This document shows positions 1 through 64,000 of a DNA stretch of 64,000 nt, one piece after another. Numbering within the stretch: the stretch's first letter is position 1; every line of letters starts with the position of its first letter. The notes under the pieces were generated by a model that was given only the letters and a program-made list of their open reading frames with translations, had not been told where the DNA came from and did not search any database. Source of the stretch: Bacillota bacterium (GTDB lineage Bacteria > Bacillota > SHA-98 > Ch115 > JABLXJ01); contig JABLXJ010000005.1 in the NCBI GenBank assembly GCA_013178125.1, positions 124,001-188,000 on the forward strand, written 5' to 3'. The translations under genes and the position numbers were made by a program.

Positions 1-422
1 AAATCCCTGTTTGTGAGGATCCCCACAAGCTTCCCGTTCTTCGTTATCGGGACCCCCGATATCCGGTAGCGCTCCATGATCCGCAGGGCATCCCTGATCG
101 TATCGTCCGGCCCAAGGAATATCGGGTCCACTATGACGCCATGCTCCGAACGTTTGACCTTATCGACCTCCAGCGCTTGCTTCTCTATGGACATATTCTT
201 ATGAACAACACCAAGGCCACCCTCCCGCGCGATGGCGATGGCAAGCCTCGCCTCGGTGACCGTATCCATTGCTGCACTCAAAAGCGGGGTACTGAGCTTT
301 ATATTCCTTGTGAGATAGGTGGAAGTATCAACTTCCTTCGGCAAGACATCCGATTTCGCCGGAATCAGGAGCACATCGTCAAAGGTAAGCCCCTCGAGCC
401 CGAACCTATCGGCCAGTTCCAT
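1..422 (-). CDS. guaB: IMP dehydrogenase, 5' part (runs off the left edge)
   Basis: Inosine-5'-monophosphate dehydrogenase oxidises IMP to XMP with NAD, the committed step to guanine nucleotides. Only the N-terminal 140 codons lie in the window. The translation opens [19 protein letters not shown] and continues through the family motifs AAMDTVTEA and [10 protein letters not shown], then into the first CBS domain ([15 protein letters not shown]), where the window ends. The ATG at 422 has a GGGGG ribosome site about 7 bases upstream. Family identity is clear from the conserved N-terminal barrel segment; the catalytic Cys loop would lie outside the window. Confidence 0.95.
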
Positions 423-458
423 GATATAGAAACCCCCTGTCCCGTTTATGTTTTCTTA

Positions 459-487
459 ATCATAGCAGAAAGGCCGACCAAACTCAA
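459..487 (-). promoter_or_regulatory. sigma-A type promoter of guaB
   Basis: On the minus strand TTGAGT (482-487) is followed after 17 bases by TATGAT (459-464). This places the start of transcription about 30 bases before the guaB ATG. It is a direct match to the -35/-10 consensus with standard spacing and has not been tested. Confidence 0.6.
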
Positions 488-516
488 GGGGCTCAACCTC
501 GGCTCGCGCTCTTACT

Positions 517-1434
517 CTAATACTTTATGGTAACTCGATCCCCCACCTGGATCCTGGGCAGGGCGCCCTGGGTCTCCACGGTGCAGATCGACACCTTCTC
601 CTCAGTGGAGACCACATTCAAGACGGCTATCTCGGTCTTCTGCTCGGAGAGCACCTCGCCTGTGAACGGGTCCTTGATCACCTCTCCAGGCCTGTAGACC
701 AGGAGCTTCATGCCCTTTGACACGCCCGCCGGGCGCCCCAGATTCGTATATACTTTGTCGCCAATCTTCGTCACCACATACCCCTCGACGGGGTAGAGCT
801 GCATTATCTTGGCTATGAGCTGGTCGACGGCCTTCGAGGTTGCCTTCCCCAAGATCGTATTGTGAAAGCCGGAGCTTCCGAAGGCCATGGGCGGGATCCC
901 CTCGAGGGTGAGCACCACATTTGCCTGGCTCTCCTTGCCCTCGGCGCTATCCGCCAGCAGGATGGAACCTGTATTCGTATCGACCACCCTGATATGAATC
1001 GTGACTGCCGCTTCGGAGGCGGCCACATCCCCCAGGAATGGCAACCTCACCCTGTCTGTCTTGATCGTAAACTGGGTCACGCTCCCGAGAATCATCGCCT
1101 GGACGCCCAAGAGCCGGCCGATCTGCGCAGCGGTCGACGGATCCACCATCCCGGTGGCGCCGAAGCCCTGCTCCTGCATTATGGTATCCAGCCGCTCACG
1201 CTCGATTACATCAAACTGCCCCGTTTTTACAAGCCTGGTTTCAAATTCAACCCTCATCCCGCGGCCAACAGCCCACTGGGGGTTATTGGTCTGGTCCAGG
1301 AAATCCATCACCGCAATGCGTTTCTTGGTCGCCTGGGGTTGGAGCCCCTGCCCGTGAGCGGGCGTTAAAAGAAGCCCCGTCAATAGCATGATCACCAGCG
1401 CCAGCGCGCCAGCTCTCGGCAAAATCCTCTTCAT
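517..1434 (-). CDS. CsgG-family exported protein
   Basis: An exported protein of about 305 residues. The chosen ATG at 1434 follows GGGGGTG and starts a clear signal peptide (MKRILPR then a hydrophobic run ending near AHGQG). The mature part begins KKRIAVMDFLDQ and contains FDVIERERLDTIMQEQGF and AAQIGRLLGVQAMILGSVT, the hallmark of the CsgG/TolB-like N-terminal fold that in diderm bacteria forms outer-membrane secretion pores or their accessory lipoproteins. No lipobox cysteine is visible. A longer upstream reading frame exists but lacks a better ribosome site. It is the last gene of a three-gene set of exported proteins (2806 and 3765 starts). The exact role is unknown. Confidence 0.85.
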   Translation of the reverse strand: MKRILPRAGALALVIMLLTGLLLTPAHGQGLQPQATKKRIAVMDFLDQTNNPQWAVGRGMRVEFETRLVKTGQFDVIERERLDTIMQEQGFGATGMVDPSTAAQIGRLLGVQAMILGSVTQFTIKTDRVRLPFLGDVAASEAAVTIHIRVVDTNTGSILLADSAEGKESQANVVLTLEGIPPMAFGSSGFHNTILGKATSKAVDQLIAKIMQLYPVEGYVVTKIGDKVYTNLGRPAGVSKGMKLLVYRPGEVIKDPFTGEVLSEQKTEIAVLNVVSTEEKVSICTVETQGALPRIQVGDRVTIKY

Positions 1435-1609
1435 AAAAGCACCCCCATAAGCTTCCGCTAGAACTTTCATGTTCATGCGGGCGCTACCCACCATCATGCT
1501 TTGTCTCATCCTCACCCCATCTTCATCTCATTCTCATCCTAATGCTCTGTCTCATTCTCCATCTCATTCCCTGTCTCATCTTGCCCTGAATTTCACCTTG
1601 ACCTGAATC

Positions 1610-2806
1610 CTACCTTACCTTGACCTCGAGCTTATCCCGGGTCACCATGACAACCTCGAGGCGCGGATTCTGCATGACATCCAGCCGGGCTGCCAGGTCG
1701 TCGACATTTCCCGTGGTCTGAATATCTATAACCGCTATGTTGTTTTCAAACGTACGGCGGTTAACGCCGGTGACCCCGCGCATGTCGCTGAGCGCCCTCA
1801 TTATCTGATTCATCTGGGTGTAGTTACATCCATTGATGATGATCTGGATGGTCCGGGCGACTCCTCCCGTGCCGCCCACAGCCTTCGGGATATCCCATAC
1901 GAGCTGCGAAGCCACCTTGGCTGCAAGGGACTTGATAGCCTTGATGCCTGCAGCCTCCGGGGAGAGATCCGCCTGGGTATCGTCAATATTCGAGCTCATC
2001 AGGAGCTGGGCCGTCTGGGTGAGGACAACCCGAATGTCGGAAAACGCCTTGCACGAGTGAAACGTGAAGTTCCCGCTCCGCGTGGACGTCAGGTACTTAG
2101 AATATACTGTGCCGGTGATCACTATATCCGCAGCAAACCTCTCGCCGAGGGTGACCGCCGCCGAGATATCGCCGGACATGGCCCGCTTTGCCGTGTCGCT
2201 TGCCTTTATTGCCTCGACCTGGCGCGGGTCGACAAGGTGATAGCGCACGGCCGTGAGTTGCCTGATTATCTCGGATTCGGCCTGGGACGAGGGCTGCTTA
2301 CGGTCCAGGTTTAGTTCGTCGATCATCACCATTATGACGGGATTCCCCATCATGTCTATGAGCATCGCGAGGCCATCGAGGTCGTTCCGTATATCGCCGC
2401 GCACAACGCGTGCGCGTATCCTCACGTGAACCAGCCCGTCAGGCGTCTGCCAGGGCTCCCCTAGTATCTGATAGGATTGGACGTAACCGCCCGCCTGGGA
2501 TACAACCCTGTCATAGAACACCTTGAAGTCCCTCATGTCGGTCCGGCTCGCTATGGAGACGCCGGCACCCTGCTCAATGGCGAGCCTGTATGCATCCCGC
2601 AGGGCCTCGTCGCGGGCGCGCCCCACATCCTCCCCGACTATAGTCCCGACGCCCTCAACGGTGACCTCCACCGCCGCCCCGGCGGCCTGGGCGGCCTCCG
2701 CAACCGAGGCTTGAGTGCAGACTGAAACGCCCGGCAGCAAGACAGCCAGCGCGGGAATGGCCAGGGCGAACAGCATGTTGAAAAGCACCAACCTGTATCT
2801 TCCCAT
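1610..2806 (-). CDS. FlgT-like exported protein
   Basis: About 398 residues with an N-terminal signal peptide (MGRYRLVLFNMLFALAIPAL). The segment VEGVGTIVGEDVGRARDEAL followed by DAYRLAIEQGAGV and an alpha/beta domain resembles the N-terminal domain of flagellar assembly protein FlgT and related periplasmic proteins. A middle domain (VIMVMIDELNLDR) looks like the nucleotide-free CsgG-like repeat also present in the neighbouring gene. The start at 2806 has a GGGGAA ribosome site; the longer frame to 2929 overlaps the upstream gene and has no signal peptide at its start. No flagellar genes are nearby, so a general envelope function is more likely than a flagellar one. Confidence 0.75.
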   Translation of the reverse strand: MGRYRLVLFNMLFALAIPALAVLLPGVSVCTQASVAEAAQAAGAAVEVTVEGVGTIVGEDVGRARDEALRDAYRLAIEQGAGVSIASRTDMRDFKVFYDRVVSQAGGYVQSYQILGEPWQTPDGLVHVRIRARVVRGDIRNDLDGLAMLIDMMGNPVIMVMIDELNLDRKQPSSQAESEIIRQLTAVRYHLVDPRQVEAIKASDTAKRAMSGDISAAVTLGERFAADIVITGTVYSKYLTSTRSGNFTFHSCKAFSDIRVVLTQTAQLLMSSNIDDTQADLSPEAAGIKAIKSLAAKVASQLVWDIPKAVGGTGGVARTIQIIINGCNYTQMNQIMRALSDMRGVTGVNRRTFENNIAVIDIQTTGNVDDLAARLDVMQNPRLEVVMVTRDKLEVKVR

Positions 2807-2901
2807 AGTTCCCCTTTCCCCCCGGTAAGGTAACCCTTGGTTTTTATGCGATACCTCCTCATACCACGCCTCATACCACGCCACGTGCCGCGTGCCGCCT
2901 G

Positions 2902-3765
2902 TCACGGGGCTACGACGACCACCCTGCACTGCTGCAGCACGCCGCTCATGCCGGCCACGATCACAGCAACATCATCGCTAACGATAATGTCGCCGTCCTG
3001 GACCCTCACGGCCCTAATGACGTAGGGATTCCCGCCGATCCTATCCTGCAGCCTCTGCTTCGCTTCGATGACCGAGTTGATATAGGTGGCAAGCCTCGAC
3101 TGGCAGGCATAATCGTAGTTCGCGACGCCTATCCCGTAGAGGACCTGGCCGCTCGTGGTAACGACCCGGAAGATAGCGCTCTTCCTATACTGCGGGAACA
3201 TGGATACATCGATAACGATGCCCGTATAGGGGGACGCTGTTGTCGTGATTACGGCAGCTGTCGAGAACTCCGCCTGCCGCGAGGTGTAAATTACCTGGAA
3301 GAGCTCCCTGAGGTACATGAGGACCGTCACGGTGCAGCTTATACTGCCATCATCCTCGGTCGTGAAGGTTTCGCTCCCGGGCACGGGCACCGCCCCCTTT
3401 ATCAGCGCCTCCGTGGCCGCCCTGACATCGTCATTGACCACCATGTAGTCGCGCATGAGGGTCTCGCCCTCGACGTAGACCCCCCTCACCATCTCGGCGA
3501 GCTGCCGGTAGGCATCAACTATGGCCCCCCGCCGCGCCAGTTGTTTCTCCTGGGCTATATTCCCCCTCTTCGGAGCCACGGCCGTTCCCTGGACCCTGAT
3601 CACGCCGTTTGTCCAGTCGATGATCCCGTAATCCGTCTGGGTTATGACTGTGGACGTGGTAATCTGCGTTGTAAAAGTCGTCTGCGCCGACCCCGCGAGC
3701 GTGGCGATGACCATTATCCCAGTCACGCACGCGACCATACAGGCTACTCTGATTGCTCTACCCAC
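2902..3765 (-). CDS. LPP20/FlgT-like exported protein with GTG start
   Basis: About 287 residues. The GTG at 3765 lies 7 bases after GGGGGG and gives a good signal peptide (VGRAIRVACMVACVTGIMV, cleavage near AGSAQ). No ATG in frame does as well. The mature part has the pattern ITQTDYGIIDWTNGVIRVQG and an ARRGAIVDAYRQLAEMVRGV helix typical of LPP20-like and FlgT-like proteins, in which an Ala-rich 'AR..A..DAYR.LAE' helix is conserved. It is the first gene of the exported trio; the gap to the next gene is about 95 bases. Function is unknown; surface or outer-membrane assembly is an inference from the company it keeps. Confidence 0.75.
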   Translation of the reverse strand: MGRAIRVACMVACVTGIMVIATLAGSAQTTFTTQITTSTVITQTDYGIIDWTNGVIRVQGTAVAPKRGNIAQEKQLARRGAIVDAYRQLAEMVRGVYVEGETLMRDYMVVNDDVRAATEALIKGAVPVPGSETFTTEDDGSISCTVTVLMYLRELFQVIYTSRQAEFSTAAVITTTASPYTGIVIDVSMFPQYRKSAIFRVVTTSGQVLYGIGVANYDYACQSRLATYINSVIEAKQRLQDRIGGNPYVIRAVRVQDGDIIVSDDVAVIVAGMSGVLQQCRVVVVAP

Positions 3766-3799
3766 CTGAGAATCCCCCCTTAAGCGATTAAAATCCCAC

Positions 3800-3828
3800 A
3801 ATATACTATTTCGTGAGACTGGTGGAAA
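3800..3828 (-). promoter_or_regulatory. possible promoter of the exported-protein operon
   Basis: Minus-strand TTTCCA (3823-3828), 17 bases, then TATATT (3800-3805). The start of transcription would fall about 30 bases before the GTG at 3765. The -35 is weak, so this is tentative. Confidence 0.35.
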
Positions 3829-3952
3829 TTCCTCCAGGAGTATCATGCGAGACCTCTGGGCCCTGCTGGCTTGAACCCGGAGAATCCCAATTTTCTGTCG
3901 CTCGAGGGAGTACTAAAAGAATCTAAAAAAATGGTGAGGGTCCGTAAAATTG

Positions 3953-3997
3953 GAAGAAAAATTAAAGAGGGGGCTCTATAAAACCAGAGTCCCCTCT
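3953..3997 (-). terminator. Rho-independent terminator of the hydrogenase operon
   Basis: Arms 3966-3977 and 3986-3997 pair over 12 base pairs (one G-T) around an 8-base loop. On the minus strand the hairpin is followed by TTAATTTTTC. It lies about 125 bases after the stop of hndA and therefore closes that operon. Confidence 0.85.
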
Positions 3998-4015
3998 ACG
4001 CGTGGGGCGGAGATG

Positions 4016-4123
4016 TCTATGGAGATGTCTATATTTAGCTATACGAAGATATCGCTTCGAGAGATATCAAGATATCACTTCTACACGAACTCTATACGGA
4101 GATATCACGGAAATATCGCTCTT
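4016..4123. repeat. cluster of GATATC/GATGTC short repeats
   Basis: Between the terminator and hndA, the motif GAGATGTCTAT occurs twice in a row and GATATC or its one-base variants recur about every 12-25 bases (for example CGAAGATATCGCTTCG, GAGATATCAAGATATCAC, GGAGATATCACGG). It is A+T-richer than its surroundings. It would be transcribed as the 3' untranslated region of the hydrogenase mRNA. No function can be assigned. Confidence 0.5.
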
Positions 4124-4652
4124 AGTGGTATTCCTTTAATATCTCCGGAATCTGCTCGGGCCTGACCCGGCCGTGGACATCGTCCCCGATCATTATGACA
4201 GGCGCGAGCCCGCAGGCGCCCAGGCACCTGACGACCTCGAGGGTGAATCGCCCGTCTTTCGTAGTCCCATTGACAGGAATATCGAGCTCTTTTTTCAGGG
4301 CCTCCACAACCTCCGCTGCACCCCGGACGTAGCAGGCTGTGCCCAGGCATACGCCGATCTTCCACTTGCCCCTCGGCCTGAGGGTGAAGAACGAATAGAA
4401 GGTCGAGACACCGTAGACCTCGCTCGGAGACACCCCGAGTCCGCTCGCAACCCTCTCCTGCACATCCTCGGAAAGGCACCCGAAGAGTTGCTGGGCCTCG
4501 TGCAGCACGGGAATCAAAGCCCCGGGGTTCCCCCTGTATTTCCCTATGATTGCATCCAGTTTTGGGAATCTATCATCAACTAAATTGCTCGAGTTGCCCT
4601 CGCAGCGGCATTTACACGTGGTAACGCCTGTAACGGCGCTCATAGCGGCCAT
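4122..4652 (-). CDS. hndA: NADH-dependent [FeFe] hydrogenase, NuoE-like [2Fe-2S] subunit
   Basis: A 176-residue thioredoxin-fold [2Fe-2S] protein of the NuoE/HndA/HydC family, the small electron-transfer subunit of multimeric hydrogenases. The four ligand cysteines are visible in VCLGTACYVRG (C-x4-C) and RCLGACGLAPV (C-x3-C), and the family helix ALIPVLHEAQQLFG is present. The N-terminus carries three extra Cys (CKCRC) that are not part of the family core. The ATG at 4652 sits after AGGAG. It is the last gene of the operon hndB-hndC-hndD-hndA, an unusual final position because NuoE-like genes usually come first. The terminator at 3953-3997 follows. Confidence 0.93.
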   Translation of the reverse strand: MAAMSAVTGVTTCKCRCEGNSSNLVDDRFPKLDAIIGKYRGNPGALIPVLHEAQQLFGCLSEDVQERVASGLGVSPSEVYGVSTFYSFFTLRPRGKWKIGVCLGTACYVRGAAEVVEALKKELDIPVNGTTKDGRFTLEVVRCLGACGLAPVIMIGDDVHGRVRPEQIPEILKEYH

Positions 4653-4841
4653 CTCCTCTCCTGGTTCCTACCATTCCTACCATTCTATGTTATAGCCCTA
4701 CGTTACAGCATCTCGTCATCCTGTTATGGCCTCTCAGACGCTATGCCATGCCATCCATGCCATGCCACTCATTATGCATTTACCGTTTATACCATCTTAG
4801 TCTTATATGCCCATACATCTATGCCTATATGTCTTACACGT

Positions 4842-6677
4842 CTACACGCCCGCGGCCGACATCGTCTGCCTCTCGAAGGCTGCACGATGGGCACGACCCT
4901 CGCGCACGAGCCTTGCGGCATCAGGACCATAGGCAGTATGCAGGAGACGGTGGGCGAGTCCACTCCCCGGTTCCCCGAGGAACGTATCGTAAAGCCGCCG
5001 GACTTCGACGTTCTCATGGGACTTGCGGATGGCCTTGCACTCATCTTCCCGGTAGAGGACGGCCGCCCTCAGCTCACGCACCGCCGGGTCCAGGGAAATC
5101 GGCTGGCCGCCGCCGCATATGCAACCATTGGGACAGGCCATGATCTCCACAAAATGGTATTTATCAGGCGAATCTTGGGTTCCCGCGAGGAACCTCCCGG
5201 CGTTGCCCAGGCCATGCACCACGGCGACCCGGACCTGGGTGCCCGCCACATCGATGGTCGCATGCTTGACGCCATCAAACCCCCGGACCCCCTCAAACCT
5301 AACATCTCCAAGCGTCTTCCTGGTTACGATCTCGTATACGCTCCTGAGGGCCGCCTCCATGACGCCGCCCGTGACGCCGAAGATGGTCCCGGCGCCACTC
5401 GACATCCCGAGAGGTGAATCAAACTCGCCATCCTCGAGGTTCGCGAAGTCGATACCCGCCGCCTTGATCATCCGGGCGAGTTCACGTGTAGTGAGCACTG
5501 CGTCGACATCCTGGGTAAGAGCGCTCGAGGTCCTCATCTCGGGCCGCCCGGCTTCGTATTTCTTGGCCGTGCATGGCATTATCGAAACGCTGAACATCTT
5601 CGAGGGATCGATGCCTTTGACCTTCGCATAGTATGACTTTATAACCGCGCCCATCATCTGCTGGGGTGATTTACAGGTCGAGATATGATCGAGGAATTCC
5701 GGGTGGAATTGCTCACAGTACCTTATCCAGCCCGGGCTGCACGATGTGACAAGGGGAAGCACCCCGTGCCCGTTGAGCCTTTCGATGAATTCATGCCCTT
5801 CCTCCATGATCGTGAGGTCGGCAGCGAACTGTGTATCAAAAACCGCATCAAAGCCCAGCATATGAAGGGCCTGGGCGATCTTGCCCGTAACCGACGTCCC
5901 GGCCGGCATGCCGAACTCCTCACCGAGTGCGGCGCGGACCGCCGGCGCGACCTGCACCACCACGTGCTTCCCGGGATCATCCAGAGCATCCCACACGATC
6001 CCGGTATCATCCTTCTCGGTGATGGCCCCCACAGGGCACACGGTCGAGCACTGGCCACACGAGGTGCATTTCGCCTCGCCGAGGCCGTGTTCAAATGAGG
6101 GCGTAACCAGGGTCTTCCGTCCGCGGTAAGCAAAGGCGAGAGCCCCGACGCCCTGGATATCGCGGCACATTGTGACGCAGCGCCCGCACAGCACGCACTT
6201 ATCGGTATTGCGGACAATGGACGGGCTCGATGTATCGGGCTCGCGGTGTTCCTTATCACTGATATGATACCTGACCTTCCGGATGCCAAGGTCCCTTGCG
6301 AGCGCCTGCAGCTCGCACTTGCCGTTGCGCTCGCAGCTCAAGCAGTCCTGGGGGTGCCCGGCGATCAACAACTCGACTACCGTCTTGCGCGCGGCCCGGA
6401 CCGCCGCCGTATTGGTCCTGACCACCATTCCCTCGGCCACAGGGTACACACACGAAGCGACCAGGGTCCGCGCGCCCTCGACCTCGACGAGGCACACCCG
6501 GCACGCCCCCGAGGGGCCGATGACCGGATGATAACAAAGCGTGGGGATATTGATGCCGGCCCTGCGCGCGGCCTCGAGCACCGTGGCCCCCTGTTGGACC
6601 TCGACTTCGCGTCCATCTATAGTAAGCCTGACTGTAGTAGGTTTTGCACTGGCGTTTTTCGCATTCGCAGTCTCCAT
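4842..6677 (-). CDS. hndD: [FeFe] hydrogenase catalytic subunit
   Basis: 611 residues, catalytic H-cluster subunit of an NAD(P)-linked hydrogenase (HydA/HndD class). Domains in order: plant-type [2Fe-2S] (C48, C59, C62, C76), His-Cys3 cluster (HPQDCLSCERNGKC, from H108), two [4Fe-4S] clusters (C161-C171 and C204-C214), then the hydrogenase domain. H-cluster motifs are TSCSPGW (311-317), MPCTAKKYE (C369) and EIMACPNGCICGGG (C515, C519). TSCSPGW instead of TSCCPGW is the form I know from HndD-type subunits. Such complexes oxidise or make H2 with NADH and usually ferredoxin (electron bifurcation). The ATG at 6677 follows AGGAAGGAG. It lies between hndC and hndA; no C-terminal extra [2Fe-2S] domain is present. 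Confidence 0.96.
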   Translation of the reverse strand: METANAKNASAKPTTVRLTIDGREVEVQQGATVLEAARRAGINIPTLCYHPVIGPSGACRVCLVEVEGARTLVASCVYPVAEGMVVRTNTAAVRAARKTVVELLIAGHPQDCLSCERNGKCELQALARDLGIRKVRYHISDKEHREPDTSSPSIVRNTDKCVLCGRCVTMCRDIQGVGALAFAYRGRKTLVTPSFEHGLGEAKCTSCGQCSTVCPVGAITEKDDTGIVWDALDDPGKHVVVQVAPAVRAALGEEFGMPAGTSVTGKIAQALHMLGFDAVFDTQFAADLTIMEEGHEFIERLNGHGVLPLVTSCSPGWIRYCEQFHPEFLDHISTCKSPQQMMGAVIKSYYAKVKGIDPSKMFSVSIMPCTAKKYEAGRPEMRTSSALTQDVDAVLTTRELARMIKAAGIDFANLEDGEFDSPLGMSSGAGTIFGVTGGVMEAALRSVYEIVTRKTLGDVRFEGVRGFDGVKHATIDVAGTQVRVAVVHGLGNAGRFLAGTQDSPDKYHFVEIMACPNGCICGGGQPISLDPAVRELRAAVLYREDECKAIRKSHENVEVRRLYDTFLGEPGSGLAHRLLHTAYGPDAARLVREGRAHRAAFERQTMSAAGV

Positions 6678-6775
6678 GATTCTCCTTCCTCTCGTCTCAC
6701 GTGATGGACCCCACCTATGCGACCTATGAATAGCCCCATAACCCTATAAACCTGTGGCCCTATAGCCCTGGAGCC

Positions 6776-8674
6776 CTATACTCTAGCTATCGCCTGGAAC
6801 CTGCACTCGCGCATGCAGACACCGCACTTGAGGCACTTATCCTGGTTGATTACCAGGGGTTTACGCTTTGAGCGGGTAGCGACGGCTGTGGCTACTCCGG
6901 CCCTGACACCCGCACCAGCCTCGGCTGCCCCAGCCATAGCTGGCTCTTCCCCGATGAGATCGAGTTCCTCGACGCTCTCCTCGATCGCCCCGGCAGGGCA
7001 CGCCTTCTGGCACAGGCCGCACCGCCGGCACTTGTCCTGAACGATTTCATACTTGAATAGCGCCTGGCATACTCCGGCGGGGCACCGCCTCTCGCGGATG
7101 TGAGCCTCGTATTCATTTCGGAAGTATCTGATTGTGCTCAGAACGGGGTTCGGGGCCGTCTGCCCCAGGCCGCACAGGGCTGTATTCTTGATCGTCTTGC
7201 CGAGGTCTTCCAGGAGCTCGATATCGCCCTCCTGGCCCTTGCCCTCGGTTATCCGCGTAAGGATATCAAGCATGACCTTGGTTCCCTCGCGGCACGGTGT
7301 GCACTTGCCGCACGACTCGTCCTGCGTGAACTGGAGGAAGAATCGAGCCATGTCGACCATGCATGTGTGGTCGTCCATCACGATAAGGCCGCCCGACCCC
7401 ATCATGGCGCCCAGCTTCACCAGGGAATCATATTCCATCGGCACATCAAGGTGCTCGGCCGGGATGCACCCGCCAGAGGGGCCACCGGTCTGAGCTGCCT
7501 TGAACTTCCTGCCGCCCGGGATCCCGCCGCCAACTTCATAGATGATCTCCCGGAGCGTGGTTCCCATAGGGACCTCCACAAGCCCGGTATTGTTGATCTT
7601 CCCGGCAAGGGCGAACACCTTCGTGCCCTTGCTCTTCTCGGTCCCGATCCCGGCGAACCACTCCGGCCCATTGAGAATTATGGGCGGGATGTTGGCATAA
7701 GTCTCGACATTATTGATGAGCGTCGGCTTGCCCCAGAGCCCCTCGTTTGCAGGGAATGGCGGCTTAGGATGCGGCATGCCGCGCCGTCCCTCGATGGAGG
7801 CGATAAGGGCCGTCTCCTCCCCGCAAACGAAGGCGCCAGCGCCCATCCTGATCTCCAGGTCGAAATCAAAACCCGTGCTGAATATGTTCTTCCCGAGAAG
7901 CCCGTACTCCCTCGCCTGCTTGATGGCGATACTGAGCCTCTCAATGGCCAAAGGATACTCCGCCCTCACGTAGATATAACCCTGGTTCGACCCGACAGCA
8001 TAGCCTGCTATGGCCATAGCCTCGATAACCGAATGTGGATCGCCCTCGAGCACGCTCCTATCCATGAACGCCCCGGGGTCCCCCTCATCCGCATTACAGA
8101 CCACATACTTGGGTGAGCCCGTGGCCTTCGCGGTGAAGCCCCATTTCACGCCGGTCGGGAAGCCAGCCCCGCCCCTGCCCCTCAGGCCTGAGCGCTTCAC
8201 AATATCTATGACATCCTCCGGCGCCATCTCGGTCAGGACCCTTCCCAGGGCTTCATAGCCGTCGCGGGCTATATATTCCGTTATATCCTCGGGGTTGATG
8301 ACCCCGCAATTTCTCAAGACGATCTTTCGCTGCCTCTTGAAGAAGCCTATGTCCTCGAGGCTGACCACGAGCTCGCTCGACTCATCCTTATAGAGCAGCC
8401 GCTCGACGGGCCTGCCCTTCAACAGGTGCTCCTCGACGATCTCTGGCACATCCTCGGGCCTGACCTTGCGGTAAAACGTCCCCTCGGGGTAGACCACGAC
8501 CACGGGTCCCTGGTCGCATGAACCCACGCAACCCGTCTGGATGACCTTGACCTCCTCGTCGAGGCCCTGCTGTGAAACCTCAGCCCACAGGGCCTGCTCT
8601 ACCGCCTTACACCCGGATGATACGCAACCCGCGCCCGCGCATACCAGGACATGCGCCCTGTAAAATGAATTCAT
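6776..8674 (-). CDS. hndC: NADH-dependent hydrogenase, NuoF-like flavoprotein subunit
   Basis: About 632 residues, the NADH- and FMN-binding subunit (HydB/HndC). An N-terminal thioredoxin-like [2Fe-2S] domain ([23 protein letters not shown]) is followed by the NuoF core with [15 protein letters not shown], the FMN/NADH segment [15 protein letters not shown] and the [4Fe-4S] motif [12 protein letters not shown]. The C-terminus has two ferredoxin-type [4Fe-4S] clusters separated by an Ala/Gly-rich stretch. The ATG at 8674 ([14 protein letters not shown]) has GGAGG upstream; the longer frame to 8776 would overlap hndB and starts with non-conserved sequence. It passes electrons between NADH, ferredoxin and hndD. 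Confidence 0.95.
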
Positions 8675-8744
8675 AGGTAGAACTAGCCTCCTTCTGTTCC
8701 CCGATAACAATGCAATACCGCGGCCTATCGCGGCCGGTTGCCAA

Positions 8745-9092
8745 TTATTGCCCGACAGCCGCCCTGGCTGCAACAAGGTGCCTTACTACGATCCTTCGCG
8801 CATCCTCAGGTGTTACCCTGGTGTATGTCAGGGAAGCATGGCCAGGGATGAGAAGATCCACGACCGGCGGCTTTGCATGTAGTCCTGTGACATCGGTCTG
8901 CGTCACCAGGCAATCTGTCAATCCCTGCCGTCTTAGTTCATCGAGAATCGCCATCATCACGTCGCGCGCACCCGCGGCAAGCCCATCGGTCCCCATGTGA
9001 ACAACAAAGGTGACCCGCGTGCGGGCAACCCTGGGTCCTATACCTGTCATGGCCTCTCGCCTAATCCGCTCAAGCTCCCCAATGGACTTCAT
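8745..9092 (-). CDS. hndB: HndB-like ferredoxin-fold protein lacking its cluster cysteines
   Basis: 115 residues matching the HndB family, a thioredoxin-like [2Fe-2S] protein encoded with multimeric hydrogenases. The frame [16 protein letters not shown] aligns to the usual MGTCGIAAGA, and [15 protein letters not shown] to the usual TQTGCIGLC. The positions normally held by Cys are Asp, Val and His, and only one unrelated Cys remains. The fold is otherwise well conserved up to [15 protein letters not shown]. The ATG at 9092 follows AGGTGA by 7 bases. It lies 70 bases before hndC in the same operon. It probably cannot bind the cluster, so a structural role is inferred. Confidence 0.88.
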
Positions 9093-9195
9093 CAATAAGT
9101 CACCTCGCTCCTGAAATGCTAGACGCTACCCACCCTCCCGACGCCATCCTTTTCATATCGCCTGTGTCTTATCACCTATATCTCCTAGTTTTGAT

Positions 9196-9444
9196 CTAGT
9201 TTTGATCGAACCTAGCGCCCATCCTCGCATCCAGGATCTCCCGCTCCATCTCAGCGGACCTCTCGAGCCATTCCCTGTTTGGCCCGATCGTGTTGTACTC
9301 CGCCTCGATCCTCGCGTACTCGGCATCGGCATCATAGTCGCCCGCCGCGCGACCAGCAACGTTATACATCCTGCATGCGTCGCCAGCATTAACGACCTTC
9401 CTCTCACCTGAATTCACTATAACCCTCGCAACGGCGCCTCTCAT
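9196..9444 (-). CDS. small protein of unknown function ahead of the hydrogenase genes
   Basis: 82 residues starting MRGAVARVIVNSGERKVV. The ATG at 9444 is 8 bases after AGGAGG; an ATG six bases earlier is too close to that site. The C-terminal half is charged and helical (EYARIEAEYN, EWLERSAEMEREILDARM). I recognise no family. Its position between the sigma-54 promoter at 9634-9649 and hndB, on the same strand, makes it the likely first gene of the hydrogenase operon. The frame extends upstream to 9804 but that part is Gly/Lys-rich and has no ribosome site. Confidence 0.5.
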   Translation of the reverse strand: MRGAVARVIVNSGERKVVNAGDACRMYNVAGRAAGDYDADAEYARIEAEYNTIGPNREWLERSAEMEREILDARMGARFDQN

Positions 9445-9633
9445 CGCCATTCCCTCCTTGCCTTTCAATACCAGCCACACAGTTATGCCAGCCATACCAA
9501 CCATCCCATCACCCGGTCGTTTCAGACTGGCGCTCTCACCCTTATTTGAGCCGGCATTTAGACTGGCACATTTGCCTGCAGCATTTCGGCCAATCCCCTC
9601 GCCCTTGTCATCGCCCTTCACCCTTTTATAGAG

Positions 9634-9649
9634 AGCAATACTTGTGCCA
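9634..9649 (-). promoter_or_regulatory. sigma-54 promoter of the hydrogenase operon
   Basis: Read on the minus strand: TGGCAC, five bases (AAGTA), TTGCT. This is a full match to the -24/-12 consensus TGGCAC-N5-TTGCW. Transcription would start near 9623 and run through the small ORF into hndB-hndC-hndD-hndA. A sigma-54 promoter needs an AAA+ activator; the NtrC-type gene at 15139-16626 is the only one in the window. Confidence 0.85.
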
Positions 9650-9685
9650 ACTTTCACAATCCCACCTGGCCGAGGGAAAAATGTA

Positions 9686-9718
9686 GCCCACACCCCCCAA
9701 CAAAGGGACGGTGTGGGC
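9686..9718. promoter_or_regulatory. inverted repeat, probable activator-binding site upstream of the sigma-54 promoter
   Basis: GCCCACACC (9686-9694) and GGTGTGGGC (9710-9718) form perfect 9-base arms 15 bases apart, centred about 80 bases upstream of the predicted start at 9623. That is the usual place for a dimeric enhancer-binding protein. The remaining bases of 9445-10193 contain no gene I can support; they hold short non-conserved reading frames only. Confidence 0.6.
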
Positions 9719-10193
9719 GGGCCAAACTGAGAAATGACGCACGTTCCCGTATCTTTCCGTAGAATCGTGAAATCCATTATTCCTATATGCCGACCACGCA
9801 TCACCGGGCCAATTCCGGTCCCCCATCAGGACGTAGTCCACTATTCTGTATGCGGCGCGAGCCCGGGGCCATCAATTCCGTCCCGGTGGGCGGCGAAGCG
9901 CGATACTATATGCCATTGCCGGCGTCCAAATATCTGGACGATGCAGTCCATATTCTTGGATTTACACCGAACAGATTCCAGCCTTTGAGGAATATATAGC
10001 ATATTGGGAGGACAGGCATAGCCCCACCAGCTAAGTCATGGGTTTGAATATAGACTTGGTATTTCACGGGAGTAGATTACATATTCTAGTACCACTATTC
10101 GTATATTGAAGTCATAATGAAAGGAGCAACGAGAGACCAATTTGACGTCTAGGTATAGTAATACTATAATAAGAGGTGAAAGAGGTGAAATGG

Positions 10194-10613
10194 ATGAATC
10201 TCGCGCTCAAAAAAATCGAAACTCAATTCGGTCCTGAAGTGGCCAATGGGGTGAGGCAGGTTCTTCAAGAACAGTTTGCTCAGGAGTTTGACCAGCAACT
10301 TGCCGTCTTGCGGGAGCGTTTGATCGATTCCTTGGAGTCATTCCGCCAAAACGAAATGCTTCCCGCTGGCGAATTACAAAGGCAATCTTACCGGACGCTT
10401 GAACAAAAAATCAAAGCGATCGGCAAGATTCTACTTCTCTACAACTCCTCCCCCTCCGCCGTCATTTTCGATCTTAACAAACTACAGGAGCTTGTCGAGG
10501 AGATTGAAATGCACTTTGCCGTTCTTGAACGACTCGAATTCCTTGATGAGGGGGAAGGGGTCTCTCCCTCTGAATTTTGGACGTCGCTCGCGCAAGCGCG
10601 GCCAGAGGCTTAA
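10194..10613 (+). CDS. hypothetical helical protein next to a toxin-like pseudogene
   Basis: 139 residues starting MNLALKKIETQFGPEV; the ATG is 6 bases after GAGGTG, and a GTG 18 bases earlier is also in frame. The protein is rich in Glu, Gln and Leu and predicted to be mostly helical (GVRQVLQEQFAQEF, LQELVEEIEMHFAVLERL). I do not recognise the family. Base composition is lower in GC than in the flanking core genes. Its stop overlaps the frameshifted RelE/ParE-like frame that follows, as partner genes of a type II toxin-antitoxin pair often do, so an antitoxin-like or regulatory partner role is possible but unproven. Confidence 0.6.
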   Translation: MNLALKKIETQFGPEVANGVRQVLQEQFAQEFDQQLAVLRERLIDSLESFRQNEMLPAGELQRQSYRTLEQKIKAIGKILLLYNSSPSAVIFDLNKLQELVEEIEMHFAVLERLEFLDEGEGVSPSEFWTSLAQARPEA

Positions 10614-10968
10614 CAGAATTGCATCCCGCTAAATTTCACCCTTCTATACTGGCAATTGACGTTCCCAGACTACGCGCCATATTTACGACCCCCGCCGCCT
10701 GGGATGAACTCAGCCAGCAAATCAAGGTGATTATCGAAGCGATCTGCGCAAACCCCACAATCGGCCAAAGTCTGCACCCTCCCCTTCAAAAATGGCGACG
10801 GGTGCGTTTCCCTTCTGCCCCCAAGCCTAATTGGCATATATGGCCAGAATGCGGATTATCTACAAATTTGAAAACGAGGTCGTCGAGTTTTTGCTACTCG
10901 GGAGGAGAGATCCCGGAAATCCTAATGATGTCTATCGTTTGGCTGGGCAACGCCAGCGGCAAACCTGA
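10577..10968 (+). pseudogene. frameshifted RelE/ParE-like toxin gene
   Basis: The first frame (10577 to about 10830) reads WDELSQQIKVIIEAI, then LHPPLQKWRRVRFPS. Near CCCAAGCCTAATTGGCA the coding signal jumps to another frame that continues MARMRIIYKFENEVVEFLL, LGRRDPGNPNDVYRL and stops at 10968. Joined, the pieces give the order seen in RelE/ParE toxins: helices, an 'L.K..RRVR' strand, 'MRIIYKFE..VVEFL.LGRR' strands and a final 'VY'. A one-base insertion or deletion therefore seems to have broken the gene. The exact start is uncertain (TTG at 10577 overlaps the preceding gene). A sequencing error is the alternative. Confidence 0.6.
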
Positions 10969-11103
10969 CCGGAGTATTATGACACTCTCTAGCGCATAGT
11001 AAGACCAAATAATGACCCAAATCTCTACGATTTCGAGGTCGAATGGCCCTCGAGCCCCGAAAAGTTCGAGTTGGGGCATGAAAGGAGCGACAGTAGAAGG
11101 ACT

Positions 11104-11850
11104 ATGCCAAAAAAGGATAGGGCGAAGATGCTTGACCGGCAAAAGAGGCAGGAAAAGCGCGCAGCAAAGGAACGGCTCAGGCGCAAATCAGCTCAACAGC
11201 GCCCGGCCCACGGGGGGTTCTGGGAGCATATCCTAGCATCAGGCGCGCAAGCCCCGCTATACGGCTGCTGGGTTAACGAGGACTATAAGGAAGCGGGTAT
11301 GGCCAGCGTAATAGTGGCCCGCAGGCTCCCAAATGGCCGCCTGGCCTTTGCGGCTTACCTCGTAGATATACTGGGTCTCGGGCTCAAGGATTGCTTTGGA
11401 GATATGAATGCCACTGAAGAGAAATTCCGAGCAAGGATCCTGGACCAGGGGGACGAGGGACTCAAGCATGTTCCATGTAGCTTGCTCCTGGCCCAGCAAC
11501 TTGTGTGGGGAGGGATGAGGTACGCCCAGCAAAATGGGTTCAGGATCCCCTGGGAATTTAGCACATGGCAGCATATAGTCGGGCCCCTTCCTGAGAAAGA
11601 ACAGATCCCTCCTGACATGTTTGGGAGGGACGGCAAGCCCTTGATAATCGGCGATCTCGATGACATCGTATCCAGGTCGGTCCGACATTTTGATCCCGGC
11701 AAGCTCAAAGAAGAAGGTATAGACTTTATCATAGGGACAGCTTTGGAGAAGATGGAAATAGACATGGACGAGCTCGATGCTGAGAGTTATGATGACGAGG
11801 AGGACGAGGGCGGGGAGGACGGGGACGGGGAGCATGCCGGCCATAGGTAA
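11104..11850 (+). CDS. hypothetical protein with basic N-terminus and acidic tail
   Basis: 248 residues starting MPKKDRAKMLDRQKRQEKRA, just after AGAAGG. The N-terminal 35 residues are strongly basic; the middle part (ILASGAQAPLYGCWVNEDYK, ASVIVARRLPNGRLAFAAYL, DILGLGLKDCFGD) is a compact alpha/beta domain; the last 25 residues are nearly all Asp, Glu and Gly. I cannot name the family. A perfect but distant repeat pair GGGGACGGG/CCCGTCCCC (11821-11829 and 11862-11870) brackets the stop codon and may form a 3' stem. It sits in the accessory stretch between the hydrogenase operon and its regulators. Confidence 0.75.
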   Translation: MPKKDRAKMLDRQKRQEKRAAKERLRRKSAQQRPAHGGFWEHILASGAQAPLYGCWVNEDYKEAGMASVIVARRLPNGRLAFAAYLVDILGLGLKDCFGDMNATEEKFRARILDQGDEGLKHVPCSLLLAQQLVWGGMRYAQQNGFRIPWEFSTWQHIVGPLPEKEQIPPDMFGRDGKPLIIGDLDDIVSRSVRHFDPGKLKEEGIDFIIGTALEKMEIDMDELDAESYDDEEDEGGEDGDGEHAGHR

Positions 11851-12133
11851 TGCACCTCTGTCCCGTCCCCACTCCGCCAAGAAACTTGGCAGGCTAACCC
11901 GTGGGTAGGGCGAGACTGCCTAAAATCTTGGCACTTTTACGCGTGACCTACCTAGAAAATAGACATTACCCCAGCTAAGGCCATTTTCATTCCCTGCTGG
12001 TGCCGCCCAAGGCGGCATGGGCGTCTGCCAAGAAAGTTGCCACCGCGCACGCTTGCGCGTGATTGGCGCATGCTCAGCACATGATTGGGCTTAAACGCAT
12101 TCTGTTCTCGGGGCTAAATAGAAAACTATTAAT
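11851..12133. other. intergenic stretch with three small hairpins
   Basis: Perfect stems at 11876-11890 (GCCAAG-AAA-CTTGGC), 12002-12016 (GCCGCC-CAA-GGCGGC) and 12044-12059 (CGCGCA-CGCT-TGCGCG). None is followed by a clear T run. They lie between two convergent genes and probably act as weak terminators or mRNA ends. No reading frame is supportable. Confidence 0.4.
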
Positions 12134-13195
12134 CTATCTTGTAAGCGTAACCTTTTTCAGCCCCCTGGGCTGGTCGGGGTTGAGACCCTTGACCAGCGCG
12201 AGATGGAAGCTAAAGAGCTGCATGGGAGCTATATATACGAGGGGCGTGAGCACCTCGTCGAGCTCAAATGGGATCTTGAGCGGGACGGTTCCCATCTCTA
12301 AAATCTCAGGCGCCGAGCTCAATACAATGGTCTCCGCCTTCCGGTCGCGAAGCTCCGCGCAAAGCTCCATGACGTTTGGGAACGCCTTGCCCGGCGGCGC
12401 GATAACGAAAGTCGGGAAGCCCTCCTCTATTATGGCGATCGGGCCGTGCAAGAAATCAGCGACAGAATAGGGCTGAGACCCCACATAGCATGTCTCCTTG
12501 ACCTTGAGCGCAGCCTCGAGCGCAGTGCAGTAATTGAACCCCCGGCCGGTCACCACGCACTCCTTCATATAGCGATAGCGCGGCACGATCCCCCTGATGC
12601 CCTCCTCCATGGCCAGGACCCGCTCCATATACCCGGGCATTCGTGCAAGCTCACCGAGCAAATCGCTCCTGCCGGCCCACTCGAGCGATAGCATGTAAAA
12701 CCCCACCAGCTGCGCGACATAGGTTTTTGTCGCAGCCACGCTCTTCTCCTCGCCGGCGCGGCAGAAGATCGCGTGCTCCGCCGTCCTGGCCAGGGCTGAT
12801 CCCTCGTTATTGGTTATGCCGATCGTCACCGCACCGGCCTCGCGTGCGTGCTTTACGACCTCGACGACATCAAGGCCCTCGCCGGACTGGGAGACGCCAA
12901 GGACAAGCGCCTTATCGAGCTTAACCTTCGCCCCGTACAACGTGTAGATCGACGGCGCCGCCAGCGAAACGGGCACGCCGTTTATATACTCGAACAAGTA
13001 CCTGGCAAGCTGCGCAGCGTTATCAGACGTGCCGCGGGCCGCGATGACGATGCAACCAATATCCCGCTCACGCACGATCCGGGCGAGCCCCCGTATCTTG
13101 TCGCCCTCCATCTCCATCATGCGCGCCACCACCTGCGGCTCCTCCATGATCTCGCGGTGCATGTGATAAGAATGGTAGTCTATTCCCGTCACCAA
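12134..13195 (-). CDS. SIS-domain sugar-phosphate isomerase/deaminase (GlmS/AgaS-like)
   Basis: 353 residues with two SIS domains, similar to the isomerase half of glucosamine-6-phosphate synthase and to type II glucosamine-6-phosphate deaminases; the glutaminase half is absent. Motifs include IAARGTSDNAAQLARYLFEY, VLGVSQSGEGLDVVEV and EEKSVAATKTYVAQL in SIS 1, and VTGRGFNYCTALEAALKVKE, YSVADFLHGPIAII in SIS 2; the C-terminus RGLKKVTLTR matches the 'P.GL.KVT.T' end of the GlmS family. The start is TTG at 13195 or GTG at 13192, both after AGGAG. The substrate is probably an amino-sugar phosphate; no transport genes nearby refine this. Confidence 0.9.
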   Translation of the reverse strand: MVTGIDYHSYHMHREIMEEPQVVARMMEMEGDKIRGLARIVRERDIGCIVIAARGTSDNAAQLARYLFEYINGVPVSLAAPSIYTLYGAKVKLDKALVLGVSQSGEGLDVVEVVKHAREAGAVTIGITNNEGSALARTAEHAIFCRAGEEKSVAATKTYVAQLVGFYMLSLEWAGRSDLLGELARMPGYMERVLAMEEGIRGIVPRYRYMKECVVTGRGFNYCTALEAALKVKETCYVGSQPYSVADFLHGPIAIIEEGFPTFVIAPPGKAFPNVMELCAELRDRKAETIVLSSAPEILEMGTVPLKIPFELDEVLTPLVYIAPMQLFSFHLALVKGLNPDQPRGLKKVTLTR

Positions 13196-13306
13196 TGATC
13201 ACTCCTTCATGATTCCTCAAATCATTCTCCGATTATCTCAACGATTATCTCAACCAGCACCCCTTTGTCCTTCTCACCATCAAGCTTTGCCATAAAAGAT
13301 TTATTC

Positions 13307-15001
13307 TCAGGGACCAAACCCGCCCCTTACCCCCTTACTCAATAGCCCCGCCAATCTCTTAAGCTGTCCAGCGCCAGAAAAAAATACCCCCAATCGCTGG
13401 CATTCTGCTCTTGCCCCCTCGGTGAAGCCCCCCTTCGAGATTAGCCATGGTTTCGCGTTCAACATTTGGGCCACTTTCACAAGGGCCTTAACCTCCTTGA
13501 GGCCTGCCGCTCTCTGCCGCCATTTAACCTGAACCGCCCACCTTTCCTCCCCTATGCCCAGGCATTCCAACTCCACTTGCCCATCCGCGGTAGAAAATGA
13601 GGTGACTTCCGTGAAGCGGGGCAAGACAATTACTCCTTCCCTCCCTAAGAGCTGGCCTTCAATTTCCTGTCCAGCGAATTTGCGCATCAACTCCCGTACC
13701 TCCGCCTCTTTGGAAACACCTAGCTCAGTCGAGACAGCTTGAAACTGCTCCTGAAGACGGCGGAGCAGATCCTCTAAGATTTCCTCGGACGGCCAATCCT
13801 CAATCTCGATGCCATTATTGATATTCAAAAGCCAGTAACGCAGGACTGGATCGACAAAATAATACCGTTTTTCTCTCTCGCGGAGCAAATCTACATCCAG
13901 AAGGGATCGCAGGTAATTTCCCACGGTAGAGTAAGCCACGCGTAGTTTTTTCGCTAGCGTGCTTGCCGTTTGTCCCTCTTCGAGGGCGAGAAGACGCAGT
14001 ATCTGTTGTAAGGCCGCAAAACCTCGCGCCTTTTCCAGAGAAATATCATATTGATACCGACAAAAGTCATAAATCTTTCCCTCCGTTGACAGGGTTTCTA
14101 ACACGAAGGCAATACGGATCAGACCAGGTTCAAAGGGCAGGCCATCGCGTTCATGTAGGAGCTGGGCGCGGGAGCATAACTGGCGAATATAAAAGGGATG
14201 GCCGGCGCTCAGATGGAAGAGCTCCCGCAAAATTGCCTGGTTCCCCTTCAGGCCGGGAAAAAGTTTGCTCGCCAATTCTGCGGTATCTCTCTCGTCAAAA
14301 CCCCGGAGAACAATCTTGTTGAACTGCCCAAATAAGGGGCTTTGGTGTTCAGCGACGATCTGATTCATGACGGTGATGGCTGAACCCGCTAATAAATAAG
14401 AAACGCGGCTTTGTTTTTCCATCGCCCCGCGAAAAACGGCCACCACATTTTTACATTCAGGGTAATTGGACAGGTTCACCAGCGTCTGGAACTCATCTAG
14501 ACAAAGCACCACCTTTTTCCCGGTGGCTTGGCCTAGAAGTTCAGGGAATCCGAAAGCGAATTGTAATAGTCGGAGGCGGTCGGGCTTTTGTTTTTCCAGT
14601 TCTCGGAGTAAATCTGTTAGCATTTCATGCGCCACTTGCGGTCCGCGTGTCTTCGCGCGTATTAAGAGGTCAAGGGGGGAGAAGTAGCCAAAGGGACTGG
14701 TATTACCGTGTTCCCAAAGCCAGTAAAGGCACATGCCCAGGTAGCCGCTGGCAAAGGTCTCCGGGGAACTGGTGATATCTTCAAAATCAATATAAATGGG
14801 AAGAATCTCTGGCCTCTTGCTAAGGAGCTGTCGAAACCATTCCTTGATGAGAAGGGTTTTGCCAATCCGCCGGGGGCCAAATAAGGTAGTGTGCTGAGGG
14901 ATCCCCCTCAAATGCTGCTCCAGATAAAAATCCAGGGTTTTTAGCTCTTTCCGGCGATTCGTAAATAAACTGCGAACCCCTTCCGGGTAGAAGAAATCCA
15001 T
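13307..15001 (-). CDS. archaeal-type P-loop ATPase with C-terminal nuclease-like domain
   Basis: About 564 residues of the ATPase family PF01637-like. Walker A is GPRRIGKT near residue 45, Walker B VVLCLDEFQTL near 185, with sensor LLAGSAIT and the GHPFYIRQLCSRAQ helix. A winged-helix segment follows (ASTLAKKLRVAYSTVGNYLR), then the conserved YYFVDPVLRYWLL. The last 150 residues contain a restriction-endonuclease-like pattern (ELECLGIGEERWAVQVKW), as in the DUF234/Mrr-like tails of this family. Lower GC than neighbours suggests transfer. The ATG at 15001 follows GGAGGG. Its substrate is unknown; such proteins are often linked to mobile or defence DNA. Confidence 0.85.
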   Translation of the reverse strand: MDFFYPEGVRSLFTNRRKELKTLDFYLEQHLRGIPQHTTLFGPRRIGKTLLIKEWFRQLLSKRPEILPIYIDFEDITSSPETFASGYLGMCLYWLWEHGNTSPFGYFSPLDLLIRAKTRGPQVAHEMLTDLLRELEKQKPDRLRLLQFAFGFPELLGQATGKKVVLCLDEFQTLVNLSNYPECKNVVAVFRGAMEKQSRVSYLLAGSAITVMNQIVAEHQSPLFGQFNKIVLRGFDERDTAELASKLFPGLKGNQAILRELFHLSAGHPFYIRQLCSRAQLLHERDGLPFEPGLIRIAFVLETLSTEGKIYDFCRYQYDISLEKARGFAALQQILRLLALEEGQTASTLAKKLRVAYSTVGNYLRSLLDVDLLREREKRYYFVDPVLRYWLLNINNGIEIEDWPSEEILEDLLRRLQEQFQAVSTELGVSKEAEVRELMRKFAGQEIEGQLLGREGVIVLPRFTEVTSFSTADGQVELECLGIGEERWAVQVKWRQRAAGLKEVKALVKVAQMLNAKPWLISKGGFTEGARAECQRLGVFFSGAGQLKRLAGLLSKGVRGGFGP

Positions 15002-15017
15002 GTTCACCCTCCCCCGC

Positions 15018-15089
15018 TTAGCTCATTTGAGCGTCACGGTCAGATGAGCTAAACAAAGATAATATACCACAAAGCGGGGTAGAATACAA
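15018..15089 (-). promoter_or_regulatory. promoter and palindromic operator of the ATPase gene
   Basis: Minus-strand TTGTAT (15084-15089), 17 bases, TATATT (15061-15066). Directly downstream is an inverted repeat with perfect 9-base arms, ATGAGCTAA/TTAGCTCAT (15044-15052 and 15018-15026), covering the expected transcription start and leader. This is a typical repressor-site layout. Autoregulation through the winged-helix domain is possible. Confidence 0.6.
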
Positions 15090-15138
15090 GCCATTCTGCA
15101 ACCGTGCAACCGTCGCCACTGTCAGCTGGTGATTGCTA

Positions 15139-16626
15139 TCACCGCGCTGGCGGCTCGGTCGGTATCCGTAGCCTCTTTATGATCTCGTTGAGCGTTGTGC
15201 GGCCCATGCCGAGCCGCTCTGCGGCCCTCGCCTGCACCCAGCCGGATTCCTCGAGCGCCTCCAGGATGAGGCGCCTTTGATATGCCTCGACGGCCTCCTT
15301 GAAGGAAATCTCCCCGGAGGCTCCACCCACTCCGGGTGTCCCGGGTGCTCCAGGCGCTCTAGGCATTCCAGGCATTCCAAGCGCTCCAGGCGCCCCAGGC
15401 ACCTCACCGCCGCCTGCCGCCGTTCCCGCCCCCCGCTGTCGCGCCAGCGCCTCCCGCACCTCCTCCGGGAGGTCCTCGAGCACGATAACGGACCCCTCGC
15501 CCAGGATCATGGCGCGCTCAACGACATTCTCGAGCTCCCTCACGTTCCCGGGCCAGTCGTAAGCCACCAGGGCCTCCATGGCATCCGGGGAGAACCGCGT
15601 CGGGCCCTTGCCCACCTTCTCCCAGACCTTCCCGGCGAAATGCTTGGCGAGGAGCGGGATATCATCCTTGCGCTCCCTGAGCGGGGGCAGGGTTATATTT
15701 ATGACATTGAGCCTGTAGAATAAATCCCGCCGGAATGCGCCCTTCTCAATAGCGGCCTCGAGGTCGCGGTTGGTGGCGACGATCACGCGCACATCCACTC
15801 GCCTGGTCGTCGTCTCCCCAACCCTTATGAACTCCCGGTTCTGGAGAAACCTGAGGAGCTTGGCCTGGAGCGCGAGGCTGATGTCGCCTATCTCATCAAG
15901 GAATATAGTCCCCGAGTCGGCCTCCTCGAATAAGCCGCGCTTGGCCGAGACCGCGCCCGTAAACGCGCCCCTGGCGTGCCCGAAGAGCTCGCTCTCCAGG
16001 AGGTTTTCCGGCAAAGCGGCACAGTTTATGCTCACAAAGGGCTTCTCGCTCCTGGGGCTGTAATGGTGAAGCGCCCTCGCCACGAGCTCCTTTCCCGTGC
16101 CGCTCTCCCCCCGGATAAGCACGGTTGAGTCGGCCTTTGCCACCTTCTCTATCAACTGGTAGATCTCCTGCATCTTCCTGCTGTTGCCCACGATTCCACT
16201 GAATCTGCCCCTGGCAGCCTTCAGCTCATCCTTGAGGCGCCTGTTTTCCCGGATTATCCTCCGCTGGTCGATGGCCTTTCGGATGACCACCTTGACTTCC
16301 TCTATCTTGAACGGCTTAGGGATATAGTCATAGGCGCCCTTCTTCATGGCCTCGACCGCGGTCTCGACGGTCGAGTAGCCTGTAATCATGATGATTATGG
16401 CATCGGAATTGAGCTCCCTCGCCCGCTCCAGGAGCTGCATCCCATCCATCCCAGGCATCATAAGATCCGTGATCACCACGTCGAAATCCTCTTCACGCAT
16501 CCTCTTGAGCGCATCCTCGCCGCTCGTGGCGGAGGAGACATTATAGCCATCCTCCGATAGGATAATCTCGAGGAAATCGCACATCTTCTGCTCGTCGTCA
16601 ACGACAAGTATCCTCTCCCCTGCCAT
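15139..16626 (-). CDS. NtrC-family sigma-54-dependent response regulator
   Basis: About 495 residues. Receiver domain with phospho-acceptor D54 (VVITDLMMPGMDG), AAA+ domain with Walker A GESGTGKE, the sigma-54 contact loop GAFTGA and LFEEADSGTIFLDEIGD, then a Fis-type helix-turn-helix (AERLGMGRTTLNEIIKRL). The ATG at 16626 is 6 bases after GAGGTG; the longer frame to 16731 lacks a better site. Between the AAA+ and DNA-binding domains lies a collagen-like Gly-X-Y linker of about 35 residues. It follows the hydrogenase-like sensor kinase by 101 bases on the same strand, so the two form a two-component system whose likely target is the sigma-54 promoter at 9634-9649. Confidence 0.95.
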   Translation of the reverse strand: MAGERILVVDDEQKMCDFLEIILSEDGYNVSSATSGEDALKRMREEDFDVVITDLMMPGMDGMQLLERARELNSDAIIIMITGYSTVETAVEAMKKGAYDYIPKPFKIEEVKVVIRKAIDQRRIIRENRRLKDELKAARGRFSGIVGNSRKMQEIYQLIEKVAKADSTVLIRGESGTGKELVARALHHYSPRSEKPFVSINCAALPENLLESELFGHARGAFTGAVSAKRGLFEEADSGTIFLDEIGDISLALQAKLLRFLQNREFIRVGETTTRRVDVRVIVATNRDLEAAIEKGAFRRDLFYRLNVINITLPPLRERKDDIPLLAKHFAGKVWEKVGKGPTRFSPDAMEALVAYDWPGNVRELENVVERAMILGEGSVIVLEDLPEEVREALARQRGAGTAAGGGEVPGAPGALGMPGMPRAPGAPGTPGVGGASGEISFKEAVEAYQRRLILEALEESGWVQARAAERLGMGRTTLNEIIKRLRIPTEPPAR

Positions 16627-16727
16627 GCCATTCACCTCATTTGACGTGCCGGACACACTACGCTGACCCGCCATACATATTATTCTTGTATTACTACTCC
16701 ACTTTTTACTACTCCACTTTCCATCTA

Positions 16728-19547
16728 TCACCTGCTGAGCGGGAGCTCTACTACAAAGGTGCTCCCCTTATTCACCTTGCTTGTAACCCTTATACTACCA
16801 CCATACTTCTTCACGATCCCGTAGCTGACGGAAAGGCCAAGCCCGGTCCCTTGGCCCACCTCCTTGGTGGTGAAAAAAGGATCAAATATCCTGCTCAGAT
16901 TCTCCTCGGGGATGCCGCATCCAGTGTCGGTGAACTCAACCTCGAGCCACCGGTCCACCTCCGCCCCGGCTCCCGCTCTCCCCGGGCTTTCCGCCTGCCC
17001 CGCCTCCAGACTCTCATCGCATGCAGGTCCCGCTGGTGCCGTCCTCAGCGGCGCCGCCCCAGCCACTGTTATCCCAGCCACTGCCGCCCCCGCCGCTTCC
17101 GCCCTCACCGGGGCGGGCGGGGCCCCTGCTTCCGCCACTGGTCCCGGTCCCGATCCCGCGGCCGCATCATGCTGTTGCCTCTGCCTATCAACAACCCGGG
17201 TCGCGACCGCCAGCCGCCCGCCGCCCCGCATCGCCTGGATGGCGTTCAGCACTATATTCAGGAATACCTGCTCCAGCTCGCCCTGGTCGGCCAGGACCTC
17301 GGGATCCAGCTCCTCCGCTGCCATGTCGACGAGAAGCTCGATCCCTCTATAGGTCATCTGCCGCTCGACCAGGCTCAAGGTCCGCCTGATAGCCTCATTC
17401 ACCTTACATTTCTCGGATGTCCGCGGGGCAGGCCGCGCGAAGCTCAGGAGGCTCCGCACGATCTCGGCGATCCGGTCAACCTCCTCTGCTATAATCCCGA
17501 GGCGCTTTACCGCCGCCCCCCCGCCCTTCAACTCATTCAGGAGAAGCTCCGTATAGCCGGATATCAAAGACAACGGGGTGTTTATCTCGTGCGCAACCCC
17601 GGCGGCAAGCTGGCCGAGCGCCGCAAGCTTGTCAGATTGCGCCAGCTTATCCTCGAGCCGCTTCTTCTCGGTGACATCCTCCGTTATGACAACGGCACCG
17701 TGAACATTCGAAGTCCCGTTCCGCAGGGGATACATCTTTACATTCACGATCACGGTGCGGTCCTCGATTTCATACTTGAACCCCGTGATCTCGACCGGGC
17801 GCGCCTGCCTGATGGCCCGGTCCAGGGCCCTCATAAATTCCTCCGTCCCCAGCCCAGGGAGGGCATCGGGTAGATACCTGCCGACAACTGCGCGCCCGCC
17901 GCTCAGCGCCGAGACCCTTCCCCCTGCGTCGTTGAACGTCGTGATCATGCAGTTCCTGTCAACAACTATAATGCCCTCCGTGATGCTCTCTACGATGTTC
18001 CTGTTGTAATCCCTCAGGGCTGCGATCTCTTCATTGGTCTTCTCGAGCTCATTTATCAGATAAGGGAGGCACATCTTGTTCTCCGCGAGCCCGCGATAAA
18101 CAGCGATGGCCTTTTCCCGGCAGGTATTATAGCCGCAGGCCCCGCAATTGAGCTCATCCTCGGGCCTAGTCTTGTTAAGCTCCCGCAGTATCCTCTGGAT
18201 ATCAGCTTCACCGGGGACGGGCAGCTTGACGCTCTTATCACCATATGCGCGGCGCGCCACTATCTCCGGGAAGGAAGGGTCCCCCTTTTGTCGTGCCTCT
18301 TGCCCTTCCTGTCCCCGCTGCCTCTCTTGCCCTTCACGCCCCTCATTCCCCTCGCGCTGCCCTCTCCTTGCGAAATCTACGACAACCTTCCTCCGGACAT
18401 AGCTCACCAGGGGGCTTGTCATCATGGGCCCATTGATACAGCCCTCGCAAAAGAGCATGTCGACAAACTCGGGATTCGCCGCCCCGCGGGAGAGCAAGTC
18501 CAGGAACTCGAGGCAGTTATCCTTTCCCTCTACAACAACGATGTCGTTTTCCATCATGTCGGCCCGCATCGCCGCGCTCTTCAAGAGGCCGCCCGAAACC
18601 GGGTAGAGCCTGCCCAGGGAGGCTGTGGAACCGTCAAACGAAGCTGGCTCAAGGGCCTGGGGCTTTATCCCGGCGGAGCCAAGCATCCTCTTGAACTCCT
18701 GAAACGTCAGCACAGCATCCACCGCATCGCTGACGTCCTCATCCAGGATCTCGCTCTTCTTGGCAACGCACGGGCCGATAAAGACAACCTTGACCAAGCT
18801 ATCGCCTGTATCATAACCCACGTTGTCAGTAATGTCGCTATCAACACCGTCATTGACACCATTATTGACACTGCCATTGACACCGCCACCGGCGGCGCCA
18901 ATGGCGGCACTACAAACGGCGTCCCTTTCACCCTGAAATTTTTGTCCCTGGGCCTTTTGCTTCTGGGCCTTGATCATCCTGCCGAGCGCGACCATGGGCG
19001 AGACGACGGGAGCGAGCCTGGGGATCAGGTTCGGGTATCGCTTCTCAACAAGGTTCACCACCGCAGGGCAGGGCGTGCTTATCATCCCACGGGCGCGGTT
19101 CGCCGTCTTGAGCAAGTCAACATACTCCTGGGTTACCCTGTCCGCGCCCCAGGCCACCTCATAGACCGCGTCAAATCCAAGCTTCTTAGCGGCAGCTACA
19201 ACCTGGCCCGGGCGGCAACGCGGGAATTCGGCGACGAACGATGGAGCAAGGGCCGCGATAACTTCCCCATCTCTAGTCCCATTCCTGCCTCCATCCCCAT
19301 CCCCATCCCTATCCCTATCCCTATCCTCATCCCTATCCCTGAAGAACCCCGCGACCCTTTCGGTGTCGTCCTGGATCCGCTTGGCGTTCTGAGAGCAGAC
19401 GCGGACGCAGTGCCCGCACGAGATACAGAGCTCCGGGATGACCTTTGCTTGCCCGTTTTCGACCTTTATAGCCTTTACGGGGCAGTTGCGTATGCACGAG
19501 TAGCACCTCTTGCACTTGCCCTCAATGGTTGTGACGATCTCCACCAT
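16728..19547 (-). CDS. sensory [FeFe]-hydrogenase/PAS/histidine kinase fusion
   Basis: 939 residues. Two [4Fe-4S] clusters (from C12 and from C41), an [FeFe]-hydrogenase domain (about 95-390) with H-cluster cysteines at C160 (STPCPAV), C260 (GPCVAKKSE), C367 and C370 (FCEGCINGP), a further Fe-S motif (LNCGACGYNTC, C468-C493), a PAS domain (510-630), HisKA with H653 (AAGVAHEINTPL) and HATPase (DTGCGIPEENL, GQGTGLGLS). The residue before C160 is Pro, where H2-producing enzymes have the proton-relay Cys. This is the layout of sensory, not catalytic, hydrogenases. Several low-complexity inserts occur (70-94, 200-249, 396-423, and 787-864 inside the ATPase domain). No transmembrane segments, so a cytoplasmic H2 or redox sensor is inferred. 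Confidence 0.93.
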   Translation of the reverse strand: MVEIVTTIEGKCKRCYSCIRNCPVKAIKVENGQAKVIPELCISCGHCVRVCSQNAKRIQDDTERVAGFFRDRDEDRDRDRDGDGDGGRNGTRDGEVIAALAPSFVAEFPRCRPGQVVAAAKKLGFDAVYEVAWGADRVTQEYVDLLKTANRARGMISTPCPAVVNLVEKRYPNLIPRLAPVVSPMVALGRMIKAQKQKAQGQKFQGERDAVCSAAIGAAGGGVNGSVNNGVNDGVDSDITDNVGYDTGDSLVKVVFIGPCVAKKSEILDEDVSDAVDAVLTFQEFKRMLGSAGIKPQALEPASFDGSTASLGRLYPVSGGLLKSAAMRADMMENDIVVVEGKDNCLEFLDLLSRGAANPEFVDMLFCEGCINGPMMTSPLVSYVRRKVVVDFARRGQREGNEGREGQERQRGQEGQEARQKGDPSFPEIVARRAYGDKSVKLPVPGEADIQRILRELNKTRPEDELNCGACGYNTCREKAIAVYRGLAENKMCLPYLINELEKTNEEIAALRDYNRNIVESITEGIIVVDRNCMITTFNDAGGRVSALSGGRAVVGRYLPDALPGLGTEEFMRALDRAIRQARPVEITGFKYEIEDRTVIVNVKMYPLRNGTSNVHGAVVITEDVTEKKRLEDKLAQSDKLAALGQLAAGVAHEINTPLSLISGYTELLLNELKGGGAAVKRLGIIAEEVDRIAEIVRSLLSFARPAPRTSEKCKVNEAIRRTLSLVERQMTYRGIELLVDMAAEELDPEVLADQGELEQVFLNIVLNAIQAMRGGGRLAVATRVVDRQRQQHDAAAGSGPGPVAEAGAPPAPVRAEAAGAAVAGITVAGAAPLRTAPAGPACDESLEAGQAESPGRAGAGAEVDRWLEVEFTDTGCGIPEENLSRIFDPFFTTKEVGQGTGLGLSVSYGIVKKYGGSIRVTSKVNKGSTFVVELPLSR

Positions 19548-19832
19548 GGCTCCGGCTTCACTCCCCTCGTTCCCCTCGATTCATAATTCTATCATTTTGC
19601 GGGGAAAAAGGTAAGGGGACAGCAAAACGCCAAAGCGCAATAGCGCGCGCCCCTCCATTCCATCCGGCGGGCTCTTGCGCACAGGCCTGACAAAGGATGC
19701 GAAGGTTAAGGTTATTGTAATGAAGCTGGGAATATAGTAGGATTATGTTTGACCGAAAATCGCTACATTGCCAAGCTACAAATTCAACTCTCAGTAAGAA
19801 TGCGAAGTAAGAATGCGAAGGAGAGAACTCAA

Positions 19833-20906
19833 GTGCAGCATAGGGTGACACTCATTCCCGGCGACGGGACAGGCCCTGAATTGACGGAGGCGGCTGTGAA
19901 GGTGATAGAGGCGACAGGCGTGAAAATTGACTGGGACGTCCAGGAGGCGGGCGCGGATGTGATCGATAAATACGGCACGCCCCTGCCCGATCATGTCCTC
20001 GACTCGATAAGACGCAACCGCGTCGCACTAAAGGGGCCTATAACCACGCCCATAGGAACGGGCTTTCGCAGCGTCAATGTGGCCCTGCGCCAGGTTTTGA
20101 ACCTATATGCCTGTGTAAGACCCTGCAAGAGTTATCCCGGCGTGAGGTCGAGGTATAGCGGCATCGACCTCGTGTTGATAAGGGAAAATAGCGAGGACCT
20201 CTACGCCGGCGTTGAGTTCGACCTGGGCTCCCCGGAGGCGAAGCAGATAATCGGCATGGCCCGCGGGAAGATCCGGGACGACTCCGCGATCTCCATAAAG
20301 CCTATATCGCGAACGGCCTCCGAGCGGATCGTCAGGTTCGCCTTCGAATACGCCCTCGCAAATGGCCGTAAGAAGGTCACAGCCGTGGCGAAGGCGAACA
20401 TTATGAAGTTCACTGATGGCCTCTTCTACCAGGTCGCGCGGGAGGTTGCAAAGGATTACGAAGGCCGCATAGCGTACGAGGAGCGGCTTGTCGACAACAT
20501 GTGCATGCAGCTAGTCCAGGTGCCGGAGGCATATGATGTTCTCGTCCTCCCAAACCTTTACGGCGATATCCTCTCCGACCTCGCTGCGGGGCTGGTCGGC
20601 GGGCTCGGCGTCGCGCCGGGGGCCAACATCGGCGACGGCGTGGCGATATTTGAGCCGACCCACGGCTCAGCGCCGAAATACAAGGGGCTCAACAAGGTCA
20701 ATCCCACGGCCCTCATCCTGTCCGGGATGCTGATGCTGCGGTACCTTGGGGAACGCGAGGCAGCAGGCCGCATCGAACGCGCCGTAGCAGCGGTCATCGC
20801 TGAGGGCAAGTATGTAACATATGATATGAAAGCAGATCGGAATGACCCATCCGCTGTGGGAACCCGAGAGATGGCAGATGCAATAATCGCTAGTATGAAT
20901 CAATAA
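19833..20906 (+). CDS. icd: NAD-type isocitrate dehydrogenase (isocitrate/isopropylmalate family)
   Basis: 357 residues of the beta-decarboxylating dehydrogenase family. The N-terminus [20 protein letters not shown], the substrate loop [30 protein letters not shown], the signature [19 protein letters not shown] and [12 protein letters not shown] fit NAD-dependent isocitrate dehydrogenase better than LeuB, which normally has a different 'RxxRxLxxR' loop and lies with leuCD. The GTG at 19833 is 9 bases after AAGGAG; the frame upstream to 19749 is not conserved. It supplies 2-oxoglutarate. It stands alone between two divergent or unrelated units. Confidence 0.88.
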
Positions 20907-21400
20907 GCGCCAGCATGGGTTGAATGTTGTTGAACATTATTGTTAAACATTCGTGATGGCTCTGATATCTGTTGATCCTCATGCTGCCCGCGGCTATACC
21001 AGCACCCGTGGCTAAACCAGCTCGTGGCATCATGTCTAGACAGGTAGGGGGATGAAAATGCCTATATGCCTGTGCTAAAAATGCCCGAATTGAAGATCTG
21101 TATATTTATGAAGCATCCTCCATCTGGTCAGGATATGAGAATAAAAGTTAACTGCAATACAGAAATATAACCCCGATCGGGGTTATATTTTTAAATATTA
21201 GATACGCTACTAGATATGCCACTCAAGTTTGCATGTGACTGACATGATTTCATGGTGCAGTGTATAAGTCAGAAGTCAGCGCGTATAGCGTGAGGTCAGC
21301 GTGCACAGCGTATAACGCGTACAAGCTTTTGCTCCACGACTCTCACAGCGGGCGTGCGCCGCCTGCGGCGCCCGCCCGGCCAGCATCAGGAGGTGGCACC
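20907..21400 (+). other. intergenic region after icd
   Basis: 494 bases without a supportable gene. It holds an imperfect inverted repeat (GAATGTT near 20923 with AACATTC ending near 20952), a strong terminator at 21163-21195, and the leader of the aldo/keto reductase. A very short frame after AGGTAGGGGG at about 21053 (MKMPICLC) is probably meaningless. Confidence 0.5.
21163..21195 (+). terminator. Rho-independent terminator
   Basis: A perfect 28-base palindrome (21163-21190) with core CCCCGATCGGGG flanked by AT pairs, ending in a TTTTT run. It is about 257 bases downstream of icd and ends that transcript; by symmetry it could also work on the other strand. Confidence 0.85.
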
Positions 21401-22537
21401 ATGCAGTATAGGGATTTCGGGAAAACGGGTGTAAAGGTATCAGCCCTTGGCTTCGGGGCGATGCGGCTCCCGCAATCGGAGAAAGACGCGATCGATCTCC
21501 TCCGGCAGGGCATGGATCTCGGTATAAACTACATAGATACGGCCTTCGTCTACGGTGAGAGCGAGATCCGCGTTGGTAAGGCTGTGAAGGGGCGCCGTTC
21601 CGCGGTATACATTTCAACCAAGAACCCCATCAAGAACGCCTTGGGCACGACCTGGATGAACCAGCTCGACACATCGCTCAGGCGCCTGGATATGGATTAC
21701 GTAGATTTCTACCATATGCATTCAATCACGCTCCAGGACTACGAGAGCAAGATAACGGCGCCACGCGGCCCACTGGAGGCCGCGGCAGAGGCGAGGCAAC
21801 GCGGCAAGATACGATTCTTGAGCTTCTCGAGCCACGACAAGCCCGAAAACGTAATCAAGATTATAGACTCAGGGGTATTTGACACCATGCTGGTCCAGTA
21901 TAACCTCCTCGACCGGCAATACGAGGGGGCCATAGCGCATGCCCACGCCAAGGGCCTTGGGGTTGCGATCATGGGCCCGGTTGGCGGGGGAAGGCTGGCG
22001 GCACCCTCCGAGGCGATCCAGCGCATGATCCCGGGGGGCACGAAAAGCAGTGCCGAGATGGCGCTCAGGTTCGTCCTGGCGAATCCGGCCGTTTCCGTCG
22101 CGCTATCGGGAATGGGCACGCCCCAGATGCTCACGGAAAACGTCGCAACGGCGTCACGCACCGAGCCGCTGAATGCAGAGGAGATCAAGCGAGTGCAGGA
22201 TATACTCGATGAGAAGAAACGCCTCGCCGAGCTCTACTGCACCGGCTGCAAATATTGCATGCCGTGCCCCAATGATATCGACATCCCTGGAAACTTCCTG
22301 TATATGAACTATTACAGGGTCTATAGCCTCAAAGATTACGCCCGGGAGCAGTACGCAAAGCTATCGTTCCCCGGCGACACGCGCCAGCAAGGCGACTCAG
22401 AGCCCAGAGGCCTCCGCGCGGAGTGCTGCCTCGAGTGCGGCGAATGCGAGCCTAAGTGCCCTCAGCATATCCCGATCATCCAGCAACTCAAGGAGGTTGC
22501 ACGAAAGCTTGGGACAGGAGCGGCTCAACAAACATGA
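21401..22537 (+). CDS. aldo/keto reductase with C-terminal [4Fe-4S] clusters
   Basis: 378 residues starting MQYRDFGKTGVKVSALGFG, after AGGAGGTGGCACC. The N-terminal 270 residues form the aldo/keto reductase barrel (GINYIDTAFVYGESE with the catalytic Tyr, DFYHMHS). The C-terminal 100 residues carry two ferredoxin motifs, CTGCKYCMPCPNDIDIP and CLECGECEPKCPQHIPI, as in the YP_-type 'oxidoreductase of aldo/keto reductase family' found in many anaerobes. It probably couples an NAD(P)H-independent Fe-S electron path to a carbonyl substrate, which is unknown. An upstream in-frame extension to 21260 precedes the ribosome site and is rejected. Confidence 0.92.
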   Translation: MQYRDFGKTGVKVSALGFGAMRLPQSEKDAIDLLRQGMDLGINYIDTAFVYGESEIRVGKAVKGRRSAVYISTKNPIKNALGTTWMNQLDTSLRRLDMDYVDFYHMHSITLQDYESKITAPRGPLEAAAEARQRGKIRFLSFSSHDKPENVIKIIDSGVFDTMLVQYNLLDRQYEGAIAHAHAKGLGVAIMGPVGGGRLAAPSEAIQRMIPGGTKSSAEMALRFVLANPAVSVALSGMGTPQMLTENVATASRTEPLNAEEIKRVQDILDEKKRLAELYCTGCKYCMPCPNDIDIPGNFLYMNYYRVYSLKDYAREQYAKLSFPGDTRQQGDSEPRGLRAECCLECGECEPKCPQHIPIIQQLKEVARKLGTGAAQQT

Positions 22538-22571
22538 TCCACCCCTGGCACCAGCACCCCGGGCCCCGGAC

Positions 22572-23723
22572 CTACCTGGACCCATCGTTGGACCTCTCCT
22601 GGAGAGACAGGCTTAGAGACTTGTAGAGTCTGGCAAGGGCGACATTGTAATCAAATACCGCCTGCAGCCGCGCGGTATCGGCCTGGTAGAGCGCCCTCTG
22701 GGCATCAAACAGGTCTATGCTGGTTATGACACCCGCGTCATAACGCGCCTTGGCTATCTTGAGGCTCTCCTGCGCCTGCGCGAAGGCCTTCTCCTGGAGG
22801 GCGATCCGCCTCTCGGCATCCTTCATGGACTCATAATTCTGCTTTATCTCGAGCAACACGTTTACCTTCGTGTCCTCTAGTTCCACTTCAGCCTGGGACA
22901 GGCCGATCTTGGACCTGGCGAGGTCCAGGGCAGGAGTGAAGTCGTTGTTGTTGACCTCTACTTCCTTCTTGGCAAGCTCCACCGCATCTTGTGCCTTCAA
23001 TATCTCGAGCCTGCTCGCAAGGGCACGCTCGGTCTCCTTCTTCATGTCCAGGGTCACGGGTTTATATCCAAAATCGCTCGCGAGTTCCACGGGAACCTCG
23101 AGGTCCCGTCCTATAATCTGATTGAACCTCATATTTGCAAGCGCCAGATTGGCCTCGGCCTTGCTGAGATCCACCTGGGCTCCCGCGACTTCCGATTCAG
23201 CAGTTATTACATCCAGCCTGGCTACCATGCCAAGTTTGAACTTGCTACGGATGATCTCGAGCTGCTTATTCGCCCTCTCAACATTCTCTTGAGATATCAC
23301 GAGGCCCCGCTTCGCCTTCTGGACATCATAATATGCCTGTTCCACCTGGAGCGCCAGATCGGATTTGGCGATCTCATAATTCTTCTGCGCGGCCTGCCAG
23401 GTAGCCTCAGCCTGCAGGTCAGCGAGGATGGAAGCCCTGATAAGCTGGTCGGCTTTGGCCTGCTGATAAGCGAGTCTTGCAGTGTCAAGGGCGAGAGATG
23501 CCAGCTTCATGGCATTGCTATGTTGAAGCGCGAAATCCACCGCCTCTTTGAGTGTGAGCTTGCCGCTGCTACCCTTGGCCTCTGGCGCCCCCGACGCGGC
23601 ATCCGGCTTCGTCGTGGCCGCGAGAGTAGATCCTGCGAGGACAGTGGCGGCCAGGGTAGATATCAAAAGCACAGCACCTATAAACATTACCATCATTCTA
23701 CGTGACACTGTACAGAGTCTCAC
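22572..23723 (-). CDS. TolC-family outer-membrane efflux protein (last gene of the pump operon)
   Basis: About 383 residues of the OEP/TolC family: signal peptide after GTG at 23723 (GGGGGG seven to eight bases upstream), then long helical repeats such as AYYDVQKAKRGLVISQENVE and the family motif KFKLGMVARLDVITAESEVA, repeated in the second half as ARYDAGVITSIDLFDAQRAL. These are the two OEP repeats of a trimeric helical channel. It closes the operon tolC-macA-macB-macB-tolC. A TolC-like channel is meaningful only with an outer membrane, or it is an unusual use in a monoderm cell. Confidence 0.9.
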   Translation of the reverse strand: MRLCTVSRRMMVMFIGAVLLISTLAATVLAGSTLAATTKPDAASGAPEAKGSSGKLTLKEAVDFALQHSNAMKLASLALDTARLAYQQAKADQLIRASILADLQAEATWQAAQKNYEIAKSDLALQVEQAYYDVQKAKRGLVISQENVERANKQLEIIRSKFKLGMVARLDVITAESEVAGAQVDLSKAEANLALANMRFNQIIGRDLEVPVELASDFGYKPVTLDMKKETERALASRLEILKAQDAVELAKKEVEVNNNDFTPALDLARSKIGLSQAEVELEDTKVNVLLEIKQNYESMKDAERRIALQEKAFAQAQESLKIAKARYDAGVITSIDLFDAQRALYQADTARLQAVFDYNVALARLYKSLSLSLQERSNDGSR

Positions 23724-23873
23724 CTTAGCGTCCCCCCGTTCGTTTAATCGTTGGATTCCCTGGATGCCCCTTCTCTTTAATAGAAAACAGGATAGAAAAC
23801 AGGGAATGAAATTGGCGAACCATAGATGCCCCATAAATATAGCCAGGTCAGCGGGGCATCAATTATATGCGTT

Positions 23874-25088
23874 TCACTCGTATCTCAGGGCTTCAATAGG
23901 ATTCAAGCGGCCGGCCCGTTGAGCTGGATATATCCCAAAGAAGAGGCCGACTCCAACGGAAACCGCGAGGGCGATGGCCACCGAACGAATGGACACCACC
24001 GTGGACCAGCCACCGAGATGCGAGATGCCCCGCGAACCGGCAATACCGAGGATAATCCCGACAATCCCTCCCAGAGAGCTAAGCATAGATGCCTCTATGA
24101 CAAACTGGCCTAGGATATCCAGGGGCTTTGCCCCTATTGCCTTACGTATGCCTATCTCCCGCGTGCGTTCAGCCACAGACACCAGCATGATGTTCATCAC
24201 GCCAATCCCGCCAACCAAGAGGGAAATGCCTGTGATGCCTGCGAGAAGTAGGGTCAGGGTATTCGTCGCGTTCTCAACCGTCTGCAACACATCCTGTTGA
24301 TTCGTTATGCTAAACTTCTCCGGGTCCCCCAGCCTGCGCATGAAGAACCTCTCAAGCCCGGCCGCCACAAGACCGGTATCCTGAGGTGTCAATGCCTGGA
24401 CCCCAATGCTTTGAATATATCTACTCCCACTCAAGCGCTTTTGGGCCGTCGTCAACGGCACAAAGACCTGATCACCGAGATCCCTCCATCCCTGCCGCTT
24501 TTCCTCCATAAGGCCCACAATCGTGAAATTTACATCCCCTAACCGGATGGTTGCACCAAGTGAGACATTCTCTGCGCTCCCGAAGAGGTCTGCGGCGACC
24601 GTCCGGCCGAGGACCACGACCCTCGTCATATTATTGAGGTCATAATCGCTTATAAATCGCCCACGTTCTACCTTGAAATTATTTATCTCGCAGTATTCTG
24701 GGGTTGTGCCCACCACCGTAGTCGTGGCATTATTCTTACCGTGCCTCGCCACCTTACGCACACTAGACTGGGCTGTTATGCTCGCCACACCGGGGAGCCT
24801 CTCCTCTTTCAACTCGAGATAGTGAGAATAGGTCAAAATATCTGGGCTACCCCTCGCACCAAAGGCCATACCTGGTAATGCCCGGACCCGCCCGGGCATT
24901 ACCGTTACGAGGTTCGATCCCAGGCTCCCTATGCTGGACGTGACCCGATGTCTCGCCCCCTCGCCGATGGAGACCATGGCCACCACCGACCCTACTCCTA
25001 TGATAATGCCCAGCATCGTCAAAAAAGAACGGAGTTTGTTGGCGGCGAGGCAGGAAACCGCTGTACGAAGGCTTTCCAGAAAGCTCAT
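23874..25088 (-). CDS. MacB-type ABC transporter permease
   Basis: 404 residues with the MacB/FtsX-like topology: one TM helix after [20 protein letters not shown], a large extracytoplasmic domain ([40 protein letters not shown]), then three TM helices ([53 protein letters not shown]). The end 'P.EALRYE' is a family hallmark. Its ATG overlaps the stop of the ATPase gene by 4 bases (ATGA), so the two are translationally coupled; together they make a split MacB. Exports macrolides, peptides or lipoprotein-like cargo in other bacteria; the cargo here is unknown. Confidence 0.94.
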
Positions 25089-25840
25089 ATCGCCGCCGTC
25101 GCCCCCATATCAAGTTCGTGTAGCCTTACCTCGGCATCAATTGGCTCCGGCACAATCTCCTCGGCCTCGATCAGGCCATCACGGAACCGGAGGATTCGCC
25201 GGGCATGCATGCCGATATCCGGCTCATGGGTAACCAGGATAATGGTCTTACCTTCCCTATTGAGACGTTGGAATATCCCCATGATCTCCTCGCCAGCGTT
25301 TGTATCCAGATTTCCCGTCGGTTCATCCGCAAGGATTATCGCGGGATTGTTGACGAGCGCCCTTGCGATCGCCACCCTCTGGGCCTGGCCACCCGAGAGC
25401 TGGTTCGGCTTATGATGCATCCTATCCGCCAGCCCGACCTGTTTGAGAGCATCCTCGACAGCCGCGCGGCGCTTCAAGCGAGGGATGCCTGCATATATGA
25501 GCGGTAGTTCTACATTCTGAAATGCGTTTGATCGCGGCAGGAGGTTAAACGTCTGAAAGACGAAGCCGATCTTCCGGTTACGTATCTCCGCAAGGCGCCC
25601 CTCTGGAAGGTTGGACACCTCTTCCCCCTCGAGCCGGTAGGAGCCACTTGTGGGACTATCAAGACACCCTATGATATTCATCAAAGATGACTTCCCCGAC
25701 CCCGAAGGCCCCATGATAGCAACAAATTCCCCCGAGTAGATTTTAAAAGACACTCCCCGCAAGGCTTGAACCCCAACAGAATCCATCCTATATACCCTGG
25801 TCAAATCCGCGACCTCAATTAAAGGGCTCCCTCGCTCCAT
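25085..25840 (-). CDS. MacB/LolD-type ABC transporter ATPase
   Basis: About 251 residues. Walker [11 protein letters not shown]-loop [11 protein letters not shown], signature [15 protein letters not shown], Walker [12 protein letters not shown] and H-loop LVTHEPDI. All ABC motifs are intact and of the MacB/LolD/FtsE class. The ATG at 25840 follows GGGGGTG by 6 bases. It is coupled to the permease gene by a 4-base overlap and follows macA by 34 bases. Confidence 0.95.
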
Positions 25841-25874
25841 GAATTCCACCCCCTCTACCTTCTTAGGAACAAAG

Positions 25875-27215
25875 CTAGAGCCCGGGCATCATCCTGATCA
25901 TTGGAGCCCCGGTCCGACGATTGCTCTGGACTGCATCCTGGCCCCGGCCGGATGAACCGTAATTGCCTGAAGATGGCCTGCCTTCCAGCGGAAGAACTAC
26001 ATTGTCCCCCGGGGCCAGACCATCAACGATCTCGACCATGGTATCAGTCCGCAAGCCGGTAGTCACCTGTCTGGATATGGGCCCCTTCTCCCCGGATATC
26101 ATGACTATTGTTCTCCCACCTCGGTCTATAAGTGCATCTACAGGAATGATAAGCGTGTTCCGTTTGGATCGCAGGACGATATTTACGTCCACCGTCATCC
26201 CGGGCCTCAACCTGCCATCGGGATTCGGGACGTCAGCTGTAACCTCATAAGTCACGATGTTATCACGCACCATACCCTCGTAGCCGATCTCTGTGACCTT
26301 CCCAGAGAAACGCTCATTGGGTAGGGCATCTACCCTAATGAGGGCTTCCTGGCCATGCCGTAGCTTTGGAACGTCGATCTCATTCACAGGAATCACTGCC
26401 TTCATGTGTGCAAGATCAGCAACTACTGCAAGGGTGGCGCCGGCATTGACCATATCGCCTTCCTGCACGGGGATATCAATGACCGTCCCGCCAATCGGGG
26501 CCCGGATGCTCGCAGACTCAAGATCCCTGCGTGCAGCTGCAAGATCTGCCTCGCCCTGGGAGACCCGGGCACGCGCCGCATCTACATCCTCCTTCCTGGG
26601 GCCGGCTTGGAGATCGTCAAGTTTTTTCTTGGTGGCTAGAAGTTGCTGTTCGCACGTTTTTAATTTGGTGCTGCTGTCCTCCCACTGTTGCTTCGACAGC
26701 GCCCCTTTATCATACAGGGCCTTATCCCTGGCGACCTGATCCTTGGCTGATTGTAACGCAAGGCGCGCCTGCTCATATGCGCTACTAGCCTGAGCGAGAT
26801 CGGCCTCGCTCGGGCCCGCAAGGAGCTTGTTGAGGTCGGCCCTGGCGGAAAGGTAATTAGCCTCCGCTTGTTTGAGTTTAACCTCTAGGTCTCTCGTATC
26901 GAGTTCTGCGATAACCTGATTCTTCTTGACAATGTCCCCTTCGGCAACGAGAATCCCCCGTATCCTCCCAGCAAGCTCCGCCTTTAACTCGACGCGCGTC
27001 GCCGGCTCCAGTGTGCCGAGCGCCGAAACGGTTTCGGAAATGTCGCCGATCCTCGCGGGGATCGTCTGCACCCGGATCTGATCAGCCGCCGTCTTACGAG
27101 TGGCTGACCTAGTAATCCCAAGGGTGATCGCGACTATGGCTATCGAAATCAAGATGACGGCGAAGAGAATGTGAAGTCTCCTCTTGACGAAACCGAGAAT
27201 ACGGCTTTGATTCAC
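25875..27215 (-). CDS. MacA-like membrane-fusion (HlyD) adaptor
   Basis: 446 residues: one N-terminal TM anchor ([20 protein letters not shown]), a lipoyl/biotinyl half-motif ([20 protein letters not shown]), a long alpha-hairpin with [20 protein letters not shown] and a matching [20 protein letters not shown], the second lipoyl half ([19 protein letters not shown]) and beta-barrel. This is the periplasmic adaptor that connects MacB to TolC. The GTG at 27215 follows GAGGGG. The two hairpin strands share the same '[10 protein letters not shown]' type repeat, usual in this family. Confidence 0.93.
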
Positions 27216-27311
27216 TTTATCGCCCCCTCACAGGGGATCCTGTCCGCAGGATCAACCACTCCAAGCTGGTCGATTGTATGATTTAGTCTATGATCCATAT
27301 CTGCCCCCACC

Positions 27312-28910
27312 TTATCTGCTCGTACCTTGACCTGAATCCGAATATCCCTGGATCTCGATGGGTTTCCCGGCAGAACGCTCGAGGGCAGCTTTTGCGAGTA
27401 TATAGTCATAAACGGCGAAGGCATGGTCGGCCTGGGCCTGAAGCAATGCCAGCTCGCTCGCTGCCAAGTCCCTCCCGGTTGCGAGCCCGGCTTCATACCT
27501 CAACCGTGTGACCCTGAGCGCTTCCTGGGCCTGGCTCACCCCGAGGTCGGCGCCTGCGACCGCTTCCTCCGCGGCCTGAAACGCATAATATGCCTCGCGC
27601 ACGGCAAGGGTTACCGAGGTCTCCTGGATCGATACGGCCCTTTCAAGCTGTCTGAGGTTGATCTCGGCCTGGAGCCTCTTCTCGCGACTCACGCCCCCGT
27701 CAAAGGGCGACCAGCTCAAGCCGACTCCGGCATACCAGCCTTTCAACTTCCTGTCCCCAATGGGGGAACCCATCGACCCTCCCGCCCCGCCTAGGGCGGT
27801 CTGCCCTGTGGTGCCTTCCTCGTGGATCCCTGTTATCTGCCACGCCAAGTTCCAGTCTGGACTCGCAAAATCAAGCCCTGCCGACCAGGTATCATCCGCA
27901 TAGCCTCCCTCAATGGTAACAACCGGCTTGCCTGCTTCGATCGTCTTCTCCAGCGTGAGCCGGCCCCTTGTGAGGTCGTCGCGGGCGCGCTGGACCTCGA
28001 CCCTGTGTTCGAGGGCGTGCGCCACCAGTTCATCGAGGTTCTCCTGGACAGGCTCATACTGGAGATCGCCTGCAAGGCGCACAGACATATCAAGATCCCG
28101 GCCCAGGGCCTGGTTGAACCGGGAGTATGCCGTTTTCAGCCTGGATTCGGCCCCCGACACGCCTGCTTCAGCCTTCCGGACCGACCGGCGGGCATCAAGG
28201 ACATCGGCCTCGATAGCGTTACCCGCCTGTTTTTTGGCCTCAGTATCTGTAAGCGCTACCCTGGCCTGCTCGAGCGAACGCTCCGCGAGGTCGAGCGACC
28301 TTTCCGCCTTGAGGACCTCTACATAGGCTGAAAGCACCGTGTATTTAACGCCTTCCCGGGCATCGGCCAGCATACGTTCAGCATCACTGACCCCCAACCG
28401 GGCATTCTGGACCTCGAAAGATGACCTCCCTATATACTTCCCCGTCGGGAGCACATCTCTCAACGAGATAGTCAACTGGCCCCCGGAATTCGTGACGCCG
28501 CTCCCGAGCTCCGAGGTGGATGCGTTAAATCCGGCCTCGAGGCTCATATTCGGCTCAAACGCCCCTTCAGCCTCGCGCTCCTTCGAGCCAGCCAGCCCCA
28601 GGGCATCTCTCGCCTGAATAACCTCCGGATTGTTTTCGAGGGCGATCTCAACGCTCCGGGCCAGGGTCAGGACCTCGCCGGTTGTCTGGGCAGCAAGGGC
28701 TACGTCGCCTCCTGCGTGCCCCCGCCCCAGACTGAGCCACATATACCCCGCATATAACAGCAGCAAGAGTAGCAGGATCGTTGAGACCCCGAACCTCCCG
28801 GTATCAAACCTCAATATTCTAGCTGGGGCTCGCAGCGCTCGCAGCAGCGCACGCGCCCCACGGCAGCAACACCCTCGTGCAGGCACAAGCCAGTCAACCA
28901 TATCCTGCAA
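27312..28910 (-). CDS. TolC-family outer-membrane efflux protein (first gene of the pump operon)
   Basis: 532 residues, second TolC/OEP protein of the operon. After an unusual basic, Cys-rich leader (RGCCCRGARALLRALRAP) comes a hydrophobic segment (STILLLLLLLYAGYMWLSLG), then two OEP repeats: VLTLARSVEIALENNPEVIQ and, near the end, TRLRYEAGLATGRDLAASEL. The start is TTG 28910, 4 bases after GGAGGT, or ATG 28901. It is not a close copy of the other TolC gene. Having one TolC at each end of macAB suggests either two alternative channels or a recent merger of two pumps. Confidence 0.88.
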   Translation of the reverse strand: MQDMVDWLVPARGCCCRGARALLRALRAPARILRFDTGRFGVSTILLLLLLLYAGYMWLSLGRGHAGGDVALAAQTTGEVLTLARSVEIALENNPEVIQARDALGLAGSKEREAEGAFEPNMSLEAGFNASTSELGSGVTNSGGQLTISLRDVLPTGKYIGRSSFEVQNARLGVSDAERMLADAREGVKYTVLSAYVEVLKAERSLDLAERSLEQARVALTDTEAKKQAGNAIEADVLDARRSVRKAEAGVSGAESRLKTAYSRFNQALGRDLDMSVRLAGDLQYEPVQENLDELVAHALEHRVEVQRARDDLTRGRLTLEKTIEAGKPVVTIEGGYADDTWSAGLDFASPDWNLAWQITGIHEEGTTGQTALGGAGGSMGSPIGDRKLKGWYAGVGLSWSPFDGGVSREKRLQAEINLRQLERAVSIQETSVTLAVREAYYAFQAAEEAVAGADLGVSQAQEALRVTRLRYEAGLATGRDLAASELALLQAQADHAFAVYDYILAKAALERSAGKPIEIQGYSDSGQGTSR

Positions 28911-29656
28911 TCTACCTCCATGTTACCATGATGCTAGGGCCCACCCTCATGATCCTATCCAGAACGAACAATAAAGATAAACAATATCCAGGCAATATAA
29001 ATAACGCTATATCCTACTAAAAGTTCCCGGTTGTGGCAATTAAATATGAGCACTTGATCTATAATTCCGCAGCCGCGGACTGCCCAAATCCATAATTGTC
29101 AATCGATACTTAACCGACATGCTATCACCCATAGCCCAGAGGCAAGTTAAGTATACCGCAGGTCAAGTCTCGCGTAAATCACCCGAAAGTATGAAAAATC
29201 TGAGGGGGATTGCCAATCAGCCCTCCGGGAGTATTGAGACCGTGGATTATTACCACCAATCATTACCACCAACTGACGTAGCACATTGTAGATATACATT
29301 TATAGATATAACGAAGCCATACGGATTTGAAGGCATCGGGCCTCACCATTATATGGATGATTTGGGCAACGGCTGGAGAAAATCGACGGTCTCAGCACTA
29401 ACATGCACATAACATACGATCCCCGATTATATTATACCTGGAATCGTTTCTCGAAACGATCCGTCCTGCCTGCCCTGCATGTCCTGGCCTGCGGCCAGGG
29501 GCCGGACCCCCCTAGGGCGAGATAAAATAAATAAGGATATACGCGAGACGCGCGCGGGACATGTGCGGCGGGACACGCGGCAAAACGCGCGGCGGGATAC
29601 GAACATCGGAATGCGCGCGTCGGAATGCGCGCTACACGCGAGAAGGGGGCGAAATC
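28911..29656. other. intergenic region with palindromes, no gene supported
   Basis: About 745 bases, A+T-rich in the left part. It contains an 18-base near-palindrome at 29443-29460 (ATCGTTTC-TC-GAAACGAT) directly after a TATTATACC box that could be a -10 element, and a hairpin CCTGGCC-TGC-GGCCAGG at 29483-29499. From 29520 to 29640 the sequence is made of CGCG-rich short repeats (CGGAATGCGCG occurs twice). A 97-codon frame at 29119-29412 shows no ribosome site and no recognisable protein. Confidence 0.45.
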
Positions 29657-29724
29657 ATGAGCAGCGATATCGTGGACGATGCTGTAGACGATAACGATGC
29701 TATGATGCTATAGACGATGACGCT

Positions 29725-30621
29725 GTGAACAATAATACCAGGGACCTCACGGAAATGGGGCCGGAGGGCTTGGACTGCCCAGATGGCTCGGAGGACTTTC
29801 TTGTGGCGCCCCGCGACATCTGTGACCTTTGCCAGGGGAACAGTGCCGCCCCTGTTCTGGAGCTTCCACCGCATAGGCTCGTCAGGTGCCAGCGGTGCGG
29901 GTTGATCTATGTTATCCCGCGCCCGCCCCTTGACGACATAATAAAGATCTACGACGAGGCCTACTTTACAGGGCAAGGCCCCGCCGGCTACAAGCCGGAT
30001 GAGAATTACCTGGGCGACGACTCCAGGCTCGACCTTTTCATCGAGCGAATGCTCTCAATAGAACACTACCGGAAGCCTCCTGGTTCTATGGTCGACGTTG
30101 GATGCGCGAGCGGTTTCTCACTCCGTGCGGCACGGGAGCGTGGCTGGGACTGCCTTGGTGTGGATGTATCAGACTTTGCGGTCAACTTCGCAAGGGAGCA
30201 GTATAACCTCAACGTAATCAGAGGAACCCTCCGCGACGCGACCCTGCCCGATGAAAGCATGGACGCCGTGACGATGTGGGACCTGATAGAGCATGTCCCC
30301 AGCCCCCTCCAGAAGTGCCTAGAGGCGAGCCGCATATTGAAACCCGGGGGAGCCCTGGGGCTCGCCACCCCTGACGCGGACGCCCCCGACCCCGATCCAG
30401 AGAACCGGGATCCTGCCAAAACGGCCTTCTGGCAGGCGGATCCCGGTGAACACCTTCAATACTTCTCCCCGGCCACGATCTGCCGGCTCCTCCATGAAAC
30501 AGGGTTTCACGTGGTGAGCCTCACTTCATTCGGCATCGGGGATCGCCGCCTGGGGTCAATGGAGGTGTATGCAATAAAGACGCGCCGGATTCCAACCCCG
30601 GTCCAGCGCGCCGAATCCTAA
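29725..30621 (+). CDS. class I SAM-dependent methyltransferase with zinc-ribbon-like N-terminus
   Basis: Up to 298 residues. An N-terminal Cys4 motif (ICDLCQGN then VRCQRCGLIYV) precedes the methyltransferase core: SAM motif MVDVGCASGFSLRAARERGW, acidic GVDVSDFAVNFA, motif DAVTMWDLIEHVPSPLQKC, and LKPGGALGLATPD. Layout and motifs match the sugar or polyketide-type methyltransferases that begin with a 'C..C...L.....RC..C' segment. The start is unclear: GTG 29725 has no ribosome site; ATG 29755 is possible; a strong site (AAGGGGG) precedes ATG 29657 in another frame (see findings). No sugar-pathway genes are adjacent, so the substrate is unknown. Confidence 0.85.
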   Translation: MNNNTRDLTEMGPEGLDCPDGSEDFLVAPRDICDLCQGNSAAPVLELPPHRLVRCQRCGLIYVIPRPPLDDIIKIYDEAYFTGQGPAGYKPDENYLGDDSRLDLFIERMLSIEHYRKPPGSMVDVGCASGFSLRAARERGWDCLGVDVSDFAVNFAREQYNLNVIRGTLRDATLPDESMDAVTMWDLIEHVPSPLQKCLEASRILKPGGALGLATPDADAPDPDPENRDPAKTAFWQADPGEHLQYFSPATICRLLHETGFHVVSLTSFGIGDRRLGSMEVYAIKTRRIPTPVQRAES

Positions 30622-30635
30622 ATTTCGACTCCATT

Positions 30636-31016
30636 CTAACCCCGATCCATGTCAAGCCTCTTGTTTAGGCCTGCGTGATCGTTGATGGGAAAGATCGAGC
30701 TCACCCGCGGGATCCTCGCGGCCTCCGAGGAAGCCGGGGCGACACGCCTCGCGTCACCCGCCCCAGGTGCCCTCGATACCAGCTCCCCGGCCAGGAAGGC
30801 CAGCCTGATCCCCTCCAGCGCCCAGCCCTGGTTGATTTTTTCCCTGATTTTCAAGAGAATCTCTATATCTCTCTGAGAGAACATCCTATGGTTGCCTCTG
30901 GAACGTGCAGGTGAAATCAGGCCGTAGGATTCGTAATAGCGAATCTGCCTCGCGGATAATGCGGTGAGTTTTTGCACTACGCCTATGGGGTAGACTGCTT
31001 CAGATAATGCGATCAT
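30636..31016 (-). CDS. glnR: GlnR-like MerR-family nitrogen regulator
   Basis: 126 residues. The N-terminus YPIGVVQKLTALSARQIRYYE then GLISPARSRGNHRMFSQRDI is close to GlnR/TnrA of Bacillus rather than to metal-sensing MerR proteins. The C-terminal tail is divergent and low in complexity, as expected for the glutamine-synthetase sensing end. It is transcribed away from amtB-glnK, and a consensus GlnR/TnrA box (31116-31132) lies between them. It probably represses or activates ammonium uptake according to nitrogen supply and may autoregulate. Convergent with the methyltransferase gene, 15 bases apart. Confidence 0.88.
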   Translation of the reverse strand: MIALSEAVYPIGVVQKLTALSARQIRYYESYGLISPARSRGNHRMFSQRDIEILLKIREKINQGWALEGIRLAFLAGELVSRAPGAGDARRVAPASSEAARIPRVSSIFPINDHAGLNKRLDMDRG

Positions 31017-31092
31017 GACCTCCCGCCTCCTGAGCTTGTTGATTCTGGCAGCCTTGCCCGCCTGACACTATCTTCCCACACCCGGGCCTAGA

Positions 31093-31098
31093 TGTCAA
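31093..31098 (-). promoter_or_regulatory. -35 element of the glnR-like gene
   Basis: Perfect TTGACA on the minus strand at 31093-31098, 17 bases upstream of the GlnR box edge. The -10 (GAAGAT, 17 bases further) is poor, so the promoter may depend on an activator. Confidence 0.35.
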
Positions 31099-31115
31099 AC
31101 TCTATGTTAGGTTTA

Positions 31116-31132
31116 TGTTATATAACATTACA
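31116..31132. promoter_or_regulatory. GlnR/TnrA operator
   Basis: TGTTA-N7-TTACA, an exact fit to the GlnR/TnrA consensus TGTNAN7TNACA. It is placed almost symmetrically, about 17 bases from the -35 boxes of the two divergent promoters. Confidence 0.85.
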
Positions 31133-31149
31133 AAAGCATGACGGTTTAA

Positions 31150-31179
31150 TTGACTCCCTCATCACACCGGCGTTAGAAT
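31150..31179 (+). promoter_or_regulatory. amtB promoter
   Basis: TTGACT (31150-31155), 18 bases, TAGAAT (31174-31179). Transcription would begin near 31186, leaving a leader of about 70 bases before amtB. Confidence 0.65.
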
Positions 31180-31257
31180 CTACCCAATAAGATTCCTCAT
31201 AAAACAAATCCATAAATCAATCCACCAATTCACAAATTCATGAAAGGGGTGTCCCGT

Positions 31258-33343
<2,086 letters not shown>

Positions 33344-33448
33344 GCTATATGAATTCAAATCAATTCACCTCAATTCGTTGGGTTAATTCAAATCCCTCAC
33401 CTCCGCCCCGCAATCCCGGCCAGGCGGGCAAGCCCCGTGCTGCTCGCC

Positions 33449-33500
33449 CGGCCGGTTCAACGGAAACCGGCCGATCCCAATCCCAACTGAACCGGCCGGC
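33449..33500. terminator. hairpin set between convergent glnK and HAD gene
   Basis: CGGCCGGTT (33449-33457) pairs with AACCGGCCG (33465-33473) over 9 base pairs, loop of 7; a third arm GAACCGGCCGGC (33489-33500) can also pair with the first. No T run follows. It is probably a shared transcription end for the two convergent units. Confidence 0.45.
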
Positions 33501-33566
33501 GGCCCTGGCTGCATGATTCCTTTCGTGCAGTCCAGGAAATTCATCGTATCAACTAGGCCGAGAGCC

Positions 33567-34613
33567 CTAAACATGAGGAAGACGGGCACCAGGATGGTGA
33601 CAGACGGAGATATCCTTTACGGATTCCAGAACCACGTCAGCCAGCGGCTCGAGGGCCTCCCGGGTCCCGGCGCCCGTCAGAACCCCGACCCTGCAGGCCA
33701 CGCTTGCGTTGTGGCCCGTCCGCATATCCGTTATGGTATCGCCGACATATACTGCCTCCCTGCAGCTCACCCCGAGTTCCTTACACACCCGGAATATGGC
33801 ATCCGGGTGGGGCTTGCCCCGCTCGACATCGTCCACACCAACAATTATATTTATGACATCCTCTAAACCGGCTGTCCTCAGGGTCGCCTCGGCCCGAGCG
33901 TGCGTATCGGTTGTCGCCACAGCCGTGGCCACGCCGACGGCTATGAGATCCCTTAGAATATCATAGGCGCCCTCTACCGGAATGCTGATAGCCTCGAGGC
34001 TGAGGCTGCGCTCAGCCTCGCTATACGCATTTTCCGCAATTATAAGGGCATCATCCCACCTGAAACCATGCTGGTAGAGGGTCGTAGCGGTCATGACAAC
34101 CTCATCGCGGCATGATGCCAGGACAAGCGGGCCCCGCCGGTCTATGGCCCCATCATCGCCGATGCCCAGCGTTGCCCTGTAGCTCGCGATGATCTCAGCG
34201 ATGGCCCCCTCGATGCCCTCGATATCCCCGACCTCCAGCCCCCGGCCTCCTTCTTGAGCCCGATCCTTCACCTGATACTGCCTCCGGCACTGCCTCTGAT
34301 GCTGTTTCTGATACTGCTCCTGATACTGCTCCTCCAGTTGTTCCTTCAATATCCTCGTCCTGAGCCCTGCCAGCTCTTCCCAGAGCCTGTAACCATCCAG
34401 TAGGGTCCCATCCTTGTCGAATATAACCGCAGAACAGGCCACCACCCTGGAGCCAAACCTGACCTCCACAGGCACCTCGATCCGTCCTCCCCCAAACGCC
34501 TTCTCTCTGTTTCTTCGCTCTTTGTCTCTCGTCTCTTGTCTCTTTAATCTCTTTTTTGTCTCTTTGCCCCTTTGTTTCTTTCTTTCCTTAATTTCTTTGT
34601 TGACCCGACCCAC
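33567..34613 (-). CDS. HAD-family phosphatase (phosphoglycolate-phosphatase-like) with low-complexity inserts
   Basis: 348 residues. HAD motif I VIFDKDGTLLDG, motif II ATTDTH, motif III/IV GKPHPDAIFRV and YVGDTITDMRTG are intact. Two features are unusual: a Lys/Arg-rich N-terminal tail of about 40 residues, and a Gln-rich insert in the cap (EQYQEQYQKQHQRQ) encoded by tandem CTGATACTGCTC-type repeats near 34310. The start is GTG 34613 after GAGGA; the real start may be further in, because homologues begin near VRFGSRVVACSAV. The substrate is unknown. Confidence 0.85.
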   Translation of the reverse strand: MGRVNKEIKERKKQRGKETKKRLKRQETRDKERRNREKAFGGGRIEVPVEVRFGSRVVACSAVIFDKDGTLLDGYRLWEELAGLRTRILKEQLEEQYQEQYQKQHQRQCRRQYQVKDRAQEGGRGLEVGDIEGIEGAIAEIIASYRATLGIGDDGAIDRRGPLVLASCRDEVVMTATTLYQHGFRWDDALIIAENAYSEAERSLSLEAISIPVEGAYDILRDLIAVGVATAVATTDTHARAEATLRTAGLEDVINIIVGVDDVERGKPHPDAIFRVCKELGVSCREAVYVGDTITDMRTGHNASVACRVGVLTGAGTREALEPLADVVLESVKDISVCHHPGARLPHV

Positions 34614-34850
34614 CTGTTCCTCAGCTGGCCCGCCCGTACGGCCAGCCCGCTTATTCCTATTCCTGCTCGCTTATTCCGTATGGCCACAACCCGATCAATT
34701 TTATTCCATATTATCATATCGAGCCTGAATGATCTAGAGGGCGGCGCGCCCTTTATTCCGTCCGATGGGCACTGCCGGAGGGGCGGGTAGCAAGCGGAAG
34801 AAATCCCATTTGCCCGTTTGCAGCGCGGTAGCGCAATGAATCCACAGTAT

Positions 34851-34859
34851 GATATAATT
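34851..34859 (+). promoter_or_regulatory. extended -10 promoter of phoPR
   Basis: TGATATAAT, i.e. TG-N-TATAAT, 36 bases before the phoP start codon. No good -35 is present, which fits an extended -10 promoter. Confidence 0.5.
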
Positions 34860-34894
34860 TCGATAGAAAACGCAAAAAGGGGCGAGGACCTGCT

Positions 34895-35590
34895 ATGGCA
34901 GCCAGGGTGCTCATAGTCGATGACGAGCCCTCGATAGTCGAGCTTGTGAAGTTCAACCTCGAAAAAGAGGGATTTACATGCACGGGCACGTATGACGGCG
35001 AGAGCGCGCTCGAGGCCGTCCGCCGCGATAAGCCCGATCTCGTCATACTGGATGTAATGCTCCCGAAAAAGGACGGCTTCGAGATATGCAAGATACTCCG
35101 GCAGGAGACCAAGATACCCATAATAATGCTTACGGCCAAGGATACCGAGGTGGACAAGATACTCGGGCTCGAGCTGGGGGCTGATGACTATATAACGAAG
35201 CCCTTCAGCCCACGGGAGCTAGTTGCAAGGGTGAGGGCGATCCTGAGACGCCTCGGAAAGGGAACCGGTGATAGTGGTTACGGCGGCTACCTCCAGGTGG
35301 GCGACCTCGTCCTGGATGAAGCGCGCCACGAGGCCTCCGTAGGCGGCCGGAAGCTGGATCTCACTCCCAAGGAGTTCGAGCTCCTCAGGCTGCTCATGAG
35401 CAACCGTGGTCGCGTTATGACCCGCGATTTTCTCCTGGAAACCCTCTGGGGTTATGAATACTATGGTGATACGCGCACGGTCGACGTCCATATCAGGCGC
35501 CTCCGGCAGAAGCTGGGTGATGACCCTGCCACGCCCAGGTATATCGAAACAGTCCACGGCGTCGGCTACAAAATCAAGGAGGCAACCTGA
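34895..35590 (+). CDS. phoP: OmpR/PhoB-family response regulator
   Basis: 231 residues. Receiver domain with D53 (VILDVMLPKKDG), Thr/Lys signature (MLTAKD, YITKPFSPREL), and a C-terminal winged helix (LTPKEFELLRLLMSNRG, DTRTVDVHIRRLRQKLG, YIETVHGVGYKI). It overlaps the phoR-like kinase by one base and precedes pstB, so a phosphate-starvation role is likely; the same subfamily includes WalR, which cannot be excluded by sequence alone. The ATG at 34895 follows GCGAGGA. Confidence 0.93.
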   Translation: MAARVLIVDDEPSIVELVKFNLEKEGFTCTGTYDGESALEAVRRDKPDLVILDVMLPKKDGFEICKILRQETKIPIIMLTAKDTEVDKILGLELGADDYITKPFSPRELVARVRAILRRLGKGTGDSGYGGYLQVGDLVLDEARHEASVGGRKLDLTPKEFELLRLLMSNRGRVMTRDFLLETLWGYEYYGDTRTVDVHIRRLRQKLGDDPATPRYIETVHGVGYKIKEAT

Positions 35591-37407
35591 TGATGATAAG
35601 GAACTGGAGCATCCTCGCAAGGCTCACCCTCGCATTCTTTCTTCTGATCCTGCTCGCCACGATCCTGACGACGGTGAACTTGAATGGTGCGATTGGGCAA
35701 TACTATCTCGATAAGATGGACTCATCTCTTTCATCCAGCACGGCGCTCATCGCCGACATGCTCCAGGCTTACACCCTTTCAGAGTCAAACCGCGCCGTGC
35801 TCCAGCCCCTGGCGCAGGACCTCGCGCGCAAATCTCAGGCCCGAGTCACGATAATCGGCAAGGATGGGATTGTCCTCGCCGATTCGCAGGAAAACCCCAT
35901 GAGAATGGATAATCACAGGTATAAGCCCGAGATCCAGAGCGCCTTCTCCGGGAAGATCGGCAGGGAAATGCGCCATGATTCTGCAGGCGGAGCCGCCATA
36001 AAATATGTGGCCCTCCCCATCATGAAGGATGGGCAACTGGCGGGCGCGGTCAGGCTATCCATGCCTCTCACGGAGATTCATAGGGTTATCGCGGGCATCC
36101 GGGGCATGCTCATCAGGATGTCTCTGATATCGATCCTTCTCTCGCTTGCGCTCGCCTACCTCATCGCGCGAACCTTCACCGACCCCCTCCGGGAGATGCT
36201 GGAAGCGGCACTCGCGGTCGCCAACGGCGATTTCGGGCGAAGGCTTCACGTCACCTACGGTGGGGAACTGGGCAGGCTCGCCTCAGCGCTGAACGAGATG
36301 TCCCGGCGGCTCAAAGAGACTATACGCAGCATGGCCGATGATAAGAACAAGGTCCAGGCGATCCTCGCCAGCATGGTGGATGGGGTGATCGCCGTCGATA
36401 ACGAGAGCCGGGTCATGCTCTTGAACCCCGCGGCCTGCAGGCTGTTTGGGGTGAGCGAGGAGGCGGCGCTGGGCCGGAAGATACTCGAGGTCATACGCAA
36501 CTCCGAGCTCGCGGACGCCTTTACGGCTTCAACCCGGCAACAAGATGCCGGGGATGAAGTCAGCGTAAAAGAGTTCCGGGTCTTTTCCCCCGAGGAGATG
36601 ACGCTCCGAGTTCACGTTACCGGAATCAGGGGCGAAAACGGGAGCGCCCTGCCCGTAGGCGCAGTGGCCGTGATTCAGGATGTAACCGAGCTCAGGCGGC
36701 TCGAGCAGGTCCGGACGGAGTTTGTCGGGAATGTATCCCACGAGCTCAGAACCCCCCTGACCTCCATAAAGGGATTCGTCGAGACCCTCCTGGATGGCGC
36801 CGTGGAGGAACCCCAGATGGGAAGGAAATTCCTGAAGATAATCCAAAAGGAAGCCAATCGCCTCGAAGCGCTGATAAGCGACCTGCTCGACCTTTCGAGG
36901 ATCGAATCGAAAAATTTCGAGCTGCGGAAACGCCCTGCACGACTCCGGAAGATCGCCGAAAACGCCATAGCCACACTCGAGTTCAAGGCTAAGGAGAAGA
37001 ATCTTCAGGTAGAGGTGTTGATTCCGCAGAATATGGGGAGTGTGCCCGTGGATAGGGACCTCCTTCTCCAGGTCTTCGTAAATCTCGTTGATAATTCGAT
37101 TAAATATACCCCTGAAAACGGAATTATAACGATAAGTGCGGTGGAGGACTCCGACTGGGTCACCGTGAGCGTCAGCGATACGGGCATCGGCATCCCAAGG
37201 CAGCACCTGTCGAGACTCTTCGAGAGGTTCTACCGGGTCGACAAGGCCAGGTCGAGGGATGTGGGCGGGACGGGGCTCGGTCTGGCCATCGTGAAGCACA
37301 TCGTCGAACGCCACGGCGGCAGGGTAAGCGTCGAGAGCGAGGTCGGCAGGGGCACGAGCGTGAGCTTTACGCTCCCCAGGCGGAATCAACCCCCCTCCTT
37401 AACATGA
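35590..37407 (+). CDS. phoR: PhoR-type membrane histidine kinase
   Basis: 605 residues. TM1 (LTLAFFLLILLATILTTV), an extracytoplasmic sensor domain of about 140 residues, TM2 (SLISILLSLALAYLIARTFT), HAMP (RTFTDPLREMLEAALAVANG), PAS (IRSMADDKNKVQAILASMVD), HisKA with FVGNVSHELRTPLTSIKGF, and HATPase (NLVDNSIKYTPENG, DTGIGIPRQHLSRLFERFYR, GGTGLGLAIVKHIV). Partner of the preceding regulator (stop and start codons overlap). The stop codon overlaps the PhoP box upstream of pstB. Confidence 0.94.
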   Translation: MMIRNWSILARLTLAFFLLILLATILTTVNLNGAIGQYYLDKMDSSLSSSTALIADMLQAYTLSESNRAVLQPLAQDLARKSQARVTIIGKDGIVLADSQENPMRMDNHRYKPEIQSAFSGKIGREMRHDSAGGAAIKYVALPIMKDGQLAGAVRLSMPLTEIHRVIAGIRGMLIRMSLISILLSLALAYLIARTFTDPLREMLEAALAVANGDFGRRLHVTYGGELGRLASALNEMSRRLKETIRSMADDKNKVQAILASMVDGVIAVDNESRVMLLNPAACRLFGVSEEAALGRKILEVIRNSELADAFTASTRQQDAGDEVSVKEFRVFSPEEMTLRVHVTGIRGENGSALPVGAVAVIQDVTELRRLEQVRTEFVGNVSHELRTPLTSIKGFVETLLDGAVEEPQMGRKFLKIIQKEANRLEALISDLLDLSRIESKNFELRKRPARLRKIAENAIATLEFKAKEKNLQVEVLIPQNMGSVPVDRDLLLQVFVNLVDNSIKYTPENGIITISAVEDSDWVTVSVSDTGIGIPRQHLSRLFERFYRVDKARSRDVGGTGLGLAIVKHIVERHGGRVSVESEVGRGTSVSFTLPRRNQPPSLT

Positions 37408-37452
37408 TGTTAACATTCCGGAAACGTGGGGTTTACCGCCATTTTGTAGAAT
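37399..37452 (+). promoter_or_regulatory. PhoP box and -10 of pstB
   Basis: TTAACA (37399-37404), 5 bases, TTAACA (37410-37415): exact copies of the Bacillus PhoP-binding repeat with standard spacing. The first copy covers the phoR stop. A TAGAAT at 37447-37452 is a suitable -10; there is no -35, as expected for a PhoP-activated promoter. Confidence 0.75.
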
Positions 37453-37491
37453 TTAATTTGTCCCCGTTTGATAAGCTGGGAGGAAAGTGCG

Positions 37492-38259
37492 ATGGACCCA
37501 AGGCTCGCTTATAAAATCGTTACCCGTGACCTCTCGGTCTACTATGGCGACGCGCCAGCCTTGAAGGATGTGAACCTATCGATACCCGTGAAAAGCGTCA
37601 CCGCCTTGATCGGGCCGTCGGGTTGCGGGAAATCAACCTTCTTGAGAACCCTGAACCGGATGAACGACCTCGTCGATAATGCTAGGATCCACGGCGAGGT
37701 TCTCCTGGATAACCAGAACATCTACAACCCTGAAACGGACATTATCAGCCTGAGGAAGCGCCTGGGCATGGTTTTCCAGAAGCCAAACCCGTTCCCGATG
37801 ACGATCTTCGACAATATCGCCTACGGGCCGAGGGTGCACGGCCTGAGGGACCGGCAGAGGCTAGCTGAGATCGTCGAAAAAAGTCTTATAGCGGCGGCCC
37901 TCTGGGACGAGGTCAAAGACCGGCTCAGAGATTCCGCCTTGAGCCTTTCAGGCGGCCAGCAGCAGAGGCTTTGTATCGCACGGCTCCTCGCAGTCGAGCC
38001 TGAGGTGCTTCTGATGGATGAGCCATGCTCGGCGCTGGACCCCATATCCACCTCGAGGATCGAGGACCTGATCCAGGAGTTGAAGCGGGAGTATACGATC
38101 GTGATCGTGACCCATAATATGCAGCAGGCCGGCAGGGTTTCGGATTATACAGGATTCTTCCTCACAGGCGAACTGGTGGAATTTGGACGCACCAGCGCGC
38201 TTTTTGAAAACCCGGCCGACCGCCGCACAGAGGATTACATAACGGGCAGGTTTGGTTGA
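37492..38259 (+). CDS. pstB: phosphate ABC transporter ATPase
   Basis: 255 residues. PstB signatures: [20 protein letters not shown], Walker [60 protein letters not shown], Walker [16 protein letters not shown]. The ATG at 37492 follows GGGAGG by 8 bases. The membrane and binding-protein genes pstSCA and phoU are not adjacent; they must be elsewhere, so this gene sits alone with its regulators phoPR. Confidence 0.96.
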
Positions 38260-38330
38260 TCGGCCTGCCGCCCCCGTTAGACCGGCTGATAGGCCTGCAA
38301 CCCGGTGGGGTTGTGAAGCAACTGGGGGTC

Positions 38331-38359
38331 TTGAAGTAAGCGGGAGCGTATGATATATT
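38331..38359 (+). promoter_or_regulatory. proS leader promoter
   Basis: TTGAAG (38331-38336), 17 bases, TATATT (38354-38359). The start would be near 38366, only about 9 bases before the hairpin at 38375. Confidence 0.65.
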
Positions 38360-38374
38360 GGATTCATAGACCCG

Positions 38375-38414
38375 CCCTTTCGTCTCGACGCATAGCCTGA
38401 CGAAGGGGTTTTTT
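38375..38414 (+). terminator. intrinsic terminator in the proS leader
   Basis: CCCTTTCGTC (38375-38384) pairs with GACGAAGGGG (38399-38408) over 10 base pairs with one G-T and is followed by TTTTTT (38409-38414). It could end pstB transcription, or act as an attenuator on transcripts from the promoter just upstream. No T-box motif was seen. Confidence 0.8.
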
Positions 38415-38479
38415 GTCGAGCCGGTCTTTGCCGACCTTTCTTTCACATTATCTATCTTCTTCAGAAGGGAGCCAGGTGC

Positions 38480-39958
38480 ATGGCAGATAAAAAAACGGAT
38501 AAGGCAGGTAAACAGGAAGGGTTCGTCGAGCATATAACCCCGAGATCCGTGGACTTCTCACAATGGTATACCGATGTCGTCCTCAAGGCAGAGCTTGCTG
38601 ACTACGCCCCTGTCAGGGGGTGCATGGTCATTCGACCGTACGGTTACGCAATTTGGGAAAATATGCAGGCCGGCCTGGATCGCCGGATTAAGGAAACCGG
38701 TCATAAAAATGCCTACTTCCCCCTCTTCGTCCCCGAGAGCCTCCTCCGGAAGGAGACCCAGCATGTAGAGGGTTTCGCTCCAGAGGTTGCGTGGGTCACC
38801 CATGGAGGGAGCGAGGAGCTGGCCGAGCGCCTCATCGTGCGACCGACTTCCGAGACGATCATCTGCAGCATGTATGCGAAGTGGATAAAATCCTGGCGCG
38901 ACCTTCCCGTGCTCATCAACCAGTGGGCAAATGTCGTCAGGTGGGAGAAGACCACCAGGCCATTCCTGCGGACCGCTGAATTCCTGTGGCAGGAAGGCCA
39001 TACAGCTCACCGCACCCTCGAGGAGGCCACCGAGGAGACCCTCAAGATGCTCAACGTCTACATCGATTTTGTTGAAAACGACCTCGCCATACCGGTCGTA
39101 GCCGGCAGGAAAACCGAGAGCGAGAAATTTGCAGGGGCCGTCGACACTTACTCCTTAGAAGCCCTCATGGCCGATGGGAGGGCTCTCCAGGCCGGGACTT
39201 CACACAATCTGGGACAGAATTTCGCGAAGGTGTTCGACATTACGTTCCTCGACGAAGACAACCAGCTCAAACACGTCTGGCAGACCTCCTGGGGCGTGAG
39301 CACAAGGCTGATAGGCGCGATAATCATGGTCCATGGGGACGAGAGGGGATTGGCCTTGCCCCCAGCCATAGCCCCTGTGCAGGCGATCATAGTGCCGATA
39401 ATGACACCCGGTCACAGAGATGAGGTCCTGGCGAAGGCCCGGGAGCTCAAGGAGGGGTTCAAGCGTGACTATCGCATCGACATCGACGCGCGTGAGGAAT
39501 ATTCTCCCGGTTGGAAGTTCAATGAATGGGAGCTCCGTGGCGTCCCGGTAAGGCTTGAGGTTGGCCCGCGGGATATCAAGGCAGGCCAGGTCGTGCTGGT
39601 CCGCAGGGATACGGGCGAAAAGCTGACTGTCAGGGAGGAGGCCCTCGCGGCCACCTTGAAGGATGTCCTCAACCAGGTTCACCGGGGTCTCTATAACCGA
39701 GCCAGGAAATTCATGGATGACAACACACACGAGGTTAGCAGCTACCAGGAGCTGAAGGAGCTCATGGAAACCCGGCGAGGCTTCGCCATCGGTCCCTGGT
39801 GCGGGGATGCGGCATGCGAGGCCTCAGTGAAGGCAGAGACGGGCGCCACCATCAGGTGCATCCCGCTCGAGCAGCCCAGGAAGCTTACTAAGGAAGACAG
39901 GTGCATATTCTGCAACGGTCCTGCGGAGACGCTGGTTTACTTCGCCAAGGCCTATTGA
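38480..39958 (+). CDS. proS: prolyl-tRNA synthetase (archaeal/eukaryal-type, ProS3)
   Basis: 492 residues, class II synthetase charging tRNA-Pro. The short form without the bacterial editing insertion: motif 1 region, motif 2 FLRTAEFLWQEGHTAHRTL, then AGTSHNLGQNFAKVFDI and motif 3 IMVHGDERGLALPPAIAP. The zinc-binding C-terminal domain (KEDRCIFCNG, with ETLVYFAKAY at the end) is typical of this type. Preceded by a promoter and terminator-like leader. Ribosome site GAAGGGAGCC. This type occurs in several Bacillota and in Thermus as well as archaea. Confidence 0.96.
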   Translation: MADKKTDKAGKQEGFVEHITPRSVDFSQWYTDVVLKAELADYAPVRGCMVIRPYGYAIWENMQAGLDRRIKETGHKNAYFPLFVPESLLRKETQHVEGFAPEVAWVTHGGSEELAERLIVRPTSETIICSMYAKWIKSWRDLPVLINQWANVVRWEKTTRPFLRTAEFLWQEGHTAHRTLEEATEETLKMLNVYIDFVENDLAIPVVAGRKTESEKFAGAVDTYSLEALMADGRALQAGTSHNLGQNFAKVFDITFLDEDNQLKHVWQTSWGVSTRLIGAIIMVHGDERGLALPPAIAPVQAIIVPIMTPGHRDEVLAKARELKEGFKRDYRIDIDAREEYSPGWKFNEWELRGVPVRLEVGPRDIKAGQVVLVRRDTGEKLTVREEALAATLKDVLNQVHRGLYNRARKFMDDNTHEVSSYQELKELMETRRGFAIGPWCGDAACEASVKAETGATIRCIPLEQPRKLTKEDRCIFCNGPAETLVYFAKAY

Positions 39959-39975
39959 GCTAGAGTCTGCTGGGC

Positions 39976-40003
39976 CAGGGCCTGGCTGGCCTGCCAGGTC
40001 CTG
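39976..40003 (+). terminator. hairpin after proS
   Basis: CAGGGCCTGGC (39976-39986) pairs with GCCAGGTCCTG (39993-40003), 11 base pairs with one G-T, 6-base loop. It lacks a T tract, but it lies 17 bases after the proS stop, between convergent genes. Confidence 0.5.
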
Positions 40004-40079
40004 TTGACATGCAGGGCCAAATTCTACTAACGGAGCTTGCTAGCAGCGCAGCCGGGGGTCCGGGCCCCGGAGCTCCTCG

Positions 40080-41147
40080 CTAGAGGTCGCGATTCGCGAG
40101 TCTCTTGATCGCGATTTTCCTAATGATATCAAGGGTTTCGAGGATGTTTTCCCGGGAAATATGCCTGTGCGTAACCATCCGCACATGGTATGGAGGTCTG
40201 CCCGAGGCCCTCACACCGTGCCTGGCGAGCTCGCGGATGAAGCCATCCGTATCGAAGCCAAGGTCTGAAACGTCGACATACACCATATTGGTCTGGACGC
40301 TCTCCAGGTCCACCCGCAGGCCATCTATGGTGGAAAGGCCCTCGGCGAGGAGCCGCGCGTTTTCATGATCTACACGCAATCTATCTACCATCTTCTCGAG
40401 CGCAACGATGCCGGCCGCGGCGATGACGCCAGCCTGCCTCATCCCGCCGCCGAGCATCTTTCTATTTTTGCGAGCCCGTGCAATGAACTCACGGGAGCCG
40501 CAGATGAGCGAGCCGACAGGGGCGCTCAGGCCCTTGGAAAGGCAGAACATAACCGAGTCGAACGGCCCTGCTATCTCCCGGGGGTCCACCGAAAGGGCTA
40601 TAGCCGCGTTGAAAATCCTGGCCCCATCCAGGTGCGTGGCGAGGCTGTGGTCCCTGGCGATCCGGCAGATCTCCTCCATCACGGGAACAGGGGTCACGGT
40701 GCCGCCTCCCCGGTTGTGGGTGTTTTCCATGCAGATCAGCCTGGTCCTGGGGTAATGAATGTTGGGCTCGCGAATGGCCCGCATGACATCATCAGGGTCC
40801 ATGATGCCCCTGCGCCCGGGCACAAGGCGGGGAGTGACGCCGGCGATGGCGGAGACGCCCCCGACTTCATAATAGTAGGTATGGGATTCAGCCTCTAGGA
40901 TGGCCTCATCCCCGCGGTCGCAGTGGGTCATGACGGCGACGAGATTTCCCATCGTCCCGCTCGCTACAAAAAGCGCCGCCTCCTTGCCCATCCTGGCTGC
41001 GGCCATTTCTTCGAGCCGATTTACGGTCGGGTCCTCCCCCGCAACATCATCGCCGCAGATTGCGTTCTTCATGGCCTCCCGCATCTCGTCTGTCGGCAGG
41101 GTCACGGTATCGCTGAACAAGTTGATCTCTTTTTGACTTGGCTGCAT
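40080..41147 (-). CDS. ltaE: low-specificity L-threonine aldolase
   Basis: 355 residues, PLP enzyme of fold type I that cleaves L-threonine and L-allo-threonine to glycine and acetaldehyde. INLFSDTVTLPTDEMREAM, the glycine-rich ALFVASGTMGNLVAV, LATHLDGARIFNAA (PLP Asp) and the Schiff-base lysine in MFCLSKGLSAPVGS are all present. The ATG at 41147 follows GGAG. It is convergent with proS and co-directional with tmk, 119 bases away. Confidence 0.94.
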   Translation of the reverse strand: MQPSQKEINLFSDTVTLPTDEMREAMKNAICGDDVAGEDPTVNRLEEMAAARMGKEAALFVASGTMGNLVAVMTHCDRGDEAILEAESHTYYYEVGGVSAIAGVTPRLVPGRRGIMDPDDVMRAIREPNIHYPRTRLICMENTHNRGGGTVTPVPVMEEICRIARDHSLATHLDGARIFNAAIALSVDPREIAGPFDSVMFCLSKGLSAPVGSLICGSREFIARARKNRKMLGGGMRQAGVIAAAGIVALEKMVDRLRVDHENARLLAEGLSTIDGLRVDLESVQTNMVYVDVSDLGFDTDGFIRELARHGVRASGRPPYHVRMVTHRHISRENILETLDIIRKIAIKRLANRDL

Positions 41148-41266
41148 TTACAATAGACTCCTCCTCGCGAAGGGTGATGAAGATGATAGAGGTGATAGGG
41201 GGCATATATGGTGACCATGACCATATATGGCGGCCTGGCTGAAGACCTGGATCCGAAGACGCGGGC

Positions 41267-41998
41267 TTAGATATCGAGCGGCAAGCCCTGTAGTTCGCCA
41301 GCACCGTCATCCACCTTTGCCCTGCCCTTCCTTGCCCTGGCACCCGCACCCCCGGACGGCGCGAGCACGCTCCTGACTATTTTAGTCACATCCCTATGCA
41401 CCTCGGCCAGCGGCCTGTTGCCATCCACTATCTCTATTCTCTCGCCCGCCTTCCTCAGGTCCCCGATTATATTCAGGTAATTCTCCCTGACCCGCTCGAG
41501 CTTAGGCGTCTCTTCATAGAGCTCCACATGCCACCTGTCCCGGTTCCGCCTTTTCTCGGCCACGAGCGGTGGCACATCAAGCATGATGGTGAGGTCAGGC
41601 CTCCGGCATTCCCTGTTGATTTCCTCGAGCCACGCGAGGTGGACATTCAAAGACTGATAGGCGTATGACGACAGGTAATACCGGTCGCATATGACCACGA
41701 TCCCGCTCTCGAGCTTCGGCAGGATGTCCACCTCCAGGTGGTCTATGCGGTCTGCGGCGAAGAGAAGGGCGAGGCTCCGGGGATCGATGCTTTCGAGCCG
41801 GCCATCGCGCGTGGGGACCCCGACTCGTTTCGCGAGGATGGTTCTTATCAGGCCCCCGACAGGCCCGTCAGTTGGCTCCTTCGTCAGGTGAACAGGGAGC
41901 TGCAGTTTGGACGATACATATTCCTTCAATCTATGCGCCTGGGTAGTTACCCCGGACCCGTCTATCCCTTCGAAGACTATCAGCTTTCCCTTTTGCAT
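41267..41998 (-). CDS. tmk: thymidylate kinase with altered P-loop
   Basis: 243 residues; phosphorylates dTMP. FEGIDGSGVTTQAHRL is the P-loop region, VVICDRYYLSSYAYQSL the DRY motif, and LTIMLDVPPLVAEKRRNRDR the lid/base region. The P-loop has Val where Lys is usual (GSGKSTQ), a change known as GSG-x-TTQ variants in some thymidylate kinase-like proteins. A basic/acidic C-terminal tail of about 25 residues (ARARKGRAKVDDGAGE) is extra. It stands alone rather than beside holB. Confidence 0.9.
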   Translation of the reverse strand: MQKGKLIVFEGIDGSGVTTQAHRLKEYVSSKLQLPVHLTKEPTDGPVGGLIRTILAKRVGVPTRDGRLESIDPRSLALLFAADRIDHLEVDILPKLESGIVVICDRYYLSSYAYQSLNVHLAWLEEINRECRRPDLTIMLDVPPLVAEKRRNRDRWHVELYEETPKLERVRENYLNIIGDLRKAGERIEIVDGNRPLAEVHRDVTKIVRSVLAPSGGAGARARKGRAKVDDGAGELQGLPLDI

Positions 41999-42192
41999 CC
42001 TGTAATTCCCCCATATCCCCGTCTATGCCCCGCAATATCCGCTCTGTAGCAGCTGGCAACATGCAGGTCTAGAATGTATATGTTTTACGTTTTGCAACAT
42101 ACATGTCTCGCAACATACATACTGCTGCTATATATTCTCTGTATATCCCCTGGAATCCCGAGCAGCAACCGCCAGCATCCGGTCGCACAGGT

Positions 42193-42630
42193 TCAATCGC
42201 GCGGCTCGTGCAGTGGGGACCCGCTTTCATCCTTCGGGCCCTTCTGCTTCGCCACCTTTAAGCGATTAAGGGCACGCTCGAGCGCGGCACGCGTGGCGAT
42301 GTAGTCCATATGCTCGGTGCTCTTCGATAGAAGCTCCTCCGCGCGGCGCTTGGCCTCGAGGGCTCTCTCGACGTCGATCTCCTCTGCCATCTCTACGGCC
42401 TCGGCCAGCACTACAACCTTACCGGGCGTGACCTCCATATAACCCTCGCTGACGGCGAAATCTATCGTGCCGCGCCCATTCTTAACCGTGAGGACCCCCG
42501 TGCGAAGCATGGTTATCAAGGGCACATGGCCCGGCAGCACCCCGAGGTAGCCATCGTAGGCCGGCGCTATGATGCTCTCCACGTCCTCATCGAATTCAAT
42601 CTTGGTCGGCGTGGCCACTACCAACCGCAT
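42193..42630 (-). CDS. atpC: ATP synthase epsilon subunit
   Basis: 145 residues. MRLVVATPTKIEFDEDVESI then GYLGVLPGHVPLITML (beta-sandwich core) and a C-terminal helical hairpin ALEAKRRAEELLSK. The ATG at 42630 is 6 bases after GAGG and gives the usual family length; a longer frame to 42666 adds 12 unconserved residues. It is the last gene of the atp operon, 46 bases after atpD. Confidence 0.94.
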   Translation of the reverse strand: MRLVVATPTKIEFDEDVESIIAPAYDGYLGVLPGHVPLITMLRTGVLTVKNGRGTIDFAVSEGYMEVTPGKVVVLAEAVEMAEEIDVERALEAKRRAEELLSKSTEHMDYIATRAALERALNRLKVAKQKGPKDESGSPLHEPRD

Positions 42631-42675
42631 CCTCCGCCTCGTCTCTGCGCCCCCCACACCTGCCATAGCATCGCA

Positions 42676-45195
<2,520 letters not shown>

Positions 45196-45217
<22 letters not shown>

Positions 45218-47028
45218 GGTTGCTCACCCACTAGGAAATCCCTCTTGAACTGTTCAAGGGCAGCCATGAGGCTTCCCCTATAATCATCCGGGAGCGTCCC
45301 CGCCTCGCGGATCTTGCGCAGGACCGCAGGGAAATGCTCCCTCATGAACGAGATGAACTCCCTCTCGAACCAGGCGATCCCATCCACCGGCACATCATCC
45401 AGGCCGTGATTTGCAATGGCGTGGAGCAGGACCACCTGATCTTCCACCCTCATTGGCGAGTGCTGTTTCTGCTTCAGGAGCGCAACAATCCGCTCGCCCT
45501 GGGCAAGCTGCGCCCTGGCCGTGCTGTCGAGCTCGGCTCCAAACTGGGCAAACGCCGCCAATTCCCTGTACTGGGCAAGCTCGAGCCTGAGCCTCGTGCC
45601 GACCTCCTTCATGGCGGGTATCTGGGCATCCCCGCCGACCCTGGAGACGGACAGCCCGGGGTTTACAGCAGGCCGCACACCCGCAAAGAAGAGATCGCTC
45701 TCGAGGAATATCTGCCCATCCGTTATCGAGATGATGTTCGTCGGTATATATGCTGAGACGTCCCCGGCGAGGGTCTCCACTATGGGGAGGGCGGTCATCG
45801 AGCCACCCCCCGACCTCTCCGCCAGTTTTGCCGCGCGCTCGAGGAGGCGCCCATGAAGGTAGAAAATATCCCCGGGATATGCCTCCCTGCCGGGTGGCCG
45901 CCGCAGGAGGAGAGACATCTCCCGGTAGGCCACGGCATGCTTCGAGAGATCATCGTAGACGACCAAAACATCCTCGCCGGAATACATGAATTCCTCGGCC
46001 ATGGCACACCCCGCATAGGGGGCTACGTACTGCAATGGCGTAGGATCACTCGACGTCGCAACGACCACGATTGTATAGGGCATGGCCCCGTGCTGTTCCA
46101 GCGTATTCACGACCTGTGCCACTGTCGAGGCCTTCTGGCCTATGGCAATATATATGCATATAACGCCGCTATCTTTTTGGTTTAGAATGGTATCCACCGC
46201 TATAGTGGTCTTCCCGGTCTGCCTGTCGCCGATGATCAATTCGCGCTGTCCCCGGCCGATCGGGACGAGGGCGTCGATCACCTTCAGGCCTGTATAGAGA
46301 GGCCTCCGCACCGGCTCCCTGTCGGCCACTCCGGGTGCGGGTGATTCGACCGGCCGACTCCTGGTCGCGAGGACGGGCCCCCTGCCATCCAGGGGCCGCC
46401 CGAGGGCATCAACAACCCTGCCGAGAAGCTCGCGCCCGACGGGCACCTCGACGACCCTTCCCAAGGCCCTGACGGTATCGCCTTCACCCACCATCTCGCC
46501 GGGTCCGAGCAGGATGCACCCGATAGAATCTTCATCCAGGTCGAGGGCGATGCCGGGCACCCCGCTCTCGAACTCCACGAGCTCGCCGGACATTGTATCC
46601 TCCAGATCCGTCACCCTGGCGACGCCATCGCCTACCGAGATGACTTCTCCGACGCTGTCAAGCCCCACATCCGGCTGGTAATCCTCCAGGGCCGCCCTCA
46701 TTACGTTCATCATCTCTGATGGCGAGAGCTCGCGGCCAGCCATCGCCATCTCCATCCTCCTGGCAAGGGTGGACTGGAGAGCGGCAAACCGGCGCCTGAT
46801 GCTCCCGTCGACAATCCTGTTTCCTGCATGTATTATCATGCCGCCAATGATCCCGGGGTCCACCTTGAACGAAACGTTGAGGGACGGACTCCGGGCCGTG
46901 GATCTCAATTTATTGATTATATCCTGCCGGAGCCCTGGGCCAGGAGGCACAGCAAGGGTCACCGTGACTCGCCTGGGCCGGGCCTGGCGCTTGAAAGCCT
47001 CTTCAAATAGTTTTGTTTTCTCGATCAC
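45196..47028 (-). CDS. atpA: fused delta (C-terminal domain)-alpha subunit of ATP synthase
   Basis: 610 residues. Residues 20-90 are the C-terminal domain of the delta subunit ([17 protein letters not shown]; then [31 protein letters not shown], as in AtpH proteins). From about residue 101 ([17 protein letters not shown]) the normal alpha subunit follows, with [18 protein letters not shown] and [17 protein letters not shown]. No atpH lies between atpF and this gene, and the N-terminal delta domain is absent. GTG 47028 follows AGGTGA; residues 1-19 have no clear counterpart. In normal enzymes the delta N-domain binds the alpha N-terminus and its C-domain binds subunit b. Here the C-domain is tethered to alpha directly. 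Confidence 0.93.
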
Positions 47029-47031
47029 AGT

Positions 47032-47082
47032 AAATCACCTGTTGATCATGGTAAATCGCCTGATCGCGCAAATCGCCTGATC
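47032..47082. repeat. short tandem repeats upstream of atpA
   Basis: Three copies of AAATCGCCTGATC or near variants start at 47032, 47053 and 47070. They make up most of the 70-base atpF-atpA gap and include the atpA ribosome site. They may mark the deletion or fusion point where the missing part of atpH lay, or they may tune translation. Confidence 0.55.
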
Positions 47083-47098
47083 ACTCATTATAGCCAGA

Positions 47099-47599
47099 TT
47101 ATAGGGAATCACCAATCCTAGAGAAAACAGGATCATTCAATAGATCCCTGATAATTTTCTCCTGAGAATCCCGGTCAACCGATACCGATGCAACCTTCGA
47201 CGCCGCGAGGACCGAGAAGGCGATGAGCTGGTCACGGAGCTCTCCCCAGGCTCTAGCCTCCTTCATGCGAGCCTCTCTCTCCGCCTTTTCCACGATCCGC
47301 TTCGCCTCGCTGCGCGCACTCTCGATGATCTCATCCCGGGCATGCTCGCCTTCCCGGACCGCATTCTCGATGATATTTTGAACTTCCTTGCGCGCCTGGG
47401 CTATATGCATCTCATATTCCTCTTTGAGTCTCGCAGCTTCCTTGCGGGCCGCCTCGGCCTCGGCTATATTCCTGGATATAAGTTGTTCGCGCTCCTTGAG
47501 AAATCTTTTCATCGGCTTGTAAAGGAAGGCGCCGAGCAACGCCACGAGTAGAATGAAATTGATTATACTTGCAACGAAGGTCATGTCGATCTGAACCAA
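47099..47599 (-). CDS. atpF: ATP synthase b subunit
   Basis: About 166 residues; stator stalk. After TTG 47599 (GGAGG upstream) comes the TM segment (VASIINFILLVALLGAFLY), KPMKRFLKEREQLI, a long amphipathic helix with 'EAARKEAARLKEEYEMHIAQ' register, and a C-terminal AFSVLAASKVAS that binds delta. ATG 47584 is an alternative start. It ends normally and carries no delta part, unlike the b-delta fusion of mycobacteria. Confidence 0.92.
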   Translation of the reverse strand: MVQIDMTFVASIINFILLVALLGAFLYKPMKRFLKEREQLISRNIAEAEAARKEAARLKEEYEMHIAQARKEVQNIIENAVREGEHARDEIIESARSEAKRIVEKAEREARMKEARAWGELRDQLIAFSVLAASKVASVSVDRDSQEKIIRDLLNDPVFSRIGDSL

Positions 47600-47799
47600 A
47601 TCCCTCACCTCCGACCCGGGCAAACCCAACCCCGGACGAGCCCCGATGCCCACGTCCGCCCTGATAGGGGTACGTATAGGGCAGGGCGCTGACGGGGGTG
47701 CCATACTCCATTTAGAAATATAGAAATGCCCCTGCGACTATGGCATCATGGAGTTCTGCGCTAGGAAATCCTTAAATAACCCGGATAAATAATCATTCT

Positions 47800-48051
47800 T
47801 TATAGAAATGGATTCGCATAAAGAAGAATCAAGGCCACAACCAGCGCTATAATCGGTGTCGCCTCCACCAGGCCGATCCCTATCAACATCGTCGAAAAGA
47901 TCGAGGCCTTGGCCTCGGGTTGCCTCGCGATCCCCTCAACCGCACGGCTCGCCACCTGGGCATCGCCCAGACCGGCTATTGCAGCAGCTACACAGACTAT
48001 AACGCAGATGGCGGCTATAGATGCCAGTTTGATCAATACTACCTCTGCCAA
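47800..48051 (-). CDS. atpE: ATP synthase c subunit
   Basis: 83 residues, two-helix hairpin with the ion-binding Glu in helix 2 ([19 protein letters not shown]) and the loop ARQPEAK. The residue after the Glu is Ala rather than the Ser of Na+-type rings, and helix 1 carries an Asp ([11 protein letters not shown]) at the position of the Na+-binding Gln. On sequence alone a proton ring is likelier. The start is TTG after AAGGAGG. ATP synthase-typical position between atpB and atpF. Confidence 0.95.
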
Positions 48052-48106
48052 CTTAAGATTCCTCCTTCAACGCTCTAAAGCTCCCGCTTCCTCGTTATTG
48101 CCCCTC

Positions 48107-48772
48107 TTACTCCTCCGTCGCGACCGATACATATGCAACGGATAGCATCATGAATAGATACGCCTGCAGGACCCCCACAAACACGTGAAATGCCTGGGCC
48201 AGCGTGGGAACTGCATACGCAACTAAATTCCCGAGGATGATTACGAGCACGTCGCCTGCAAACATGTTTCCAAAAAGACGAAATGCAAGCGTCAGGGTGC
48301 GCGTAAATATCTCTATGAGATTCAAAGGGAGAAAGAGCGGGTTCGGCTTGATGAAACCTATCAAGTAATTTTTAAGGCCCTTGCTCCTGGCTCCCGCGTA
48401 GATGGTTAACCCCATGACCACCGCGGCCAGCGCCAGGGTGACATTCAGGTCGGCCGTCGGGGATTCAAACCCCGGGACCACACCAAGCAGGTTTGAAAAG
48501 AGTATAAACAAGAAAAGCGACGCGATGATGGGCGTACACGGGCGCGCAGCCGGAGAGATGTTGGCGCCGATCGTGCCATCTAACCATTCTATGGCAAATT
48601 CGATCACATTCTGAATTCCTCGGGGCACTAGCCTCATCTGGTGCGTCGCGAGCCAGGAGAGGACCACCAGCAGCGCGATGACGACCCACGTCATAATCAC
48701 GGTATCGAGGTGAAGCGTGCTACCGGCGATATGAATTATGTGGTGAGCCCCTATGTGTTCCGTCCCGCTCAT
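48107..48772 (-). CDS. atpB: ATP synthase a subunit
   Basis: About 221 residues, the stator channel of Fo. The essential Arg is in TLAFRLFGNMFAGDVLV; SNLLGVVPGF and FHVFVGVLQAYLFMMLSVAYV are further hallmarks. ATG 48772 (MSGTEHIGAHHII) is preceded by GCAGGA; the frame to 48817 is not conserved. 55 bases before atpE. Confidence 0.94.
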   Translation of the reverse strand: MSGTEHIGAHHIIHIAGSTLHLDTVIMTWVVIALLVVLSWLATHQMRLVPRGIQNVIEFAIEWLDGTIGANISPAARPCTPIIASLFLFILFSNLLGVVPGFESPTADLNVTLALAAVVMGLTIYAGARSKGLKNYLIGFIKPNPLFLPLNLIEIFTRTLTLAFRLFGNMFAGDVLVIILGNLVAYAVPTLAQAFHVFVGVLQAYLFMMLSVAYVSVATEE

Positions 48773-49005
48773 AAGATCCTGCCCCCTGCTCCTATTCCCG
48801 TATCCATCCCAGACCACGCGTCCGGCATCCCAGATGGCCTATTCCGGCCCACCCAGGCGACCATTATCCGGTGACTGCCCAATACCGTATCACTTGCTCA
48901 TCAATTACCATTCTATAATTAATCCTGTATTAATCCTGGAAAGCCCGGAGAGCTCTTGCTCCCCGGAGGGTTTAGGGCCAACCTTCTATCGCATCGCTCT
49001 TTCTA

Positions 49006-49293
49006 TCATATTGGTCCCCTGCGGGCGTTTTTGGCGCTAACTATGAGCATTATACTCCTCATAACGATAAAAGCAACGACCATCAACATGAATGCCACAC
49101 CGCCGAGAACCATTACGCCCACGAAAAGCGCAATAAACGTCCCCAGAAGTCTCGCAGCCGCGCTCAGGCGAATTAAGGCGATGGCCTGCTCGCGCTCCTT
49201 CTTGAGGGCCTTCTGTGTCGTGAGCACCAGGATCCGGGAGTCGGCAATTCCAAGTAAAACCCCCGCCAGTATACCAAGGGCTGGCAAAATCAT
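49006..49293 (-). CDS. atpI: ATP synthase subunit I-like membrane protein
   Basis: 95 residues with three hydrophobic segments (LPALGILAGVLLGIADSRIL, LLGTFIALFVGVMVLGG, AFMLMVVAFIVMR). Place and topology match AtpI, the assembly factor for the c ring. Its ATG overlaps the stop of the preceding gene by four bases. Sequence is weakly conserved in this family, so identity rests on context. Confidence 0.8.
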   Translation of the reverse strand: MILPALGILAGVLLGIADSRILVLTTQKALKKEREQAIALIRLSAAARLLGTFIALFVGVMVLGGVAFMLMVVAFIVMRSIMLIVSAKNARRGPI

Positions 49294-49556
49294 CCCTGCC
49301 CGCGCCCCCTGTCCTTTTTCTTCTCCTTCTTATCATCGAATTCGGACATTATGAACTTATAGGTACCCCAGAACCCGGAGAACGCGCCCAGAAGGAACCC
49401 TGCCAGGGAGAACCACGGGTGCGTGCCAGCGCGCTGGTCCAGAAGACGCCCCAGGTAGAAGCCTGCTATCATGGAGCCTGCTATGTTGAACCCGATGGTC
49501 CCGAAGAATTTCAGGGCCCTGATCAGCTCGGGGTCAAACCACCCGCTGCCATTCAC
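49290..49556 (-). CDS. atpZ: AtpZ-like small membrane protein
   Basis: 88 residues: FFGTIGFNIAGSMIAGFYLG then GRLLDQRAG and PWFSLAGFLLGAFSGFWGTY form the two-TM AtpZ/AtpI pattern ('G...D...GT.P......G...G') seen at the head of atp operons. The C-terminus is a charged tail (KKEKKKDRGRG). GTG start; the SD site is weak (GGGGGAG). It is the first gene after the promoter at 49734-49762. Confidence 0.83.
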   Translation of the reverse strand: MNGSGWFDPELIRALKFFGTIGFNIAGSMIAGFYLGRLLDQRAGTHPWFSLAGFLLGAFSGFWGTYKFIMSEFDDKKEKKKDRGRGQG

Positions 49557-49733
49557 CCACGACTCCCCCTGCCGGGGCGGAACCGCGGTTCTCCGCGGCC
49601 GCTAGTTATCAAGCTATAAAGGCCCGCTCAAGGACGTATTACCGCTACCGCCGGGCCATAGCCACGCCAGACTACCAAACTGCGTCGAGATGTCCATGCA
49701 TGAAGGCTTCCCGGGGAACCCGCCGACAAAGTT

Positions 49734-49762
49734 AGTCTAGCATAAAAGGCCTCGCACGTCAA
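49734..49762 (-). promoter_or_regulatory. promoter of the atp operon
   Basis: Minus-strand TTGACG (49757-49762), 17 bases, TAGACT (49734-49739). A leader of about 175 bases follows before atpZ, including a stem CCGCGG-TTCT-CCGCGG at 49583-49598. The remaining 49557-49853 bases hold no gene. Confidence 0.65.
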
Positions 49763-49853
49763 CGCGCCCAAGCGCGGCGAGCGCGGCCACCCAAGCGACC
49801 CAAGCGCAGCAAGAAACGCGGCCGCCCGGCGTCCTGGCTGGCACAGCCGGTAG

Positions 49854-51131
49854 TTAGCGTATGCCTCTCAAGGAGCTCTCGTAAGGTTCGAAGAGGATAT
49901 TATATAAATCCATAGCATGCCGGTCCGTCATGCCCGAGATATAATCAGCAATCACCCTATGGACATCCTGACCCCGCTCTATCCTTTCCTGCGTTATCCG
50001 GGGGAGCATACCCGGGTTTTCCAGAAAAACGTTGAACAGCTCCCTCACAATCATTCTCGCCTTATTGCTCATCCTGAGCGTTCTCGGATCATTATAAACC
50101 CTGTCTGAAAGGTATGTCTTCAAGGAGCCCAGCCACGGGTAGGTAGGCTCACTGAAGAACACCATGGGCTCGTCCGCGATTCGCACATCGTCAGGGTGCC
50201 TTATGCTGTGTCGCTCCAGGCGTCTCATAGTCTCCGCCGCCGCATCCCGGATAAGATAATCTATAAGGTTGCGGATCGCAAAACGACGCGCCGCATCCCT
50301 CTGGAGCTCGGGGGCGCCCTTCAGCCGCCCCCATATCGCCTCCTCACCGCCGCCAGGAGCGTTCCCCCCGCCACGGTCGCGGTAGCCCCTCCGGCCGGCT
50401 ATCTCCCTCCAGAGCTCGATTTCGGAGCGCAGCTCCTCCTCGGTCACGAAGCCAATATAGAGGGCATCCTCCAGGTCGTGTGTGGAATATGCTATCATAT
50501 CAGATACGCTCGAGATCTGGGCCTCGAAGCCGGGGTGTGGAAAGCTCGAGAATTCGGAAACGACTCGGGGAGCGTCAAAGAAGGTTTCATGCCTGGCTAT
50601 CCCCTCCCGGGTTTCCCATGTAAGGTTGAGGCCAGGGCACTCTGGATAGCGCTCCTCCAGTTCATCAACTATCCTTAGCGCCTGCAGGTTGTGTTCGAAC
50701 CCGCCGTGCTCTGCCATTAAGTCCGATAAAGCCTCCTCGCCTGCATGTCCAAAAGGCGGGTGGCCGACATCGTGTGCAAGCGATATAGCTACCACGAGGT
50801 CCTCGTTGGCACCGAGCATGCGAGCCAGCGTCCGTCCGATCTGAGCAACCTCGAGGGAATGCGTAAGCCTGGTCCTATAAAAGTCCCCTTCATGAAATAC
50901 AAAAACCTGGGTTTTGTACTGTAATCTCCGGAACGCCGTTGAATGCAGGATCCTGTCAGTATCCCGCTGGAATGCGAGGCGCGGGTCGTCGCCATCCTGG
51001 GCGCACAAGCGCCCCCGCGTCGCTGCAGACCGTGCCGCATACGGAGGAAGCAGCTCCTCTCGCCTGGCCAGGTCCTCCTGGTATAGAATCCGGTAGCCGT
51101 AGCTGCCGTAGCTAGAATATTCCCGCTCCAC
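49854..51131 (-). CDS. dgt: dGTP triphosphohydrolase-like HD-domain protein
   Basis: 425 residues; hydrolyses dNTPs to nucleoside and triphosphate. RLCAQDGDDPRLAFQRDTDR, HSTAFRRLQYKTQVF, the HD motif THSLEVAQIGRTLA and SLAHDVGHPPFGHAGE, then FEHNLQALRIVDELE. A short Gly-rich insert (GYRDRGGGNAPGGGEEA) splits the helical middle. GTG 51131 follows GGTGA. The next gene upstream on the same strand is the VanW protein. Confidence 0.93.
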   Translation of the reverse strand: MEREYSSYGSYGYRILYQEDLARREELLPPYAARSAATRGRLCAQDGDDPRLAFQRDTDRILHSTAFRRLQYKTQVFVFHEGDFYRTRLTHSLEVAQIGRTLARMLGANEDLVVAISLAHDVGHPPFGHAGEEALSDLMAEHGGFEHNLQALRIVDELEERYPECPGLNLTWETREGIARHETFFDAPRVVSEFSSFPHPGFEAQISSVSDMIAYSTHDLEDALYIGFVTEEELRSEIELWREIAGRRGYRDRGGGNAPGGGEEAIWGRLKGAPELQRDAARRFAIRNLIDYLIRDAAAETMRRLERHSIRHPDDVRIADEPMVFFSEPTYPWLGSLKTYLSDRVYNDPRTLRMSNKARMIVRELFNVFLENPGMLPRITQERIERGQDVHRVIADYISGMTDRHAMDLYNILFEPYESSLRGIR

Positions 51132-51185
51132 AGCACATCACCAGCCTTGCGTATCTTGCAGATTGACGCTCAGACTCCATAAGCC

Positions 51186-52583
51186 TTATAAGTAGTTGTC
51201 TGCCGGTTCCCGGCCCCCGACACCGATTCTTACAATAGTCGGCCGGGGGTCATACTGGTCCACCGATACCAGGTCCCTCCTGAGTTCCAGGCCATTTCTG
51301 GATATAACCCTCCAGACCTTTACCACATAGCCCGGGGCGCCTTTCTTCTCAACCTTCTTCTCGCCGGGCTTCAACGTCCGGTCCTCCTTTTCGATGATCC
51401 CAGGCTCTATCCTGTCGATTATCTCTGTCTCAATGGAAACAATATCTAGATCATCTGTAGGCGTTCCAAATAGCCTCACTTTAAGCACGTTACCCTCAAC
51501 GGCAGTTGTAACCAGGATGTGACTGCCCGTGGTGTTTTTGAACTTGAAATCAAGGTAATCGTAGGCCACGGTGGCATCGCGGCCGGGCGGGACGTAAGCC
51601 GGCGCCAATGAATGGTTGCTCCGGGCCACAACCTCCAGGCCCGCCAAGAGCACGGCATTATATAGCGTCGTTGATACCTGGCAGATGCCGCCCCCTATAT
51701 CTGGAACAAGCTCCTGATTCAGCACGACAGGCGCGCGCCTATAGCCCATCTTCTCGCTGCGTGGCCCTACCACCTTGTTAAAGGAGAAGATCCCGCTGGG
51801 CGGGATTATATAACCATTGAGGGCGGCGGCCCCGGTGGCTATATTGTGTACCCGATCAGCATCCCCGGGGTCGAATACAGTCTGGTAAGACCCTAGGAGC
51901 CGCCTGATTCCCATGGCCCGGGCTTCACCCGTCGTCAGGCCTGGCCTTATCTCCCTTACCGTTAGGGGCAAGGTCCTGTCGTAAGACCTGGTTATCGCAG
52001 CCTGGATCCTTGGTGGGAGATCCGAGGCGTCAAGGCGGGCGCCAGGGCTGCTCTCTTCTATCTCGACCGTCCCGTCCTCCTGTGGGACGAATACCGCATC
52101 CCTGGGCGCCTGGTCGATCTCAGCCCGCAGGTTAGCGATGAAAGCCCTGAAGCGCCCCTCATCGACCGTGAATCGCAGGGGGACCTCAATCCCCAGGGTG
52201 CGGGCCTCGCGCCTTTCCCTCATCCGGCGGAACAACCCGCCCGTGCGGCCAGTGGCGAGGGCCCTCGCCACCGCCCCTCCGATATCCGGCGAGATGCCCA
52301 TCTTGCCCGGGGCCAGGTGCCATCTCTGCTCCTGGTGCTCGAGGATAATAGGCCGCTCCAGCCAGGCTGTAGCTCGCTCACCCAGCATCTCCCGGGCCTC
52401 CGCGGCGGTGCGGCCGCCCACGTCGACCCCTGCGATGCTCACCCCGGGGATTATCCTGCCAGGCGAGGTGCGCCGCCCAAAGCCAGCACCAGACATGATA
52501 GCCGCTATACCAAGCAATGCCAACAAGATTAGCCATTTTTCGAGATTCGATTTCGATCGCCCTGCGGATACCTTTCTGCTCAT
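51186..52583 (-). CDS. VanW-family exported protein
   Basis: About 465 residues. An N-terminal TM anchor (WLILLALLGIAAIMSGAGFG), a peptidoglycan-binding-like YoaR domain (GRIIPGVSIAGVDVGGRTAA), the VanW core (FSFNKVVGPRSEKMGYRRAP, PDIGGGICQVSTTLYNAVL, NHSLAPAYVPPGRDATVAYD) and a final G5-like part (PGYVVKVWRVISRNG). ATG 52583 follows AGGTG. Such proteins act at the cell wall, often around sporulation or germination; the molecular role is unknown. Confidence 0.92.
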   Translation of the reverse strand: MSRKVSAGRSKSNLEKWLILLALLGIAAIMSGAGFGRRTSPGRIIPGVSIAGVDVGGRTAAEAREMLGERATAWLERPIILEHQEQRWHLAPGKMGISPDIGGAVARALATGRTGGLFRRMRERREARTLGIEVPLRFTVDEGRFRAFIANLRAEIDQAPRDAVFVPQEDGTVEIEESSPGARLDASDLPPRIQAAITRSYDRTLPLTVREIRPGLTTGEARAMGIRRLLGSYQTVFDPGDADRVHNIATGAAALNGYIIPPSGIFSFNKVVGPRSEKMGYRRAPVVLNQELVPDIGGGICQVSTTLYNAVLLAGLEVVARSNHSLAPAYVPPGRDATVAYDYLDFKFKNTTGSHILVTTAVEGNVLKVRLFGTPTDDLDIVSIETEIIDRIEPGIIEKEDRTLKPGEKKVEKKGAPGYVVKVWRVISRNGLELRRDLVSVDQYDPRPTIVRIGVGGREPADNYL

Positions 52584-52853
52584 TTCTTCACCTGGTCTGC
52601 CGTTCACCCCTGTTCATACCCACAAGCCGGGGGCACCCACAGGCCTGAGGAGGCCTGAGTATCCACTTCTTGTAAACGATGATTCAGCAGTTGTATCATA
52701 CTTCGACTCCCCCGCAGCATTTCCTGCAAATCCAACCGCAGCCTTGCAACTGGAGCCTCGCAACCCACCAGCCGAGCCGTGAACTTCTATAAAATATGAC
52801 ATAATATTTATATGGCATGATACTATTGCGGTCCATCTCGTCTTTCTACCCTT

Positions 52854-53930
52854 CTATCTGGCGCGCAGCGCAGCCAGGGCCAGGAATACCATACACGCCA
52901 GGCCCACGTAACCAAACAAAGGGTAGATTGTCCCGACCAGCCTCGAAAAACCAAGCATAGCGGGGCCCACGGCTCCTAGCGCGATGAGGGCCCCTGCGCC
53001 GCTGGGGCCCAGGTACGGGCACCCGTTCCCGGCGATACGCTTCCCGAGCGTAAAGGCACACGCCACAGCCGTGGTGATCATTGCAAACCAGATGGCAAGG
53101 GCGTATCCAAGGGCAAACACCCTGCCCAACCCCTGCGCGATATAGAGCATCGGGATCTCGATCTCCGTCAATATATCCCTGTAGGGGCTTATTGTGGCCA
53201 CGATAACCACGGCCAGAACCGTCAGGCAAAGCCCACCCAGGCTGCCGCCCCATATAGCGGCCCTGATCGAGGGGATGCTACGCCCCATGGAGGCGAGAAC
53301 CCCTATCCCCAGGAGTATGTTGTAGGAAACGTATATCACCGCCGCGACCTGCCATGTCGGAAGCACGTTAAGCCCCCATGCCAGCACGGGGAAGCCGGCA
53401 CCCGGCTGTGGCTCAAACCACGACCGTACCCCCACAATCACTGCAGCTATTATCATCCATGGGACCATGATCACATTGGCCCGGGTGACCCCCTCTATTC
53501 CTGCCAGGACCGCGATTCCGGTAAGCGCGGCTGTAATAAATACTCCAATCTCCGGCCTGATCCCGAGCTGTTGCTGGAACAGGGCACCGCCCCCTGCAAG
53601 CATTACACATAGGGAAGACAGGGAGAAAGCCATCAATATGATATCAAATGCCCGCCCGGCGGGCCGCCCGAAGATGTATTCCAGGAACTCTCCTGTATGC
53701 GCCGGTGCAACTCTATAAGCCAGGCCCATGATGGTTACCCCATAGCCAATGAAGAGAAGACCGGAGATGAGAATGGCGGCACTCCATCGCTGGCCAAAGG
53801 AAGCAAAAAACTGCAGGCCTTCCTGGCCTGATGCAAACCCCGCACCCACCACCGACCCGATATATGTCGCTGCCAGCTTTACTGTGGCGATAACATCTGT
53901 TTTCAAGGCTACGCTGCTGGTGGTGCGCAT
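52854..53930 (-). CDS. YkvI-family membrane protein
   Basis: About 358 residues, ten or so TM helices. TYIGSVVGAGFASGQEGLQF near the start is the YkvI hallmark, a family related to the amino-acid/ polyamine transporter superfamily and to spore germination permeases. ATG 53930 is 9 bases after GGAGG. The substrate is unknown; it lies among sporulation-linked genes. Confidence 0.88.
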   Translation of the reverse strand: MRTTSSVALKTDVIATVKLAATYIGSVVGAGFASGQEGLQFFASFGQRWSAAILISGLLFIGYGVTIMGLAYRVAPAHTGEFLEYIFGRPAGRAFDIILMAFSLSSLCVMLAGGGALFQQQLGIRPEIGVFITAALTGIAVLAGIEGVTRANVIMVPWMIIAAVIVGVRSWFEPQPGAGFPVLAWGLNVLPTWQVAAVIYVSYNILLGIGVLASMGRSIPSIRAAIWGGSLGGLCLTVLAVVIVATISPYRDILTEIEIPMLYIAQGLGRVFALGYALAIWFAMITTAVACAFTLGKRIAGNGCPYLGPSGAGALIALGAVGPAMLGFSRLVGTIYPLFGYVGLACMVFLALAALRAR

Positions 53931-54465
53931 AACAATCGCCCTCCACATTTACACGCACAGCTACGTTCAGAGTTGGCTGGTTCTCATTAATCTATATGCC
54001 AGCCGGGCGGCGCGCTTCACTCCTCTTTTCAGGCGTCCCGCACCAGCCTGACCCATCTTCCCGCCCTCGCACGAGAATCCGGCTACCTGCTCCCCTTCCC
54101 GCACCCAGTTTCCTAGAATACCACCGGGAATATCGCCCGGAATACTATCAGGTTCCTGACACATACCATACGGACTACCCCACTATCGCAACGCCGGCTA
54201 TCCCAGTATAAACGCAGCGTGGATGCATAGAAAGCCTCTCCCCTTCATATAATGGCAATATCTAGGCACCGGGCAAAATAACAACGCCAGGGCGTTTAGC
54301 AGGAGCCTCCAGGCCGGAATAGAGGCGACCCACCCGGTGTGTTGTAGCCATTCAATTACTATCTAAACCGCTACCCAAGGTAGCCCTGTAAACTTCTGCA
54401 TATAACTCAGGAGTAACTTAGGAGGGCGGCGGCAGAAGGCTGAAACTCCCTTCGAGGTGAACGCG
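53931..54465. other. intergenic region before yyaC
   Basis: 535 bases between divergent genes. A TATAAT at about 54247-54252 has no -35 nearby. No supportable reading frame; the yyaC leader at 54410-54465 carries GAGGTG. Confidence 0.45.
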
Positions 54466-55113
54466 ATGTTCAATCTGATCTCCCGTTGCCGAGGCGCCAT
54501 GCCGGTTCCCGAGAAGGTCCATATTGAAAACCCTGAAGCCCCGATTCTCCTGGCATCGGCGCTGGCCCGACATATAGAAACAGATTTCGCGGGTTCCGGG
54601 CGGTCGCAGGACATCGTGCTGCTCTGCATCGGGACGGATAGGTCGACAGGGGATTCCCTCGGGCCTCTTGTCGGGACCAAGATGGCGCGCCTGTGCATGC
54701 CCGGACTCTCCATTTACGGCACCCTCGACGAGCCCGTGCACGCGGCAAACCTCGAATCGGCGATCCAAAAGATCAACTCCATGTCACGGAACCCCTATAT
54801 CATTGCGACTGACGCCTGCCTTGGTCGTCTCGAAAGCATAGGCATGATCACGGTAAACAGGGGGCCGCTCAAGCCAGGGACCGGGGTAAATAAATCTCTC
54901 CCGCCTGTAGGGAACCTCCATATTACTGGCGTGGTGAACGTCGGGGGCTATATGGAGTACCTCGTGCTCCAGAATACGCGCCTGAGCCTGGTTATGCGGA
55001 TGGCCGATATAATCGCCGAGGCCCTCGCCGGGGGGCTCGAGGGGGCGATGCGGGGTATCGCAGCCGCAACCGGGGGGATGGCCCCCAGTGCTGATTCCAG
55101 GCGAGAGAGATAG
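54466..55113 (+). CDS. yyaC: spore protease-like protein YyaC
   Basis: 215 residues. IVLLCIGTDRSTGDSLGPLV, YIIATDACLGRLESIGMITV, NRGPLKPGTGVNKSLPPVG and LHITGVVNVGGYMEYLVLQN are the YyaC/Gpr-like signature; the family is restricted to endospore formers. ATG 54466 is 6 bases after GAGGTG. In Bacillus yyaC lies near spo0J, as it does here. Confidence 0.94.
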   Translation: MFNLISRCRGAMPVPEKVHIENPEAPILLASALARHIETDFAGSGRSQDIVLLCIGTDRSTGDSLGPLVGTKMARLCMPGLSIYGTLDEPVHAANLESAIQKINSMSRNPYIIATDACLGRLESIGMITVNRGPLKPGTGVNKSLPPVGNLHITGVVNVGGYMEYLVLQNTRLSLVMRMADIIAEALAGGLEGAMRGIAAATGGMAPSADSRRER

Positions 55114-55155
55114 CGGGCCCGAGATTATGGAACGGCCCGCTCCCCCCGGGTGGCC

Positions 55156-55407
55156 TTAATCTCGGCGCATCCGTGCCTCAACCTCGGCGAGCACGTCCTC
55201 AGCTGATTTGCCGGTTGCATCGAGGACCGGAACCTCTGTGGAGATAGCCTGGACGCCCGACATATCGGTATCAATGCCGCTTATAACTACGGCATCGGCC
55301 CGCCCCCTGGCTTCCTCGATATCCACAACATCATAACCCGCATCCTTGAAGGCTGCCCGGACATTGCCAAGGCTGGCAGATACAGCTATGACCCCTTTGC
55401 TATTCAT
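55156..55407 (-). CDS. YkuS/UPF0180-family protein
   Basis: 83 residues. A short protein with IAVSASLGNVRAAFKDAGYD, DAVVISGIDTDMSGVQAIST and PVLDATGKSAEDVLAEVEAR, the YkuS (UPF0180) pattern; the usual Cys pair is not seen. ATG 55407 follows AGGTG by 6 bases. Function unknown across the family. Confidence 0.85.
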   Translation of the reverse strand: MNSKGVIAVSASLGNVRAAFKDAGYDVVDIEEARGRADAVVISGIDTDMSGVQAISTEVPVLDATGKSAEDVLAEVEARMRRD

Positions 55408-55519
55408 CTTCAACACCTGCTACACACCTCCATCGGCTGGGGCCTCCGCGACCGGAGCCTCCAATCCGAGTATCATAACACCGATATTACACCGATATTA
55501 TGACATGGATCGATGCAGA

Positions 55520-56170
55520 TTATGAATCGCCGCGCTTCCATCCAAGAAGCTCCTGGACCTCATCGTCGGTGGTGGGGTCAAAATTCCAGTAAAATTGCCC
55601 CACCGCATAGAACGGCTCGGGGGTGGCCAATATAACGGCCTCATCAACCTCTCGCGAAAGCCTCTGTGCCGTATCCGGCGGCGCTACAGGCACGGCCATG
55701 ACGACCCTGGCCGGCGAGCCCTTCCTTATCGCCCTAAGGGCCGCAAGCATTGTGTACCCTGTTGCGAGCCCATCGTCCACGACGATCACGGTTTTCCCCT
55801 TGAAGCACGGGAAAGGGCGCCCGCCACGGTACCGCTCCATCCGGCGTTCTGCCTCCCTGTGCTCGCGTTGCGCCCCTTCATCAATATACCCAGCATCAAC
55901 ACCAAGCATCCTCACAAGCTCCTCATTTAATACAAGCGTCCCATCGTGCGCCACAGCCCCTATAGCGAGCTCGGGGTTATCCGGCGCACCGATCTTTCTG
56001 GGCGCTATGATATCGAGATCAGACTCGAGCGCTCCTGCAATCTCGGCGGCAACCGGGACCCCGCCCCGCGGGAGGGCTATGACTATGCATGGAGATCCCT
56101 TATAGTGTTTAAGTCGCTCCGCAAGCATCCTGCCCGCCTCATGCCGGTCGCTAAACGCTATCGCGGCCAT
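55520..56170 (-). CDS. phosphoribosyltransferase-domain protein
   Basis: About 216 residues. VIALPRGGVPVAAEIAGALE, the flexible loop region RKIGAPDNPELAIGAV and the PRPP-binding TVIVVDDGLATGYTMLAALR show a type I PRTase fold; it belongs to the stand-alone family often annotated as predicted phosphoribosyltransferase, not to Apt or Hpt. ATG 56170 follows GGAGG. Substrate unknown. Confidence 0.9.
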   Translation of the reverse strand: MAAIAFSDRHEAGRMLAERLKHYKGSPCIVIALPRGGVPVAAEIAGALESDLDIIAPRKIGAPDNPELAIGAVAHDGTLVLNEELVRMLGVDAGYIDEGAQREHREAERRMERYRGGRPFPCFKGKTVIVVDDGLATGYTMLAALRAIRKGSPARVVMAVPVAPPDTAQRLSREVDEAVILATPEPFYAVGQFYWNFDPTTDDEVQELLGWKRGDS

Positions 56171-56256
56171 ATCCCGCCGCCTCCTCCTCACCGGATTAGT
56201 GGAGCTCGCCAGGCCGCCTGCAATGGGCACCGGCAACTCCTTTTATGAATCCCGGT

Positions 56257-56427
56257 CTATACTATAAGCCTCCGGCCCATTTCGACCAGCTCAATCTTAA
56301 ACCTCACGACATAGTCTGCCCAGGCCGGGACTTTACCTAACCGGTCCAGTACGAAATCCAGCCTCTCATATGCGTCTCCACTGCATCCCCACGTGACCCC
56401 CAGGGCGAGCGGGCGGGGTGTCTCCAT
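56257..56427 (-). CDS. small hypothetical protein (56 residues)
   Basis: An uninterrupted frame of 56 codons on the same strand as its neighbours: METPRPLALGVTWGCSGDAY, ERLDFVLDRLGKVPAWADYV, and a final FKIELVEMGRRLIV. The amphipathic composition looks protein-like. The ribosome site is weak (GAGCGGG close to the ATG). I recognise no family. It fills an otherwise empty 370-base gap between bactofilin and the phosphoribosyltransferase. Confidence 0.4.
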   Translation of the reverse strand: METPRPLALGVTWGCSGDAYERLDFVLDRLGKVPAWADYVVRFKIELVEMGRRLIV

Positions 56428-56541
56428 CCCGCTCTAAAATGCATTCAAAAAGGCACCCGCCGGCGGGCGCCAGCAACGTGCCTCCTAACCTTCGATGTTC
56501 GGTAACCTTCCGCCGTTCCCCTTGTTCCCTGGCCGACCCGT

Positions 56542-56970
56542 CTAGGAACTCCCTGGCGCTTCATGATCAACCCCTTCATCCTCCACTCGCCCCGGGAGAA
56601 GCTTAGGCTCGCCGGAATCAGGGCGCGTCATCTCGCAGGCGCCCCTGAAAATGGCGCCGTCCTCGATCACGAGCGTAGCCACCTTCACGTCTCCATAGAG
56701 CCTCCCTGACGGCACTATCTCCAGCCGCCCATCAGCCACGACATTCCCCTCGACGTGACCGGCGATCACCACGTTCTTCGCCCGCACCGCTGCGGCAACC
56801 ATACCGCCCTCGCCGATTATGAGATCACCAGTTGTATCTATTTCCCCGCGGAGGCGCCCATCGATACGCACCGCGCCACTTGCAACCAGCTTTCCCTCGA
56901 ACTCTGTATCCTTCCCCACCACCGTATCGACGCCCTTCACGAGCTGGGATTCCTGCCGTCTGGTAAACAT
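56542..56970 (-). CDS. bactofilin (polymer-forming cytoskeletal protein)
   Basis: About 142 residues. The beta-helix core repeats hydrophobic-turn units: TEFEGKLVASGAVRIDGRLR, GEIDTTGDLIIGEGGMVAAA, RAKNVVIAGHVEGNVVADGR, LEIVPSGRLYGDVKVATLVI, EDGAIFRGACEM. ATG 56970 follows GGAGGG by 8 bases. Bactofilins scaffold cell-wall enzymes; an M23 endopeptidase gene lies directly upstream on the same strand (150 bases), a pair seen in many bacteria. Confidence 0.93.
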   Translation of the reverse strand: MFTRRQESQLVKGVDTVVGKDTEFEGKLVASGAVRIDGRLRGEIDTTGDLIIGEGGMVAAAVRAKNVVIAGHVEGNVVADGRLEIVPSGRLYGDVKVATLVIEDGAIFRGACEMTRPDSGEPKLLPGRVEDEGVDHEAPGSS

Positions 56971-57120
56971 ACATCGCTCCCTCCCATCCCCCGCGTGGAG
57001 ACGATACAATAGTCTGCAGTCCACGACCCCGGCGGGCGCAACTGGCAGGCGAGCCGGGACCGATATCGGGGAACCCGGCGGATCCCTACAACAGCGCCTA
57101 AATGACTACGGGGCGCTGGC

Positions 57121-58167
57121 TCAGCGCATATAGCGCCGTGGGTCTACGGGCCTCCCGTGGAGACGAACCTCATAATGCACATGGGGCCCCGTGCTTGTCC
57201 CTGTGCTGCCTGAGTAGGCGATCACCTGCCCCTTTCCGACTCTCTGACCCCCGCGCACCACCAGGCGAGAGTTGTGACCATAGACTGTGGTGACCCCTCC
57301 CCCATGGTTTATGATTACGACGAGGCCGTAGCCACCCTGCCAGCCTGCATATGAAATAGTACCCGCTGCTGTAGCCCGCACGGGCGTTCCCGTCCTAGTT
57401 GCGATGTCGATTCCTGTATGATGATGGTAGGTCCCGGTAATTGGGTGACGCCGGCTCCCAAAGCTCGAGGATATACGCCCACGGACAGGCCAAAGGCTCG
57501 GCTTACGGTCATTCAAGTCCTGGTAGACCTGTGCCGTGTGCCTCAGAGCCTGAAGTTCGCGCTCCTCGCGGCCAAAAGCCTCCTCCAGGGCACCAAGGGT
57601 TTCCCCCAGCGCCTCGAGAGCAAAGCCGTTTTCACCCGGAGAGGAGGCATCCGGCTCCCCACCCCCCACGGCGGGCCCGGAGGCGCCGCCATCCGAGGTC
57701 ATCCCTGGTAATCCCCGGCCAATCCTGATGTCTTCGCCGCCCCTGCTGGCAACCCTGCTAACGCGCGTTACGCCAGCCTGTTTGATTATTGCGTTTATAT
57801 CCCTGCCCAGGGCGTCCAGCTTCCGAAATCTTTCCTCAAGGCTCCTGGCCTTCCCGGCCAGCTTTTCGATCTCCTTGGCCTGCTCCTCATGGAGTTGCTT
57901 TAGTCTGGTATTCTCGAGCGTAAGCGCGCGAATCCTCGCCTCACTGGCTGCCTTGGCGGAGCGAAGCTGGGCCGTCGTCACGCCCATCCCCAGGTATGAC
58001 CACACGAGGAACGCCAGGGTTAATATCGCAACAAAGCAAGCTGCATAAAAGGCCAGCAAGGGAACTTTAAAGCAGTGTACTGAGCCCTCAGTTGATGGTA
58101 TTGTCATTACTGTGACGGTGGCCCGCCTGTGCCGCAATAGCCTGCGTCTCAGGGCCTTTCGCCACAT
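57121..58167 (-). CDS. M23-family peptidoglycan endopeptidase with coiled coil
   Basis: About 348 residues. A TM anchor (LLAFYAACFVAILTLAFLVW), a coiled coil (LRSAKAASEARIRALTLENT and following), a Gly/Ser-rich insert (GMTSDGGASGPAVGGGEPD), then the LytM domain with GSRRHPITGTYHHHTGIDIA and GPHVHYEVRLHGRPVDPRR, giving the zinc ligands H..D and H.H. ATG 58167 follows GGGGAGAGG. It cuts peptide cross-links outside the membrane and is probably positioned by the bactofilin. Confidence 0.94.
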   Translation of the reverse strand: MWRKALRRRLLRHRRATVTVMTIPSTEGSVHCFKVPLLAFYAACFVAILTLAFLVWSYLGMGVTTAQLRSAKAASEARIRALTLENTRLKQLHEEQAKEIEKLAGKARSLEERFRKLDALGRDINAIIKQAGVTRVSRVASRGGEDIRIGRGLPGMTSDGGASGPAVGGGEPDASSPGENGFALEALGETLGALEEAFGREERELQALRHTAQVYQDLNDRKPSLWPVRGRISSSFGSRRHPITGTYHHHTGIDIATRTGTPVRATAAGTISYAGWQGGYGLVVIINHGGGVTTVYGHNSRLVVRGGQRVGKGQVIAYSGSTGTSTGPHVHYEVRLHGRPVDPRRYMR

Positions 58168-58887
58168 GGGCCTCTCCCCTTTCTGGAGGTGATAATCGAT
58201 ACCCGCTCCGTGGGTATAGATCAGGGACCGCCTGAAATGTTGGCGCAACGCCAGAATGCCCCTTCTGCCATGTTATCCAATTTGATGGGTAAAAATACAG
58301 ACAAAGATATGTTCCCGCATTCCAGGGCTGATCTTTCCACCATGCGATGCGTGGCCCCTGCCACCATATTGTCGCACATCTGATGGAACTAATCTAATAG
58401 AATCGACAAACTGATAAAGCCGATTTGCCAACGTTTACAGGCAAACCTTCGTCTGTCCTCGCACGTGTTCACGAAACCCGGCGCAGCTCGGATACCTTTT
58501 GAAATACTCCTACCGGTGTGAGCGCTCCCAGAACGAAAAGACAAACCCTGAGCCAAACCAAAATAGACCCTCCGGCAAAGGCGCTCTGAAACGCTACGCC
58601 CTATGAGCCGCTACCCAAGGGTCTGGGTATCAGGTCTATATCCGGCCTACCCAGACAAAATAGATTCAGGTAGTTGAGCTATAAAGGGAACATGCTCCAT
58701 TTATGGAAGTCTGCTATTAGGGAATTTCGCCACTACCCTTCAGAATCCTGCCTGAGAAAATAGATTTGTGGTTGGATTATTGCCCCTCAGGCGACATGAT
58801 CCCGATTATCATCATCTACAGGTCCGCCAGGCCCCTTCAGGTCGTTGCTCAGATGGCTCCTGCGTAGCTATTGCGTCGATGATTTAG
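58168..58887. other. intergenic region without a supportable gene
   Basis: 720 bases of lower GC. It contains several copies of AAAATAGA with variants (near 58560, 58655 and 58755) and a small stem around CCCAAGGGTCTGGG (near 58617). No reading frame has a ribosome site and protein-like composition. Confidence 0.4.
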
Positions 58888-59448
58888 CTAATGATCAGTC
58901 CAATCTTTGCGAACAGCCCTGACAACCGCAGCGCGTTCCTCATCAGATAAAGGGTAAGAAGACGACCCTGATTGCAGGGGTTTGGCGTAGACGCAGCTTT
59001 CCTCGCGACCATGAAGCGCTGTGATAACAACTCCATCACCGTTGCCATCAACGAGTGCCAGGGAGAAGCTTTGCTCGCCCCCCACATCATGAAAGGCATT
59101 GAACCTCACAATGCCTATTCCCTGTATGCAGCCCGGGCATTGACGCTCCCGCTGCGTGCGAAACTCCTCGAGGTCCGAGAGTTTCCGGGAAAGCGCGGCA
59201 ATGCCATCGCGGAGCTGGTGGATAACATCCTCGAGCTCCCCTGCGTTATCCACCGGCTCGTTAGGGAGGTGGCGTTCAACCCGGGTTACGCGTTTCACCA
59301 AATATAGATTAACGAAAAAAAGGACGATCCCTGTTATGGTAGCCAGAGAAGCTATCATGGTCGAATAGGGGCGGGTAATCAAATGAAAATGATAGAGATA
59401 ATATGAAAGCATCAAACGAAGTTGCTCGAGGATATTATCAAGGCTCAT
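58888..59448 (-). CDS. DUF4446 membrane-anchored protein
   Basis: 186 residues. One TM segment (MIASLATITGIVLFFVNLYL), a coiled coil (ELEDVIHQLRDGIAALSRKL), and the DUF4446 core CIQGIGIVRFNAFHDVGGEQ, SFSLALVDGNGDGVVITALH, GREESCVYAKPLQSGSS. The family is regularly next to parB in Bacillota, as here. Function unknown. Confidence 0.9.
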   Translation of the reverse strand: MSLDNILEQLRLMLSYYLYHFHLITRPYSTMIASLATITGIVLFFVNLYLVKRVTRVERHLPNEPVDNAGELEDVIHQLRDGIAALSRKLSDLEEFRTQRERQCPGCIQGIGIVRFNAFHDVGGEQSFSLALVDGNGDGVVITALHGREESCVYAKPLQSGSSSYPLSDEERAAVVRAVRKDWTDH

Positions 59449-59652
59449 AGTAAGCAGCTGTAAACCCCACCTAAATAATAGAGTCTACGTTTCACATCCT
59501 CGTTTCATATCCTCTACCCCGAGGTGGGCCGCAGCTAATCTCCTTTCCGCACAACCTGGTAACACAATATCATCACATTATCGTACTGCCGGGCAAGACA
59601 TTCATTAATACCAGTATATGCAACTATAACAACATTGCAGTAGCCCGTCTAG

Positions 59653-60510
59653 CTAGAGCACCAGTGCTAGTATCCTTTCAAGATCCTCACTACTGTAGAA
59701 TTCGATTTCGATCTTTCCCTTCTTCTTTCCGGGAAGGATGCGCACCTGCGTCCCCAGGGCGTGTTTGAGCCTATCCTCGATATCCAGCAGATTTGGATCA
59801 ATACGCCTGACCCTTACCGGTGTTTCACGTGAAACATTACCTGGCCCCGCCCCGGATATGAGCCTCTTCACGAGCTCTTCTGTTTCTCGGACGGAGAGCT
59901 CCTCGCGGATTACCCTTTCACACACCGAACGCTGCAAGGCCTCATCCGCGAGCGCAAGCAGGGCACGAGCATGACCAACAGAAATTGTTTCACGTGAAAC
60001 ACTCTCTTGAATATCGGCAGGCAGGCTCAATAGCCGCAATGCATTAGCAATAACAGGCCGGCTACGTCCCAACATTGCGGCAAGCTGTTCCTGCGTAAAG
60101 GAAAACTCGACGATGAGCCGCCGGTAGGCCTCGGCCTCCTCTATTGGGTTCAGGTCCTGGCGCTGGAGGTTCTCCACCAGCGCTATCTGGATCATCGCCT
60201 TGTCGTCCAAATCGCGGAGGATCACAGGAACCTTCTTCAAACCAGCCTGCCTTGCCGCCCGCCACCTCCGCTCGCCGACAACAATCTGATACCCTTCTCC
60301 AACTCGCCTTACGATGAGGGGCTGCACAATCCCATGCAACCGAATAGACTCGCTCAGCTCGCGGAGCTTCTCCGGGTCGAAATCCCTCCGCGGTTGGTAA
60401 GGATTCGGGGCCAAGAGATCGATCCCGACCTCCACCACGCCCTCTTCGCCTTCCGGGTTAGCGTCAGGAATCAGCGCCCTTAACCCCTTCCCAAGTCCTC
60501 CCTTAGCCAC
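59653..60510 (-). CDS. parB: chromosome partitioning protein ParB/Spo0J
   Basis: 285 residues. MAKGGLGKGLRALIPDANP (the Arg-rich ParA-stimulating tail), CTP/ParB box ERRWRAARQAGLKKVPVI with VENLQRQDLNPIEEAEAYRR, the helix-turn-helix FTQEQLAAMLGRSRPVIANA that binds parS, and the C-terminal dimer domain (LGTQVRILPGKKKGKIEIEF). It contains two parS sites in its own sequence and follows parA by 4 bases. Confidence 0.96.
   Translation of the reverse strand: MAKGGLGKGLRALIPDANPEGEEGVVEVGIDLLAPNPYQPRRDFDPEKLRELSESIRLHGIVQPLIVRRVGEGYQIVVGERRWRAARQAGLKKVPVILRDLDDKAMIQIALVENLQRQDLNPIEEAEAYRRLIVEFSFTQEQLAAMLGRSRPVIANALRLLSLPADIQESVSRETISVGHARALLALADEALQRSVCERVIREELSVRETEELVKRLISGAGPGNVSRETPVRVRRIDPNLLDIEDRLKHALGTQVRILPGKKKGKIEIEFYSSEDLERILALVL
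59821..59836. promoter_or_regulatory. parS centromere site 1
   Basis: TGTTTCACGTGAAACA, the exact 16-base palindrome bound by Spo0J/ParB, inside parB (encoding VSRET). It is 150 bases from site 2. Confidence 0.95.
59986..60001. promoter_or_regulatory. parS centromere site 2
   Basis: A second perfect TGTTTCACGTGAAACA inside parB, again encoding VSRET. ParB loaded here would spread along this region and organise the origin. Confidence 0.95.
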
Positions 60511-60514
60511 CTAA

Positions 60515-61270
60515 TCAACCCTGCCCTTCCGCTTGCTGAAAATCGCCGTGCCCCTCGCCCGCGCCAGCCATCTCGACCGCAAGCGCCCTGTAAGCCTCTG
60601 CACCTTTCGATTTGTCATCATAGAGTATGATGGGCTTTCCATAGCTCGGCGCCTCACTCAATTTAACATTACGCGGTATCACCGTATTATAAACCTTCTC
60701 CTTGAAAAATTGCCTGACCTCCTCACTGACCTGCTGCGAAAGGTTCGTACGTGAATCGTACATCGTCAAAAGGACACCCTCGATATGAAGCCCGGGGTTG
60801 AGATGCTTCTGCACCAGGCTGACAGTATTCAAGAGCTGGCTCAACCCTTCAAGGGCATAGTACTCACACTGAATCGGAACCAGCACGCTGTCTGCGGCTG
60901 TCAGGGCATTCAGCGTCAGGAGGCCCAGGGATGGGGGACAGTCGATCAGAACGTAATCATATCGCCCACGAACCTCCTCCAGCGCCCTGCGGAGGCGAAC
61001 CTCCCTCGACATAACAGGGACGAGCTCAATCTCCGCCCCCGCGAGCCGTATGGTTGCAGGCACGAGATCGAGGCCGCCGACCTCGGTTTTCACGGTCAAA
61101 GCCGACACCGGGCGCTCGCTTATAATCGCATCATATATACAGGCTTTTATCTGACCCTTATCGACGCCCGCCCCGCTTGTAGCGTTCCCCTGCGGGTCTA
61201 CATCAACCAGGAGCACCCGCCGGCCCAGCACAGCCAGGCAGGCTCCAAGATTTACCGCTGTTGTACTCTT
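60515..61270 (-). CDS. parA: parA (soj), exon 2
   Basis: The second and main exon of ParA. From AAG at 61270 it reads KSTTAVNLGACLAVLGRRVL, LVDVDPQGNATSGAG and on to DYVLIDCPPSLGLLTLNALT, the deviant-Walker ATPase of chromosome segregation. Joined to exon 1 (63452-63496) it gives QKGGVG-KSTTAVNL, an intact Walker A, and a protein of 266 residues with normal length. The intron 61271-63451 sits between the Gly and the catalytic Lys. A simple ORF call from 61513 would wrongly start with translated intron and lack half of Walker A. Confidence 0.93.
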   Translation of the reverse strand, partial: KSTTAVNLGACLAVLGRRVLLVDVDPQGNATSGAGVDKGQIKACIYDAIISERPVSALTVKTEVGGLDLVPATIRLAGAEIELVPVMSREVRLRRALEEVRGRYDYVLIDCPPSLGLLTLNALTAADSVLVPIQCEYYALEGLSQLLNTVSLVQKHLNPGLHIEGVLLTMYDSRTNLSQQVSEEVRQFFKEKVYNTVIPRNVKLSEAPSYGKPIILYDDKSKGAEAYRALAVEMAGAGEGHGDFQQAEGQG

Positions 61271-61345
61271 GTAGAGTAGGCACAGAGCGCACAGCGTCAC
61301 CCGGCCCCATAGGCCGTGTGACCGTGTCTCCCCATGCCCCTCTCC

Positions 61346-61379
61346 GAACCGGACGTGCGCCTTTCGACGCATCCGGCTC
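61346..61379 (-). ncRNA. group II intron domain V
   Basis: 34 bases on the minus strand. GAGCCGGA pairs with TCCGGTTC (one G-T), TGCG pairs with CGCA, a two-base CG bulge and a GAAA loop in between. The AGC triad at the base is present. This is the catalytic core hairpin. Confidence 0.95.
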
Positions 61380-61442
61380 TCCGGAACTGCGCTCGCCTCT
61401 CCGCCGTCATCGATGATCTGCCCGCCTCTTGCCGTGCATGCG

Positions 61443-62786
61443 CTAGCACCCGGAGGACGCCCGGCGGTGAACCAGCCTATCAAGCAAGACAGGTCCCCTG
61501 TGCCCCTCCACAATTATACCTTGCCTCGAACAGGATCTCCTGAAAACAGTCCCTCTGGGGATTCCAGGGTGCCGCTTACACAGTAACGCGAATACCTTCC
61601 GGCGCGTCCAGCTATCAAGATAAGAAAACGTCCTCCTGCTGCTGGCAGCCCCGAAACAAACCCTCCACTCCTCGATAAGCTCATTGATCGCCGTGATAAC
61701 CTCACCCAGATCCTTGAGTGGAGAACCCTTCAGGCTGGTGAGCCTCCTGACCCGGGACTTGTAGTAGCTTATCGCCGACTTCCCGGGGTAGACCGTGAAT
61801 CCCACCCCGTTTCTCCCTCCCCGGCGCCTGAAGCAGAATCCGAGAAATTCCAACTCCGGCTCGCGGGGCACGATATCCAGCACAACCTTCTCCGGGCTCA
61901 GTCCAAGCTCGGATACTAGATATTCGCGAGCCTGGGTTACGACGGCCTCAAGCTCATCACGAGTTCCCGGGACCAGGAGCATGAGGAAACCACCATAATG
62001 AAACGACCGGGCAGGATAATACCGTGACATCTTCCCGAGCCACTCTTCGAATATGCTGAGGAGAATCCCAGCCAACAAGGCATGTAGACCCTCACCGGCC
62101 ACAGATACGGGGCTAGCAACACCCAGGCAATCACCCCGCCAGGCAGCTCCCCGGGTCTTTAGGACACCAGTCAGGACCTCAATAAATCTCCTATCCTTTA
62201 CACGTGACTTCAGCGCCCTAATCACTGACTTGCGCGCAGCACCTGATGCCCAGCCGCCGAGCCCCCCCTGGATGACCCACTCGCACGAGGCCCAGGGGCC
62301 GGCCTCAAAGCTCGCTCTGATCTCCTTCGCAATATTCCGCACCCTCCAGGCCCTCCGCAATCTCCCGGGCATATCCCACAACTCCGGGGGCCCAGCCCAT
62401 AACACCGGGGACCTGGCCGCAGCGCCCGCATATAAAGGCTCGAGCACCATGCAGAGGGCTTCTTCCAGGACGCACCAGTGAATATCATCGAAACCCCATT
62501 CCAGCGCACCACTGCCGGTGCCACCCACGGGGTCCTCTTCCTCGCGCGCCCTAGCCACGGCGGCCAGAACCCGCCCAACAACCCCATCCACATATCTCAA
62601 ACCCGGCCCATCCCCGAGAACGGCCCGGGCCGCCCGCTCAATCCAGGGCCGCCATTTCAATATTCCGTAAAGATCGGTAAACCTCTCCCCCTCCGGCATA
62701 CAAAGAGACGCACGGTAGAGACTCCTCTGCTTTCGAGTTACGGGGTCATCCACCTCAACGGTGACACCTCTTGCCGATGCATGCAC
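61443..62786 (-). CDS. group II intron maturase with degenerate reverse transcriptase
   Basis: 447 residues. The order of RT domains can still be followed: RYVDGVVGRV (motif 0), LEEALCMVLEPLYAG (RT2), then IQGGLGGWASG where the catalytic 'DI.GFFD' should be, GVASPVSVAGEGLHALLAGI instead of 'G.PQG...SPLLANI', and HYGGFLML (264-267) instead of YADD. All three catalytic Asp are gone. ELEFLGFCFRRRGGRNGVGF and the thumb/X domain LDSWTRRKVFALLCKRHPGI are preserved; no HNH endonuclease follows. The frame is open, which argues it is kept for splicing. It is the maturase of the parA intron. Confidence 0.9.
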   Translation of the reverse strand: MHASARGVTVEVDDPVTRKQRSLYRASLCMPEGERFTDLYGILKWRPWIERAARAVLGDGPGLRYVDGVVGRVLAAVARAREEEDPVGGTGSGALEWGFDDIHWCVLEEALCMVLEPLYAGAAARSPVLWAGPPELWDMPGRLRRAWRVRNIAKEIRASFEAGPWASCEWVIQGGLGGWASGAARKSVIRALKSRVKDRRFIEVLTGVLKTRGAAWRGDCLGVASPVSVAGEGLHALLAGILLSIFEEWLGKMSRYYPARSFHYGGFLMLLVPGTRDELEAVVTQAREYLVSELGLSPEKVVLDIVPREPELEFLGFCFRRRGGRNGVGFTVYPGKSAISYYKSRVRRLTSLKGSPLKDLGEVITAINELIEEWRVCFGAASSRRTFSYLDSWTRRKVFALLCKRHPGIPRGTVFRRSCSRQGIIVEGHRGPVLLDRLVHRRASSGC

Positions 62787-63451
62787 GGCTCAACGTCCCT
62801 CTACTTCCATGGAGTTTTCGCAGTTCCTGGGGTCCTTCGCCATGTGCCCCGCTTTCCAGGGCTCCGACTACTACGACCCCTCCGCCCCCACCTGGTGACC
62901 CTGTCACCACTATTCCCAGCGAGCCCATCCACGATGATATCGCCCGGCCGGGCTTCCATCAGGTCTCCCAGGCAGGTTCCCAGGTTCCATGCAGGACCCC
63001 TTCACACCAGACCTTAGGCCGCCCCTATGCCCATGCCGCCACAGGGAAACGGGCCCATCGTCCAACCTGTCCATCGTCCATATCCCCACCCCGGAGCTCC
63101 GCAGGCACGTAGGCCAAGCCCGCGCAGCTAACGGCGGCTCACCCGCATTCACACGCCTCACGTGGCTCTTCATGCCCCGGGAGGACAAATGCGAAATGCG
63201 GGGCAAGGCGCTAAATGGGCTTTACACGGGGCTTCCTCGCGTAGCCATAGCCTGGATTCAGGCTCGCCCTCAGCTCACCATCCTGCCACCGGGATCGTGA
63301 GGTTCAGGCTTGTTCGATGGGCTCCGGAACGGGGCTCCTCTCGGAAACCCGCCCCGCCATCTCAGCCTTACCGGCGGAAACTCGCAACCCGCCGAAACCC
63401 GCCGGCATCCGGAATCCTACCGGCATGGCCCTACATAGCTTCCTGGCGCAC

Positions 63452-63496
63452 GCCCACGCCGCCTTTTTGATTGACAATGGCAATAACCTTGCTCAT
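63452..63496 (-). CDS. parA: parA (soj), exon 1
   Basis: 15 codons, MSKVIAIVNQKGGVG, ending in GTG GGC immediately before the intron 5' end. This is the ParA N-terminus up to the second Gly of Walker A. The ATG is 10 bases after the noc stop and follows AAGG by 6 bases. It is below normal gene-finder size and would be missed. Confidence 0.92.
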
Positions 63497-63506
63497 CCGT
63501 TACCTT

Positions 63507-64000
63507 TTAACTCCCTTCCTTTGACTCAGTCTTCTGCGGCTCCGCCTCAGATCCCGCAGCTATCCTCGCCTTTACCCTCGCACCCGCCTCATGCGCAACC
63601 TGTGCCGCCATGGTGCTCAGGCTCTTCTTCGAGATGCGGATGCGCACCTCGAACCAGTCTTCGCGATCATCCTCGTCAACGGACACCCGGATACCTGTCG
63701 CCCTCAACTGCCTTACAACATCGCGAATTGAATTGAGGAATAGCCGGATATCCTTAAAAGCCCTGACGACCACCCGCCCCTCCGGCGAGCCCTGCCGCCT
63801 GCCACTGGTTTTGAGCCTCTCCAACCTCCTTTCGATCAAGCGCTCCGTCTCGGCGACAGTCAAGTTATCCTTCAATACCCTATCCAGCATCTCCAGCTGG
63901 TCCTTCTCGCTGTCAAGCTTGAGAAGGGCGCGGGCGTGGCGTTCCGTGATTATTTCCCGGGAAATACTCTCAATCACCCTGGGCGGGAGCTTCAAGAGCC
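63507..64000 (-). CDS. noc: Noc/ParB-family protein, 3' part (runs off the right edge)
   Basis: The last 163 or so codons of a ParB-like protein: KLPPRVIESISREIITERHA, RALLKLDSEKDQLEMLDRVL, TVAETERLIERRLERL, then a C-terminal domain with low similarity to ParB. The order noc-parA-parB is that of Bacillus, where Noc prevents division over the nucleoid. The 5' part with the helix-turn-helix lies beyond the window. It is immediately upstream of parA exon 1. Confidence 0.88.
   Translation of the reverse strand, partial: LLKLPPRVIESISREIITERHARALLKLDSEKDQLEMLDRVLKDNLTVAETERLIERRLERLKTSGRRQGSPEGRVVVRAFKDIRLFLNSIRDVVRQLRATGIRVSVDEDDREDWFEVRIRISKKSLSTMAAQVAHEAGARVKARIAAGSEAEPQKTESKEGS

Follow-up and report, generated by a model that had tools for sequence, protein, structure and literature searches.

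On the minus strand of the 64-kb window (the whole stretch of DNA that was analyzed) lies the chromosomal parA (soj) gene, which encodes a ParA ATPase with a deviant Walker A motif, adjoins parB, and is interrupted by a group II intron (Table 1). Direct reading of the letters and their translation places the intron such that the Walker A motif is cut between GGVG and KSTT. The joined exons are in phase and yield a 266-residue ParA that aligns without gaps, at 73-74% identity, with the unsplit ParA proteins of the order-mates G002 and G003, and the junction reads KGGV[GA]K in all 28 unsplit relatives among those listed; unspliced read-through from exon 1, by contrast, meets a stop after six intron codons. 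The ParB-family gene upstream of parA has a complete counterpart (L054 548-1654) in G001, the only same-genus genome compared. These observations, together with the RNA features described below, bear out the sequence-only reading of this locus, which had placed a group II intron with exact ends and a domain V inside the Walker A motif of parA, had joined the exons in phase, and had proposed the comparison with intronless parA genes that G002 and G003 now provide; its coordinates were right, the range it gave (61271-63496) comprising the intron plus exon 1.

Table 1. Features of the split parA locus (positions in the window).
Feature	Position	Strand	Remarks
ParB-family gene (Noc-like), upstream	63507..63998	-	HTH_ParB; runs off window
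parA exon 1	63452..63496	-	encodes MSKVIAIVNQKGGVG; gene start 63496
IBS1	63452..63457	-	GTGGGC, last 6 nt of exon 1
Group II intron, 2181 nt	61271..63451	-	5' GTGCGCC ... CTACTCTAC 3'; RF00029
EBS1	63109..63114	-	GCCTAC, intron positions 338-343
Intron-encoded protein (IEP), 447 aa, RT-derived	61443..62786	-	open ORF; start codon not certain
Former RT motif YADD, residues 264-267	61986..61997	-	now YGGF (HYGGF); alignments with active RTs
Maturase domain X (GIIM, PF08388), residues 343-417	61536..61760	-	Pfam 33.4 bits, cut-off 23
Domain V, 34 nt	61346..61379	-	GAGCCGG...CCGGTTC, GAAA loop, internal bulge, catalytic triad
Domain VI, extended hairpin	61273..61343	-	fold
Predicted branch-point A	61277	-	single bulged A, 7 nt from 3' splice site
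parA exon 2	60515..61270	-	begins KSTTAVNL; AAA_31 E 3e-60
parB (spo0J), downstream	59653..60510	-	ParB_N, HTH_ParB, ParB_C

A covariance-model search, likewise suggested by the sequence-only reading, returned RF00029 at the 3' end of the intron (61271-61381; 63.8 bits, with E 3.2e-10 for the window and a gathering score of 40); nothing else in the 64 kb matched an Rfam model. The intron termini, GTGCGCC and CTAC, fit the 5' GUGYG and 3' AY ends and are kept in G001; domain V shows no broken pair in the Rfam alignment, domains V-VI fold with z = -5.2 relative to shuffles, and the bulged A is present in both the MFE and centroid structures, at the position where a branch point is expected. At the 5' exon, EBS1 pairs with IBS1 at six of six positions in both the window (with one G-U) and G001, and the third-position change between the two exons (GTGGGC in the window, GTAGGC in G001) leaves this pairing complete. 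The same GCCTAC EBS1 occupies the corresponding alignment position in G001 and in five ORF-less parA introns discussed below. No EBS2-IBS2 pairing is claimed: the window has a GCCGCC upstream of EBS1, which G001 does not share.

The congener G001 carries the same intron at the same bond with an equally RT-dead IEP, and its comparison with the window's genome (G000), both of them drafts, provides a measure of selection on each part of the locus. Exon 2 is 94% identical between the two; dN/dS is 0.041 across both parA exons and 0.043 for exon 2 alone (dS about 0.7), exon 1 shows dN = 0 at dS = 0.82, and parB gives 0.055. Within the intron, ribozyme segments are 80-96% identical, mostly 90-96%, with domains I-III at ~90-96% in blocks, whereas identity is 67% across most of the ORF region and falls to roughly 53% where exon sites are synonymous (pS 0.467). 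Since both exons, 2 kb apart, are under strong purifying selection they must be joined, and from this selection and the anatomy of the intron we infer splicing in the cell. The G000 assembly (3.48 Mb, 54-contig draft, 98.4% complete, 2% contamination) holds no second parA ortholog: the best other full-length-scale matches reach 23-32% identity, and the remaining matches are weak, or short P-loop matches. The earlier claim that ParA depends on splicing, against which an intact second parA would have spoken, thus gains support both from the single parA ortholog in a 98.4%-complete assembly and from the constraint on the exons.

The IEP is single-copy in its genome and is the only GIIM protein in G000, as is its counterpart in G001. 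Its Pfam profile comprises the GIIM maturase domain and no RVT_1 or other RT match; residues 105-425 align with active group II RTs (hhalign, probability 98.2%, E 4e-14), and identity to annotated LtrA proteins is 22-25% (tblastn). At the YADD position G001 reads YGGS, and in the alignment all three RT catalytic Asp residues (both of YADD and that of motif A) are absent from the window and G001 proteins alike; with these residues gone, RT activity must, judging by the alignment, have been lost. No stop interrupts the reading frame in either species (dS about 1), and its dN/dS of 0.244 is lowest in domain X (about 0.14-0.17) and the N-terminus. An open frame in both species at such a ratio suggests that the IEP has been kept, and an economical reading is that it would serve as a maturase retained for splicing. 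A related-locus search of genome contigs with the IEP as query found no relatives, and AlphaFold2 modeling from a two-row alignment gave a pLDDT of 41 and no usable model.

Introns of at least two other kinds occupy the same base of parA in 27 or more additional genomes of Bacillota and Chloroflexota. A degenerate pattern (QKGGVG followed by GTGYG) searched across about 85,000 genomes yielded 49 stretches, 28 of which, including the G001 contig, present parA exon 1 and then an intron start; exon 2 was located in all 28, for seven of them after the locus was fetched anew, and the other loci (about 20) are chance matches devoid of parA exons. The carriers include Thermoactinomycetaceae, Heliorestis, Clostridium, Ktedonobacteria and Clostridia MAGs, and none of the 27 carrier genomes besides G001 has an unsplit parA ortholog, a few having paralogs of at most 44% identity. 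Among 61 relatives, a ParA match starting at residue 14-16 is found only in G000, G001 and G022, the last from another family and with a 507-nt group II intron, devoid of an ORF, at the identical parA bond; the same search gave no ParA match for G016 and G034. In Thermoactinomycetaceae the match starts at residue 12-16 in 14 of 23 genomes and at residue 1-2 in the other nine. Viral contigs gave one pattern match, a chance one with in-frame stops, phages one 44-nt match confined to the domain V region, and plasmids just distant LtrA proteins with less than 26% identity among the matches listed.

The introns at this site are of three kinds: a group that we call family A, an ORF-less kind, and the window and G001 pair. 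Family A comprises 22 introns of 1.7-2.6 kb with 5' GTGCGTCC or GTGCGCCC and a TACCCTAC-like 3' end. Their IEPs are of the Intron_maturas2 type and nearly all retain the FRYYHYxSLLKT block of domain X, whereas YADD is kept in four and missing in 18. The four YADD-bearing introns (L069, L080, L093 and L142; three from Ktedonobacteria, one from Shimazuella) are candidates for a still-mobile ancestor state. Family A EBS1 covaries with the third positions of the Val and Gly codons that form IBS1: six-mers picked by eye from the alignment and then checked by script pair at six of six positions in 17 of the 22 introns, vs. 4.3 expected, and none of 20,000 shuffles did as well. Parsimony needs at least three live/dead changes, so that RT loss in family A was probably repeated, as judged on a weak tree. 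The ORF-less kind consists of five introns of 507-527 nt (L075, L089, L101, L103 and L104), whose host genomes encode RT-less maturases elsewhere.

In the ParA tree, which like the others was built quickly and carries SH-aLRT support only, the ORF-less carriers fall into one supported clade and the window pair into another, apart from it. In light of these separate clades, it is simplest to assume that introns reached this bond at least three times, while an ancient presence of introns at the site with later losses may also explain the distribution. A single lineage comprising the window and family A introns was considered and rejected, given their separate places in the ParA tree and their different maturase domains (GIIM in the window, Intron_maturas2 in family A). 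Similar ends and the shared EBS1, in turn, suggest that the window intron is related to the ORF-less kind, with blastn similarity between them limited to short conserved segments. For Clostridium algidicarnis and C. simiarum (L062, L099), the branch leading to the split ParA is very long in the ParA tree, and these proteins may therefore be divergent or different ParA proteins.

Additional group II introns were met in these genomes. The recA gene of G022, a DTU065 MAG, is apparently split by four of them (L196, G022:C31:12500-19000; RecA pieces at 742-1053, 1798-1935, 2405-2890 and 4945-5451), with four domain V matches within about 3.4 kb and one intron encoding an RT-less GIIM protein of 313 residues; the related G068, G077, G086 and G087 feature two to four clustered domain V matches and a GIIM protein of 308-324 residues. 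A ribonucleotide reductase gene of G022, class II-like and named from its sequence, is likewise split (L197 minus strand 1129-2380, G022:C35) by an intron encoding a 264-residue RT-less Intron_maturas2 protein, with similar proteins of 262-294 residues in G077, G086 and G087. The window's own genome holds a second, ORF-less group II intron near a tRNA gene (L056 about 1816-2372 minus, G000:C6) that shares 84% identity with the window intron across 68 nt; no conserved gene was recognized as its host, and it might use the parA IEP in trans. Finally, in the order-mate G003 a complete group II intron whose RT is intact and bears YADD lies directly upstream of a transposase-like ORF (L057 1421-3004 and 3032-4279), a usual mobile setting.

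We consider it highly probable that a homed group II intron has become an immobile, splicing-only element of parA. The exact site, intact catalytic core, EBS1-IBS1 pairing and single parA are legible in the DNA itself, as are the loss of the RT active site, the intact ORF, the persistence of the intron in two species and the recurrence of introns at the site, and from these we infer splicing in the cell, the maturase role and immobility. In an ancestor of the genus, the intron would have homed into the P-loop codons of parA, whose conservation makes them usable as a homing target, and would then have been converted to its present state. Conserved nucleotide-binding motifs are also the homing targets of inteins, which settle in P-loops; both are selfish elements in such motifs, inteins splicing at the protein and the parA introns at the RNA level. 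EBS1 would bind the end of exon 1 and the intron would excise itself, probably as a lariat via the bulged A, thus restoring the Walker A motif, with the IEP, an RT remnant with domain X, as the maturase aiding splicing in the cell. ParA production would then depend on the intron, which could be lost by exact removal only. An intron in an indispensable stretch can leave only exactly, so that selection keeps splicing and not mobility, and selection on splicing alone predicts RT loss with maturase retention, as observed. The parA site would further be a hot spot, where at least two other kinds, mostly decayed likewise, have reached the identical phosphodiester bond in other lineages.

Conserved sites do attract homing group II introns, and the four YADD-bearing family A introns may be mobile, yet it is very improbable that the window intron is an ordinary, still mobile retroelement caught soon after homing into parA: its IEP lacks the three catalytic Asp residues and is single-copy, the sole other domain V match in G000 belongs to a different, ORF-less intron, and the parA intron also occurs in the congener, at a dS of about 0.7. 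Some bacteria can do without Soj, and parA might accordingly be broken, with no splicing, in the window species and G001; the low dN/dS across the exons, an exon 1 free of nonsynonymous change, the EBS1-IBS1 covariation and the conservation of the ribozyme make this hardly credible. We give as little weight to an unspliced ParA whose translation would begin in the last part of the intron, in the exon 2 frame, and which would lack KGGVG. In the window the 81 codons before exon 2 are indeed open in this frame, and both species have a GTG 10 codons ahead of exon 2, but the product would be devoid of half of the Walker A loop, exon 1 is conserved, and in most of the 29 introns the open stretch before exon 2 contains no start codon.

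Two further alternatives concern what the IEP and the intron do. The intron may splice alone or via a host factor, with the RT-dead IEP a slowly decaying relic, as its dN/dS of 0.24 is relaxed compared with host genes (about 0.05) and five relatives carry ORF-less introns at the same site. We regard this as unlikely, though deserving of attention, for both species, at dS about 1, have kept the ORF open, constraint is strongest precisely in domain X and the N-terminus, and either genome has no other GIIM protein. At least three arrivals at one bond and long retention without mobility could also point to a selected regulatory switch, with ParA levels set by temperature, Mg2+ or growth stage; this we find doubtful, since a conserved homing target and the difficulty of exact loss explain the pattern and intron-free relatives are common, as in nine of the 23 Thermoactinomycetaceae. 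Equally speculative is the idea that independent lineages keep RT-dead maturases because maturase-dependent splicing tunes the ParA level and thus segregation or sporulation. The sequence-only reading placed chromosome segregation under control of the ribozyme; what the sequences support is dependence of ParA on splicing, which is not regulation. That reading had overlooked the dead RT with its retained maturase domain, the intron's presence in the congener, and the introns that occupy this nucleotide in about 30 further genomes.

Most bacterial group II introns lie outside housekeeping genes, and RT-degenerate IEPs are rare in bacteria, with O.i.I2 in radC of Oceanobacillus iheyensis as the only known example in a 2015 review (PMC4424553). 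Like the window intron, O.i.I2 resides in a chromosomal gene and its IEP is devoid of YADD; other RT motifs are also lost, there are no stop codons, and the protein is presumed to act as a maturase only (PMC4424553). It differs in belonging to the ML class and in being one isolated case, in another gene, whereas the parA site has been hit recurrently and the parA intron is retained across two species with dN/dS support for both exons and IEP. MatK of the chloroplast trnK intron has similarly lost RT motifs while keeping domain X, and is splicing-only in an essential gene (PMC4424553), but it is organellar, of class IIA, and binds several introns, in contrast to a bacterial intron with its own IEP. 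As summarized in that review, the recA intron of Geobacillus kaustophilus also makes a core gene dependent on splicing, in a different host gene (Chee and Takami 2005, in PMC4424553). C.te.I1 of Clostridium tetani is an ORF-less bacterial intron comparable to the 507-527-nt parA introns; its genome is said to have no IEP-related gene (PMC4424553), whereas genomes with ORF-less parA introns do encode RT-less maturases at other loci. We found no reports of group II introns in parA in the literature searched, with subscription journals mostly outside it. The parA set is one of RT-degenerate introns of the O.i.I2 type, gathered at a single position and far more numerous.

Loss of mobility with retention of splicing is the presumed route from bacterial group II introns to those of organelles and the spliceosome. 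A single parA site displays this transition repeatedly and at several stages, from introns with a YADD-bearing RT (four), through those with an RT-dead IEP that retains its maturase domain (18 of the 22 in family A plus the window pair), to ORF-less introns whose host genomes carry RT-less maturases at other loci. As several of the carriers are cultured isolates, among them Laceyella sacchari, Paludifilum halophilum and Shimazuella soli, maturase dependence, loss of mobility and any consequences for ParA dosage are directly testable.
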